Shown here: one piece after another, positions 1 through 64,000 of the stretch
Position numbering within the stretch: the stretch's first letter is position 1
Layout: the number at the start of each line of letters is the position of its first letter
Assembly: GCF_037975245.1 (NCBI RefSeq)
Contig: NC_092568.1
Location: forward strand, 16,511,001 to 16,575,000
Direction of reading: 5' to 3'
DNA length: 64,000 bases
DNA from: Apostichopus japonicus
Lineage: Eukaryota; Echinodermata; Holothuroidea; Aspidochirotida; Stichopodidae
The notes under the pieces: model-generated
Databases searched by the model: none
The model's input: the letters and a program-made list of their open reading frames with translations, nothing else
Told to the model about the DNA's origin: nothing
Position numbers and translations under genes: made by a program

Positions 1-332
1 GCATAATTGATGGTTATCCAGTCATGCATGTTATAGGTTCCAGCACTCTTCCTAACAGGCTAACATACTTTAGAATATTGTGGATGTGAATGAGAAAGGT
101 CAGTGGGAACTATACTGGCAATCATGTAATAAAGACCATGCTAGAATCAGGCCTAGAATTTCACAACAGTTTAATAGCCACTTGCTAAAATATTCCTGTG
201 CTTAAGAAAGCAACTGGCTATAAATGATGTTACACCTTCCATCTCTCTGACACACTTTCCCTCCGAACACCCCCCCCCCTCCTAAAAAAAAAAAACTAAT
301 AACAGTAATTTCTCTTTATTTTCTCCCTGCAG

Positions 333-3300
333 CAATTTTTCCAATTACAAAAATAGGTTCACAATGCCAAATTATGAGAAAACTCAGAACTTGTGGTACA
401 GGTATGTACTATGTTTTAGATTTGCTTGATCTCTTAAATGCTACATTTTGCTATGTTCTGTTCCATTGCCATATCGAACATGTTGTAAAGATGGCCGGGC
501 GTTAATCTGAGGTTGCAAGTTTTAAACAACAAACTTCTCTGCTTTCTGCTTTGTCATTAAAATATGTACTTGTATTTGGTTTGACATGTGTAATGTATGA
601 TTGGTAGAGCTTTTAAAAAAAAAAAAAAAAAAATTGGAGCTTGAGAGAATAGAGAGAACATAATGTTAGATTTCAGGTCATCTGAATGAAGAAATGGGTC
701 GTCGTTGTTTGTCAAGTAAGAAGTAAAGAGTGTGGGTGTGTTTACCCACCATATACTGACTATCTGTGGTCTTACAACCTTTAAAGATATGCATTTGATT
801 GTGAAAGTAATACTTTCTAGTCTGAGAGACGACATAAGACCGCCTAAACCTAAGTCATACATTGCAAAGTATTTTTAGACTTTGACAACATACTGTAGAC
901 AGTCAATTGTATGTATTTCCTGCAGTTCAATGGTCACAAAGTACCCTTTATACAGTTCAGTCAATGATTGCATTACTAACATGATTCAGTTCAGGTACCT
1001 TTTTTTTTATATAATGATAATGATATGAAACCAAACAGCAAAACTGCAGTGTGGTTTCGATGTCTACATGAATAGTTCTTTTATGAATGTGACACACTAC
1101 GCTGTAGCATATAGCCAGGATGAACAACATACTTCAATCTAAGTAGTACAGCAAAAAGCATTGAGATATGACAAACAATATTCACATCAGCAGCTGATGG
1201 CAGAGATGGAAACTAGCTTTTCTTGTATTCAGCATACAGATTGATCTCTACCAAAGAAAACAGGCATCTTCTCAACAAATATTTTTAAAAGTACTCACCA
1301 TTTGGCGACCATGACTAAAAACCTACTCCCCAAATTGCAAAATTCACTCGCCACTATGGTTCTTCAGAGTACAGATCTATAACATTAATACTTTCTGTGA
1401 ACAAAGGTTAGGCACTTAGGCAGATACATGGTGCTACGTAACTGCACATAGGAAATTACGTTTCCGTGCAGTTTGAAATTTGGACTTTTTTATCAAAAGT
1501 AAGTGATGTACAAAGTAAAAACATGTCGCAAAATCATAAATAAGCAGCTAGGCCTACTGTAGTGTCTCAAACAATTTAAAGAAAAAAGCATCTGCAAAAA
1601 TACCTCCGAAGATAGATAGGCTTCTGTTGCATCAGGGCTCTTCTAGTACTAGACATTATACTATACAGTAGCTAGGTGTGGGCGAGTCGTAAACCTATAC
1701 AGTACCTGCTACTTTGAATCGCTACTGTATCAGCCATTAGATTAGATCTTAGGCCACCTTAAGTGTATTAGTATTCTGACACGTCATATATTTTCTTCAT
1801 GTTTTGTGTTGATGAACCCAATTTCATCCTATTGATATATTGGTATTAAACATTGAGGCCTAATCAACTCGGCAGTTACATGCTTTGTTGTCGAAAATAT
1901 TTTACCAAAATGACTGATATATATTATGTACTGTTGATTTGTTAACTGCAGATCAAGTCTAAACTTATAAATTTTAATATCGCAGAACTCGGACTAAAGT
2001 GACCTTTGACCTCCACCAAAAACAATAGGGATCTTGAACTCAAGGTGTCACACATACATGTTTACAAGGTTTTCACAATTTGACCCCTGGTGGTCCCAAA
2101 TGACCTTTGACCTCCTCCAAAAAAAAATGTAGGCTTCTTCTACTCAATGTGGTACTCCTACACAGGAAATATGAGATTGGTCCAAGCTTCCCTTCTTGAG
2201 ATACATCATGTTTACAAGCAAGGCTTCACGCACACTTACTCACACACACACACTCACACATGTTTGTATTACATTCCAACCGAGGACCCCATTGTATTTT
2301 CCATTGTTCAAATCCACGTACCCTAACCTTAACAATACCCCATACAATAGAATTCTTCTGAGGACGTGGTGATTCTTTAGAAATCACAACCGAGGACCTG
2401 GAATTCTTTTGTTCAAGTCCTCGGTCAGATAAAAAAACAAACGCATATCCGCCTGCATGACTACATAAGTCACAATTATCATCGAAACCAAAAATTGAGG
2501 AGAAACCATCATTTATGAAGCTCATTATTATTTCCTTACTTTTTCCCCCTCACTATGTCGCAGTTGGAATATTGGACCTACCCACATCATTTCTCTGTCA
2601 ACAGAGGTTTACTTTTTCTTCAATTATGGTCTTCATCAGATCAAAAACCAGCTCGAGTGGCTAATTGCAGATCTTGAGGTAAATTATAGATTTAAAAGGC
2701 AGTCACCATCTGAATATTACTTTTACAGTGCAGAAGTTGTTAAAACATGACAAACCATTACTGTGTGAGGTCTATTATTCTGAAGCTACTAAGGGTAAGT
2801 GTTGGGTGGGGGGGAGGGGCTGGTGGAATATGGAAAAAGAGCAAACTGGCGGGGACATGGCCAGGGATCATGAAAAACACCCATTCACATGGTTGAAATA
2901 CCAGGTGCTGGTGGATCATTTTGGCCTTGTGGGTTGTGGCCACTTCAACTATTACGTAGAAAAATGATACTATTTTATGTCGATGTATGTGAAAATGTGT
3001 TGCAGAAAATAGGGTAAGGGGAAAACCCACAAGAAAGTTTGCGTTCAATAGTTCTCCAACCCTAGTGTATAGCATATGCACTGTACAAAGAAGAATGAAC
3101 TTAGTAGAGTGTTGTGGTATGGTATGATTATACTTTTATCAATTGAATTGTGCCTAATATGTTGTTCTCTTGTTATCAGAGCAAGCGATATTAATGAGAA
3201 TCTGTTTTGATGAGGGGAGGGGTGGAATGGGGGGGGTGTTTAAATGTAGGCCCGACTAAAGAAAGTGGATCTTTTTGTCTAAATCCTGACATGTCAGCTA

Positions 3301-6300
3301 TAAATGGGTGTAATATTAAAAGCAATGTTAGAATTGAAAAGTAAATATTTAGTGATGTTAGCAAGAAAGTATACATTGACAGCTTGCCAAAATGGCTCAG
3401 ACATTTATGCAACGATTAGTGAGCATAGGAGTGGTAAAGTTGGGTGGTATCCTTGCAGTGTGCTTGTTGACCAAACACAGATCAGTAACACTGATACCCT
3501 TCAGGACAGTCCTGTAGTATTATACTGCCGAACAGTGCAGTGTAATCACAGATTATCACCATGTTAGTTAGCTCATGATTATAAAAGTAAAGCAAAAGGA
3601 GCATTGTTGATCTTGAGATGACTAAGGTGTCTTTGGTTTAATCTTAATTTAATGCACCCACTAGGAAGCCAATTCTCCTGAGGCAAGGAAACAGAGGCCG
3701 TGGATCATAACTGTTGGCCACAGACCACCATACTGCTCAGATACTTTAACCAGACAATGTGAATTATTGTATTCGGAAACAGTAAGTGACACATATGAAA
3801 GTATGGTTGAATATTCAGTGAACCCTGGCGTAATATAAACAAAACATTGAGTGTTATTTATAATTTGATTGAAATTGGATTTTCTAAAAGTAATTTTCGG
3901 TTTGTGATCAGTTTTGTTAGCTATGAGTTCGTGGAAGTAGTTAAAATTCAATATTCCTTTCGTTTATGAAAAAGAAAAAAGAAAAAAAATCCAGCAATGC
4001 AGCAGGATCTAAAAGCATTGTCATATTTCATTTCCCACCACATTCACCTACATAAATATTACAATGGTATTTATGGGCTGCAAAATATTGCCTTGTCCAA
4101 CTTTTGCAAAAATTGATCTCTTATTGACGGATTATTTGTCCATAACAATTGTCTGCCTCTGCCCTGAAAAATGGTAGGCTAGTTTGATCTGGTATGAAAT
4201 GGGTTATATAGGCCAAGTGACAGTGAGATTGTCATGTCACCCTGGAATTGTTTCTTGAAGTCCAAGGGCACCAAATTGTACCAATTAAATATCTTAATGA
4301 GGAATTGACTAAACCTTAATATATGGTTGTCAAATTGTAGCATAGTTTTCAATAGCTTTGACCCTTATTAATAAAGTTATATTAATTCATTTAAACTGAT
4401 TGTTTCCAGGTAAGAGGTGCATTTGAAGATATCTTTTACAAGTATGGTAAGTACTCTGTTTAGGTCAGTTTCATTTTCAGTACAATTAATTTTACCCATT
4501 TAACTAACATGTTCAGCTTCCTTTGGTTCATTATAGAGATACAACTTAAACTTTCTGTTTCACTACTGAGACTTTCATCTTCTTAGCTTGAAACAGAGAA
4601 TGATTCGTTACAGAGTTAGCCTTCAAAAGGTCATGCTCCACCGACATTCAAATCCTGTTTACAAATGGTCTTGTGTGGGGGGGGGTTGGAAGGTGGGTTA
4701 AAGAGAAAGACTCATCCAATCCATGGAAATGCATTTCAGTAGACTTCCCTAGTCAGTTTGCACAATGAATTATGCCTTTAATAACCCACTTTTTAGAGTC
4801 CAGGTTTCAACAGTACTGTTCCTCCCCTCTCTCATAGCACCTATCGATTTCCATGAAACTGATTTGAGGAGTTAGAGAAGTTATCTTTCAGAAATGTCAC
4901 CGTGATTCTAATTGGCAGAGGTTTGCCACAGGTCAAAACTTTGGCAAATCAGGATTTGCCTCGAGCAAATCACTCGAAATCACGTCAGTGCTACAGATGT
5001 ATAACACTATAACAAAGCAGTGGGTGTATAAAGTCGACTTCACATGTTTCATGCTCAGCAGCTATGAGTCAGGTCAAACCGATGACTAGCATTTTGGATG
5101 ATTACTGTGCTGTGATATGTGCCACAAAGAAATGATATGTGATTAGCCTACCACCATTATTGTTTAAATTGCTTTGAAGAACTGCAGCTAAATATGTGCA
5201 GTTAAAGGGTTATTTATTTAGTAGTACAACCTACCACTTACAGGGCAATACCTAAGTACCTTTTGTAACACACTAATATTGAAGCCATTCAGATGGTAAA
5301 AATGTCACTAACCCTGCTAAAAAAATTGCCACATGGCTTTTGTGTGACTGCTATTTGGAATTTTTAAACTGCTGGTTTTAGTAAATACTTAAAATCTTTC
5401 CTTTTTTCTTTCTCAGGTGTTGATCTTTCCTTTTGGGGTCATGAACATAATTATGAAAGATTTTGGCCTCTCTACAATTACACGGTGAATATTTCATTTT
5501 GATATATAACCAAAGTGATTTTCATTGGCTCCAGTCACTGTTCTTGCTACATCACACCATTTTAGTTCTGGTTTAAAGTAGACCATAACAACTCATGTGA
5601 AACGGGAAGGAAAGTATAAACGTTTCCTCAGACACAATTCAACTGTTGTTGTTGTTGTTGTTGGATATCCTGTTGAATGGTAGATTGTTGACAAATTCAA
5701 CAAACCTCAGCAACTTCCTATTGCATCATAGAGACCCAATTCCAACTTTCTCTTTCACTACTATGACGTTCTTTGTTTTCTTAGCTTGAAACAGAACTTG
5801 TTTACAAATGGATTGGTGAGGGGCAGGGGGGGGGGGGGCCAGGGGTTGAAGGTGGGTTGAAGAGAAAGACTCATCTAATCCATTTAAGTAGACTTCCCAA
5901 TTCAGTTTGCACAATGAACTATGCCTATGGTAACCCATTTTAGAGTGAAGGTTTCAACAGTATTGTTCCTCCCCATCTCTCATAGCACCTATCGATTTCC
6001 ATGAAACTGATTTGGGGAGTTAGAGAAGTTATCTTTCAGAAATGTCGCCATGTTTCTACTAATGATATATCCTGTTGAATGGTACATTCTTGAAACTGTG
6101 ACATTACCAACTTGGATGTACTTTTACACTTGGTGTAATGTAATTATTAAAATTAATTGTAACATGAAATGTGAAATATTTGGCTCTTCTTGCTATTATA
6201 TTTTTGCAGATGAGTAAGACATTGAAGTGCAGCAATAGAATAACAATTTTGAAACAGTAGTAATTTTATAATGTATAATTAATATCAGTAGAACTGTATG

Positions 6301-9168
6301 GTATTTTTTTTTATGCATTTTGGATACCAATTGAATATTACCTCTGTAGTCAAGTAATCAGATAAATACTGATTTATCGTTGGCCACCAAAGCTTACTAG
6401 TTGTGCAAATTTAGGAAAGGATATAAACAAATTGAGGATGTTTTATTTTCATTTTTACTTTTCGTTTGGATAATCCTAACATGGAGTTTGAAGAATTAAT
6501 ACACATAAAAAAAAAACTGTGTTGTCAGCTTCTTCCATTCCCCTTTGTCTAGGTCCACAACGGTAGTACCTCAGAGCCATACACCAATCCTACATCACCT
6601 GTTCACATCATTACCGGATCGGCAGTAAGTGTTCTTCCATATCTTTCTCATCTTCTATTTATCGATTAGCTGAAATTGGGCCTTCCCGCTGCAAACAGTC
6701 TTTTGCAAATGGCATTGTTTTTTTAAACTGAAAATAATTTAGAATAGAGAAGGCTTTAAGTAAGATGTTTCTTGTGTCATGTGTAAACATGATTTGTGCC
6801 ATTTGAGAGTGGCATGCATAAAGGGTGGGGGGGGGGGGAATTAGACCACTACTACTACTACCACTACTATGGAGAAACCCCACCCCCAAATTGTTTACTA
6901 GCACTATCTTGCGTTTAGAACTACTTATATAGAATTAACTTACAGTATAGTTTAAAATCTCTAAATATGCCTCATAATGTACCATTTGATGTCTAAGTAT
7001 TTCATTTTTTTCTGGGGTAGGATGATCTTCTTTCAATGGATTTGGCTTCAAAGGGCAGCATAAACTCCTTTATAGAATTCTTGATTTACCTCTGCTCCCA
7101 ACCTCTCCCCACCCCAATTAAAACTTAATTATGTATATTATTTGGGTTAGCAACTTTCATTAAACATTTGTTTTATGTCTTTGCCATAAGTAGCATCTAC
7201 TTATTCAGTTAGTTTATAACAAAGTCTTAAAAGTCACTCCTTACAGCAACATTTCATGGTAAATTTTGAGAAGCACTGCATGCATCATAAATGGAACTTT
7301 CAAAAACTGATACAATAGCACTAATTATTATCTATGAGACAGCGGGGTACTCAAGGTCATTTAAGTGGTCTGCTGTCAATCATGCCATCCACAATTTCAG
7401 ACAAGAAAAATTGAAAATTGTTTCGTTTGAAAACGTCAGTCACCACTACTGCATTATCTAAGAAGTGAGTCAACAAAAGACTGAAGCTTCTGTGTAATCA
7501 TCATAGATTAAAAGGATAGCCCAGTTGAAACTTTTTTGGGGGGTTTATGAAAGAGGAACATGTTTGTCAGCAACCTGATGTAGTTGGCCTTCAACTCCTA
7601 ACAACATATTAACAGCAAATGAAGTTGACAAGTTTTGTACCAAAGGGAACTAAAAGGAACGTGCAATGTCCTTGGTGAAACCTTGTTTTTGTTTTTCAAA
7701 AATTTACATTTAACTTCCTATTTCGAAAATTGGGCTCTATCGCAATATGAAGATCTTGCATTTCATTGGGATATTGTTAGATATTTACAGTTGGAACCCT
7801 ATCCAATCCAAGGAATCATTATTTTGTCAGCATATATGGGTAATAACACACCTTGAGAGCTTACATGATGATCTTGGATACATCATAAATAAAGTTTAAC
7901 TCTGAGTAAATGCCATTGAAATTTTTTAAAGTCTGTTCTTTCAACTAGATGTTATTATTGAGTAGTTTGTGTAGCTACTGTATATTTTAGTTTGCATTTT
8001 AATCACTTGTTCCAGGGTTGTAGGGAGGCACACAGTCGTTTTGGACCCATGAGGTACTACGATGCCTTTAGATCCAGTGACTATGGCTATACTAGACTAC
8101 AAATCATCAACGATACACACATTAACATGCAGCAGGTCTCTGACGATCAGGTTGGTGGTCAGTTTTTTTAATTTTAGCAGAGACTTGATAATTTTCTAAG
8201 GGGATGTTCAATTTCTGTCAATCCTTTGCTCACCCTGAAAGAAGCAACAATTTGCTTAATTATTAATATCCTGACATACTTAATCTCATCAAGAATGGCT
8301 TGACAGGAGGTGGCAGTTGGTAAGTTTTGTCATAGGGTCGGAAATAATACTCTTTGAATTGGCATTTATGTATGTGCCGTACTTACAGCATATACAATGG
8401 GATACTGTATTGGCATAGTAAGGAGCAACAGGGTCCCAGTGTAGCAATGGAATTGGGCCCTCAAAGGAGGGTCCACATTCACCGAAGCCCAACCGTGGTT
8501 TGGGTGAGCCATTTTTAATATTTGGCACTGCCAGATGCCTGGATATGGCCCTCTCATGCTTTCTCCTTTGAGGACAGGATTTTGTTTGAATTCCAGTTTT
8601 GGCATATGGCCAGCGACTGGCACCAGCTGATGGTTAGTTATGTTTGTTTTCCCCTCACCCCACTCAACTGCTCCCACCTGCCACACTGGGGTAGTTATGG
8701 CAACTGCCACCACTCACCATCAGAAGGATACAGTGTTAACTGTGATCCTTCATAGCAAGTTTTAGCTTAAAAGTCATCTCTCTCTCCTCTAAGTCTCAGC
8801 GTACTGAACTTCTAGAAATTTGCATCCCTCAACAAGTTGCCCAGACATTGGTGGTGAAAATACTCATCCATTCATATTCTGTTCTTTACTTTGCAATCGT
8901 GCTTAGTTGACAAAGTTATTGCATCAACTGTTATTTTATTCTGTAATCTCTGTTAAACCATAAACAGAAAACAGTTTTTTTGAGGCATTTGTACGAACAA
9001 AATTCCATAGGATCCAATTGAAGGCATATTGCGTATAAATGCTAACTTGAATCATAAGAAAATCATATTGCAAGTTACTCCTATAAATCCCACTCATGTT
9101 CACAGGACGGAAAAATCGTGGACAAGGTGACACTTGTCAAGACGAAACATGGAATGAGATGGAACTAA
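333..9168 (+). CDS. ACP7: Purple acid phosphatase, ACP7 type, copy 1 (3' part; 5' exons lie before the window)
   Basis: Metallophosphatase hydrolysing phosphate monoesters; family members are usually secreted or lysosomal. Coding exons: 333-401, 2564-2678, 3665-3781, 4410-4446, 5417-5484, 6553-6624, 8016-8150, 9106-9168 (stop TAA). Each is bounded by AG and GT, and reading phase is kept across every junction. They correspond to exons 5-12 of the complete downstream copy, with identical lengths. Visible motifs are NFSNYK at the start, then W-N-I-G-P-x-H-I-I-S, the metal-ligand motif GHRP (exon 7), the GHEHNYER histidine pair (exon 9), HIITGSAGC, and the DYGYTRL / QQVSDDQDGKIVD tail typical of animal ACP7. 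No stop or frameshift interrupts the eight exons, so the copy looks functional. The signal peptide and the GDxG, GDxxY and GNHE motifs would be upstream. Exon 11 is unusually close in DNA to that of copy 2. AATAAA signals at 9460 and 9967 are candidate poly(A) sites. Confidence 0.93.
2000..2215. repeat. Two units of a TGACCTTTGACCTC repeat family (intron 5 of ACP7 copy 1)
   Basis: Two successive units begin with TGACCTTTGACCTC (2000-2013 and 2101-2114), followed by CC-rich, CAAAAA and CTCAA...GTG segments. The same family forms the array at 26.7-28.05 kb and recurs in reverse orientation near 58.75-58.95 kb. Confidence 0.75.
4528..4912. repeat. Dispersed intronic repeat, copy A (intron 8 of ACP7 copy 1)
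   Basis: Shares long stretches with 5720-6062, for example GTTCCTCC...CTCTCATAGCACC and ATTTCCATGAAACTGATTTG. It carries ~60 bp more after TTAGCTTGAAACAGA than the other copy. No coding potential is seen. Confidence 0.85.
5720..6062. repeat. Dispersed intronic repeat, copy B (intron 9 of ACP7 copy 1)
   Basis: Direct repeat of 4528-4912. It is itself flanked by a short direct repeat around ATCCTGTTGAATGGTA (~5667 and ~6069), which may mark a local duplication or insertion. Confidence 0.85.
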
Positions 9169-9196
9169 CATTTGGAGGATCTTTTGGAAAGCTTCC

Positions 9197-9324
9197 TTTG
9201 CATAGGAAATCTTATCAGATCTCCATACTCAGCATTTGTCCTTGGTTTCCATAAGACCTCTTTGCATAGGAAATCTTATCAGATCTTCATACTCAGCATT
9301 TATCTTTTGTTTACATAAGACCTC
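9197..9324. repeat. 64 bp tandem duplication in the 3' UTR of ACP7 copy 1
   Basis: Two adjacent 64 bp units (9197-9260 and 9261-9324), each starting TTTGCATAGGAAATC and ending CATAAGACCTC, differ at only a few bases. Copy 2 has a single related unit just after its stop codon (~23880), so the duplication happened after the gene duplication. Confidence 0.9.
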
Positions 9325-12300
9325 ATTGGCCATGAAGTCGTTTTCAGATGTGCAGGAAGTTATAAGCTTTTGATTTCCTTTTCTTTTTTCTAATTGACAT
9401 ACTTGTGTAATAGAGTAGTATAGCGTTATTTCAATAACTTCAACTGAAAATTTCTTTCAAATAAAAACTGGATAAATTAATCGTTCTTAAAAGTATTGCT
9501 TTTGGCTTTGTGAGTCAATATTTGGACTCTTTCTTTCTACAGTACCTAGTAAAACCAAGTTTTGCACTTCTGTTTATAAACAGAGTTGATTACTTTGTAT
9601 TTGGCAAAATGTAATGTACTACACAGATAAATGTATCCTTGTTTGGAAGTCCTAAGTCTATACTCGTGTGTGTCTAATTAATCAAATTATTTGTTTTATA
9701 TTAAAGGAAAATATTGTATAAGAAGTAATCAACTTTTGTATATTTCTGTAGAATGGAAAATGACAAACACAATTTTTTTATTTTTTTTATTCATCATCCT
9801 CAAGTCCTTCATATCCCAATTTCCATCTTTTTTAACCCAAAAGTGTCAAGTTTTAATAAGAAATTTGATAGAGAAATCTTGTCTCTTGCTTTTCAGCTAT
9901 TTTTTGCTCTGTATTGATTAAACATTCTGACTTGTTCATGATTCATAATGTATTGCAATTAGAACAAATAAAATTTAATAAGAAATGTGTATCGTTAACT
10001 ATTCAAAATGCATTATGGACGAATCTTTATTCTGTCTTTTTATAAGTATAGTTTTTGCTCTGTATACACCAGGTTTTTCTAGCAAGCTAATGTGCAATAG
10101 TGCATTGCAATTTAACCAAATGGTGTAAAAAGGACAAGCCTTCCTGTTTGTTTTGTGTAATATGTGTATTGTGAAAGCTATTCTGTACTCTGTAAGAGAC
10201 ATTAATAGAATATATCTGGAAATTAAACAGACATAAATACATGGAATTTGTTGCTTAAAGTTCCTTGTTTAGCCTTAAGTGAGTTTTACCGCAGTATATA
10301 TTGAATTTGATGTCTCCCACTTTTCATATTCTTGTATTATCTACTACTTTTAAAGAGGTTTTCTGTATATGATGATATCTTTTTTATATATTTGAAAGAT
10401 AAATACAATATATATATATACTACAACAAACGCCTCTGGCATTTTTTGGACGTTAGATTTTTTCTTGTCATTTTTAAGGTGTAGAAATGGTACTTGAAGC
10501 AGAGTCTATGTTCGCAAAGGCATCAATTTGGGAGAGCATGTGGTCAATATGTCCCCCCCCTTAACTACTTGGTTACACTAATGCCCCTCCCACATTGTAT
10601 ACTTTTTAGTTCTTTATGTAGGTTCACTACAGAACTTTTCTCCTCTCCATTGATCACTTGTTTCATGAATAACCTGCATCCTGACACAGATAATTGAAAT
10701 AATGCCAGGCAATCAATTATTCATACTTATTATCTCAAAATTGTGGATGAAAAGGCAAAGTTTGAACATGTAAAGTCAAAAATAACAATGAAACCCTCAT
10801 AGTTCCACACTATATTTGTTTCCTTTCCTCATAAAAGGTGGCAATTTCAGTAAAAAGACAAAAGCTAAAAATGTTGCAATTTTCAGATAGAATATATCTC
10901 ATAAATTTGAAAAAATTAATGAAATAAACTAGTAATTTCGCAGAATGTCAAAAGTTTGATTTAAAATGGTGGAACATATATACTTTTGATATGAACGTTC
11001 AACCTTTCAAGCAAACAGTCATAAATCCGAATATATATCTAATATATAAAAAATATAATATAGTCAAATCGTTGATATAAAATTTCAATAGAGAAGGCCA
11101 AAATTTTCAAATGAAGGAAAACGTCAAATTGAAATTCCAATTTTCGAGCAAATAGTCACCATTGTGAGAAGAATTAGCCTAAATTTTAGGGTAAATTTTA
11201 AGGGTGAAAATGTCAGTGTAAAAAGTCGACACTCTGAGGAAGAAAGTCACCTAGATAGACAATTCTAATTTCGAGAGAAAAAGGTTGAATTTTCCAATGG
11301 GCGTCTATATGGGATAGAACTCCTAACCCAGCCGGTCATCTTCCCTCTACATGTTTTCTTCCTTTGACACATCATTGCATCTCTCCTCCCTCCCCCACCC
11401 CTCCCCGCAACTCCGTGGATTGACAACTTCTTCGCAAATTTAAAAAATCCACGACATGCCTTGGATTTTTAGGCAATCTTTGTACTCGAAATGCAGTTGA
11501 TAATCCTGGTTTTCTGCATATTTTCCGGCAAATTTTATGTTATCATGATGTATAACGTAATAGCCCTAAGATTATGACTGGAGTGGAAGTGATATATCAT
11601 AATTTATGGATTAATTAGACAACTTAAGAGCCTCTAATTAAGACGAATACTGGAGAAATCAAGCGCTCTTATAAACCGACGGCGCGCACAGCAGTTAGCC
11701 ATCGGTTCCTGACCACTTGCCGAGAACTGTGCTCTGAAAATCACCCTTTACTGATTGCCACAACTAGTGTACTCCTGCAAATTAGTTTCTATAATAGTTA
11801 CAGTGGTGTAGCCAGAGGGGCAGAGTTCCCCCAACCCCAACATAAATATTCGGGAACGAAACGAGGACGCTCAATAAATTGCACTCACGTAACTTAAGTC
11901 ATATACCTAGGATATAACACAAATGTAGTTGAAATGATAGCACTTGTTTGCAGTTAATCCACCTCCAAATTAACATACCGCAAATTTCTCAAAAATTATA
12001 TTTGCAACTAGAATTGCAAGCCAACTGTGAAATTGAAGATTTGTCGACAAGAATATATTCTGACTAAGTATATTCTGTAAGATAGGCCTACGCATTGTCG
12101 ACTCATGAGATGAGGTAGCCTGTACACCTACACGTTGTTACTTGACATTGCAAACATGTCAGAGCATGAAAGGACCATCAAACAACTGTAGGCCTACTTG
12201 ACGCGGGCCGTTAAAACGAAAAAAGAAGAAATTGAGGGGAACATATCCTGATTAAAAGTTGCCTGTGACATACTCATGTAAGTAGCCCACCAAATAACGA

Positions 12301-13139
12301 GATGCTGGGCCACATGTCGATTTATATAACCGAAAAGGTCATGACTTATTGCCGACAATATCATCGTTCTGCTATAAAAAAATAAGTTTCACAAGCAAGC
12401 CATTATATAACATAGAAGTTGTCGAAATAATAAGTTTTTAACTTTAATTTGTTTGACAAATCTATAGACATAACAAATTGCGATGTCGTTATTTGACAAC
12501 TATATGAGACTGTCAAATTAGTACTATAGTATGTCGTTACTTGGACAATACGAGTATAGGCCTACAATAAATAGGTCTCATTGTGTTTTGGCATGATTGA
12601 GGACGTCAAATAGTGACGTTTACTCACTGTTTTATGACACTGCTGATGAAGAAGGAAGAATGAAGTGTGTGTCGATCATGTATTCCATGCACTGATCTAC
12701 AGTGTAGATCAGTGATGGCATGCCATATACGACTTCGGTTGCTGAAGTTTAGTCTATTTTTGCGTTCCATACGTATTTGATCACATAATAGATGTAGTTT
12801 GGTTTTCGGTTTCAGTTTCAGTTTTGTCGAAAATGAAGCTGTTTACGAATACGATTTTAAAGTGGTCAAGTGCATGTCACCTAACTTTGGTAATTTGGAA
12901 AGTTGATAGTTGTTAACATTTTAAATTTGTTAAAAGTTTCACTTCAATTACTACTGGTAGGCCCTAGATCGGGTCAGTGACATGAACCTGCTTTGTCGTC
13001 TACTGCCTGGTACGACCAAACTTGGCCTAGGCTTCGTGATATGCGACTATAAATTCATTATCGACGGAAAAGGAATGGATTTTATAAAGCCATTTGTCGA
13101 AATAGCATCAGAGTCAGGGCTCGAGGTCTGAAAGTTACC
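9325..13139. other. Intergenic spacer between the two ACP7 copies
   Basis: AT-rich DNA with no supported gene. It contains AATAAA motifs (9460, 9967) for the upstream gene, a lone hAT-like end CAGTGGTGTAGCCAG near 11802, and a perfect 25 bp hairpin at 12690-12714. The last few hundred bases should hold the promoter of ACP7 copy 2, but I cannot point to a clear TATA box. Confidence 0.6.
12690..12714. repeat. Perfect short hairpin upstream of ACP7 copy 2
   Basis: CACTGATCTAC, loop AGT, then GTAGATCAGTG: 11 bp arms with a 3-base loop, about 430 bp before the ACP7 copy 2 start codon. Confidence 0.8.
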
Positions 13140-16100
13140 ATGGCAAAACTGTGTCTCACATGGAACGTTATCTGTATGGTAGTGCTGAGTTGCATTGTTT
13201 CGGTGAAATCGATTTTGGAAATTCAACCGGAACAGATCCACATTTCATCCACAAGTAAGACAGAGCGAGATCATAATATCATGGTCTCCACAGCATACAG
13301 GCCTATTTCTCAATTTTTTGAATAGTGTTGTAAACTTTGCTCATTTCTATCATTTAGTTTGGCGTCCATCATCATCATGGGCGGCGATCCTGGGGGGGGA
13401 AGGGGGATATATCCCCCCCATGAAAATGGACACCATATCCCCCCACCAAATGCCAGGGATAAGAATATTTTCATGCCTACATTTATGCATCATCGTGAAT
13501 GTACGGCTCTTTTTTAGCTTCATTTCTCGCCTACCATAAAGGAAGTGCAATCTTTTCAAATAAACCGTCTTTATAAAGCAAGAATAGTTGACTGTAGGCT
13601 TCATTGGCCCTATAACAACAAAATGTATTATTGCGCCCACGGTATTGATATAGTACATATATGCACCCTCATAGTATTCATATAGGCCCTATAGAAGGCC
13701 TTCACACGTACATGTTCCCTCGAACAGCTGAGAATCTCATGTTGGTAATGCTTAATACACGTTTCACCTGGATGCCCTAGCAATCGGTACCTAGGAATGT
13801 AACTATGTGTAATTGTGTATTGCATGTGTATAGGCCTATAATATTAATGGCCTGCATGAGGCCATTTTCTTCATCGAATAATATAAAAGAGCTCTCGAAC
13901 ATTCTAACGTAGCGTCTGAAACAAGGTTGACAGTGGCAATTTTCCCAAAATAACACCCGAAATTAAAAAAAAAGTATTTTGGATCCTGATTATGAGATAT
14001 TTCGGACATGATATCCCTACTTTAAAGTTGGGTATATGCCGCTTGGAAACCTTGGGAAGTGCCGTTTCCGGCCATCTAGAGGGTTTGTAAATCCCAAAAT
14101 TGTCTTGTACGCTTCGCACCAACCAATGGTGGCGCTACGCTTAGATAGTCAACAAGGTCATATCCCCCCCCCACTCGGAAGTACGGATCACCGCCCATGA
14201 TCATCATCACTCTAGCTTTTGCCCTAGCCATTTACAGGATTGGGAACCCCAACATCCTACATGTCCCCAAAGTTTTGACAGTTAAACTAAAGATCACCAA
14301 CGAGGCAACGAATATTAAAATCTAATTACAGCTAATTGCTTAAGTAATGGCCTTTCCACTTCCAGGTTTTGTCCTTGTCACCCCTTTCCCAGCCCATCTT
14401 ATTAGTACCTTACCAGGACTCTATTCCCCTGTAAGCCTGAGCTTATAATAAGCTATTGTTATGGTAAATGATCTAGATGTATTTGACTTGTACAGGATGT
14501 CTACTTCAACCAAAAAGGTTTTACTTCAGATAGCTATAATGCCTAATTGTAGTTACCTACTTTTCAGTCACAGTAAACTTTTCATGTTTTCTTTCAGATG
14601 ACATTTCAGAGATGACAGTAACATGGAGCACATTTAACAATACAAATACATCTGTGGTGCAATTTGGGCTTCATGGTGATCTTTCTCATTCAGCAATTGG
14701 ATCAGCGACTAAATTTGTTGATGGAGGCCCAGAAAGACATACCCAGTATATACATCGGGTGGTACTAAGTGGATTAAAACCAAACTCTACTTACAGTAAG
14801 TCATGATACATTTGACAGTGCTGTACTTGCTCTTAAAAAAGCTTTTAAGATGCGAGCAGCACATAAACAATATATTCTGTACTGATAATTAGTATCATGT
14901 CAGAATGATCAGGGCTCTAATTTAACGGTCGTCAGATTGTCTGACATAATAGACGTAACAGAGTACAGACGCTTGCTTTCTGCCCCACGGCCGCACGCAC
15001 GTATGACAAGCTAGCTAGAGTATAATGTGTATGCAGTAATATACTGTGCATGTAGGCAAACCACATGCTCATTTTTGTTGCTGCAATGTATATGCTGTAA
15101 ACCCTGAGCTTACCCTGTCTCTGGAAATGATCGAAAAACGATTATGGAAATCATTTTTCACTACCAGAGAATTCCTGCAACCCAACATGATTAATCATGA
15201 ACAGTGCCATACCTGTACACCACATAAAATGTCTATAACTCCACTACAGTTCTATTCAAGACTTACCTAAAAGTCCTAAAACGAATGGCTCTCGCGCAAA
15301 GCATGCCGTTTTAAAAATCTAAATGCTTTAAATTTGTACACCCAAAAAATCCTTCGGACATCCAAATATGAAGGCAAGGTTTTCCGAAGGACAACCTTAA
15401 AATTTTCTTAAAAATCAGCCCTGAAGATGATGTCATGTAGGTTCTCAAATTACTCTGGGAGCTGATAGGCAAACGATTTTCTTATTTGGTGTTGTGTTTA
15501 CATGTATTGCCAGGTGCATGGATGAACATGGATGAACACAGATGGTGTTGGACATACATTGATGCTTAACATTCTCTAAACATTTGTTCACCTTTCCTGT
15601 TCACAGCTTATCACTGTGGGAGCCCAAGGGGATGGAGTCCATTATTCACCTTCAGGACTTTCCCTGAGGGTACCAAATGGAGTCCTCATTTAGTTGTGTA
15701 TGGTGATATGGGTAACGAGAATCCTCAATCACTCGGCAGACTTCAGGAAGAAATCCAAGAAGGAATGTATAATGCTGTATTGCATGTAGGTAAGACTATG
15801 TAAGAGTGTATATAGATCTGGTACATCTATAATGACGTTTTATTTTAGCAAGAGATAAAAAAAAAACGATGTATCGAGCAAAAAGTTATAGTATTGATGG
15901 TGTCACTGATTGAATTTAGTGACTAGGAGGTGTACAGTTCCAGCTGTACCACTTTTGTTTCATTTCAATTCATCAACCAGAGTGACCATGATAATTAATG
16001 TAAGTAAAGAACTTATCGATTACCATCTTGAATAATTTATCAAGTATATATTCCTCACTGCATGATACATGGAAGTATTTGTATCTACAAATTTGGCATG

Positions 16101-19100
16101 CAGATATGTACAGATAGGGTTATAGAGGGATCAAAAAAACAGAATACACCACATTACAACAGGCTGTAAGTATGCATGTAAATTTTCTTATTTATTTTCA
16201 GGTGATTTTGCTTATGATTTTGATTTTGACAACGCCAAAGTTGGAGACAGTTTTATGAACCAAATTGAATCTGTTGCGGCCTACCTCCCTTACATGACAT
16301 GTCCAGGAAATCATGAAGAAGCATAGTAAGTTGACTAGTAATGTTAAGCAGCATTTAGACTTGTTGACTTGCATTGAACCTTATCATGAGTATGATTTAA
16401 ATTGTATGCCATTTGGGTGCAGTTGTGCTGGTTTTACCATGTTTAGTGATTTATTCTCCTGTATAAGCCACCATTTCGTTCTGTCTACATACTGCTCAAT
16501 AAGTGTTCCTCAGTTCCTCCAAAACATGCCAGAAAGTCCAAATATGGGTCACCCTTGTTACCACTTTTCTAACCAGTATGAAAGAGAATGGACTTCGACA
16601 CTGACATTTACCTTGTCTGAGCCTTTAGTATGTCAATGTGTTCTAATTTATGAAGAAATGAAATTATCTCATATAAACGGCTTCGTGCCTCAAGCCATAC
16701 TTATCATTTGTTTTAACTTACATGTGTCAACAATCATCACCACTATCAACTCAAGGTATAGGTATATATGTGTTGAACAGAACATTACTTCGATCTGTAC
16801 TGTACTATTCAGTTATCATATCTAAAGCTGAAACTTTGAGCAATAACATTGTACACTGGAAAAGATGGGTTTTAAGTGGCAAAAGATCTCATTTTCAGAC
16901 GTCATGAATCAGGAAGAAACCAGCTCATATCAGACTTAAGTGGCTCCATGGTTACAACGATACAGTTTGTAATGTTTTGCCAAGGCAAATGGCGGAAAAG
17001 TTTGTAATAATTTAGTGTTATATTTCGCCCAGTCATGTTTAGAATGGTAGCTATCATATATCAAAGAGAGAGAGAAAAGGTTGTAACAAACTGCTCATTT
17101 ATTACCTAAAAATATACAAAACAGGTATTGTTTTCCATTAAATACTGTAGGCTCAGTGAAAGTACTACAACACTTCGCTATAAACAGATAAATTGTTCTC
17201 TGCATGTGACCTTAAATCAGGTCAGGTTAACCACTAAACCTTTCGCAAAAGCTTAATTATATAAAACTAACAAAAGCCAACCAGCATTGTTGAGTCTCTT
17301 GTCACCTGTACAGATGGTGGTAACAATCTGCAAATTGATTGAAAGTCTCTGACAGTTCTTCTAAGATAGCTATTGGGAGACAAGATTAAGATATATTTGG
17401 ATTTTAAATGCATCCTGTACCAGTAAATTACAACAAGGTTAACATCAAAGTAAGTGGGTATACAACTATTGAAGGAGGAATTAAATTTTAATGTTTCATC
17501 AGATCATTTTCACCATTGCACAAAAGATAATGTTACTGTCATGTAAGGCCACAGACAGTCTCTTAGTCAATATTGCTGTGGTACTGCCAAACTACAAATT
17601 GATCGTAAGTCACTGATCATGCTTCTCAGAGGACTTAAAAAAGTAAGATAAAGTTGATTGGAATAAAATGCATTTTGTCGTATTGAGTGCAAGACACTTG
17701 TTATTAGTACTTCCAAACTACAAATTGATTGACAGTCATAAGTGCATCTCAGATATAGCTTGTGCAGTTTAAAGATACGTTAGATACATTAGGAATACAA
17801 AACTACAAAGTACATTAGAGTTTGGACAGATACTAAGATGACACACTGATTGATATGATTATATAGAATTGTATTATCATGGAAAAGGCAGTTAAATTCT
17901 TTTGAAATATTGCTAGTCATTTGCATTTGAAAATGTCACCCCTTTTGCCATATACAAACATTCACACATACAGAGAGGGAAAGAAAAAATAACAATGTTT
18001 TTGTTCCTTCAGCAATTTTTCTAACTACAAAAATAGGTTCACTATGCCAAAGTATGAAGAAACAGAGAACTTATGGTACAGGTATGTAATATTTATTGCT
18101 GTTATTTCATTTGGATGTTTAAGGTACCAAACACTCATTAGCCTATATTGTAACCATTGCAAGAAAATAATTCTTACTTGATTAACAAGTACAGTAATTA
18201 CTAATGTTTTACAAATGAGAAATTAATGTTGTGTTTGTGTATTGTCTAGAGGTGTAACACAATAGGAGAGGGGATATATCCAGAGATAAAAAAGAGTAAG
18301 CCCAGTCTCTGTTTAGCTATATTAAAAGTTAAATCTTGCAATACCCACATCAAGTGACTAAATGGAACTTGTGTAGGGCATAAAAAATGTCTACTGACAG
18401 GAACTATACGAATAGATTTACCGAACCGTGCAACTGTAGAAAAGAAACGTGTAACCATTTGGTAGTCCCTACCACTAACTATCTTTGCTGACACAAATGA
18501 TACTGTTGTTGCTGTGACTAAATTAATGACTAGCTAGAGAAGGATGGGGGAATACCAGAATGCCATTGCACTGGTTTATTGTTTGATGTCAAAACTAAAA
18601 TAAAACCCCAGTTAACTCCTGCTGTGATCCATACCCTGTTTCATTTAAAGTGCATTTTCTCCAAGTAACAGACATAACTTACATTAATGTGAACAATTGT
18701 TGAGTAATTGTCATGACATATATCCTCGCTATGTTGCAGTTGGAATGTTGGACCGGCTCACATCATTTCCCTGTCTACCGAGGTTTATTTCTTCCTATTT
18801 TACGGTCTTCAACAGAAGAAAAACCAAATGGACTGGTTGATTGCAGATCTTAAGGTAAAAATAGTGTAGTTGGTTGCTACTGACAATGATATTTTAATGT
18901 AATTTGGGATGTCATAATAATTATAGAGGGAAAGTGAAAGTATCCTAAGCAATGATGGGCAGATTTTGTGCTTGCATTTATTGTGAAAGAACCAAGCAAG
19001 ATTTCAGACTTGTGAGACCCAACAGTCTATGGTGTGACGCAAAAGGTTCCTGTGGGTCAATTGAACCCTCCCCCCTCCCCATCCTCCACAGCCTCTGCCA

Positions 19101-22100
19101 TTGATCAAACATTATGATTTAACTGCAGTTCAAAAACATCATTTTCCTCATCACAGCTTTTATTTGTAAACATATTCATGGTCAGATTGACTCATCTTTT
19201 GGTTTGTGTGTTACTGAAAACCATTCTTTACCTTTGAAAGGGAGTGTTAGTGTTTCTCAGGCACTTGATGTGTCTAGTAAATAAACATCAACCTTACATC
19301 AAACGGTAAAACAAGCTAATACCAGTCATATGTATTGCCAACTATGAATACTCTACCACAGAGATGTACACATGCAGAAGGAGAAAACACAACAGGCACT
19401 AGTAATCTGTGGAAGTTACCGTTGAGACATTGCAGTACGATGTTTACTTTCATTGGCCTATCTTGCTATCTCTATATCAGAGCATAACGTAAGATAAATT
19501 GTAAGACACATGTACCGTAGTAACTCAAATTGATTTTGCTAATCTTGGTATAGCTACGTGGAATGTTATAGAGGTATTTAACATAAATTACTGTGTCCTC
19601 TAGGAAGCCAATTCTCCCGAGGCTAGAAAGCAGAGGCCCTGGATTATAACCATTGGCCACAGACCACCATACTGCTCCGACGTTGTAACCAGACCATGTA
19701 ATTTAGTCTATGCAGAAACGGTTAGTGAATGATTGTAACATGAGTTTGTGCTCCTGTAGTGAACATTTATCATGTATGATAATGTAGTATTTACTGTTTG
19801 AATACTTCAGCCTTCATGAAGAATTAATAATAAGCATCGTACATGCAAATGATATCTATTCATAACATTCAAAGAAACTTTCGTTTTCAAAATTCGGTTC
19901 AAGATTATCTGTACTTTCCATAAATTTTAAACTGCTTGACTCACAAAAATAAGCCAAATCTACTTTCCTGCAATTTGTATAAACCCTCCAAATAATTGAT
20001 CATAGTCAAACTTGGTCAAAATAAACAATTGAATATCTCAGTGAATGAAGTTTCCTTTCTGAAATTTAAGAGAGGTTTAAAACTGAACATAGGTGACCAT
20101 TTTGTGTCTTTCTAGCATATATCTGGATATTGAATCAATCTAAGGAGCACACAACAATTATGCCTGTCAGCCACCATCATCAGTAATCGTTGTATCAGTG
20201 GTTGTAGAACAATAAAACATATTAGAGCTTGCCTTAATTTAACTAATGGTGTAAAATGAATAGTTAACTTGCAGTGGAGTCGGATTTGAGTTAATTATAA
20301 TTTTTTCACATATTTTCTGTCTAGGTCAGAAGTGCATTAGAAGATACCTTATACAAATATGGTAGGTTAGCTTGTTTTCCTTTTTGCCAATTTTAAACTA
20401 GTCTTGCATAAACACCTAAGGTTCCGGTTGACAAAGTGCCATAATGAATTCTCCATATGAGGTAAATCTTATATGGATTTTCTTCCCTCCACACAGGTGC
20501 ATAGTTGGTCTTCTTTCTTAGGGGGGGGCTGAATGCTTTTCTTGGGAAGAGGGGGGGGGGAAGGCAAAACCTATTTTCTAAAAAAATCAATTCTGACATT
20601 TTCATTGGAAACAAATATTCCACCCCCTCCTCGATAGCTATGGCATCGCCCTCATTAGTTCAGATTACATGCATTAGTTCAGAATAATTAACAGCTAACC
20701 AACTCATGGTTTTCACTGGTCATATATCTATATTTACTATCGTAAGAAATATTCTACTGACGAGAGAAAAAAATCTGGATGAAAGGTACTTAATTATGTC
20801 ATTTGTTTTGTTACACAAGGTACCTTGTGGTAGTCAAGAAAGCTGGTTTGGTTTGATCATACTCTGTATTTTTTTTTCTTTCTCAGGTGTTGATCTTTCT
20901 TTTTGGGGTCATGAACATAACTATGAAAGATTTTGGCCTATCTACAATTACAAAGTGAGTATTAAACTGCATTGTCTTCATTTGTTCAATTGACTTTGCT
21001 TTTACCTATGATTTATGTAACCCACACATTTATCAATATCTGTTGTGATTTCAGAATGTATATTTTACAAGGTCTCACTTTTGGGATAATTTTTAGTTGC
21101 AGTGTTAATGCATATATGCAAGTAGTCTGGCCCAGGTTGACCCCTTGCTGGCCCAGGTTGACCCTGTAGGCATCTGGCCCAGGTTGACCCTGTAGACATC
21201 TAAATTTTTCTTATCACAAAGTACACACACGTACTAACTTGATATAGGACTTTTTAATGCAGAATGCAGTATAAAGCTATGAATTTGTTGTTTTTTTACG
21301 CTGCATTGTGTTGGAAATTCCCTACCCCATCTTTCTTCCATAAGCCATGCACACTATGCAAAGCTTGACAGTATATAGTTACCACATTTCACATCCCTAT
21401 CTTGTTTAGTTAAGGAATTATAGCAGGGTAGGATATCCTAAACTTCCTGTGACATTTAATCTTTGATTGGATTGAGGTATTAAACATGATACTTCCCTAC
21501 ACATGGGAATATTTCATATATTATTCCATTTCATATTAGCTATAATACATTTAGCAAGAGTTTTTTTCTAATAGCCTAACGGAAACCTCAGGTAATTAAG
21601 AGAAATAATATACACTTCTAATCTTCATTGTTTACCTCTCGTGCTTGTGACATTTAATCTATGATTGGATTGTGGTATTAAACATGATATTTCCCTACAA
21701 ATAGGAAGTTTCATATATTATTCCATTTCACACTAGCTATAAAACATTTAGTGAGAATATTTTTCTAATAGCATTACGGAAACCTCAGGTAATTTAGAGA
21801 AAAAAATATACACTTCTAACCACCATTGTTTTACCTCTCGTGCTCTTGTTAAGGTCCACAACGGCAGTTTATCAGAGCCGTACACCAACCCCACATCTCC
21901 CGTCCATATCATCACAGGATCAGCAGTAAGTCTTTTCATTGTACTTTTTCTAGGGATCATTCGACAAGAAACAATGGCCTTTCAAATTGAAAAATAATGT
22001 TGATATGCTTGTTTTGAAATGCTGATGTTTTAGAAACTCTTTGTGCATCGAGTTCACCAATACAGAATTCCTGCAAATTTACCAAACAAAATGTAACTTA

Positions 22101-23836
22101 TCTAGTTTGTCCATATCATATTGTTCTGTATAAACACTCTGAAATTCTGTATGAGAAGAAGCAACCCAATTAAAACTTAACACTGCAGTGGTATTGTTTG
22201 CAACTCTTTGTAAGTTTTGTTTCCCCTGTTGATTTAATATTGTTTGTTCTAATAGATAGTATTTGATAGTGTGTTTGTCCCACAGCCTTTAATTATCACA
22301 TCTTGGTGGGTGACTGATTTAGATTTTTTTGTGTGTAGTTTTCATCACTGTTGTTGCATTCATTTCCATGCAGGGTTGTAGTGAGGAACACAGTCAGTTT
22401 GGACCCATGAGGTACTTTGATGCCTTTAGATCCAGTGACTATGGCTATACTAGACTACAAATCATCAACGATACACACATTAACATGCAGCAGGTCTCAG
22501 ACGATCAGGTTTGTGATTTATTTGTGTGCTACTACTCAATTTAAAGGGACCTCTCTTGCCAACTTTATACAAACAATATGCAATGTATATCAACTTGGCT
22601 TGAACAAATACATTCACCAACTCACAATTTGTGAGTAGAAGTTTGGCTTTTGTGACTGAACACGAAGTATGCTTAAATTGAGGATTGCACAGGAATGTCA
22701 TTTGCCAAGGTTCTATAAGCAGTGCCATGTACATGCCTATAGCCTATGTTAGAAGTATATAGTGTTGGATTTGTTTACTACTTCGAAGTAAGTACAAGGA
22801 CCTAAAAAATGATACCTTGAAAAAAAATCATACCTTGTGGAAAGTACAAATGTTCATATTCACACTCGCAGAATAGCTAGTAGTTATAATATTTGTTGTC
22901 AGACTTAGTGATGTACATATATACACTTTAACTTGCTAGTTTATACTCACCTCCCTCACTCTTATAAGAGGCGGTACTATGAATCCGTATGACAGTAACT
23001 TTAGGGGTGACACAATGTGACATTTATTTACATTATCTGGATGTTAGCCTCCTTGTGAAAAGTAGTTTGACTGTACTTGTAAAGTACATGGAATGGACTA
23101 TCCTTAGTTACGATGCTAGCTTGGGAAGGGAAACATTGTAATGTTTTCTTGGTGTTAACACTTTTAAAGAATGTAATACTGGTACTATGTGCCTTGCAAA
23201 TAGTAGTGACTAATATTACAGCTACTACAGATAGATATGTAGTTGAGGAGGTCTTAATTTGCTTTTAAATATATTTTCCTCTTTAATAGTTAATTAAATC
23301 TGAGCAGATTCATTGGACATTGCTGTAAGATTCAAATCTATTTACATCAAGTAGCACAAATTATCTGGCCTTTTTATTGGGTGGGGATGGCAAAGAGGGG
23401 AGGGGAATGGATGTTGTGGTTTTCAAAGATTTTTTTTAAATTTGGTTTTGAACTTAAAAGGGGACTGTTTAGCTAAACGTTTAAGTACTGTTACACCTTC
23501 TGAGGTTCAGGAGTTGCATCTGGAAGGAAAAATTGCTCACCCAACCAACTGCCATTGTGTGAAAATGCACATGTTAACACGAATAATTTGTTTACAAGCG
23601 AATAAGAAAGTATTCCGTATTGTAGGTAATGGTAAAGTGTTAATTGCTAATGGAAAAGTCCTTCGGTAAAATAATAAAAAAGGAAATGATAGTAGTTGAG
23701 GATTACTTACAATTGCCTTGGACTCAATTTGACTTTTCTATTCTTCGACTTTCACTTCTCACTCCTCTCACAGGACGGGAAAATCATAGACGAGATGACA
23801 CTGATCAAGACCCAGCACGGAATGAGATGGAGTTGA
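13140..23836 (+). CDS. ACP7: Purple acid phosphatase, ACP7 type, copy 2 (complete)
   Basis: Complete gene, 431 aa, close to the ~438 aa of vertebrate ACP7. Coding exons: 13140-13254, 14598-14795, 15607-15789, 16202-16325, 18013-18081, 18740-18854, 19604-19720, 20325-20361, 20887-20954, 21854-21925, 22374-22508, 23774-23836 (TGA). All have AG/GT borders and phases join without breaks. Residues 1-24 form a hydrophobic signal peptide (MAKLC...VSVKS). An N-terminal fibronectin-like part follows (QPEQIHIS, MTVTW). All metal-ligand motifs are present: GDMG (~137-140), GDFAY (~166-170), GNHE (~201-204), GHRP (~286-289) and GHEH (~327-330). N-glycosylation sequons include NNT and NST. The start is the only ATG giving a signal peptide joined in phase to exon 2. 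It is a tandem duplicate of the upstream copy, same strand, 4 kb apart. Intron 1 carries an 824 bp hAT MITE. Confidence 0.95.
13376..14199. mobile_element. hAT-type MITE in intron 1 of ACP7 copy 2
   Basis: 824 bp element with terminal inverted repeats CATGGGCGGCGATCC and GGATCACCGCCCATG (one mismatch). It is flanked on both sides by the 8 bp direct repeat ATCATCAT (13368-13375 and 14200-14207). An 8 bp target duplication is the hAT hallmark. It encodes no transposase. Its left arm has G-run/C-run inverted blocks, and its right arm holds the core GTACGCTTCGCACCAAC (from 14107) shared with other MITEs in this window. Confidence 0.88.
21127..21202. repeat. Short tandem repeat of CTGGCCCAGGTTGACCC
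   Basis: Three near-identical units containing GGCCCAGGTTGACCC in intron 9 of ACP7 copy 2, with units 2 and 3 extended by TGTAG(G/A)CATCT. Confidence 0.85.
21448..21844. repeat. 198 bp tandem duplication in intron 10 of ACP7 copy 2
   Basis: Two adjacent units (21448-21645 and 21646-21844) both begin TGTGACATTTAATCT and end ACCTCTCGTGCT, with scattered substitutions. The second unit ends about 10 bp before the exon 10 acceptor, so that exon's pyrimidine tract is partly made of the repeat. Confidence 0.9.
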
Positions 23837-24945
23837 TATTTCAACATTTTAATTGCCAAAGAGTCTTTCCAAAGAGTCTTTCCTTTGCATAGGAAATCTG
23901 TGCATATTTTACACTGTTTGTCCATTCGTTTATACTATAAGATAATAACTGGTTACTCCATTTGTTTACATAAGATGCTATTAATTGGTTGTTATAAAGT
24001 TAATGACTGTACTTTTCCGATATGCAGGAAGTAGTCAATCTTATTGCTTGTTTGTTTCTATTTTTTTTATTGGATACATTGCTAGTATTAAATATCAAAA
24101 CATGAAATAATCCAATTAAAAAGGTTCCTTCCTCTTTTCTAATAATAGCTGCAAAGATGGTTCATTATTAGTGATTGGTTTGCTTGAATTAAAAAAAAAT
24201 GGTGCTAATAACAACTTCATGGCAAATTAGCACTTTATTATATATATTGTTTTTATTTCAAATCGATCATATAAGTTTCTATATTTAATGTTTTTTTCAA
24301 ACAAATGTGAAAAGATTATTGTTCTGTGCTGTTGTGTTTTTTTAATTATTTGAAATCTTGAACCCACATTCATGTATTTAATTTATGGTAATTATTAACA
24401 CATTTTGCATAAAATTGAAAGAGTTATATACTGTATATCTTGACTGAATGACACATGTTGCACACTGTGTGAAGTCAAGACTATCAAAATGGTTTCTACT
24501 TTGTACTCTAAGAATAATTTTCATATGTATTAATCTTGATATTTCATATTATAATTGTATATTTTTATGCCAGCAATGTGTTAAACCAGTTATTAGTATA
24601 ATAACTGTGGTTAAACTCAAGTTTGGCAAAGGTAATAATTAACTTCTTTGAGCTTTTTATTGCAGTTGAGCTGTATCTGGTCTGTATAAACCATGTTTAC
24701 TAATGTGTTATAATATATTGTCAATGTTATAGTATGCCCTTTTATCTGTATTTTCATATGTGTATGTAAATATTTACATGGTACGTTTGGTACGTTGGAT
24801 TGGCATCTACATGGCCCAGAGTGCTCTATGTCCGGTGGATAGAGTAAAGTATAGGTGAGAATGAGTTGAGACCAGTGAAACACTAGTAGTTGTTACTCAG
24901 AGTTTCACGCGTTGAGCAATCATCAGACAACTATATATAGAAATA

Positions 24946-25083
24946 GAGGGCATATCCCTCCCCTCACCCCTCCCAACCTCCAGTTTTGTGAAAATATATG
25001 ATAAAAGCAACTTCCCAATTATAAGAAGTGCCATTTAAGTATGTATGTAGGAAAGTATCATTTATTCTTGCATGTTTGGGCCT
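24946..25083. repeat. Dispersed repeat, copy 1
   Basis: Contains GAGGGCAT.TCC, CCAACCTCCAGTTTTGTGAA, AAGAAGTGCCATTTA and CTTGCATGTTTG in the same order as 39902-40042. No coding or terminal signals were found. Confidence 0.8.
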
Positions 25084-25329
25084 TGTTAATTTGCAGATAA
25101 ACAAAGAAGAAATATGTGTCATTGCCATTTGCGACAAGTCGGAAGTTTATATGGGTGTTGAAAGTACATGCGCTTCATCACAATCCCTGTGGTATCTTTG
25201 TGAGGCTCATGTTTTTCGAAAATATAGAAAACCCCGTACAGTTCTTTGAAAGAGTTTTGTACCACAGAATTAAGTGCTGATACATTAAATACCGCCGTAC
25301 GTCAGAGCATTTTGTCAGTAAACTACACC

Positions 25330-25487
25330 AACAAAATGTGACAAATGTCAATAGGCAGATGAGAGTGCAATAAAAAAGTCAATAATCGCGAATAATTAAA
25401 AAGTGCTAAAAAGGGCGCCAGCAGTCCATTTGAGTCCGTCGTGGGGGGGGGCATCCGCCCCCTGAATGTTTGGACGCTCCGCCACTG
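25330..25487 (-). mobile_element. Truncated CAGTGGCGGAGC-family MITE
   Basis: Reverse complement of the left arm of the elements at 26909, 49642 and 51678. It carries the terminus GCTCCGCCACTG at 25476-25487, the GGCGCCAGCAGTCCAT block and the CAACAAAATGTGACAAATGT block. The other arm is missing, so it is a 5' fragment. Confidence 0.85.
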
Positions 25488-25981
25488 TTGGCCGGTAGTT
25501 CTCAGCGATAGTGTTGTCTCCTTTCTTGAAAATTTGGTTTTTAGGCGGTTTTAAGAGCATCAGGGTACGTCCCAGAAGTGAATACCCGATTGAAAATGTA
25601 ACAGGGTATCGAGGCAATGACGCGAGCAATGATGTGAGAAACGTGTATGATGTCAGCATTTTTTACCTTTTAAAATCTTCTTTGGCATTCAAGTACTTGG
25701 GAACCACCTTTCTATAAGGGTATAGTATTGCTCACTAGCTTGTTTGATCAGTTAATGCGCACTGGTTACAAGATGCTGATTGGCTGTTTGTATTAGTATT
25801 TATTTGTATGTTAGGGATTATGGATATTTAAAAAAAAAAGTGACAAAGGCAAAGTTTGCCCGAACAGTCGAACACACAGATTCAGTAGTAAACATTGTGT
25901 GTTGTAGTCTTGTAGAGCAGGAATTATATTATTCGATGGTCGTTAATATGCGTTTTCAGTACTGTGCGACTACTGTAGACT

Positions 25982-26232
25982 TCTCGGCCTATGCGCTATG
26001 TCACGTCAGGTTTTTCAGCAACTATAGCCTACTGCCGGTCCGCGTTCGAAGGGTCGTTCATGAGTGGTCATAATGGAGATTCGAGACCATTCAGACCAAT
26101 GATATATTTTTGGCACATCTAATTTTTTTTCGACACCCAAAATCCCAATGGGCGGTCACTGGGGGGACAAGCTTTCATGGGGGCTGTCGCCCCCCGCCCC
26201 CCCCCCCCCCCCCCCGTAGCTACGTCACTGGT
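25982..26232. mobile_element. Middle and right part of a CAGTGACGTAGC-ended element
   Basis: 25982-26117 repeats at 52572-52710 (blocks TCTCGGCCTATGCGCTATGT and CTGCCGGTCCGCG). It is followed by a C-rich tract and the end GTAGCTACGTCACTGG. The reverse of that end, CAGTGACGTAGC, occurs at 52255 before the other copy. The two places therefore look like complementary parts of one element family. Confidence 0.6.
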
Positions 26233-26739
26233 ATTTATAAGCTGAAAATCCAAGTTTTGGCAACTATTTTCCCACATATCAATGAATGTATGTAAGGAAT
26301 ACATAAATCTGCCTGTAGTCACATGGGCATGAAATGTTGAAGATAGCTAACTGGAATTCTATTGTGAATTGAATAATTGATGGGTTGAAATTAATTTTGA
26401 TATACTGTAGACTACTAAAACAAAACGTGTTATTAGTCCATGTTGTATTTGCATATCACTTTAATTTTTGAGAACTAACCCTCTGACCCATCTAGGGCTC
26501 ATCAATAAAAGTGTTGGCCTACTTTAGTCTTTACAGACAGACCATTTGGTCACTTTTCTCCCTTTGTATCCTCACAGAGGTGTTAAAGACTGGTAACATT
26601 TTACTAAATATACACACCTGAAAGCAAACAGACTTTGTGATTCCTTGCTAAATTTTGTATGAGACCATTAATGAAGTACATACATAATTTAACTTTTTTT
26701 AACAAGATTTTTATACTTTAACCTATGTAAACCGCAAAT

Positions 26740-28060
26740 GACCTTTGAGCACAAACAGCAGTGTTATTGTATTCCATAGTGTGGACCCACATATGGAGTA
26801 TCTAGAGTTTACCCAAACTTAATATTTTCAGTTGTTCATGCATAGATTGCAACAGTTGATCTCCGTTTGCCTGAAAGGACCTTTGACCTCCACAGAGTAG
26901 ATTAGAATCAGTGGCGGAGCATCCATATTGTCAGGGGGGGGCGAATGCCCCCCCCCCTGACGGACTCAGATGGACTGCTGGCGCCCTTTTCAGCTTTTTA
27001 CCATGTTTACTTATTCGAGATTATTTACTTTTTTATTGCGCTCTCATCTACCTATTGACATTTGTCACATTTTGTTGGCGATGACACCTATTTATTCTTC
27101 GTTTATCTGCAAATTAGTAGGCCAGGAAAGGGTCATTTCCGGCGATCTAGGAAGTATCTTTATTCAAAAAATTTCTGTACGCTCCGCGCCAACCTGTGGT
27201 GGCGCTCCGCTTAGAAAGTGTCGAAAAAGCGCCCCTACAGACCATTCTCGCCCCCCTTGACCAATACCCCTAGCTCCGCCACTGATTAGAATGATTGTAC
27301 TCACTAAGCTGAATCCATGTTGACCATCCTACATGCATAGCACATCCAATCTTTACTTAGAAGTTATTGTGCTAGTATATTTTCAGACTTAAGTTAACCT
27401 TTTTTTGACCTTGAATGAGCCTTGACCACAAAAAAAACAATTGCACTCAATAAGGTGGATCCATGTAACGGGTATGGCATTCATCCAAGGTTTATCATGA
27501 AAGCTTTCAGAGTTGGAACTCTGTAGGCCTTAAATGACCATACAGTTTACCTCCACAGAAAGCAATAGGATTCTTGTACCTTATATGGTGGACCCTCATA
27601 CATGAGTATAAAGTGCATCCAAGGTTCATTTTTTAAGATATCATGTGTACAAGGTTTCAGATTTCGACATTTGCTGACTCAAAATTATCTTTCACCACTT
27701 GCCAACCAAAAAGACTCTACTTAAATTACGAAATTGAATATACCTGTCAAAATGAAGTTCATCCAAGCTTTACTTTTGCAGCAATTGTGTATACAAGGTT
27801 TTCATACTAACTGACTACTGTTGATTTCAAGTGACCATCGACCGCCATCAACATTTTGATAGGGTTCTTTACTTACCAACTGGATCTACATACCAAGAAC
27901 GAACAGTATCCAAGTACTAGAGTTTGACCTCTGTTGATATGAAAGCTCATTTGAGGTCACCAGAGGTTAATGTCTGAAATGCTTGTAAACATGATAACTC
28001 CACAAGTAAAGCTGGGATGAACTTCATATTTAGTATCTCGTTCCACAATAGTGAGTAGAA
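26740..28060. repeat. Degenerate ~130 bp tandem array, interrupted by a MITE
   Basis: Recurring ordered blocks: GACCTTTGACCTCCAC, CAATAGGATTCTT, GTGGATCCA or GTGGACCC, TTCATCCAAG, TTTACTTTT and TACAAGGTTTTCA, at roughly 120-140 bp spacing. The units are strongly diverged. The MITE 26909-27284 sits inside the array with its 8 bp target duplication, and removing it restores the repeat order. Confidence 0.7.
26909..27284. mobile_element. hAT-type MITE, CAGTGGCGGAGC family, intact
   Basis: 376 bp, perfect terminal inverted repeats CAGTGGCGGAGC / GCTCCGCCACTG, and the perfect 8 bp target duplication ATTAGAAT (26901-26908 and 27285-27292). No transposase frame. The right arm has GGTCATTTCCGGCGATCTAG and the core GTACGCTCCGCGCCAAC (from 27177). 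Best-preserved member in the window. Confidence 0.93.
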
Positions 28061-28369
28061 AAACACATTAGTTTCTGGATGTTCAGCTTCTCTAGAAATG
28101 CTCATTGGCAAATTGATTTACACAATCGCACCAAAGAGATATTCTTGCCAGCGGGCCACCAAGCAATCTGCCCTTTCTCACCAGATTTCCATACAGCATT
28201 TGAATTGCTTGTTAGCTTGGGGTAGGAATCGAACCTACCTACTTTCAAGAATATCTGTTGTAGTGCACAACCTGAAATAATTATTTAATTTTGTTTTTAT
28301 TGTATATTTACAATTGAGTGGTAAGTTGAGAATTTTTACCATTCAAATATAAATTTTGACACCAGTAGT

Positions 28370-28525
28370 ATGTCTGCTAAACCAGTTGGAAGGCCCGTGA
28401 CTACCTTGCTTGGAAAAATAAAGTCGCAATTCAAGGACATTAATATTAACAGTTTCGAGGAAGCAATAAACCTTGCGCAAGATCGTAAAACGTGGCGAAG
28501 GTTAATCACTGAGCATGTCAAATAG
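28370..28525 (+). pseudogene. C-terminal tail of a non-LTR retrotransposon reverse transcriptase (fragment)
   Basis: A 51-codon frame ends with E-E-A-x-N-L-A-Q-D-R-K-T-W-R-R-L-I-T-E-H and a stop. L-A-Q-D-R-x-x-W-R is the usual ending of the reverse transcriptase of LINE-type elements. Nothing of the upstream polymerase domain is recognisable, so this is a 5'-truncated copy. The frame has no splice context that would make it a host exon. Confidence 0.55.
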
Positions 28526-29087
28526 ACGAGACTCAACTTACTACTACTACTAGTATGTCTGTTAAATAATATGACAAACCTTTTATTGTATCATATAAAG
28601 CTATTATTTGGCATTTGTTTCCAAATACCAATTATTAATTTCCTTCAACTTTAAAAGAAGTGATCTGATTTTTGTTTTCTTCTCCATGCAAGTGCTACTG
28701 TACTTCAGAATCAAACCATTAGTGGTGTAAACCTTTGCTGAGAGCTTCTTTTTTTTTGCTGGGGTAGCAAATGGGTCAAAGTAGTGAGGATGTAAAAAGG
28801 AATGTGGTGCAGGACTGCATGATAAAACACACAATAAAAGAAACAAATGTGTTACTACAGCATTAGTTGTTGATAGTCACATCTGGTCTAAGCACTTTGG
28901 AGAGTTTTACATTTACAGTACTTCATCATGTTAATATACACAGCCCGTTTACTTCACTTTAAATGAAGAAAGTTCTTCACAACATGTCATCCCAAAATAT
29001 TTTCCTCAAGTGACAAGACCTATGCCACCTACCAGAGAACTGGCTAGAACTATGTTTGGACTGGATCCCATTTTTCACTAAACAATT

Positions 29088-29555
29088 CCTTTAAGGATTT
29101 GATCAAAAATGTCTATCAAGGAAAAGCTCCAATCAATCAACTGTATGCATTTTTCATAAGTGTAGTTCCTCAGAATATATGTAACGATCTCAAACAATTT
29201 AGTTCTGTGCCTACACAATGTAAAAGTTGAACAGAATTTGACCACAAAATTTCTATTGTGTCAAGTTCTTTCATACCCCAAATTTGACACATTCATCAAT
29301 GAGCTTACTGTAAGTATACATACATTGAGTCTGGATACTGTTTTCTGTGCTCTGAACCTCTTAAGTTCAGGTCCCAGAGAGTAGTGATATCATGTTGAGG
29401 TAATTTTGGTTATTTGTTGGGATTTAGATTTCCAAATGCCAAAAATATGTGCAAAACTGTGGGTAGGGTGTTAAAAGTTAAAAAAACACAATTTGATCAT
29501 CACACACCTGAAATGGATTTAAACTTATGAAATATGTAACGCTGCCAAAAGTATT
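29088..29555 (+). mobile_element. GTGCGTCAATTA-family MITE, both ends lost
   Basis: Matches the interior of the element at 44214-44818 in the same orientation (AAGGATTTGATCAA..., TGACCACAAAAT, GTCAAGTTCTTTCATACCCC, GGTCCCAGAGAGTAGTG), but lacks the terminal GACGCAC blocks. Confidence 0.8.
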
Positions 29556-30007
29556 GGTGCTTTTTACGTGACCCGCCATGCGGGATACAAAACGTCACAG
29601 CCAAACAGCACTACCGAACCATCCCATTCTGACAAACGAAATTCAGGTCAAGCGAGCCAAAAAAAATAGTATTGGTTGCCTGATGTGTCCCCTACACTCT
29701 ACTAATACTAATAGTAATAATAGCCTATGCCTAGGTTCGTGTTGTATCCCAGGCTGTGGATAGTGTAAGTCAAATTACAAGCGTGTAACTGTACGCCAGG
29801 AACAATCAGTTTGCTATAACCTTGAACTAGGCTTACAAACCTCATACATCGAATCCGTCATTACTTCAGCCCAATGTTATCATAACTGAAATCTAAGTTA
29901 GGACTTACGTTAGCAAAGGGCCTAATTATGTCTAAATTTATCTAGCGTTAGGTACAGTTTACGCATGTACTAGGCCTACTACTAATACTATACTAGTCAC
30001 TAAGTAG

Positions 30008-30669
30008 TACAATACAATACAATACAAGTAGTAGTATAGTCAAGGCTTCATAATTGACGCACCCCCGTAATTGACGCACCTTCAGTTATTACTAGCAAAG
30101 ATACAGCAGGCAACCTAAACTTTTTGCAGTCAAGCAGAATGACACATTTTATGACTTGGATTCAACTTCAGCTATTTGCTGACCATATTGTTGTATTTTT
30201 TAAGCTTTTAACACCCTCCCACAGTTTTGCACATTTTTTTTGACATTTGGAAATCTTACTCCCTAAAAATAACCAAAATTACCTCAATATACTACCACTT
30301 CTCTCTGGGACCTGACCTGTCTGAGCTTAAAGGTTCAGAGCATAGCAAACAGCATCCAAAGTCAATGGATGTATACTTAGGCCTACACTACAGTTAGTTA
30401 ATCGACGAATGTGTCAATTTAGGGGTATGAAAGACCTTGACACAGCAGACATTTTGTGGCCAAATTCTGCTCAATTGTACGGTGCATAAGCACAGAACCT
30501 TAAATCTTTTGAGATCATAACATTTCTGAGGAACTACACATATGAAAAACACATACAGTTGAGTGATTTGGAGTTTTCCTTGATAGACATTGTTGATTAA
30601 ATCCTTAAGTGCGTCAATTATGAGCCCACCATGCTACAATACAATACAATACAATACAATACAATACAA
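30008..30669. repeat. (AATAC)n microsatellite on both sides of a MITE
   Basis: AATAC units at 30008-30027 and 30635-30669 border the element 30031-30635. The simplest reading is one microsatellite split by the insertion. Confidence 0.75.
30031..30635 (-). mobile_element. GTGCGTCAATTA-family MITE, full length
   Basis: Inverted ends: GTAGTATAGTCAAGGCTTC then ATAATTGACGCAC on the left, and GTGCGTCAATTATGAGCCC then ACCATGCTAC on the right. The left end doubles the TAATTGACGCACC block. It matches 44214-44818 in reverse complement. It encodes no protein. The superfamily is unclear because the target duplication is hidden in the (AATAC)n tract. Confidence 0.85.
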
Positions 30670-30871
30670 TTGTCAGTAGCCTAACTTAGGCTGGTAACGA
30701 TAGTGTTCGATTGCAAAACATACTCAGTTTTCTACTCAAGAAATTTTGCTCTCTGTCACTTTGCCAGTTTAATCCCAAAATCTATATAAACTGCTCTGAA
30801 AAGAAAGCCCTGGAACTTTCAGGAAAGGCAGCCAACCGATGTATACCGTCGCGCAATTGACCGAGTCTTAC

Positions 30872-30905
30872 AAGTTACAATTACGATAAAGTTACAATTA
30901 CGATA
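30872..30905. repeat. 17 bp direct repeat in the HSP70 upstream region
   Basis: AAGTTACAATTACGATA occurs twice in tandem, about 80 bp before the CCAAT box of the HSP70 promoter. Confidence 0.85.
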
Positions 30906-30983
30906 AACGATGTTGATGACGTAATTAGAATTATGGACAGAAAGGTCGAGAAACATCTAGCAGATCCGACAGAAGTCATTTGA

Positions 30984-31116
30984 CCAATCAGAGCTAAGTA
31001 TGTTGTAAGCCGCGAAATTTCCATCAAGAACAGTAGAACTTTCGCGAATCGAATCAACTCAAAACGTTTAGAACGTTCCAGTAACGTCTTTCTGTGTTTC
31101 ATTTCAACTTAAAAAG
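30984..31116 (+). promoter_or_regulatory. HSP70 promoter: CCAAT box, heat-shock elements, TATA-like box
   Basis: Upstream of the HSP70 start are CCAAT at 30984-30988 and GAAatTTC at 31014-31021. A three-unit heat-shock element GAActTTCgcGAA lies at 31036-31048, with one more GAA at 31051-31053, and GAAcgTTC lies at 31071-31078. A TATA-like TTAAAAAG at 31109-31116 would place the transcription start near 31140 and give a ~110 nt leader. The alternating GAA/TTC blocks match the HSF1 binding consensus, so heat or stress induction is expected. Occupancy is inferred. Confidence 0.7.
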
Positions 31117-31248
31117 CGAGAGATAGGGAGAGGAGAATCATTCGAAAACTGCAACAAGAGACGATAGCACGGCTGTACATGATATTCGAGTTGAACATTC
31201 GACAATATCATTTCAAATTTTATTCAGAAACGTAAGCAAAGTCACAAA

Positions 31249-34227
<2,979 letters not shown>

Positions 34228-35800
34228 TAAGTAAATTGGATTAAAGAAGTAAATGGAATGGATATTATCCATTAATATGCTAAAATTTTAAAAAAATTGT
34301 AACCTTATTTTCAAGCTACAAGAAGTTAATTTACTATAAGCTACAAAAGAAAGAAGTCGTCGCTGAGTCATTCCGTTTAGTTGCCTATACAGAGATCTTG
34401 ATTTTTTTAAAATAACTTGATGTTTCGAGATCTCAGACAAACCGTGCCTGGACCATCTGGGGTCGCAACACCATTTTTATCCGGGGTCGGGGGGGGGGGG
34501 GTAGCAATTAATGCCGTCCAGGGGAGGGGTGTTCCCTCTCTTTTAGAAAATTTGGTCAAGTGGAGGGTGCTGAAGTGCAACTTAACTATACATAGTGTTT
34601 CAATATTTTGCAAATTTGGAATCAATGTTGAACACTTTTCGACCGCACATATTATATATTTATGTATACAGTACACTAGGATTCTTTGTTATATTCCGTC
34701 TATACTAATGAAAGCAGGGGCTGAGCCCATTTGAATTTATTTGGAGGGGAATGGGATGGCGTTAGCCGGGAAGACAGAACCATATATAGTAACGCCCTGT
34801 ATTCGGTATACTGATTAATATTGTGCTACAATGTAGTGTATTTGAAGTAGTAGACGGTGCAACAAGTCACTATCATCAGGATCGGAAACGGAGTGATCTG
34901 ATATATTTACTTTGCTTTCATTATATTCCATGAAACAGACATTTCAGATTGATGCAAGTCATCAATGTCAGTTTGGATTTCATGATATATTGTATTCCTT
35001 TAAGTAAGTCAAGCACCTTAAAATGCTGCTTTAAAGCCTGTTTTTGTCAGTATTTCATTTTATGCGAATTTTTGTTTTAAAAACATTAGTTTTCTTACAA
35101 TTATCTTCTATATAGATACCTCTTAATTAAAACTAGTTATTGAGCTTCATGTAGAGAACAGGGTCCCCGGACGAAGACTTTACACAAGATGATAGCTTTG
35201 TAATCAATTGTAATACATGCATGGATAAACATGTTAACTGTTAGCACATATACTTTATAGACAGGAAAATATATAATTTAAAGTATGTATATGAATGTAT
35301 GTATAATGTATGTACGATGTTCCATGAAGAAAAGTATGTGTGTAAATAAACATGTAAAAAACAAATTTTATCTGCTTCTGCCTCTTAATTACTTTTTTGA
35401 AGACTTCTTCAAAATCCTCTCATTTACACATCCTGCTAGGCAAATAATTCGACCAACGCAGGGGTTGTATACTGTATATGCATCCAAGCTTTTGCGGTAA
35501 AAAATAGCCAAATGTTTTTGGATCTAATAATATTTTATCATAAAAGCGTCATCCAGACAGAACACTGACCTAGCGAGTACAGTGTATTAAATAGTGCATA
35601 CCATACAATAACATACATCTTGTAAATACAGAGGTAACGTGGAGAGGTGGCAGAGTAGTTTGGGTTGGGGTATATACAAAGGTCAAAGGGTATCTGAACT
35701 TGCAACTTTTAATGTGAAGTTGAAATGTCTGTTATACTTTGCGATCGCGTTGGTCCATCTTTGACATTACACCTGTATGCTTCAAGTCATGTGTGTCAAT
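34228..35800. other. HSP70 3' region, no further gene seen
   Basis: Starts with the HSP70 3' UTR; AATAAA at 35345 is a possible but distant poly(A) signal. Around 34440-34560 is a MITE-like stretch with GGGGTCG, a run of G and GTCCAGGGGAGGGGTG, but I found no matching ends. The rest is AT-rich and featureless. Confidence 0.5.
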
Positions 35801-35959
35801 CCAGGGGGAACGGGGGGACACGTCCCCCCACATTTCGATGGGTGGGGGACACACTATCAAATGTCCCCCTCCCCCACACATTTGGAAAAAGAGTAGTGTC
35901 GTGGCTCTATTTGGTTAGGGCTTACACATCTCAGGATTCATATCATCGAATATCACTCA

Positions 35960-36290
35960 ATGTTGCTGAATGGAGAATTCCACCCAGATCTCATGAGTTA
36001 CCCTGAGCTCTCCGACAGTCTTAAGCTTAGTAAGCTTAGTCTGCCTTCCTTTCGAGACCAGTTCCAGTCGTCGTCGGTTGAAGGGTACAGACAAATATTC
36101 AAGTCGATGAATCCAGCGGTACGGGCTATGTTTGGTGAAATCGAAGCTCTCTTGCGGTTGCTCCTCTCTCCTCCGCCAGTTCGACGGAAGCCGAGAGATC
36201 TGTTAGTGCTTTGAGGCGTTTGAAGACATGGCTACGGAGCACCATGACTCAACTAAGGCTGAACCATGTGATAGTGTGCCAATTTTCGCG
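35960..36290 (+). pseudogene. hAT transposase, C-terminal fragment, frameshifted
   Basis: The first frame reads FKSMNPAVRAMFGEIEALLRLLL. The neighbouring frame continues with EAERSVSALRRLKTWLRSTM and then TQLRLNHV. Together these are the hAT dimerisation region (E-R-S-x-S-A-L-R-R-L-K...R-L-N-H-V) of the ZMYM1/TTF-type transposase group. A frameshift near 36160 separates them. The upstream catalytic part is absent. It is a dead copy. Confidence 0.8.
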
Positions 36291-36519
36291 CACATGTGAA
36301 TGTGCATATCATATAGGCATGCAAATAACATACAATCATTTTTTCCCCGTCTTATTACCGAGTCCATATTGTTTATAATTATTGGGGAAGTCGTTACAAT
36401 ATTAATGGTAATTATAATATAAGTTTAACCACTGAAAAATACATTGCAAATTAGCTTTCTTTCAGTAGGTGCCCGAAAAGTTATCAGCACATTGTCTGAA
36501 TTTTCACAAAATAATTGGA

Positions 36520-37059
36520 TGGGGGGGGGGGGGGGGGGCTAGTGCAGTCGCGAAAGATTGTGTGTCTGATTGATACTGACCGTATCGTTTCCGAGTAGCG
36601 CGAGGGTGGGGCGGGGTACAAAGCAGCAGTTGGAATTTCTGGCTTCAAAACCCATCCAGTTGGATTTTCAGCCACTACACCCCAATCATCAGGCCTTAGC
36701 TACGTCCCTTTGTACACGTTGGTTATATAGTAGGCCTACGCTCCGACCAGAATTCACCCGATAACCAGATGCAGATCTACCTAGCAACCGAGGTAAAAGA
36801 AATAATCCACCAAAAATGTAGGTCGCATGAACTTTATTGCAGATTCCCTGAGTGACGAATTTGTAATTTTCTCCCGAAACACGCAATTTGATGGCTGCTA
36901 TCCCGCCTGGCAAGTGCCATCTCCAACGATCTGGCCAGGTATTGAAATCTGACATTTTTCTTTGTACGCTGCGCGCCAACGAATGGTGGCGCTCTACTTA
37001 CGGCCGGAATACTTGAATCGATTACGTCCCCCACGTTTAAAATCGGATTGACGCCCCTG
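36520..37059. mobile_element. MITE remnant with the shared right-arm core, right end GACGCCCCTG
   Basis: 36880-37059 resembles the right arm of the other MITEs: GGCAAGTGCCATCTCCAACGATCTGGCC, then the core GTACGCTGCGCGCCAAC (from 36964) and ATGGTGGCGCT, ending at GATTGACGCCCCTG. The left end is uncertain; a 19 base run of G (from ~36520) lies before it. No matching 8 bp flank was found. Confidence 0.5.
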
Positions 37060-37321
37060 CCTTAGACCGTATAGCAAGTTGTCACTCATGATTATTATCA
37101 TGCATCTTGTGTATGAGTGTAAGTACGTACAATTATATATATGATCCACATCGATATGGGTTCACTGGGTTTCCATTTGACCTGTTTCCTACAAGATTTC
37201 TAACCGTTAGATTTCTAACCGTCTAATTTGTTACTATATCACCAAAAAACGTCACAGACTTTAACCGAAAATAGTTTTTTTTTTCTCGAAATGAATTAGC
37301 TATAGACGGACCGCATCCGTA

Positions 37322-38530
37322 ATGAAATTTGGTTTTGAAAAGGAAAATAGGACTGTAGCAGTACTACCCGAGTATATCGACACACAGCAAACAATCACGC
37401 GATTGAACAAGTACCCCCGGAGCCCACCCGTCCAACAGACTCTTAATTTGGTTGCTGAACGCACATGTGTAGATTACATTATGTTGAGAGATGCTCTTGA
37501 CTGGCTGAACGACCTTGACAAACTTTACAAGCAAAGTGGCAAATACAAAACAAAGTTTCAGCACATTGCCACTGACCATGATCAAGCATCTCCAGCAAGT
37601 CTAGCAACTTTAAAACCATTATGTCCGACACGGTTTTTGTGTAGGCGCAAAGTTATTACATCTGCTGTAAGTCAGTACCCTGCAGCCATATTGGAAAGTT
37701 GCTTGAAATGGGACAGTTGGACAGGTCCAACACAGCAGTCAGAGCACTTAGTCTCTACGAGAAGGCCTATGATCCGGAAGGACTTACTTGGGACTTTCAG
37801 TAGCTGCCACTATTGTAGCACCACTGGAGCAACGTACCAGTATCTCCGAACTGAGTAGTCGTTCACTGCGATCTTCTCGGACACAGAGACAAGGATAACA
37901 GAGTATGGGCTTGAACCTCTGAAGTTACCTCGAGTCAGGACACCTCAAAGTGACTGTCTGGACCAGACTCGAGCCACCAAGCTGCAAAATAAAGTCTCAC
38001 TATAGGACGAGTTTTTTTTTTTTTTTTTTGGCTGACCATGACCATGACCCAGATTAGGGAGAGGGTTTAGCAGAACATCGGATAATGGGTTGGGGTGTAT
38101 AAACGCATGCAAGACATCCTGGTTAAACATGAGATGGACAAAGACCTGCAGCTTGATATGTATTCTGAACTTGATTTTGAGACACTGGACACTCAACTTA
38201 AGATGTTCATTAAGAATTTCAAGCCGAATACAATATTTCATGTTCGCGCATCTCTACGTGGAATGTCACCAGAAATGAGATCCCCTTTTCACCGGTTGAG
38301 CAGCTTCTAAGATTGCTACTGGTTTGCCCTGTGTCCTCATGCGAGGCACATAACGCTCATTAGGTGCCCTCAGACGTCTAAAATCATGGCTGAGGAGAAC
38401 ACTGACTCAGAAGAGATTAAACTGGGTTGCCGTGTGCAATGTACACAAACAACGCATGGAAAACATAGATATCACATTGGAAGCGAGAGAATTTGTGAGC
38501 ATGAACAATGCTAGAAACATGCATTTGGAA
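37322..38530 (+). pseudogene. hAT transposase (ZMYM1-like), decayed copy
   Basis: The 37322-37858 frame includes DALDWLNDLDKLYKQSGKYK and KPLCPTRFLCRRKV, the LCPTRW-type motif of hAT transposases. Nearby frames continue the protein: TYLGLSVAATIVAPLEQ (~37780), LQLDMYSELDFETLDTQLK (~38145), FSPVEQLLRLLLVCPVSS (~38287) and ALRRLKSWLRRTLTQKRLNW (~38370), then VAVCNVHKQRMENID. At least three frameshifts and several stops break it, so it is inactive. It carries its own dimerisation region, so it is a second copy distinct from 35960-36290. Confidence 0.85.
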
Positions 38531-38769
38531 GGCTTAGAAAAAATCCCATTGCTGGTGTGTTGAGAAAGACTTGTCATGTTGTATACCTATTGATGAAACT
38601 CCATCCTCTATTGCTTAGATATTATTCAGCTTTTAATTGTTTAACCTGTCTTTGTTCTAGCAAAGCTAGAATTATATCGTATTGAGTCCCCTAGAGTGCA
38701 CAAAATCGCTTGGCTTCCAGTGGCTTGGCCACCGGACACCAATAGTTGACCTGGACGGCACTCTCTACC

Positions 38770-39013
38770 CATGGGCGGCGATCACCCATGCCTTTAAAAG
38801 TGGCCCTCGCGATTTGTAATAAACAATGTATTTACAGTTAATATTTGTTTTCCAAAAAGGCCTGTCAAATTCGCATTTAGTTCCCTTGCTGGGCCCTTTC
38901 CTGACGCTTGAACCACTTTCTGGGTCCCCTTGACGTCCGCTATGACATAGTGCCCCCGGGGTAGCGGAGGAGGGCTGATAGAGGGTGCCCCTCTCTGCTC
39001 GAACAACCACCCC
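38770..39013. mobile_element. CATGGGCGGCGATC-ended MITE fragment
   Basis: Begins with CATGGGCGGCGATCA, the same left end as the element in ACP7 intron 1 (13376), but the interior differs and a matching right end was not found before the palindrome at 39014. Confidence 0.5.
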
Positions 39014-39039
39014 TCCTGAAAATGCGATTTTTGTATATA

Positions 39040-39076
<37 letters not shown>

Positions 39077-39101
39077 GTAACATATATATATATATATACG
39101 T

Positions 39102-39139
<38 letters not shown>

Positions 39140-39158
39140 CAAAATCGCATTTTCAGGA
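39014..39158. mobile_element. Palindromic element with a (TA)n loop
   Basis: Ends TCCTGAAAATGCGATTTTTG and its reverse complement CAAAATCGCATTTTCAGGA flank ~100 bp of TA repeats broken by two TACGTAACAT units. The arms can pair over ~23 bp with one gap. Fits a small foldback element; no target duplication could be fixed. Confidence 0.65.
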
Positions 39159-39901
39159 TGTGTGTGTGTAGCATATAAAGTTAAATAATTATTGGATCTG
39201 TGCATACAAGTCTTCCAACGTACCTGCTCAACCATCCATGTTGTTAGTAGATTCGTTTCCGAGCACCAAAAATTTGGCAATATTTTCATGATTCAAGTTT
39301 ATTATAACTATTATTATTATTTCTATCACCTCTGAGAAAGTTGCTTTGTTTTCGTTGATGATTTTTCTTTAAAGTTGATTTACAAGTTGACTCTGGTATC
39401 CTGTTAAATTTAATTTGCTTTGAAGAGGTGCACATTCTGTGGATAAAGCTAAGTCTGCATGGCAGCACTTTAAAGTGGTGTCTTTCTTCAGATGTGTTAA
39501 GAAGTTATTAAAAATGGAAAACCAGATTAAAAGTGGTGGTCAAAACAACTGCAATACATGCAAAGCACAGTTTTTTATGTGCCCTTTTTTCATTCTCGTC
39601 ATGTAAGAGACATTTTGCAGAAAACACATAACCTATACATGCAGCACTTTCAACTAGCCGTTTTCCTCAACATGTCTTGCAGATGTTAAACATAGAACAC
39701 ATGAGAACCGATTAAACAACAAATGGGTTCTCAGTACATTGTATGAATATGTAACATGGAGGAATGCTGGAGGATCATACACTGGAGCCCTGACTCAACT
39801 TCTGGACTGAAGGATCATTAGTCCATTTGTTAAGGTACGAACAGAGACTGTTTCTAGTGCTGTTGTGGTGCCCATATTACAACCAAGGTTTGTGTATCCT
39901 G

Positions 39902-40042
39902 GAGGGCATGTCCTTCCCCTAACCCCTTCCAACCTCCAGTTTTGTGAAAATAATATGATATATGCCACTTCCCAATAATAAGAAGTGCCATTTATATTAT
40001 GTAGAAAAGTACAATGTGTTTCTTGCATGTTTGATGTGCCCT
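39902..40042. repeat. Dispersed repeat, copy 2
   Basis: Same orientation and order of blocks as 24946-25083; see that entry. Confidence 0.8.
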
Positions 40043-40920
40043 TTGGTTATGTTGAAAAATAAACAATTTTGTAACCAAAAAAATCACAAAAAGAAGGGGC
40101 CCTATACCTATGTGCCTTATTAAAACACTTCATTTTGTGGTACAGAATGTACAAAGGATTAATTTTGTTTCAAGATAATATTGTGGCTGTCCCTTCAAAT
40201 CAAAGTCAGTATGACCAACTCCATTGAAGTCTGTGCTGGATGACATGTCTGCATGACAAACTGGTCAGATACACACTTTTCTGTCGGATGGGAACGTTTT
40301 GTTAAGTAGCGGAGATGTGGGGGGGGGGAGGGGGGTTGTATCAGTAAATGTCTGCAAAAGCTTACACCCTTGCCTCTGCCTTTAAATTAGAGCTTTATCA
40401 ATTTCGACCAAAAACGAACAGAGCAAGCGCAAACAAATTCCTTGTTTACTCAAAATGATATTTTGGGAAGTATTTAAACATATTAGCTGTATTCAGCAGG
40501 GTAAATAGGCTGTATCCGTTGACCGGGACCCGGGCCTGTGGAGGGCTCCATGACAAGTATGGAACATGATCGTTGTTTCCATGCAATTATTACTGTACAT
40601 CAGTGGTAGATGGGTAAATTACTTTTGATAATAAAAGAAAGGCACTGAGTAATTCAGTTGTTGCTATATAAGGAGACCTCACTATAAAGGACCAGAGGGG
40701 GTTAAGGCCTGACAACTTTTTATTGTGTAACAAATCTATAAGTTGGTGGCTTATATGACTGCTAAGTTAAGTCAACGTAGGTGTGTGTTCGAACAATGTT
40801 CGCATATTGACTATATAGGGAACAATCAACATTCAAAATTTAATACCTACCATTGTCTATTTTTCTCAGGTTCGTATAAAATCCTGCAGTATATATTACA
40901 TTGGTTTTTCCATCATGTCT

Positions 40921-40988
40921 GAATTAGGTAATATGAGATTAATTATCCAACCCGAATTAGGTATAATATGAGATTAATTATCCAACCC
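40921..40988. repeat. 33-35 bp tandem duplication
   Basis: Two units GAATTAGGTA...ATCCAACCC follow each other, the second with a 2 bp insertion. Confidence 0.9.
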
Positions 40989-41964
40989 TTTATAACGCAC
41001 CAAGAATCCTCATCTGAGGAATCCTCAGTTATTATTCGTTTTATCGTTCAAGCTGAATATGTATATCCGCACTTAAAGTTGCCAAATTCACGTTTTAAAC
41101 TTTAAGTACTCATGTGTTCAAGAAAATAAACTTTAAACTGAATATCTATTTCTTCTTAGACTTATTGAATGTTGATTTTTATATCTGAAGTAACTAGTAT
41201 TTCCCAATTAAGTGGTTTGAAGTGAGGTTTACCCATTATAAAGATTGCAGCTAGTTCTACCCAGGCAAAAAGGCCGGTGTCACGCCCACTTTTAAAGGAA
41301 TGCAAACTCCCCATTATTCAAGGAAAACCTCGCCTTTTCCCGATAAAGGACGGAACCATTCATCTCTGTTGACCCCAAATTTCAAGCAAACCTGTAGTAG
41401 CGATTGACACTGGTAGCCACCTTACTTCTTTTTTTGGTGTAGAATATATCGCCATTTGTTACAGAACATGTAGGGAAGAATGGGTGGTAAATACTGAAAT
41501 ATCCTAATTGATTTGCAGCCAAGATTTACCGTATCTGTTATACAGAAGAAAAAATATCTTTGAAGGATATGTACGTGTAAGCTTAGTCACTTCCAATCCA
41601 AAGTCAAGTATCTTGTGCCAAAGTGTTATGCAAAGCGCCTACACTGGCATGCATGCAACCGCACATAACTTTGTCATTGAGTGTAAATACGCAGGCGCTG
41701 TACATATAACGCGATCGCGAAATTTACACACTTGAGCTCAGAGATCTCATTGTTATGGCGTCTCGGCGCTTTACAATATCATTGACAAAACTTGGAAAAA
41801 GTAACGGACATCATATCACCCTGGGCCAAACATGTTGACCAGCCTGCCAAGCCAAGTATATGCGTTTCAGGTTGACTGCATCCGAACGCGCTGTAAGAAA
41901 TAGTATTGTATAAACCATGCGTATAGAGGCGCACGCGTGTGCTGACGTCATGTTTGTGAGTTTA

Positions 41965-42324
41965 GCCCGGGTCACATCTGCGCGATTCAACTTCGAAATC
42001 AACTTTGTGGTCACATACGCGCGACTGTTCAAACAACTACGGAATCGATCGTGAAAACAATTGCGAAATGGCAGCTTATATTAATATGAGAAAATTATCT
42101 TCTGCATTTTAGACTAAACTTTTAATTCTCAGCTAATAATAATATTAAAAGTTGCTTCTGAGAAGTTGCGCTGATTAGGACATTGCTCTATTGCAAATCA
42201 ACCCAAATCGACGGCGCAACTTTTATTGCGCAACAAGTTGATACCCGTGTCTAACTACGCGATTCAACCTTCAATTGTATTGCGAGTTGAATCGCGTGTT
42301 GAATCGCGCAGATGTGACCCGGGC
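41965..42324. mobile_element. 360 bp MITE with long perfect GCCCGGGTCAC inverted ends
   Basis: The left end GCCCGGGTCACATCTGCGCG, then ATTCAA, is the exact reverse complement of the right end (TTGAAT then CGCGCAGATGTGACCCGGGC). TTTA flanks both sides (41961-41964 and 42325-42328). The interior repeats smaller CGCGATTCAAC / GTTGAATCGCG blocks. The short T/A target fits PIF/Harbinger-like or related MITEs, but 4 bp is not the classic TTA, so the class is open. Confidence 0.85.
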
Positions 42325-42491
42325 TTTAGATCTTGAACAAACATGTTGTACAGCGTCAATGTACTATAACAGATATCTAGGCAGGCGCGCGTTCTGTTAT
42401 CTGTGCGCAACGTGGATTGTCCAATCACAAACTCGGATGTATTCTACGCATTTATGGTACGTTGATCTCTGATTGGTTAAAGTTATATCTG

Positions 42492-42499
42492 TGACGTCA
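42492..42499. promoter_or_regulatory. CRE-like palindrome TGACGTCA
   Basis: Perfect CREB/ATF site 130 bp before the putative signal-peptide exon. A second TGACGTCA lies at 41943-41950 on the other side of the inserted MITE. Function is inferred. Confidence 0.4.
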
Positions 42500-42623
42500 C
42501 AATCTGATGTTAACAGATTTCTTGCCAACCACACATACACGGATTCATATGTTGGCTCGTTCATCATTAATACACATCGTATACAAAAATCTATCAATAC
42601 CAGCTTACCTATATCGAAGTTAA

Positions 42624-42767
42624 ATGGTTCGCATTTTCTTCTTCGGAGCAGCTTGTGTGCTCTGTTTAGTTGCACGTACTATCATTAATGTGCCTTTACA
42701 CGTTAATATGGAAAGTGTTGGGATTTGTGCTGACGTAAATCCATCTGAAATCACCAGTCTCAACCAG
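42624..42767 (+). CDS. Possible first coding exon with signal peptide (hypothetical)
   Basis: ATG at 42624 opens a 48-codon frame ending exactly at AACCAG|GTAAGG, a good splice donor in phase 0. The protein starts MVRIFFFGAACVLCLVART, a strong hydrophobic signal-peptide-like stretch, then a Cys-containing segment ending EITSLNQ. The family is not recognised. The perfect CRE palindrome TGACGTCA at 42492 lies 130 bp upstream. It could be the first exon of a secreted or membrane protein gene, conceivably the one whose phase-0 exons appear at 61.9 kb, but a chance open frame cannot be excluded. Confidence 0.35.
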
Positions 42768-43092
42768 GTAAGGAGCAGTTTAAATGTAAATCTGCATTTA
42801 TACCATTCTTCTTACAGAAAGACCCCTTTTCATTCCTTCCGTTACCAAAATCATCCAGTGTAGACGGTGTTGGGGACGAAAGTGAACAATTTATTTATGT
42901 TTGTCAGATAATCAATTAACACACTTCTCTTTCTGTAACCGATATTTCATCTAGGTTTGGCTAACTGACTCAATCAATCGATATGGCAGTTCAATAAGTT
43001 GAAACCTAACACAAATGCTTAATTGCATATAAAGGCCTAAAGGCTATACACATTATGCAATTTTCTATTGAATGGTAACTTATATGAATAGG

Positions 43093-43258
<166 letters not shown>

Positions 43259-44213
43259 CACTGGATTGGTATTTACGTTTACTTCTCCAAGTTGGTGCTT
43301 AGGTTTACCTGAGGTGAAATGATTGGATCAACTTGAAATTTTACATCAGTATACCTTATAGTACTAGGACTGCATTTCAGTCGTTATAAGTTGCTACCTA
43401 CTTTTTGGGTCATTTGGCAAGGAAAAATCCAATTGGTCAAACCCTTACGGTAAACCTAAGTCTTGCTCTCAAAGTATATCCCCCAGTTGGTATATAAGTT
43501 GACCTGACGTACAGGCATCCGTAGTTTTCTTGACAGCGGCAGTAGCCTGTATTCAGTGTATACGCTCTACACTGTGTACACTGTATACGCCAGGGCTAAC
43601 GCTAAAGCATACCCGTCGGCTGCATTGCATGCAACCCAATAACAGTTTCGGCTAATATAAGATGATGTGCAGTATCTGTTTCCTCTCGATGCAAGGGGAC
43701 TGGGCTTGAGATCGGGTCAGTCGTTCGCCGGGTAGTTTGGTTTTCGTGCCCAGGTTCTTCCCTTGTTGACTTTTTCTTAAAAAAAGTACCGTTAAAACGA
43801 AAACGTCTCACCAACAACTTCAGGTAAGGTCCATGAGATTAGTCAATAAAGTTTGGTGATATTAATAACGTTGATATTGTAACGTTGTTGCATACAGCTT
43901 CACGTTATTTGTTCATACCCATATTTCAATACTATAGTCTAGACTAGCTTCTAGCCTAAAACTTGTAAGGCCTAGCCTACGTTCGGCTGTAGCCTAGGGC
44001 CATAGTCCAAGTCCTAACACTACCTTAGCATTGGGTCAAGGGTAAACTGGTCTGTAGTTTGAGCTACAAATTAATACCAACTGCCAGAGAAATTAGATTT
44101 CAAGTAGGTCAGCTTAACTTCTTAGCCTACTGTGCATGTATGTATCATATATGGCCTTAGATTTTGCTGGACAATTATGTTACTGTACATTGCCCTAATC
44201 ATGACCAGATACT

Positions 44214-44818
44214 GTAGCATGGTGGGCTTATAATTGACGCACTTAAGGATTTGATCAATGATATCTATCAAGGAAAAATCCAAATTACTCAACTGTATGT
44301 GTTTTTCATATATGTAGTTCCTCAGAAATGTTCTAATCTCAAAATATTTAAGGTTCTGTGCTTATGCACCGTACAATTGAGCAGAATTTGACCACAAAAT
44401 GTCTGCCGTGTCAAGTTCTTTCATACCCCTAAATTGACACATTCGTCGATAAGCTAACTGTAGTGTAGGCCTTGGTATACATCCATTGACTTAAGATGCT
44501 GTTTGCTATGCTCTGAGCCTCTAAGCTCTGACAGGTCATGTCCCAGAGAGTAGTGTTCTCATATTGAGGTAATGTTGGGTATTTTAAGGGTGTAAGATTT
44601 CCAAATGGCCAAAAAATGTGCAAAACTGGGGGGAGGGTGTTAAAAGCTTAAAAAATACCACAATTTGGTCAGCAAATACCTCAAATGGATTCAAACTCAT
44701 GAAATATGTAATTCTGTTTGGCTGCAAAAAAGTTTAGGTGGCCTGCTGTATCGTTGCTAGTAATAATTTAAGGTGCGTCAATTACGGGGGTGCGTCAATT
44801 ATGAAGCCTTTACTATAC
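44214..44818 (+). mobile_element. GTGCGTCAATTA-family MITE, full length
   Basis: Starts GTAGCATGGTGGGCT then TATAATTGACGCAC. Ends with two spaced GTGCGTCAATTA blocks and AAGCCTTTACTATAC. About 600 bp, with no transposase. Reverse-complement counterpart of 30031-30635. Confidence 0.85.
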
Positions 44819-47800
44819 TGTACAGTAGCTATGCCTAGATTATTTTAGACTGAAGTCACCATGCAAATGTAACTTACAAGTAGCCTGTATTGAATAAAAG
44901 ATGCTATAATTGCTAGAACTTTTCAAAAAGTTCTTGGAAGTCTTTACTCTCCAAAATATTCTCAGACATTCTAGACACCACTGTACTGTAAGATGTCTGA
45001 ATATCCCAGTGAGGGTATCAATAAAAACAGTTAAAGGATATAATACTAGAAAATCCGGCATCAAATTTGGGCCAATGCAGAATACCTTTAATCTAAGTCT
45101 CTCAAGTGATGCATTGTGTTTCAAGTGTCTTATTTATAACTAGCCAAAATTTGTACAAAATAACAATGCCATGCATCCAAAAGGTTATTGAGTCAGTACA
45201 TTTCCATAATGTAACTATTACAAAAGCTGAGTGCACCTAATTAAAAGTTACCATCCTCCAAAAATCTATATAACACAAAAATTTGATAAAGCCTTCTATC
45301 CCCTCCCTTGCATATACTGTAAGTCATTTTGTTAAGTCTATTTAGATCCATAAGTAATACCAAGTTGACTAAATGTGCAATATTCAGTGTTTAAGATCTG
45401 AGCTCTGTATTGGCCCAAAATATATTGGAGAGAAGTGTACAATAAAAATTGAAATAATGCACATCTACACTCTGACCATTTGATATTTATTTGATTGGCA
45501 CTGTTAATGTTTTCTCAGACAAATTTGATGATCAACATTCTCAATCTCAAGATGAATGACAACAGCCCACTATCCAAGGGAATAACACTGTACGATGTAG
45601 CTGCCATGCAGTGAAAAAGTCAATGTTGGAACGACAGCAATCATAGCTAGAGCACAGATGCCGTCTGGGACAGACTGATGTGGTGACCTACTGCATCATT
45701 GACAGCAAAATGGAAGATATTTTCTGAATTAACCAAAAAGTAAGTTAATATTCTGTAGGTTTGACATCGCATAAACTTGATACCATAGGACTCTATTATC
45801 TCAAATACGAGTAACATCTAAGGTAATTTATTCCAAAGTTATGGAATGAAGAAAGAAACAATCAGAAGGGATGAAAACTTTTGTATGATCTGGTTAATGT
45901 GGTGGTATCTTTTCCTCTTTCTCCATAGTATTTAACTACACTAGAGCTATATCCACTCACTGGTTTTTAATCTTAAAGGTCAATGCAAGACAACACCAAA
46001 TTGTCAGGCTAGGTCCACATAAAATGTACATGCATATTTAAATTTTGAAATCTTTACAATTGGTAAAGCTTGAATGACTTGCAACTTTTAAAAGCACTTG
46101 CTATGGTAGGTAGCTGTTTCAGCTCCAATTGAATGCATGGCTGCATAAATAAAATGTGTAATGTTGTATACAAGGCAAGATGAATCAAGAATTAATGGGC
46201 CCAAAATGGGATGGATAAACGAAATTTACAGTGAAAATAGTATATATGAAAGGTTGTGAGATGATTAAAATATTGGCTGAATTACAGGAGATTTAGTTTT
46301 GTAAAGCAGTTCATTGTTTTCTTCATTTGTAGAGTGTGAGGTCTATTCGGTAATCGCAAAACATTCCAAGCTATATTGCGCGTGCTATAATTGGGACCAA
46401 ATCAACATATCTTTAAGAGAAAGCTTTTCTTTTTGTACCAACAGATGGATAGATCTACAGGCTAATACAGCAAAGGATATGCTCTAATTAGAAATGCCAG
46501 GCAAGATTATCACACAGTTTACAGTGGGGTGAATACAATCATCAACCAAGCTTTTCATCATGCTGTACATAGTAGTATACAGTAGCTCCTTGTTGGGCTT
46601 ATCAATTAAAAGCTTGCATTGAAGCCGATGCCAAGCAAAGCAAAAGTATGTCCTGTAAATCGTGAAGTAGATTCACACATCTCATGTATATCCTCTGGGA
46701 CACAGCACATCTTTCAATGGAGTTAGGAAGTTGCTGGGAATAGTTGTTGGATTGGCACAGTAATGTAGTAGCAGTAACAGAAAACTAACTAGTTCCAGGA
46801 TATGTTACACTGTTACACCATATAAAAGATAGAGGAAATTAATATTATAAGCTTCAAGCAGACAGAACCAAGAGAATGCAGACCAGTCTTCATGGGAAGT
46901 CTTCTACATATTTAACTGTATAAATGGACTCATTCTTTTGCAATGTACTTCTTGAAATATTTTAGTTTGGTGACATTGTGGCACTACATGTTTTTGTAAG
47001 TATTAGGGAACATTTGCAGCTGCTTGTCAAGAACATGGAACTTGTTATACAACTGAAGTGGTCCTGATGCTTAAGTGTTGAGGTTACTGGATATTTTGCT
47101 GCCTTACCTTGCTTTAACTGTTCTTAAATGCATTTCTCATGTTTTAAGATGTTTTAATTTTGTATTCCAAGCAAGATCAGCAAGCCATAGTACAGTAATT
47201 TTCAACAACCACCACACAGATACTTGTGCAGGACTAAGGGTATTTGTTAAGCAGATTACTATTATAAAAATCTTTCAAACTTTTATCCCTCAAAATCTCC
47301 AGGGGTACACTGCATTGTTCCTGAACCACAATTTCACAATTCTACAAGTGGGGTTCAGGGGTTATGCTGTGGGAAAAGTTTACAATTTTAGGCCTGACTT
47401 AATTACTGAAAGCTTGTGGTCTTTTATTACACCAAGAACCAGTTTATTCTTTAAACAAAATTAAATTATTTCCCCTCAAAATTGAGGGGAGTGAATACAG
47501 CAAAGGCACATGCAACTAGCACCAATGTCATGGAAACCTAGTGCAGCCCAATGAAACATACTGTAAAACCACAACATTTGTAACTATAGGTATGAAATTG
47601 TGCAATCCAGGGGTATTGTGTATAATTTTGTCCCTCCAAGCATGGAAACTCCATGATATTGTGGTAATTTGCATTGGTTACGGTATTGGATACATGTGCC
47701 TATACTGGTAAGTCTAGATAAATACTTGAGGTATAAGTTAGTTCCCAAAATGTTTCTCATGTATGAGAGAGGTCAGTAAATTGAGGTAATGTAATAGTGC

Positions 47801-48599
47801 AAGTATCCTGGTTTATGTGAAATAAATTTTGTGGAAAATATAAACTGGGATTGAAATTACAATCAACTGCTTGAATATGATTGTACAATTTTTATTGTGT
47901 CTCGTCTTTTAATATCATGCTAATCTCCACTACTGTATGTGTTTGGTAATAAGCCAGATTTCTGGGTAGAAGTTTAAAAAAGCAAATCGTCAACAATTTT
48001 TGATGAATTTTAAGCAATCACATTCACTGCCTCTATCTCTGTTTATGTTTTGAGTCAGCAACACAGTATACTGTACAGTAGTGTACAGAAAGGGACACTT
48101 TCTGTTGTATTCCTAATCAATTGAAAATTGTTTGTTGTTTGACTGTTTGTAGCAGTATTCCTCTGAGGAGTGAAAAAAATAAACATACAGTGAACAGTTG
48201 CAACTGTGCATGCATTTATACATTACTTAAATTATGTTCTGATGAAATTCATGTAATATTCACTGTCGATTTTAGTTCAAAACTGTCAGTATACCATTAG
48301 TTCCTGAGCCATAATTTTTTTGCTTTAAAAATCTGGCTTTGAGTGTATAGTATTTTGTCAAAAACATAAAAGTGGAGGGGCTGCTTATCATCATTCCCTG
48401 AACAGGCTTACCCAATTTGTTAACTATAATGGTAACATATCAAAATGTCTGGGGACTTGCCACAGTGCTGACAATTTTCAAATATTTCCATGGTTCCACC
48501 AGGGATGTTAGAGATGGACAAACAACATTTGAGCTTTCTTTAACGTTTGTTTTGTGCCGACATTAATACTGTTTTTGGTCCAATACTAATACCTAAATA
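44819..48599. other. Gene-poor stretch, nothing firmly supported
   Basis: AT-rich sequence without recognisable exons, RNA genes or element ends. The longest frame (47075-47464, 129 codons) has no family motif and AT-driven composition; I do not call it a gene. Confidence 0.5.
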
Positions 48600-49471
48600 G
48601 GGTGACAGGACAAAATCCCCCAGACAAAGTCCCCCTAGGACAAAATCCCCCAGAGCCAAAATCCCCCTGGACAAAATCCCCCTAGGACAAAATCCACCCA
48701 AGCCAAAATCTCCCCAAGCTATAAAAAATCCCATTAATTCTTTACAAAAATGCGTCATCCCGGTCCCCGGTATCGTCATCCAGTACCGTCATCCGGTACC
48801 CTCACCAGTATTTCCATTGGTACTCTCAGTGGTTCCCGGACCAGTACTCCGACCATACCCCGACCGGTACCTTAATAGTGAGCCTGACAGTTACCCCCAC
48901 CGGTGCTCCTCCCTGACCAGTACCCTGGACTGTACCCCGGCCGGTACCTCGACCGGTATCCCAACTGGTATCCTGAAAGGCACCCTGACACATACTCTGA
49001 CACGTACCCTTACTAGTACTGGTACAATAAACAGTAATTTGACCGGTCCCTTAAATGTCACAACATGGAGCTATATCCCATGGCCACACTAACAGGTAGC
49101 CTTGCAATTACCCTCAATGAACTCCGGACCAGTCCCCTAACCAGTATCCTGACCAGTACCCTAACCAGTACACTGAGTGGAACCCTGACTGGTAGAGTGA
49201 CCAGTATGATGACCGGTACCCTGACCAGTCACATGACCAGTACCTTGACCGGTACCCTCACAGGTACCCTAACAGGAGCCCTCACAGTTACACTCGCCAG
49301 TACCCTCACTAGTACCCTGACCAATCCCCTGAACGGTACCCTAACCAGTGCAATGTCCCATGCCTTGACTGTCACACCTGGGCCATCGCTGGTTGTTGCA
49401 GGCAGGCTTTGTATGGGTCAGTGGGATATTGTCTGGGGGGATTTTGTCCGGGGGATTTTGTCCTAGAACCC
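48600..49471. mobile_element. Inverted-repeat element carrying a 12 bp minisatellite
   Basis: 872 bp bounded by GGGTGACAGGACAAAATCC on the left and the reverse complement of GGGTTCTAGGACAAAATCC on the right. It is flanked by CTAAATA on both sides (48593-48599 and 49472-49478; 8 bp if CCTAAATA is counted with overlap). The left arm repeats the GGACAAAATCCCCC motif about six times; the right arm has the same motif inverted. Between them are ~50 diverged copies of a ~12 bp unit like CCGGTACCCTGA. No transposase is present. The period of 12 keeps frames open and creates Thr/Leu-rich pseudo-proteins. Confidence 0.8.
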
Positions 49472-49641
49472 CTAAATATCACTCAAAACGGATAATGGTA
49501 CCAGACGGTACCTGTACGTTGTCTGCTAGATTCATACGATGTCAAAAGGCTAGAACATGCACTATAATACTGTTATCAGTCGCCAGTAGGTATATACCAC
49601 ACTCATCTCATATCAGTATTTGTTTCTAATGTCATAACAGG

Positions 49642-49971
49642 CAGTGGCGGAGCGTCCATACAGTCAGGCGGGGGGGGGGGCGGACTCAAATGGGAAGCTG
49701 GCGCCCTTTTCAGCTATTCAACACTTTTTACTTATTCGCGATTATTTACTTTTTTATTGCGCTCTCATCTACCTATTGACATTTGTCACATTTTGTTGGC
49801 GATGACACCTATACCTAAAGGGTCATTTCCGGCGATATAGGGAGTATCTTTACTCGAAAGATTTCTGTACGCTCTGCGCCAACCTGCGGTAGCGCTCTGC
49901 TTAGATAAAGTCGAAAGCGCCCGTACAGACCTTTCTCGCCCCTCTGACCAATATCCCTAGCTCCGCCACTG
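49642..49971. mobile_element. CAGTGGCGGAGC-family MITE, left member of a composite
   Basis: Ends CAGTGGCGGAGC and GCTCCGCCACTG. It lacks ~38 bp present in the other copies (after GATGACACCTAT). The left flank is ATAACAGG and the right flank is GCTCCCAA, so this copy has no ordinary target duplication of its own. Core GTACGCTCTGCGCCAAC from 49867. Confidence 0.9.
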
Positions 49972-51677
49972 GCTCCCAATCTTCTTCCCCGTCAATCCGT
50001 CTAGTACCCCCCCCCCCCCTTCCCCAACCGAACCTCGTATGTTAAAGGAATATCTAATGATTAGAGACACTTATTCTAATGTTAAATCAGCAAAGAGCAA
50101 GCAATAATGATTTTATCACTAAGATTTTTTTAATTTCTCAGTTACACCGTCATTTAACTTCCCACTCAATCTTACACTCCCTGATACTCTTCCATCCCAA
50201 TGTAGGAAACTTCATCGTTACACGCAGCACGCAACGATCCTTGTTCTACTTAATTGATCCTTACTGAGTCTTTCAACTTAAAAGCATATTTTTTTTCAAA
50301 TAGCTATAGATTAGTGAAAGTTACACAGTTTAATAAATTAGAAGCATCTCCTTGTTAAAGAATTGTATTATCGGCGTATAGTCTTCCGATAAGCGTAACT
50401 TAGGTTTGAAAGAAATCAATGGGAGCAGGCAGTAATGATATATTTTCAAATCTCTTATTGAACGAATTATTAGCCCCCTGGTTACATCGTCATTTATCAT
50501 CCCTCCCCCATCCTGCCCTACCCTTCTTCACCTCACACACTCCGCTCTATAGGGTTAAAAGAAATCAGCGAGTGCAGGCAGTAATGAAATTTACTTACAT
50601 TAATGAATTTTTTAAATCTCATTTAGGACAAATTATTAGGTCCCCTGGTAACATCATTTACCCCCCCCCCATTCTCCCCCTTCCCTTCCTTACAATCACC
50701 GCTTCTCTTACACCTAATATATGAGATATCCTCGCAAAGCGTGATGAACTAGGTCCCTCATTTATCTAATGCGTGGAAGGAACTCGAAACTTTCTTCCTT
50801 ATCCGCCTATTCCAAGCTTTCTCCAAGAAAAGAGTTACAGTACCTATTACCCAGATTTTTAAAAATAGCCTCCCTCCTCATAAAACGTGATGATCTATGT
50901 CTCTCATTAATCTAAAGCATGGATGAACTACCAACTTTAAGCATATTACAAAGTTTTTCCACAAAAGAGCTACGGAACCTACTACACACAAATTATGTAA
51001 ATGTCACTAAACGGCATCCGTAGGGACATCGTTTTTTGGTCCACATTTGAGTTTCCATCATATCTTTGTTCTGCTTTTCATACATATCTTTTATTGTGAT
51101 TGTTATGATAACCACATCTAAGGACTTTTGAGTCGTATTATTGTATCCAGTGGAATTGTCTCGCTGAGATATAAAAGGATGAATTTTCCGTACGTTTTCA
51201 CGGTAGGCCCCTCTGTTCAAGGTCAATGCACGACTATAACATTAGGTCCACTAAGTGCGGATATTGGTCTCCATTTGCCACTATTGCAGTAAATCCAACC
51301 GAGCAACGTGTCTACGGTGTCTCTTAAAAGACAATATTATTAACAAATTCGAAAAGAATTTTTAATCTCTTTGGTGTCATTTTAAAAGTATTTCTGATAA
51401 CATTACGTACAGAATTCTTTTATATGAGAAAGGTACATATCAGAAACATGACAATGACCGTGATAAAACCAATTTCAAGATTACTAGCGATCAATTCGCT
51501 CAATTTGTTTCAAAAAATGATTGAAAAGTGATATGAATTCCTCCTCATTCATTCTTTTTATTTGAGCATGTTGAACGCTTGTGATAACATGTCATTACGA
51601 ATCATTGCAGACGCTCACCCAAACCGTTAAAAAATACCCTCCCTCTCCCCCCTTCTCTTCCTACACTGAGCTCCCAA
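49972..51677. repeat. Repeat-rich DNA between the two composite MITEs
   Basis: 1,706 bp bounded by GCTCCCAA at both ends (49972-49979 and 51670-51677). It has three related units around GAGCAAGCAATAATGA (50084), GAGCAGGCAGTAATGA (50424) and GTGCAGGCAGTAATGA (50573), each followed by TTACA(C/T)CGTCATTTA-like and C-rich blocks. Two further units around AAAGCGTGATGAACTA (50739) and AAAACGTGATGATCTA (50883) follow. No gene is recognised. Confidence 0.75.
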
Positions 51678-52054
51678 CAGTGGCGGAGCGTCAATACAGT
51701 CAGGGGCGGATGCCCCCCCCCCCCCTCAACGGACTAATATGGACTGCTGGCGCCCTTTTCAGCTATTGATCACTTCTTTTACTTATTCGCGAGTATTGAC
51801 TTTTTTATGGCGCTCTCATCTACCTATTGACATTTGTCACATTTTGTTGGCGATGACACCTATTTATTCTTCGTTTATCTGCAAATTAGCAAGGCCCGGA
51901 AAGGGTCATTTCCGGCCATATAGGGAGTATCTTTACTCAAAAGATTTCTGTACGCTCTGCGCCAACCTGTGGTGGCGCTCCGCTTAGATAAAGTCGAAAG
52001 CGCCCATACAGACCATTCTCACCCCCTCTTACCAATACCCCTAGCTCCGCCACG
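51678..52054. mobile_element. CAGTGGCGGAGC-family MITE, right member of a composite
   Basis: Starts CAGTGGCGGAGC and ends GCTCCGCCACG (one T lost). The left flank is GCTCCCAA and the right flank is ATAACAGG (52055-52062), the mirror arrangement of the copy at 49642. Core GTACGCTCTGCGCCAAC from 51950. Confidence 0.9.
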
Positions 52055-52254
52055 ATAACAGGAGTGACTTTCCATATGTTATTGGTAGGAAATTGCAGGA
52101 ATTATTGGAATCCTCAATGAAAACTATACGTAGGTAGCCTTGTTTGCGTGGGGATTGAGTTGTGTAGGTGTTACACAAAAATGTAGATATGCTTTCTTTA
52201 TTCTTGTGGAAAGCCGCTTTCACTTTGATATCAGATAAACCTGTGGTACATGCA

Positions 52255-52710
52255 GTGACGTAGCCAGGATTGTTCCAGTGGAGGGGGTGGGCGCTTGGGG
52301 GGGGGGCCTTGAACAATTCCTGGGAGGGCGTCTTGTTACTACCTGAGTGGAGTGCCACCATATGGGTTGGCGCTCAGCATACGGGAAATTTTCAGCTATA
52401 AAGACCTCCTAGATCGTTGGAAATAACACTTCCCAGGCCTTGTAAGCTGCTCTAAAGTTTCACAGCATCCTTTATTTTGAGATCCCCATGTCTTGATATG
52501 GTCATCAAATAGTTTAGAGAAATAGAAGAAAAAAGACAATCTGGTAAGTTGCTTTGAAATATCATGACATATCTCGGCCTATGCGCTATGTCACGTCAGG
52601 TTTTTCAGCAACTATAGCCTACTGCCGGTCCGCGGTCGAAGGGTCGTTCATGAGTGGTCATCATGGAGATTCGATACCATGCAGACCAATGAATGATATA
52701 TTTTTCGCAC
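52255..52710. mobile_element. Left and middle part of a CAGTGACGTAGC-ended element
   Basis: Begins CAGTGACGTAGCCAGG with a G-rich left arm typical of these MITEs and includes the segment (52572-52710) shared with 25982-26117. The right end is missing. Confidence 0.55.
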
Positions 52711-55384
52711 AGTCTTGCAAGGTTCAAAGAAATGGCTCCTTACATAGTTGGCATGATTCAAATTCATCCAGTGCAAATTCATCCAGATGCAAATTCATCA
52801 ATATAATTGATCGAGAACTTGCTAGAACAGTAAGCTGTCTGAATTAGCATCTTCAGATCGAATATGGGTTTGCTGAGTTAGGGAGCAATATGTTCGAAGT
52901 AAAAGGACCAACCAATGAACACATTTGTAACATAAGAGGCAGAGATAAGACACTTTAGCAGAAATCATTATGTCTTCTTTCTGTTTATTACTGATAAATG
53001 CAAATATTTTCATTAAAAATCAATATGAAATTTCATGTTACTTTCAGAAATATATAAACAAAGCAACTTCAACAACTTCAGCTCATTCACATTCATGCTA
53101 TCAGCTAGAAAATTCACCATGAGGCACATTTTTAATGAGGCATTGATGTGAATACCACTGACATAACTTGTGCTATTCAAATGGATAAAGGGCTTGGTCA
53201 AGTCATGAATAAGGCTCTGCCCTATATATTGCACATGTACAAAAAGGGTTACTGCTGTACATGCAATACTTTTTTGATGGGGGAGAGAGGGGGGGGGGGG
53301 GAGATGTGGTAACATGTTGAAAAGACCACATCTTTTAATTTGTCATTTTTTTTTGAACATATGCAAATGCTAGAAATGAAAGCACTTGGAAATTTCTTAA
53401 AGAGATAGACAGTTGTTGCCCTTGCACTGCTTTGAAGTCTGCACCACTGTAAATATTGTTGAAGGAGTGGAGTTCTGCGAATCTTTTGATAGTTAAGTAA
53501 TAAATTTTTCTTTCACTGTTTGTTAAACAGCTCCTAGCAGTAATATGCATTTGCACGACATTGTATCTGAGGTTCATTATGTAACCGGTGTTTTCTACAT
53601 ACAGTCAAATTAAAAACCAATGTTAAACTTGTTCACCTGCAATGGTCTAAATTCAGAAAGTACATCAATATCATAACTCTTTTGCATGTTGTATAACGGT
53701 ACTGAATTTGAAGTGGATTATATTTATCAATGAATATAGCAATGTTTTGGGTAAAAGCAATTAAAGCATCCACTTGAACTTCATGTTTTCCTTGCATTGT
53801 TTGCTACTTCCTCCTATCTAGTTTCGAAAGGGACATATAGATAAATGCTCAATACCTCAAACAACATTATTTAACCTTGTTTCCCACAAAAAAATGTTCT
53901 GTCCCAGTTTCTGTAAACTACTTGGGATAAATGGAGGGGTGGGGGGGGGAGGTGTTGGACAGGTTGGGAAACTAAATATTTGACATATGTTGTATTTGAC
54001 AATAAAATTCACCTTCCAAGGAAGTAATACAGTTCTTTAAGTGGCATTTTATGAAGGACCTACAGTATGTAACGATAGCAGAATTGGTTATTGCCTCCTG
54101 CTGAAATGTCCAATAAAGACTTGCAGTATTGGAATGTTCATCAGATTCCTCATTTATAGAAACATCTGTGTTTATTGAAACTTTCCTAGGATGTTGCCAA
54201 CAAGATGCAGTTGAAGTCTACTGTACCTTGTTGTCAAAGGTGGAGCTCACAAAAAGTCCTATCAACTAGTCTTATTCAAGCAGTGGCAACATATGGGAAA
54301 AAAGAAAAGCAAAATATGGTACAATTTTGTTAATATTATTTTGAACTATTTATCCCAACACCCTATCCTCCTTTTAAGACTTTTGCAAGCTTGTAAACCA
54401 GTTACAGCACTCATGCAACATGATATGACAAAGGTTCATTGCCAGAACATGAAACTAGCAATTTGGAGTAAATTTGTGAAAAGAATGATGAAGTTAATAC
54501 ACTGAAATATTGAATGGGGCTCAAAAGAGCTTAAGAAGTCTTTTGAGGTACATTACTTGTTCTGATAAATATATTAATTGCCCTAAGATTCAGCTATTAA
54601 AGCAGCTACTAGTCAGATACTAGATAGTATGGGATCATGAAGGTTTTCAGATTTTACCTATATTGGCCTCAAATAACCTTTGACTTGGCTAAGAGCTCAG
54701 CACATGATACACCTGCATACAAACTTCCATTCATCATTCCAATATTGAACTATCATGTTAACATGGCTTTCAGATTCAGATATCTAGTTATCTCACATGG
54801 GCTTCTGCTATACTGTTTATAGAATAGTACTCAATGTCAGAAACCTATATGCACTACATATGACTACCAACTTTTCCTTGTTGAGTTAGATGCTCTATGT
54901 TACTCTACTGACCTTGAGTAGCCTCGACCCTCAATGAGGCCAACACCTACTGAAAATTCCAGTATAAATATAAAATTAATGAAATGATTCAGAAAATACT
55001 TTAACAGAAAGGAAAACTATTATAAACACTTCTGTTCATACTGACCTCAGCGTAAACAATTTAGAGACCAAGAACATATGGTATAATAACTATTAGCTAA
55101 CATTTCTTCCTTCTACTCTGCAATTTTGAGAGAACAATAAGCAAACCTGATACTGGCAATGTAACATGGCAACAATCACAATAATTCACAAATGACATCA
55201 GAAAAAGTAGCAACCATGACAATGATGATGATTTGAAAATCTTAATGAGCAATCCTAAATGTAACTAGAATTTCACTTTTAGTAGAGCAGGGTTCTCACA
55301 AGCTGGTTCTAACCTGGCGGTGGTCGTGGTTTGAATATGATTTTGCCTCTCCCTGCATGGTTTGAAAGTTGAGCGCCCGGGCTG
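52711..55384. other. No gene seen
   Basis: AT-rich sequence with a G run at ~53289-53301 and another at ~53940. Neither strand shows a convincing exon, RNA gene or complete element. Confidence 0.5.
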
Positions 55385-56735
55385 AACATTTATGAACCAG
55401 GAAAAGCTTGCTGCCACTTATCTGGTCCGAAAAAATTATAGCATGAGGTAAATTTCCTCCTGGGTGCATAATTATCATAACAGTTCAAGAATTTTTACCA
55501 AAGGTGATCATATTTGAATATCTGGAGTCGGCTCGGACTTGAAAGGTCTTGGATTTGGCTCATACCAAGTGGGGTCGGACTTGGCTCAAACTCTGGCTAA
55601 TTGGACTCGACTACAGCTCTGCCATAAATATAAAAAGATAATGGATTGTTAATAATTTATTATATGATGTTGAGAAGGTAGAGACTTAGAAAGTTAACTC
55701 CTAAATGTAATGGATAGCATTAAACTCTTCGTTTCACTAACAAAAGGATTCTCAAATACAGTACTAGCAACATTACAGCTAAAATAATGGATCACCAATA
55801 CGATGCAGTGAAAAAAGGGAGTTTAATAAAGAGCATCCCTCAATGTAATGACTAGGATAAAACTCTTAGTTTCACTAACAAAAGGATACCACATGCAGTA
55901 CCAACAAGAGGGATGCCCATTATATTGAGGGTCCACTAGACTTGCTAGACCCAACACCCCCATTGTGGGAAGCATTATTGAGCGTCTAGTTAGCATTTAT
56001 TGGGTAACTGAAGTATTGAAGGACCTTGGTGTCTCCCCTCCCAGTAGTTTTATAACATTTATGAACCAGGAAGAGCTTGCTGTCACTTATCTGGTCCGAA
56101 AAAATTATAGCATGAGGTAAATTTCCTCCTGGGTGCATAATTATCATAACAGTTCAAGAATTTTTACCAAAGGTGATCTTTGGTATCTGGAGTCGGCTCG
56201 GACTTGAGGGGTCTTGTATTTGGCTCAGACAAGATGGACTCGGACTTGGATCGGGCTCTGGGTAATTGGACTCGACTACAGCTCTGCCATAAATATAAAG
56301 AGATAATGGATTGTTAATAATTTATGATATGATGTTGTGAAGGTAGACACTTAGAGAGTACTCCTAAATGTAATGGATAGCATTTAACTCTTCGTTTCAC
56401 TAACAAAAGGATTCTCAAATACAGTACTAGCAACATTACAACTAGAATAGTTGATTACCAATACGCTGCAGTGAAGTAAAGGAGTTTAATAAAGAGCATC
56501 CCTCAATGTAATGACTAGGATGAAACTCTTAGTTTCACTAACAAAAGTATACCACATGCAGTACCAGCATGGGGGGGGGGGGGGGAGGATGCCCATTACA
56601 TTGAGGGTCCACTAGACTTAAGGTTTGCTAGATCCAACATCCCCATTGTGGGAAGCATTATTGAGCATCTAGTTAGCATTAATTGGGTAACTGAAGTATT
56701 AAAAGACCTTGGTGTCTCCCCTCCCAGCAGTATAA
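55385..56735. repeat. ~670 bp tandem duplication with nested ~115 bp repeats
   Basis: Units 55385-56053 and 56054-~56735 both start AACATTTATGAACCAGGAA and end CTCCCCTCCCAG(T/C)AGT. Inside each, shorter blocks recur (AATGGAT, GTAATG.(A/C)TAG, CTCTT(C/A)GTTTCACTAAC, AAAAGGAT). A third degraded stretch continues to ~56990. Similarity between the large units is high, with small indels and a G run only in unit 2 (~56573). Confidence 0.9.
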
Positions 56736-57159
56736 CAACTGGAATAATGGATTGGTGAAACAATGTTTTATTTGATACAGTGAAGTAAGGGAGTTACATG
56801 AATAATAGTTAATGTAATGAATATGATTAAAATCTTTGTTTTACTAACGAAAATTATTCTCAAATACAGCAACATAAGAATTTGTATAAATGGATTATTA
56901 ATAATGAATTTTATGATGCTGTAAAGGAAGAAAATTCATTAACAAATTTTAATTTGTATGCTGCATGTCATATACCTGTCCAGAAACTAAAAAGAAAAAT
57001 TCAAACTCATAGAATGCACCGTACCTGGCTCCAAGCAATGACATATAAATCTAGTCCTCATTATATCTACAGAAGTTGTTTGTCCAATTTTAATCGAAAG
57101 CCTTTCCTTTCATTGAAAATTTTGATCTTCAGTAAATATATTCTTCTGTCTGCAGATTT

Positions 57160-57240
57160 TATTGATTTTATTTTATTTTGATTTTATTTGATTTGATTTT
57201 ATTTTATTTTGATTTTATTATTGATTTTATTTTATTGACA
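57160..57240. repeat. T-rich low-complexity repeat (TTTTATTTGAT-like)
   Basis: Runs of TTTTATT and TTGATTTTATT repeated irregularly directly after the degenerate tandem repeat. Confidence 0.85.
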
Positions 57241-60200
57241 GTACTTCCCTTCTCTTGTGGAGAAATTCCATCAGCTCTCGTTAACCTACAATGAACCAAA
57301 ACAACATTTCAATCATATGTCAAAGTTTCACTGAAGTACATTCCATGTAAATATTTTTTTAAAGCCTCACATTTTGATATTGACATTGTTGCAAAAGGTA
57401 CAAATAAACACATCATAATCAAGGTTAAAATGTGATGGTGTGTTAACACCTCAAGTCTTTGCTTCACAATCCTACCTACAATTCATTCCAGCCTGCCAGA
57501 TGGCAGATTTACAGTACATTTGGTTTTCAAAGACTACACATTAAGTCATTTCAATTCGGATAACATTCTATGATGGTGGAAGTAGCAAAGTAAACCAAAA
57601 GGTTTGGCAGTGGACTTGGTGGGAAGTGGAAAGTCTTTCTTACATTACTTTGTTAGCCGTTGCCTTAGATCGTTTACAGTTTTTGAAAATAAACAGCAAA
57701 TTTTCATCATCTTTGTTCGTGTTGAAACTTAGTACAGTAAATTTATATTATGTATAGTGTGTGTTGATCAGACTTAGAGGATATTAAAGGGAAGACTTTA
57801 GAAAACTAACTTCAGGTCATAGGGATTTAAAATATATCTCACAGTCAATACTTACTGAATATTAAAGACAACTGGGATGTTTGCAATATATGCTTGTGAG
57901 AGCTCCTTATTTCCATATAAGCCATTTCTCTCTGCATCCCATGGTCAGCATGAACCAGCAGCTCAAAGTTACAGTATTTTGATATCCTGTGTCGACCTTG
58001 AAATTGCAGCCCTGTACTTCTTGCAATAAAGTGGAGCATATCTGCTGTGGTGTTCTCATTCTGCATTCATGCATTCCTCAAATTGTGCCAAATTTGAGCC
58101 ATCTTTTCTGACAAGAGAATGAACATAAATAAGTCCAGATAATTGTTTCATAAATTGCAAGTGGAAGTCTTGACAGTGCAGTTCCCTATTTGATGTCAAT
58201 ACTTAGTGTACTGTACATGTTGTCCAATATTCATGTCAGTTTAGTTAATTTAGCTATCACTTTTTTCATGGAAACCGCATATGCAACAATTGAGAAAAAT
58301 GCCACACTACTAAGTTTGAATATTGATCTATTATTTGGTATGTAAGTTGTACCCAGGAATTTAGCATGCAATCACTTCAAGAGATTGACTGAGTATTCAT
58401 GCATGGTTCAATGCCTCATCCCGCATGCAGTTCATTTACTAAAAAATTGCATGCACCCTAGACTATGTATACCGGTACATTTAGTCCCTCAACGTATCAT
58501 TTAGGGTTTAAGCTCAGGACTACTCGTGTACACAGACTTTGGAATTATGACTGAGTTCATTTTTAATGTTTGGTTTCAATGATGTTGAAACTTTCCACTC
58601 ACGATGGCATATGTGTGCGTGTGCATTGGTAGGAGTACTGTGTTTGTGATCCTAGCTTGTAAACACAGTTTCTCATGACAGTAAGCTTTATTGGACAGAT
58701 CTCATAGTTGGTACAGTATGTATGTATATATGCATCACAAGTACAAGAAGCCTATTGTTTTTGGTGAAGGTCAAAGGTAATTTAGGTAAAAATGGTCAAA
58801 TTGTGAAAACTCAATTTGAAGCATGCATAGATCTATTTATTGGTATGTCTAGGCCAGTGGTTGGGTCAACAGGGCAAACTTGTGAAAACCTTATTTAAAC
58901 CATGCGTCTCAAAGCAGGGTACACTAGCTTGCAGAGATATATAATGTTTAGTATCATGTTATATCGCTACAGAAGGCTTTCAGTGGTCTTTTTAGATCCC
59001 CAACTGTCACTTTGAAAATGTTGTTTATCACAGTTCTCAATAGTTTTTTGCTGTATATTATTAAGATACAATAAGTTGTACATGCAGCCTACACATATAC
59101 AGTAGCATGGACATGAGAACTATGTAGTGCCTGTTGAACATTAGTCTTGTGCATTTTCATGTTACTTACTAACACCAAATTACTGCACACAGATGGTCAT
59201 TTTTAAAAGTATGAAAACTGAATACAATCAAGAGCTTTCATTTGGACATGATACCCAATATGAAACTACTTTAGTTGCACATACTGTATGTATGCTGGTT
59301 TTTATCATGAATGATTTTTATAGGAGCCATGAATTTTTTTTAATTTTTTATGAAGTAGGTCTGGATTCCCTTGGCATTATAACCTGATTGAAATTTAACC
59401 GCTGTGATTGCACTAATATGTGAGACCATTGATCAACCTAATTAATAGCTTTTAATGATGAAGACACTGATAACAATTTCATAACTCATTAGTGTGAACA
59501 CAATGCAAGGTTCAATGAGGTACTGTTTATTTCCTTAAAATGCATAGCTGGTGGTTTTTCAACATACTCTAATCCTTTCAAATATGTTACATTGAATCTT
59601 TACACTTTTCCATTGATATATCACAGACTGTGTTTTTTTGTTATGGGACTCCGTAAAACTGGATCAAACCTAGCAATTTTGGACAAGGAATTTGCTCTTT
59701 TTGCAAAAACTCAAGCCATGATTCATCCCATAAGTGCTCAAGTGACTGTACAGTAGGTCACCCTGTGAAGGCATTGTGGGACTTTGAGGAATACTTTTGA
59801 TCAAGCTATTACTTCAGCACTATTAACACTACCCACATCATAACGTTAATATCAAAATGCCTAAATTACTTAGCCATGATTGCTTTGTTATTCTAAAATG
59901 AATACTCAATTGTTTACTCTCAGCCATGATTCATCCCATAGGTGCAGGGGGAAAAAACTCATGTTACAGTACAAAAAAATGTTGTACACTGCTACACTGA
60001 GGCCCTGTGTGACTTAGTTCTCTGAATCAGAGCCAATGACACACCACTACTACTGTACGCACAGGGCTTAGTGATGCACACTAACACATATAGAGAATAT
60101 TGTGGGGATGAATATTGTACTGAGACGGCAAACGTTTTCACATTTTTTACTTTTGTAACTCGTTTATGGAATCTGTCAGGCCCTTTCTTTTACTGTAGTG

Positions 60201-60330
60201 TTCCGTTTGCTTGTGTATCTGTTTTTGTGGAGTTGTGACTTTCTGACTGCCTTATTTTATGTCAGAGAGATTGAGACGTACCCAAAGATTTATATTTCGT
60301 GAAATGGTTCAAAATTGCATCGCTCGAATG
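57241..60330. other. No gene seen; one reversed TGACCTTTGACC repeat
   Basis: AT-rich. Around 58765-58950, GAAGGTCAAAGGTAATTT and neighbouring blocks are reverse-orientation units of the repeat family at 2000 and 26740. Nothing else is supported. Confidence 0.5.
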
Positions 60331-60756
60331 CAAGTTCTTTCATACTCCTAAATTGACACATCTGTCGATGAGCTTACTGTAGTGAAGGCCTAAGTAAACA
60401 TCCATTATCTTTGGATGCTGTTTGCTATGCTCTGAGCCTCTAACTTCAGAAAGGTCAGGTCCCAGAGATTAGTGGTATTATATTGAGGTAATTTTGGTTA
60501 TTTTTAGGGAGTAAGATTTCCAAATGCCCCAAAACATGCATAGAAACAATTTGATCAGCAAATACCTGAAATGGATTCAAACTCATGAAATATTTAACTC
60601 TGCTTGGCTGCAAAAAGTTATGGTTGCCTGCTGTATAGTTGCTAGTACTAGCTACAGTAGTAGTAGGCTAGTATATAGTAATAGTAGCCTAGTACTAGTA
60701 GGCCTAGGCTAGGCCTAGTAATATTTGGAGGTGCGTCAATTATTAAGCCTTTACTT
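60331..60756 (+). mobile_element. GTGCGTCAATTA-family MITE, 5' truncated, with CTAG-rich insert
   Basis: Starts at the internal CAAGTTCTTTCATAC block and runs to GTGCGTCAATTATTAAGCC. Between 60645 and 60725, CTAGTA / TAGGCCTAG units replace the usual sequence, forming a self-complementary stretch. Confidence 0.75.
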
Positions 60757-61615
60757 TAAAAGATCTGGAAGATCACCAGGCTGCAAAATGTGTAGGTTGA
60801 CCAGTCTGTTACAAGTATATACTTTAATTTATGCATATTCCGAGTATCAGCAAAGGCAGTAGCAGGCAGCTGTGATTTACCATAGCCAGTAATACTGATA
60901 GGTCCAATTTAGGGCTAACGTTAGGCCTAGGCTAGTCTACTCTAACTCTAACCATGGTCTTAATTTATTTGTGTTCAGCATGAAGGTATTTACTCTAAAT
61001 GTTATTAATATATCCGGAACACTTTTAAGGAATTTACTTACAATGCATACACTGCACCAAAGTCCAAAAGCCAACTTCAAATGGGCAACGTTTACGGTAA
61101 CCTGCGGCACTTTCCTTTGTAGACTACATACATGGCCAGGCCACATAAAGTAACGTTGAATGTAGGCTATTGGGATAGCAACGATACGATCCGATCGACT
61201 GCCCTGCCACCGAACACAGAAAGAACTGCTTATATGTGGGGGCGTTGTTTCGTTACGTGTAAATTTGCCAGTTAAAATAGAAACTCTTATTTTCTTAAAT
61301 ATCCCAAATTAATGGAAGAAAAAGTACAATTACGAAGATTTCAGTGTAATTAGAGGAACCTATAAGTTTCGGAACTATATATAGCCGCATTTGGTCAAAA
61401 TCGAGGTGTAAAGTTGGGATCAACATATATACCATGTTCGTAATTCTGTTATATACCCTTCGGAATTACCTCCACTTTTGAGGGGAAATTTTACCCTTTA
61501 AATGAACGATTTTTTTTTTGTAACTTCGGAATTGAAAAGTTTATGAGGTTTTCTCTTAACTCGAAATAATCATTCCTCAAAGGAAGTGAAATTGATTGAA
61601 CAAGAAGACCCTAGA

Positions 61616-61701
61616 CTTAGGTTTACCTGGTGTCAGGTAAACCTATCCCCGAGGTAAACCTAAGTCCCAGCTATCATGCGTTGAAGTAAACAAATATACC
61701 A

Positions 61702-61736
<35 letters not shown>
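61616..61736. repeat. TTAGGTTTACCT inverted repeat next to (TA)n
   Basis: CTTAGGTTTACCT and AGGTAAACCTAAG (61616-61664) form a hairpin with an additional copy between them, followed by (TA)n at 61707-61736. A related arrangement in reverse lies at 43096-43310. Confidence 0.7.
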
Positions 61737-61738
<2 letters not shown>

Positions 61739-61892
61739 TCAGACCAAATTGCGTGAAAAGTCAAGAGGGCGAGCTACTAAAAATACTATTGAATTAAGTA
61801 CATTTGATCGAGTGTTACTCATTTTTAAGGGGTGCGAGCCTGTACTCCGGCCTTTCAACTCATTGGATCGCTCCTTTTTGCCCCTACCTTAG

Positions 61893-63959
61893 ACCTTGGA
61901 CCTCACTGACGTGAGATGTTACCCTGACCTTGAATGGAACTCTACCGTTCCTCGATCTACCAATTCCTCATTTGACAAAGCATCTCTTCCGATGTGCCCT
62001 CTGCAACCACTAAAGGTAAGCATCTTCTTGCACAACGTCGGTTATATCCGTTGCTGTTTATCATAAGAAAATAAATAAAATAATGTGCTATTGCCTCCTA
62101 GTATAATGTTCATTTCGATGTTTCATATATTACAGCTATAATCCTCACTTTCTTTGTAACCAATGAATGCTTAACAGAACTGATCCTTGGAACCTTTCCA
62201 ATTGACAACCTTCCCCACCCCGGGGGTTATGAGGGGCAGTTGGGGAAGAGGAAAGGGTAGAAAGGGAACGATGAAGGCACTATAGACGGGTATTGGAGAG
62301 CAAGGTGGGAGACGTGCAAGATACTAAAAAAAAAAAGACTTTAATCAAAGTTACACAATAACATCGAAGCCAACTTGAAAACTTTCATATTTTTAGAAGA
62401 AAATGTATGTTTTTCTCATAATATCTTCATTCTAAAGTTATTGATGTTTATATTTATATGTGTTTTATAACACCAGAGATAATTTGATTTTACAATTCAT
62501 GAAGTAATTTTATGATAAGAAGTGAAGCTATAAATTAATGCTCTTTATTGCAACATCTAAACTGTGCCTATGATTTCATCATTAGAAGACGCCTTCAAAT
62601 TGTCCTAACTCTCAATCGTTTACAAGTTAATGTACAATTTAAGAAAAGCAGTTGGTACATTATGTACTACAAACAAGTCCGTAAATGATATGTGAAATTT
62701 CTAAACTGGTATATAAACGCTTATATACCGATTGTTAATGGCAGCTGTAGAAATCAAATGAATTTTTCATACGGCTGAAATATTTATTCATTGCCCCAGT
62801 CAAGTCATTTATATTCTTTCTCTGTAAATATTCCGGAGATATTGCAGAAAGTTAAATATATTTAAAATAAACTTAAAATATTAAATGCAATACAAACAAA
62901 AAGACAAAACTACGGATATCAAAAGATAGGTACTGATATGGAAAGATAGGTGAAATACACAGCAAACAAATAAATTTAATATATACCAACCTCACGCAAG
63001 TATATAATGGACTAAGAATTATACTAAGATGTCTCGTGTTTACAATTTAGAGATTTTTTATTTATATATCATCTGTATATATCGAAGCATAATCTTAATT
63101 AGTAAATAGTAAAGTCAACTTGTTAATTTTCTTCATGTTTTTTTTCCACAGATGACGGTTCAGGACACAACTAACAACTTACGAAATAAGGTAATTTTCG
63201 TTTTACATTTCACTGTCTGCCAGTGTAAGTCCTTTAGTATGGAGTCATGGAGTCTCCACGTCTATGTAGCTCCATTCAAAGACCATATTTAACTTCTGAC
63301 TTGGAGCTCTGTCTTATTACAATAGGAAAAAGAATGGTATCGCCTTTGTGTTATCCCGGTATGTTGGTGTACGTGTACTTTCAACAAAATGCTGATCTTG
63401 AGAGTAAGTGCATGCCTCTTTCATCCACCACCCCCCCCCCCTTCGTAAGAGAAATCAAGTATCATGCCATTAACATTAAAATTAGGAATAAATATAATTT
63501 TTTACATTTCGCAGATATGCTTCAAATATGCTAAGACCAACCTGACGAATACCGAAGATGAATATTCACAGATTCAGAATGATCACGTGACTACTGGAGC
63601 AAACACTAAACACCTCTTATCCTCCCTCGTATACTGCATGATTGACCAATACCACAAAGTTAACCACCGAGTCCAGCGAATAACTAGAGAAGCATTCGTG
63701 GATCTACATTCATGGACAAAGTACATCTTTGACATCCTTTCATCATCGGTGGACGAGTTGCTAGTCTTTCATAGAGAATTCATCTCCTTCGTTTATCAAG
63801 TCTTCTTCGGTATGCTTAGTTACTTCGAGCAGATTCCAATTGAGAACTCAATGGATTATCAATGGAATATGACTTGCCCAATTACTACCAAGAATGATCG
63901 ACTGAAGGACGCCCTCTGTTATCTTCAAATGACCACCTTACTGTTTGTACTTACTTGTG
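61893..63959 (+). CDS. Unrecognised multi-exon gene, partial at both ends
   Basis: Three exons join in phase: 61893-62015 (after CCTTAG, donor GTAAGC), 63152-63190 (after CCACAG, donor GTAATT) and 63515-63959 (after TCGCAG, donor GTAAGT). The third exon alone is open for 148 codons and the joined frame for ~202, with no stop. The protein has N-glycosylation sequons (NST, NSS, NLT), scattered Cys, a hydrophobic/aromatic stretch (~LLVFHREFISFVYQVFFGML) and ends CYLQMTTLLFVLTC before the donor. I do not recognise the family. A secreted or membrane protein is possible. Further exons must lie beyond the window end, and exon 61893 has an acceptor, so there is at least one upstream exon; the signal-peptide exon at 42624 has compatible phase 0 but is 19 kb away. 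Confidence 0.6.
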
Positions 63960-64000
63960 GTAAGTCTTGTTGGTTTCATCTCATAATCTATAAGACTGTT

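Follow-up and report, generated by a model that had tools for sequence, protein, structure and literature searches.

The locus: an 18.4-kb repeat and its nested insertions

The window, by which we mean the whole 64-kb stretch of DNA analysed, contains an 18.4-kb repeat, H (43258..61704), with imperfect terminal inverted repeats and (TA)n tracts at its left (43096..43257) and right (61705..61736) borders. These limits come from a copy on C12, which has the left border in common with the window and whose homology runs from one (TA)n tract to the other over ~18.4 kb with gaps, and from the right-end matches of six other H copies (C5, C9, C12, C14, C16 and C21), which stop at window position ~61739. 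At C12:18921162-18954870, the end of one H unit runs through (TA)n straight into the beginning of another, head to tail. Aligned with each other in inverted orientation, the two ends of H score 70, compared with a maximum of 50 in 200 shuffles, and the junction counts given below place its copy number in the dozens. A Pfam search of ten stop-to-stop frames of H returned no match above the cut-off and one sub-threshold match (E 0.042). Elsewhere in the window, a 612-aa open frame at 32389-34227 matches HSP70 (Pfam PF00012, E 5.4e-222).

H carries two nested insertions. The smaller, M (48600..49470), measures 871 bp and has inverted CAAAATCCCCC-like ends and a minisatellite interior, with periods of 12 and 16 among those reported; it lies between copies of the target site duplication (TSD) CCTAAATA at 48592-48599 and 49471-49478. 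The larger is the composite at 49634..52062, whose exact order, read directly from the sequence, is ATAACAGG-E1-GCTCCCAA-X-GCTCCCAA-E2-ATAACAGG, with all parts on the plus strand. Its left outer 8-bp target duplication, ATAACAGG (49634..49641), is followed by E1 (49642..49971), a 330-bp predicted hAT-type MITE with terminal inverted repeats CAGTGGCGGAGC/GCTCCGCCACTG, and then by the left inner 8-mer GCTCCCAA (49972..49979), probably a duplicated target site in X, as a single GCTTCCAA, differing from GCTCCCAA by one base, is found in an array that lacks E. X itself (49980..51669), which aligns with an E-free unit from C19, is one satellite unit carried as cargo. The right inner GCTCCCAA (51670..51677), also seen at the joints of X-E arrays, leads into E2 (51678..52054), the 377-bp right terminal MITE, and into the right outer ATAACAGG (52055..52062).

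The swapped flanks described in the earlier note are thus real: the outer 8-mers match each other, the inner 8-mers match each other, and both E copies share one orientation. On the plus strand of the window, ATAACAGG occurs twice, both times flanking the composite, and GCTCCCAA occurs at the two inner flanks and at 7094. By our own arithmetic, two matched 8-mer pairs at defined positions have a probability of ~4^-16 in random DNA, far beyond chance. Two details of the note have to be corrected. The terminus of E2 is not CCACTG but CCACG, with one T missing, and E1 and E2 are not equal copies: they measure 330 and 377 bp, E1 has a gap of >30 bp, and the two differ within a copy by a median of 10.1%.

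Copies of the composite within H and empty target sites

With X as a query, 46 matches were obtained from the 40 scored of 219 candidates. Both E copies and the H flanks surround X at 27 of 30 loci (L009-L038, L009 being the window); among the other three, L021 and L022 form one tandem and L033 is rearranged. The tandem (C9, about 19915374-19919950) is an E-X-E-X-E inside H, and its middle E is chimeric, with E2 sequence on the left and E1 sequence on the right, as unequal crossing over would produce. At L033 (C16:20634488-20639183), a truncated E2 comes first, and after it a second CTAATGTCATAACAGG and a short E in which some portions resemble E1 and others E2.

A genome-wide search for the left junction (ATAACAGG plus E, at most one mismatch) gave 85 matches, 59 of them exact, and none in the control. 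The right junction, searched with no mismatch, gave 61 matches and again none in the control. All 61 end in CCACG and never in CCACTG, which places the change at the right terminus of the H composite before H was amplified; given this altered E2 end, the copy in H may be unable to move by itself. When left and right junctions were paired within 12 kb, 46 of the 85 left junctions had a partner at 2.3-3.1 kb, six at 2.0-2.1 kb, three at 5.0-10.4 kb and one, the rearranged L033, at <600 bp, while 29 were partnerless. Reading of 20 further left-junction loci found X next to E in 17; deletions interrupt L070 and L078, and the remaining locus, L085, is a solitary E that does not belong to H.

These counts bear on the first mechanism proposed in the earlier note, in which homologous recombination would have inserted X-E circles into E copies that already occupied ATAACAGG and the other sites. 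Tandem arrays can shed circles, and the geometry fits exactly, accounting for the matching outer flanks as well as for the inner GCTCCCAA. Such integration nevertheless needs a resident E. No left junction that was examined shows an intact lone E at the H site; these junctions include the 29 partnerless ones except for nine, each with one mismatch, that were neither read nor among the X matches. A right junction within ≤600 bp, as a lone E would show, is present at one of 85 left junctions, and that copy is the rearranged one. Circle integration is disfavoured on these grounds, and taking in the allele comparison given below we regard it as unlikely.

Divergence between copies dates the pair relative to the spread of H. 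E1 and E2 differ within a copy by a median of 10.1% across 27 copies, as compared with 1.8% among 29 E1 copies and 2.1% among 28 E2 copies, so that the two were already distinct when H was amplified. Without the first 52 bases the median is 8.3%, a value that is silent on whether E1 and E2 were identical on entry into H.

The joined 17-mer GTCATAACAGGAGTGAC, expected at an uninterrupted target, has five exact matches in the genome; at up to two mismatches its 109 matches are at control level (118). Eight loci were fetched, comprising the five exact matches and three with one mismatch, a fourth one-mismatch place being left out. Six of the eight are H copies with both flanks, a single ATAACAGG and no E or X at the site; one of them, L060, has an E ~85 bases beyond it. 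The remaining two are L064, where a single side is homologous to H, and L061, which has no H match. M is also absent from the six empty-site copies. Filled H copies differ from one another by a median of 1.9% and at most by 8.0%. Between empty and filled copies, five loci have medians of 9.5-14.0%, and L060, with an E in its right flank, has a median of 26%; L021, L022, L035 and L043 were left out of this comparison.

Because ATAACAGG is present once and intact in six related H copies, we take E-X-E to be a real insertion with an 8-bp duplication. The check for an empty site that the earlier note had proposed was answered positively within this genome, by paralogous copies of H, and an empty target of the kind expected for a macrotransposon exists at the H site. 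The note had also named a larger segmental duplication as a circumstance that would speak against its reading. Such a duplication does exist, since the outer flanks are repeated as part of H, which is dispersed and larger than the composite; the insertion still stands, because related H copies lack E-X-E. What has to be given up is the location of the event, as the window copy was inherited with H and the insertion happened elsewhere. We also considered whether the matching flanks could be a by-product of H duplication alone, with no transposition of E-X-E at all. The outer flanks are indeed conserved in H copies, but the empty H sites with a single ATAACAGG and four composites outside H with duplications of their own (see below) contradict this reading, which we reject as highly improbable.

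E elements, composites at other sites and X arrays

E has 12-bp inverted ends, CAGTGGCGGAGC/GCTCCGCCACTG, that begin with CAG and end with CTG, and the copies measured are 325-343 or 371-380 bp long. A query of E1 with its flanks gave 2089 first-look candidates, and all 40 of those scored matched. Within the window itself, a lone E lies on the plus strand at 26909..27284 and has its own TSD, ATTAGAAT, on both sides, as read from both flanks, which indicates that E on its own acts as a MITE and generates an 8-bp TSD. A further lone E, L085 (C19:14318598), stands in the inverse sense at an unrelated site outside H with ATAACAGG on both sides; this locus came from the search for the ATAACAGG-E junction, so its agreement with the duplication of the H insertion was preselected. 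The flanks of the lone E at L060 match, by eye, at seven of eight bases. Members of the hAT superfamily have short terminal inverted repeats beginning with CAG. With such termini, 8-bp duplications, short length and many copies, E is, as judged from its sequence features, a non-autonomous hAT-type MITE.

The same features argue against E being the terminal direct repeat of an LTR-like or TRIM retroelement. Such an element would account for the terminal repeats in direct orientation, the target duplications, the many copies and the tandem E-X-E-X-E; the usual ends of its LTRs are TG...CA. E has 12-bp inverted CAG...CTG ends instead, also occurs alone with 8-bp duplications, and is represented in the H copies by E1 and E2 of different lineages. 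We rejected an LTR-like element on its termini and TSD length, and consider it the least probable of the explanations weighed here.

Composites are not confined to H. The E|X-start junction, searched with up to two mismatches, has 79 matches and none in the control, and ten of the 79 carry an older variant of the junction: one is the H copy L039, and the other nine are absent from the list of H junctions. Four of these nine were read. L087 (C4) and L089 (C19) are X-E-X-E arrays, L090 (C5) is a single E-X-E, and L088 (C5) is an E-X-E with a shortened right E. Using L090 as a query, we found further composite copies on C5, C9, C19 and C20 among the 40 scored of 3287 candidates. The inner 8-mer recurs at the joints that were read, in some of them with single changes.

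The outer 8-mers are identical at five of the eight composites examined at both ends, or at five of the six that keep both ends, and the five perfect duplications all differ. They are ATAACAGG for the composite in H, TTGAGCAC for L090 on C5, ATTAATCT for a multimer with a deleted first unit on C4, TATAGAAG for a composite on C20 and GGCTGACT for a second composite on C5; the interiors of the last two are known from match coordinates only, by which the C20 copy is a multimer and the C5 copy is internally deleted. L088 has no outer duplication (five of eight bases match), two C5 composites without a right end are alike and probably duplicates of each other, and the C19 composites were seen at their right ends only. 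A complete, plain E-X-E was read throughout in the H copies and L090 only. A pair of elements in direct orientation with intervening DNA, and a TSD outside the pair only, is the defining arrangement of a macrotransposon, and it was found at five of the eight composites.

X also occurs without E. The E-free X joint, found only with the older junction sequence, has 11 matches and none in the control, and ten of the 11 lie in a single array at C19:28267837-28283129, with one uninterrupted GCTTCCAA at each of its ten junctions. A donor-site pattern derived from the window version of the junction was discarded, as it gave 12 matches against eight in the control, with no X around them. Eight of the nine spacings in the C19 array are 1565-1598 bp; the ninth, of 2643 bp, may hold an insertion. 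The one unit read is 1576 bp long and contains nothing of E beyond a 23-base match. The X of L090 is homologous to it from end to end (86%), and the window X aligns with it at 85% over X positions 571-1689 and at 78% over positions 3-557. This array has the form expected of an X satellite before E was inserted, although it may instead have lost E. Together with the X-E arrays, it supplies the tandem form of X for which the earlier note had suggested searching. In addition, a tandem array at C19:22030613-22034814 has, by match coordinates, a ~1.35-kb period in which part of X is combined with approximately the first 80 bases of E, and is a possible second-generation satellite.

Probable transposition of the composite and comparison with known systems

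Taken together, the sequence data make it probable that E-X-E is a composite, non-autonomous hAT-type macrotransposon that has moved as one unit several times. One E would have inserted at GCTCCCAA in an X unit, and duplication within the array would then have multiplied the X-E units. With a hAT transposase provided in trans, the left end of an E and the right end of its neighbour could have served as a pair, and E-X-E would have transposed as a single block. After its entry into H, the composite would have become fixed there, its right end would have lost one T, and later copies would have spread with H. The second mechanism of the earlier note, a composite hAT unit leaving an X array, is thus well supported by the E-free array, the X-E arrays, the empty H sites and the four non-H composites with TSDs.

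The E sequences themselves provide a further comparison with circle integration, under which the outer half of each terminal E should derive from the resident element. We used the three columns at which two array-internal E agree and differ from three lone E, in copies that are not independent of one another. Array-type bases are present in the outer halves at position 88 in six of six left copies, and at 314 in seven of seven and 315 in six of seven right copies, as opposed to the other bases in the three to four lone E read (the fourth has GT at 314-315), and this argues against residents of the lone type. Measured as distance, on the other hand, the outer halves are almost as close to lone E as to array E (e.g., 0.085 and 0.082), a slight difference that leaves room for circle integration. 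Exact matches to the AA-type E number 156; of the 100 that were listed, 30 lie away from the X matches compared, one being a truncated H copy; a resident E of this type is therefore possible, and the alleles are not exclusive to composites. In a FastTree reconstruction, fifteen composite E separate from three lone E with a support of 0.966, several of the fifteen being H copies and hence not independent. The E pairs within a copy tend to cluster (support 0.91 for L090, 0.84 for L087 and 0.63 for L089, and only 0.30 for the H pair), a pattern that circle integration from one X-E unit would be expected to give. Overall, macrotransposition is clearly more likely than circle integration.

The clustering of three of the four pairs (0.63-0.91) hints at a related origin, in which one X-E unit would give rise to both terminal E whenever the composite transposes, by way of a circular or re-replicated intermediate. 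Local homogenisation of arrays would also explain the clustering, and we consider the single-unit origin doubtful. If true, each insertion would start with identical terminal repeats, in an LTR-like manner but with hAT chemistry, and a new insertion could seed a new satellite array.

Re-replication of the kind described in maize offers another route to the same outward architecture. The transposase would use ends of two E copies, either sisters or neighbours, in S phase, and the re-replicated flanks would be joined inside, giving E-flank-flank-E with an outer 8-bp TSD in one step, with no X array required for the first composite; the part of PMC4270019 available to us describes such an architecture, with flanks switched and joined inside. 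Here, however, X comprises an entire satellite unit, and in the E-free array its two ends already adjoin, so that no new internal joint is needed, and the existing X-E-X-E arrays could yield the composite without re-replication. We therefore rate this route as quite improbable.

If macrotransposition is the correct reading, one natural genome keeps its stages side by side: the E-free satellite, X-E arrays, composites with different TSDs and empty sites. It would also provide a route by which a satellite unit leaves its array, reaches other chromosomes and is multiplied inside another repeat.

Macrotransposition has, to our knowledge, been shown mainly by genetics in maize, where Ac/Ds macrotransposons or composite insertions were reportedly described by Huang and Dooner in 2008 and by Wang et al. 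in 2022. Among the open-licence papers found on composite or multimeric MITEs, which include the Anopheles and coral studies discussed below, none presents an E-X-E structure in its title or at the start of its abstract, and the open-licence literature on macrotransposition and satellite DNA yielded only work on Arabidopsis fragile sites.

Several systems share individual features with E-X-E. In Anopheles gambiae, a composite MITE derived from a P element likewise has 8-bp duplications, and its authors suggest that neighbouring elements transposed en bloc, by macrotransposition, and founded a MITE (PMC1562414, available portion); it differs in belonging to the P superfamily and in being a single MITE with two different ends rather than a pair of MITEs around a satellite unit. 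Coral CMITE arrays and CMITE-IN resemble our arrays in their tandem MITEs with similar spacers and in the formation of a new element by MITE insertion, but they are of the piggyBac type (TTAA), and replication slippage is suggested for the arrays in the sections seen of PMC2872659. An intimate link between MITEs and tandem repeats is also evident where MITEs give rise to satellites (PMC9659126, in the portion available); there the direction is from MITE to satellite, and here it appears to be the reverse, with a satellite unit becoming the cargo of a MITE pair. As for the carrier repeat, H shares an association with microsatellites with the MITEs of PMC8449440, judging by the accessible part of that paper, but at 18.4 kb it is not miniature.

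By analogy of structure, the closest known system is that of the maize Ac/Ds macrotransposons (PMC4270019 and PMC9910405, as far as available in part), in which hAT-type termini of two elements form the ends of one large unit, the 8-bp duplication lies outside the pair, and flanking DNA becomes cargo. The available text of PMC9910405 reports a 28-kb macrotransposon that excised and left a modified 8-bp footprint, and a 10.3-kb one that reinserted. E-X-E differs from these in that its ends are complete MITEs and its cargo is one satellite unit, and in forming a small natural family at no fewer than five target sites, for which arrays of the donor type survive.
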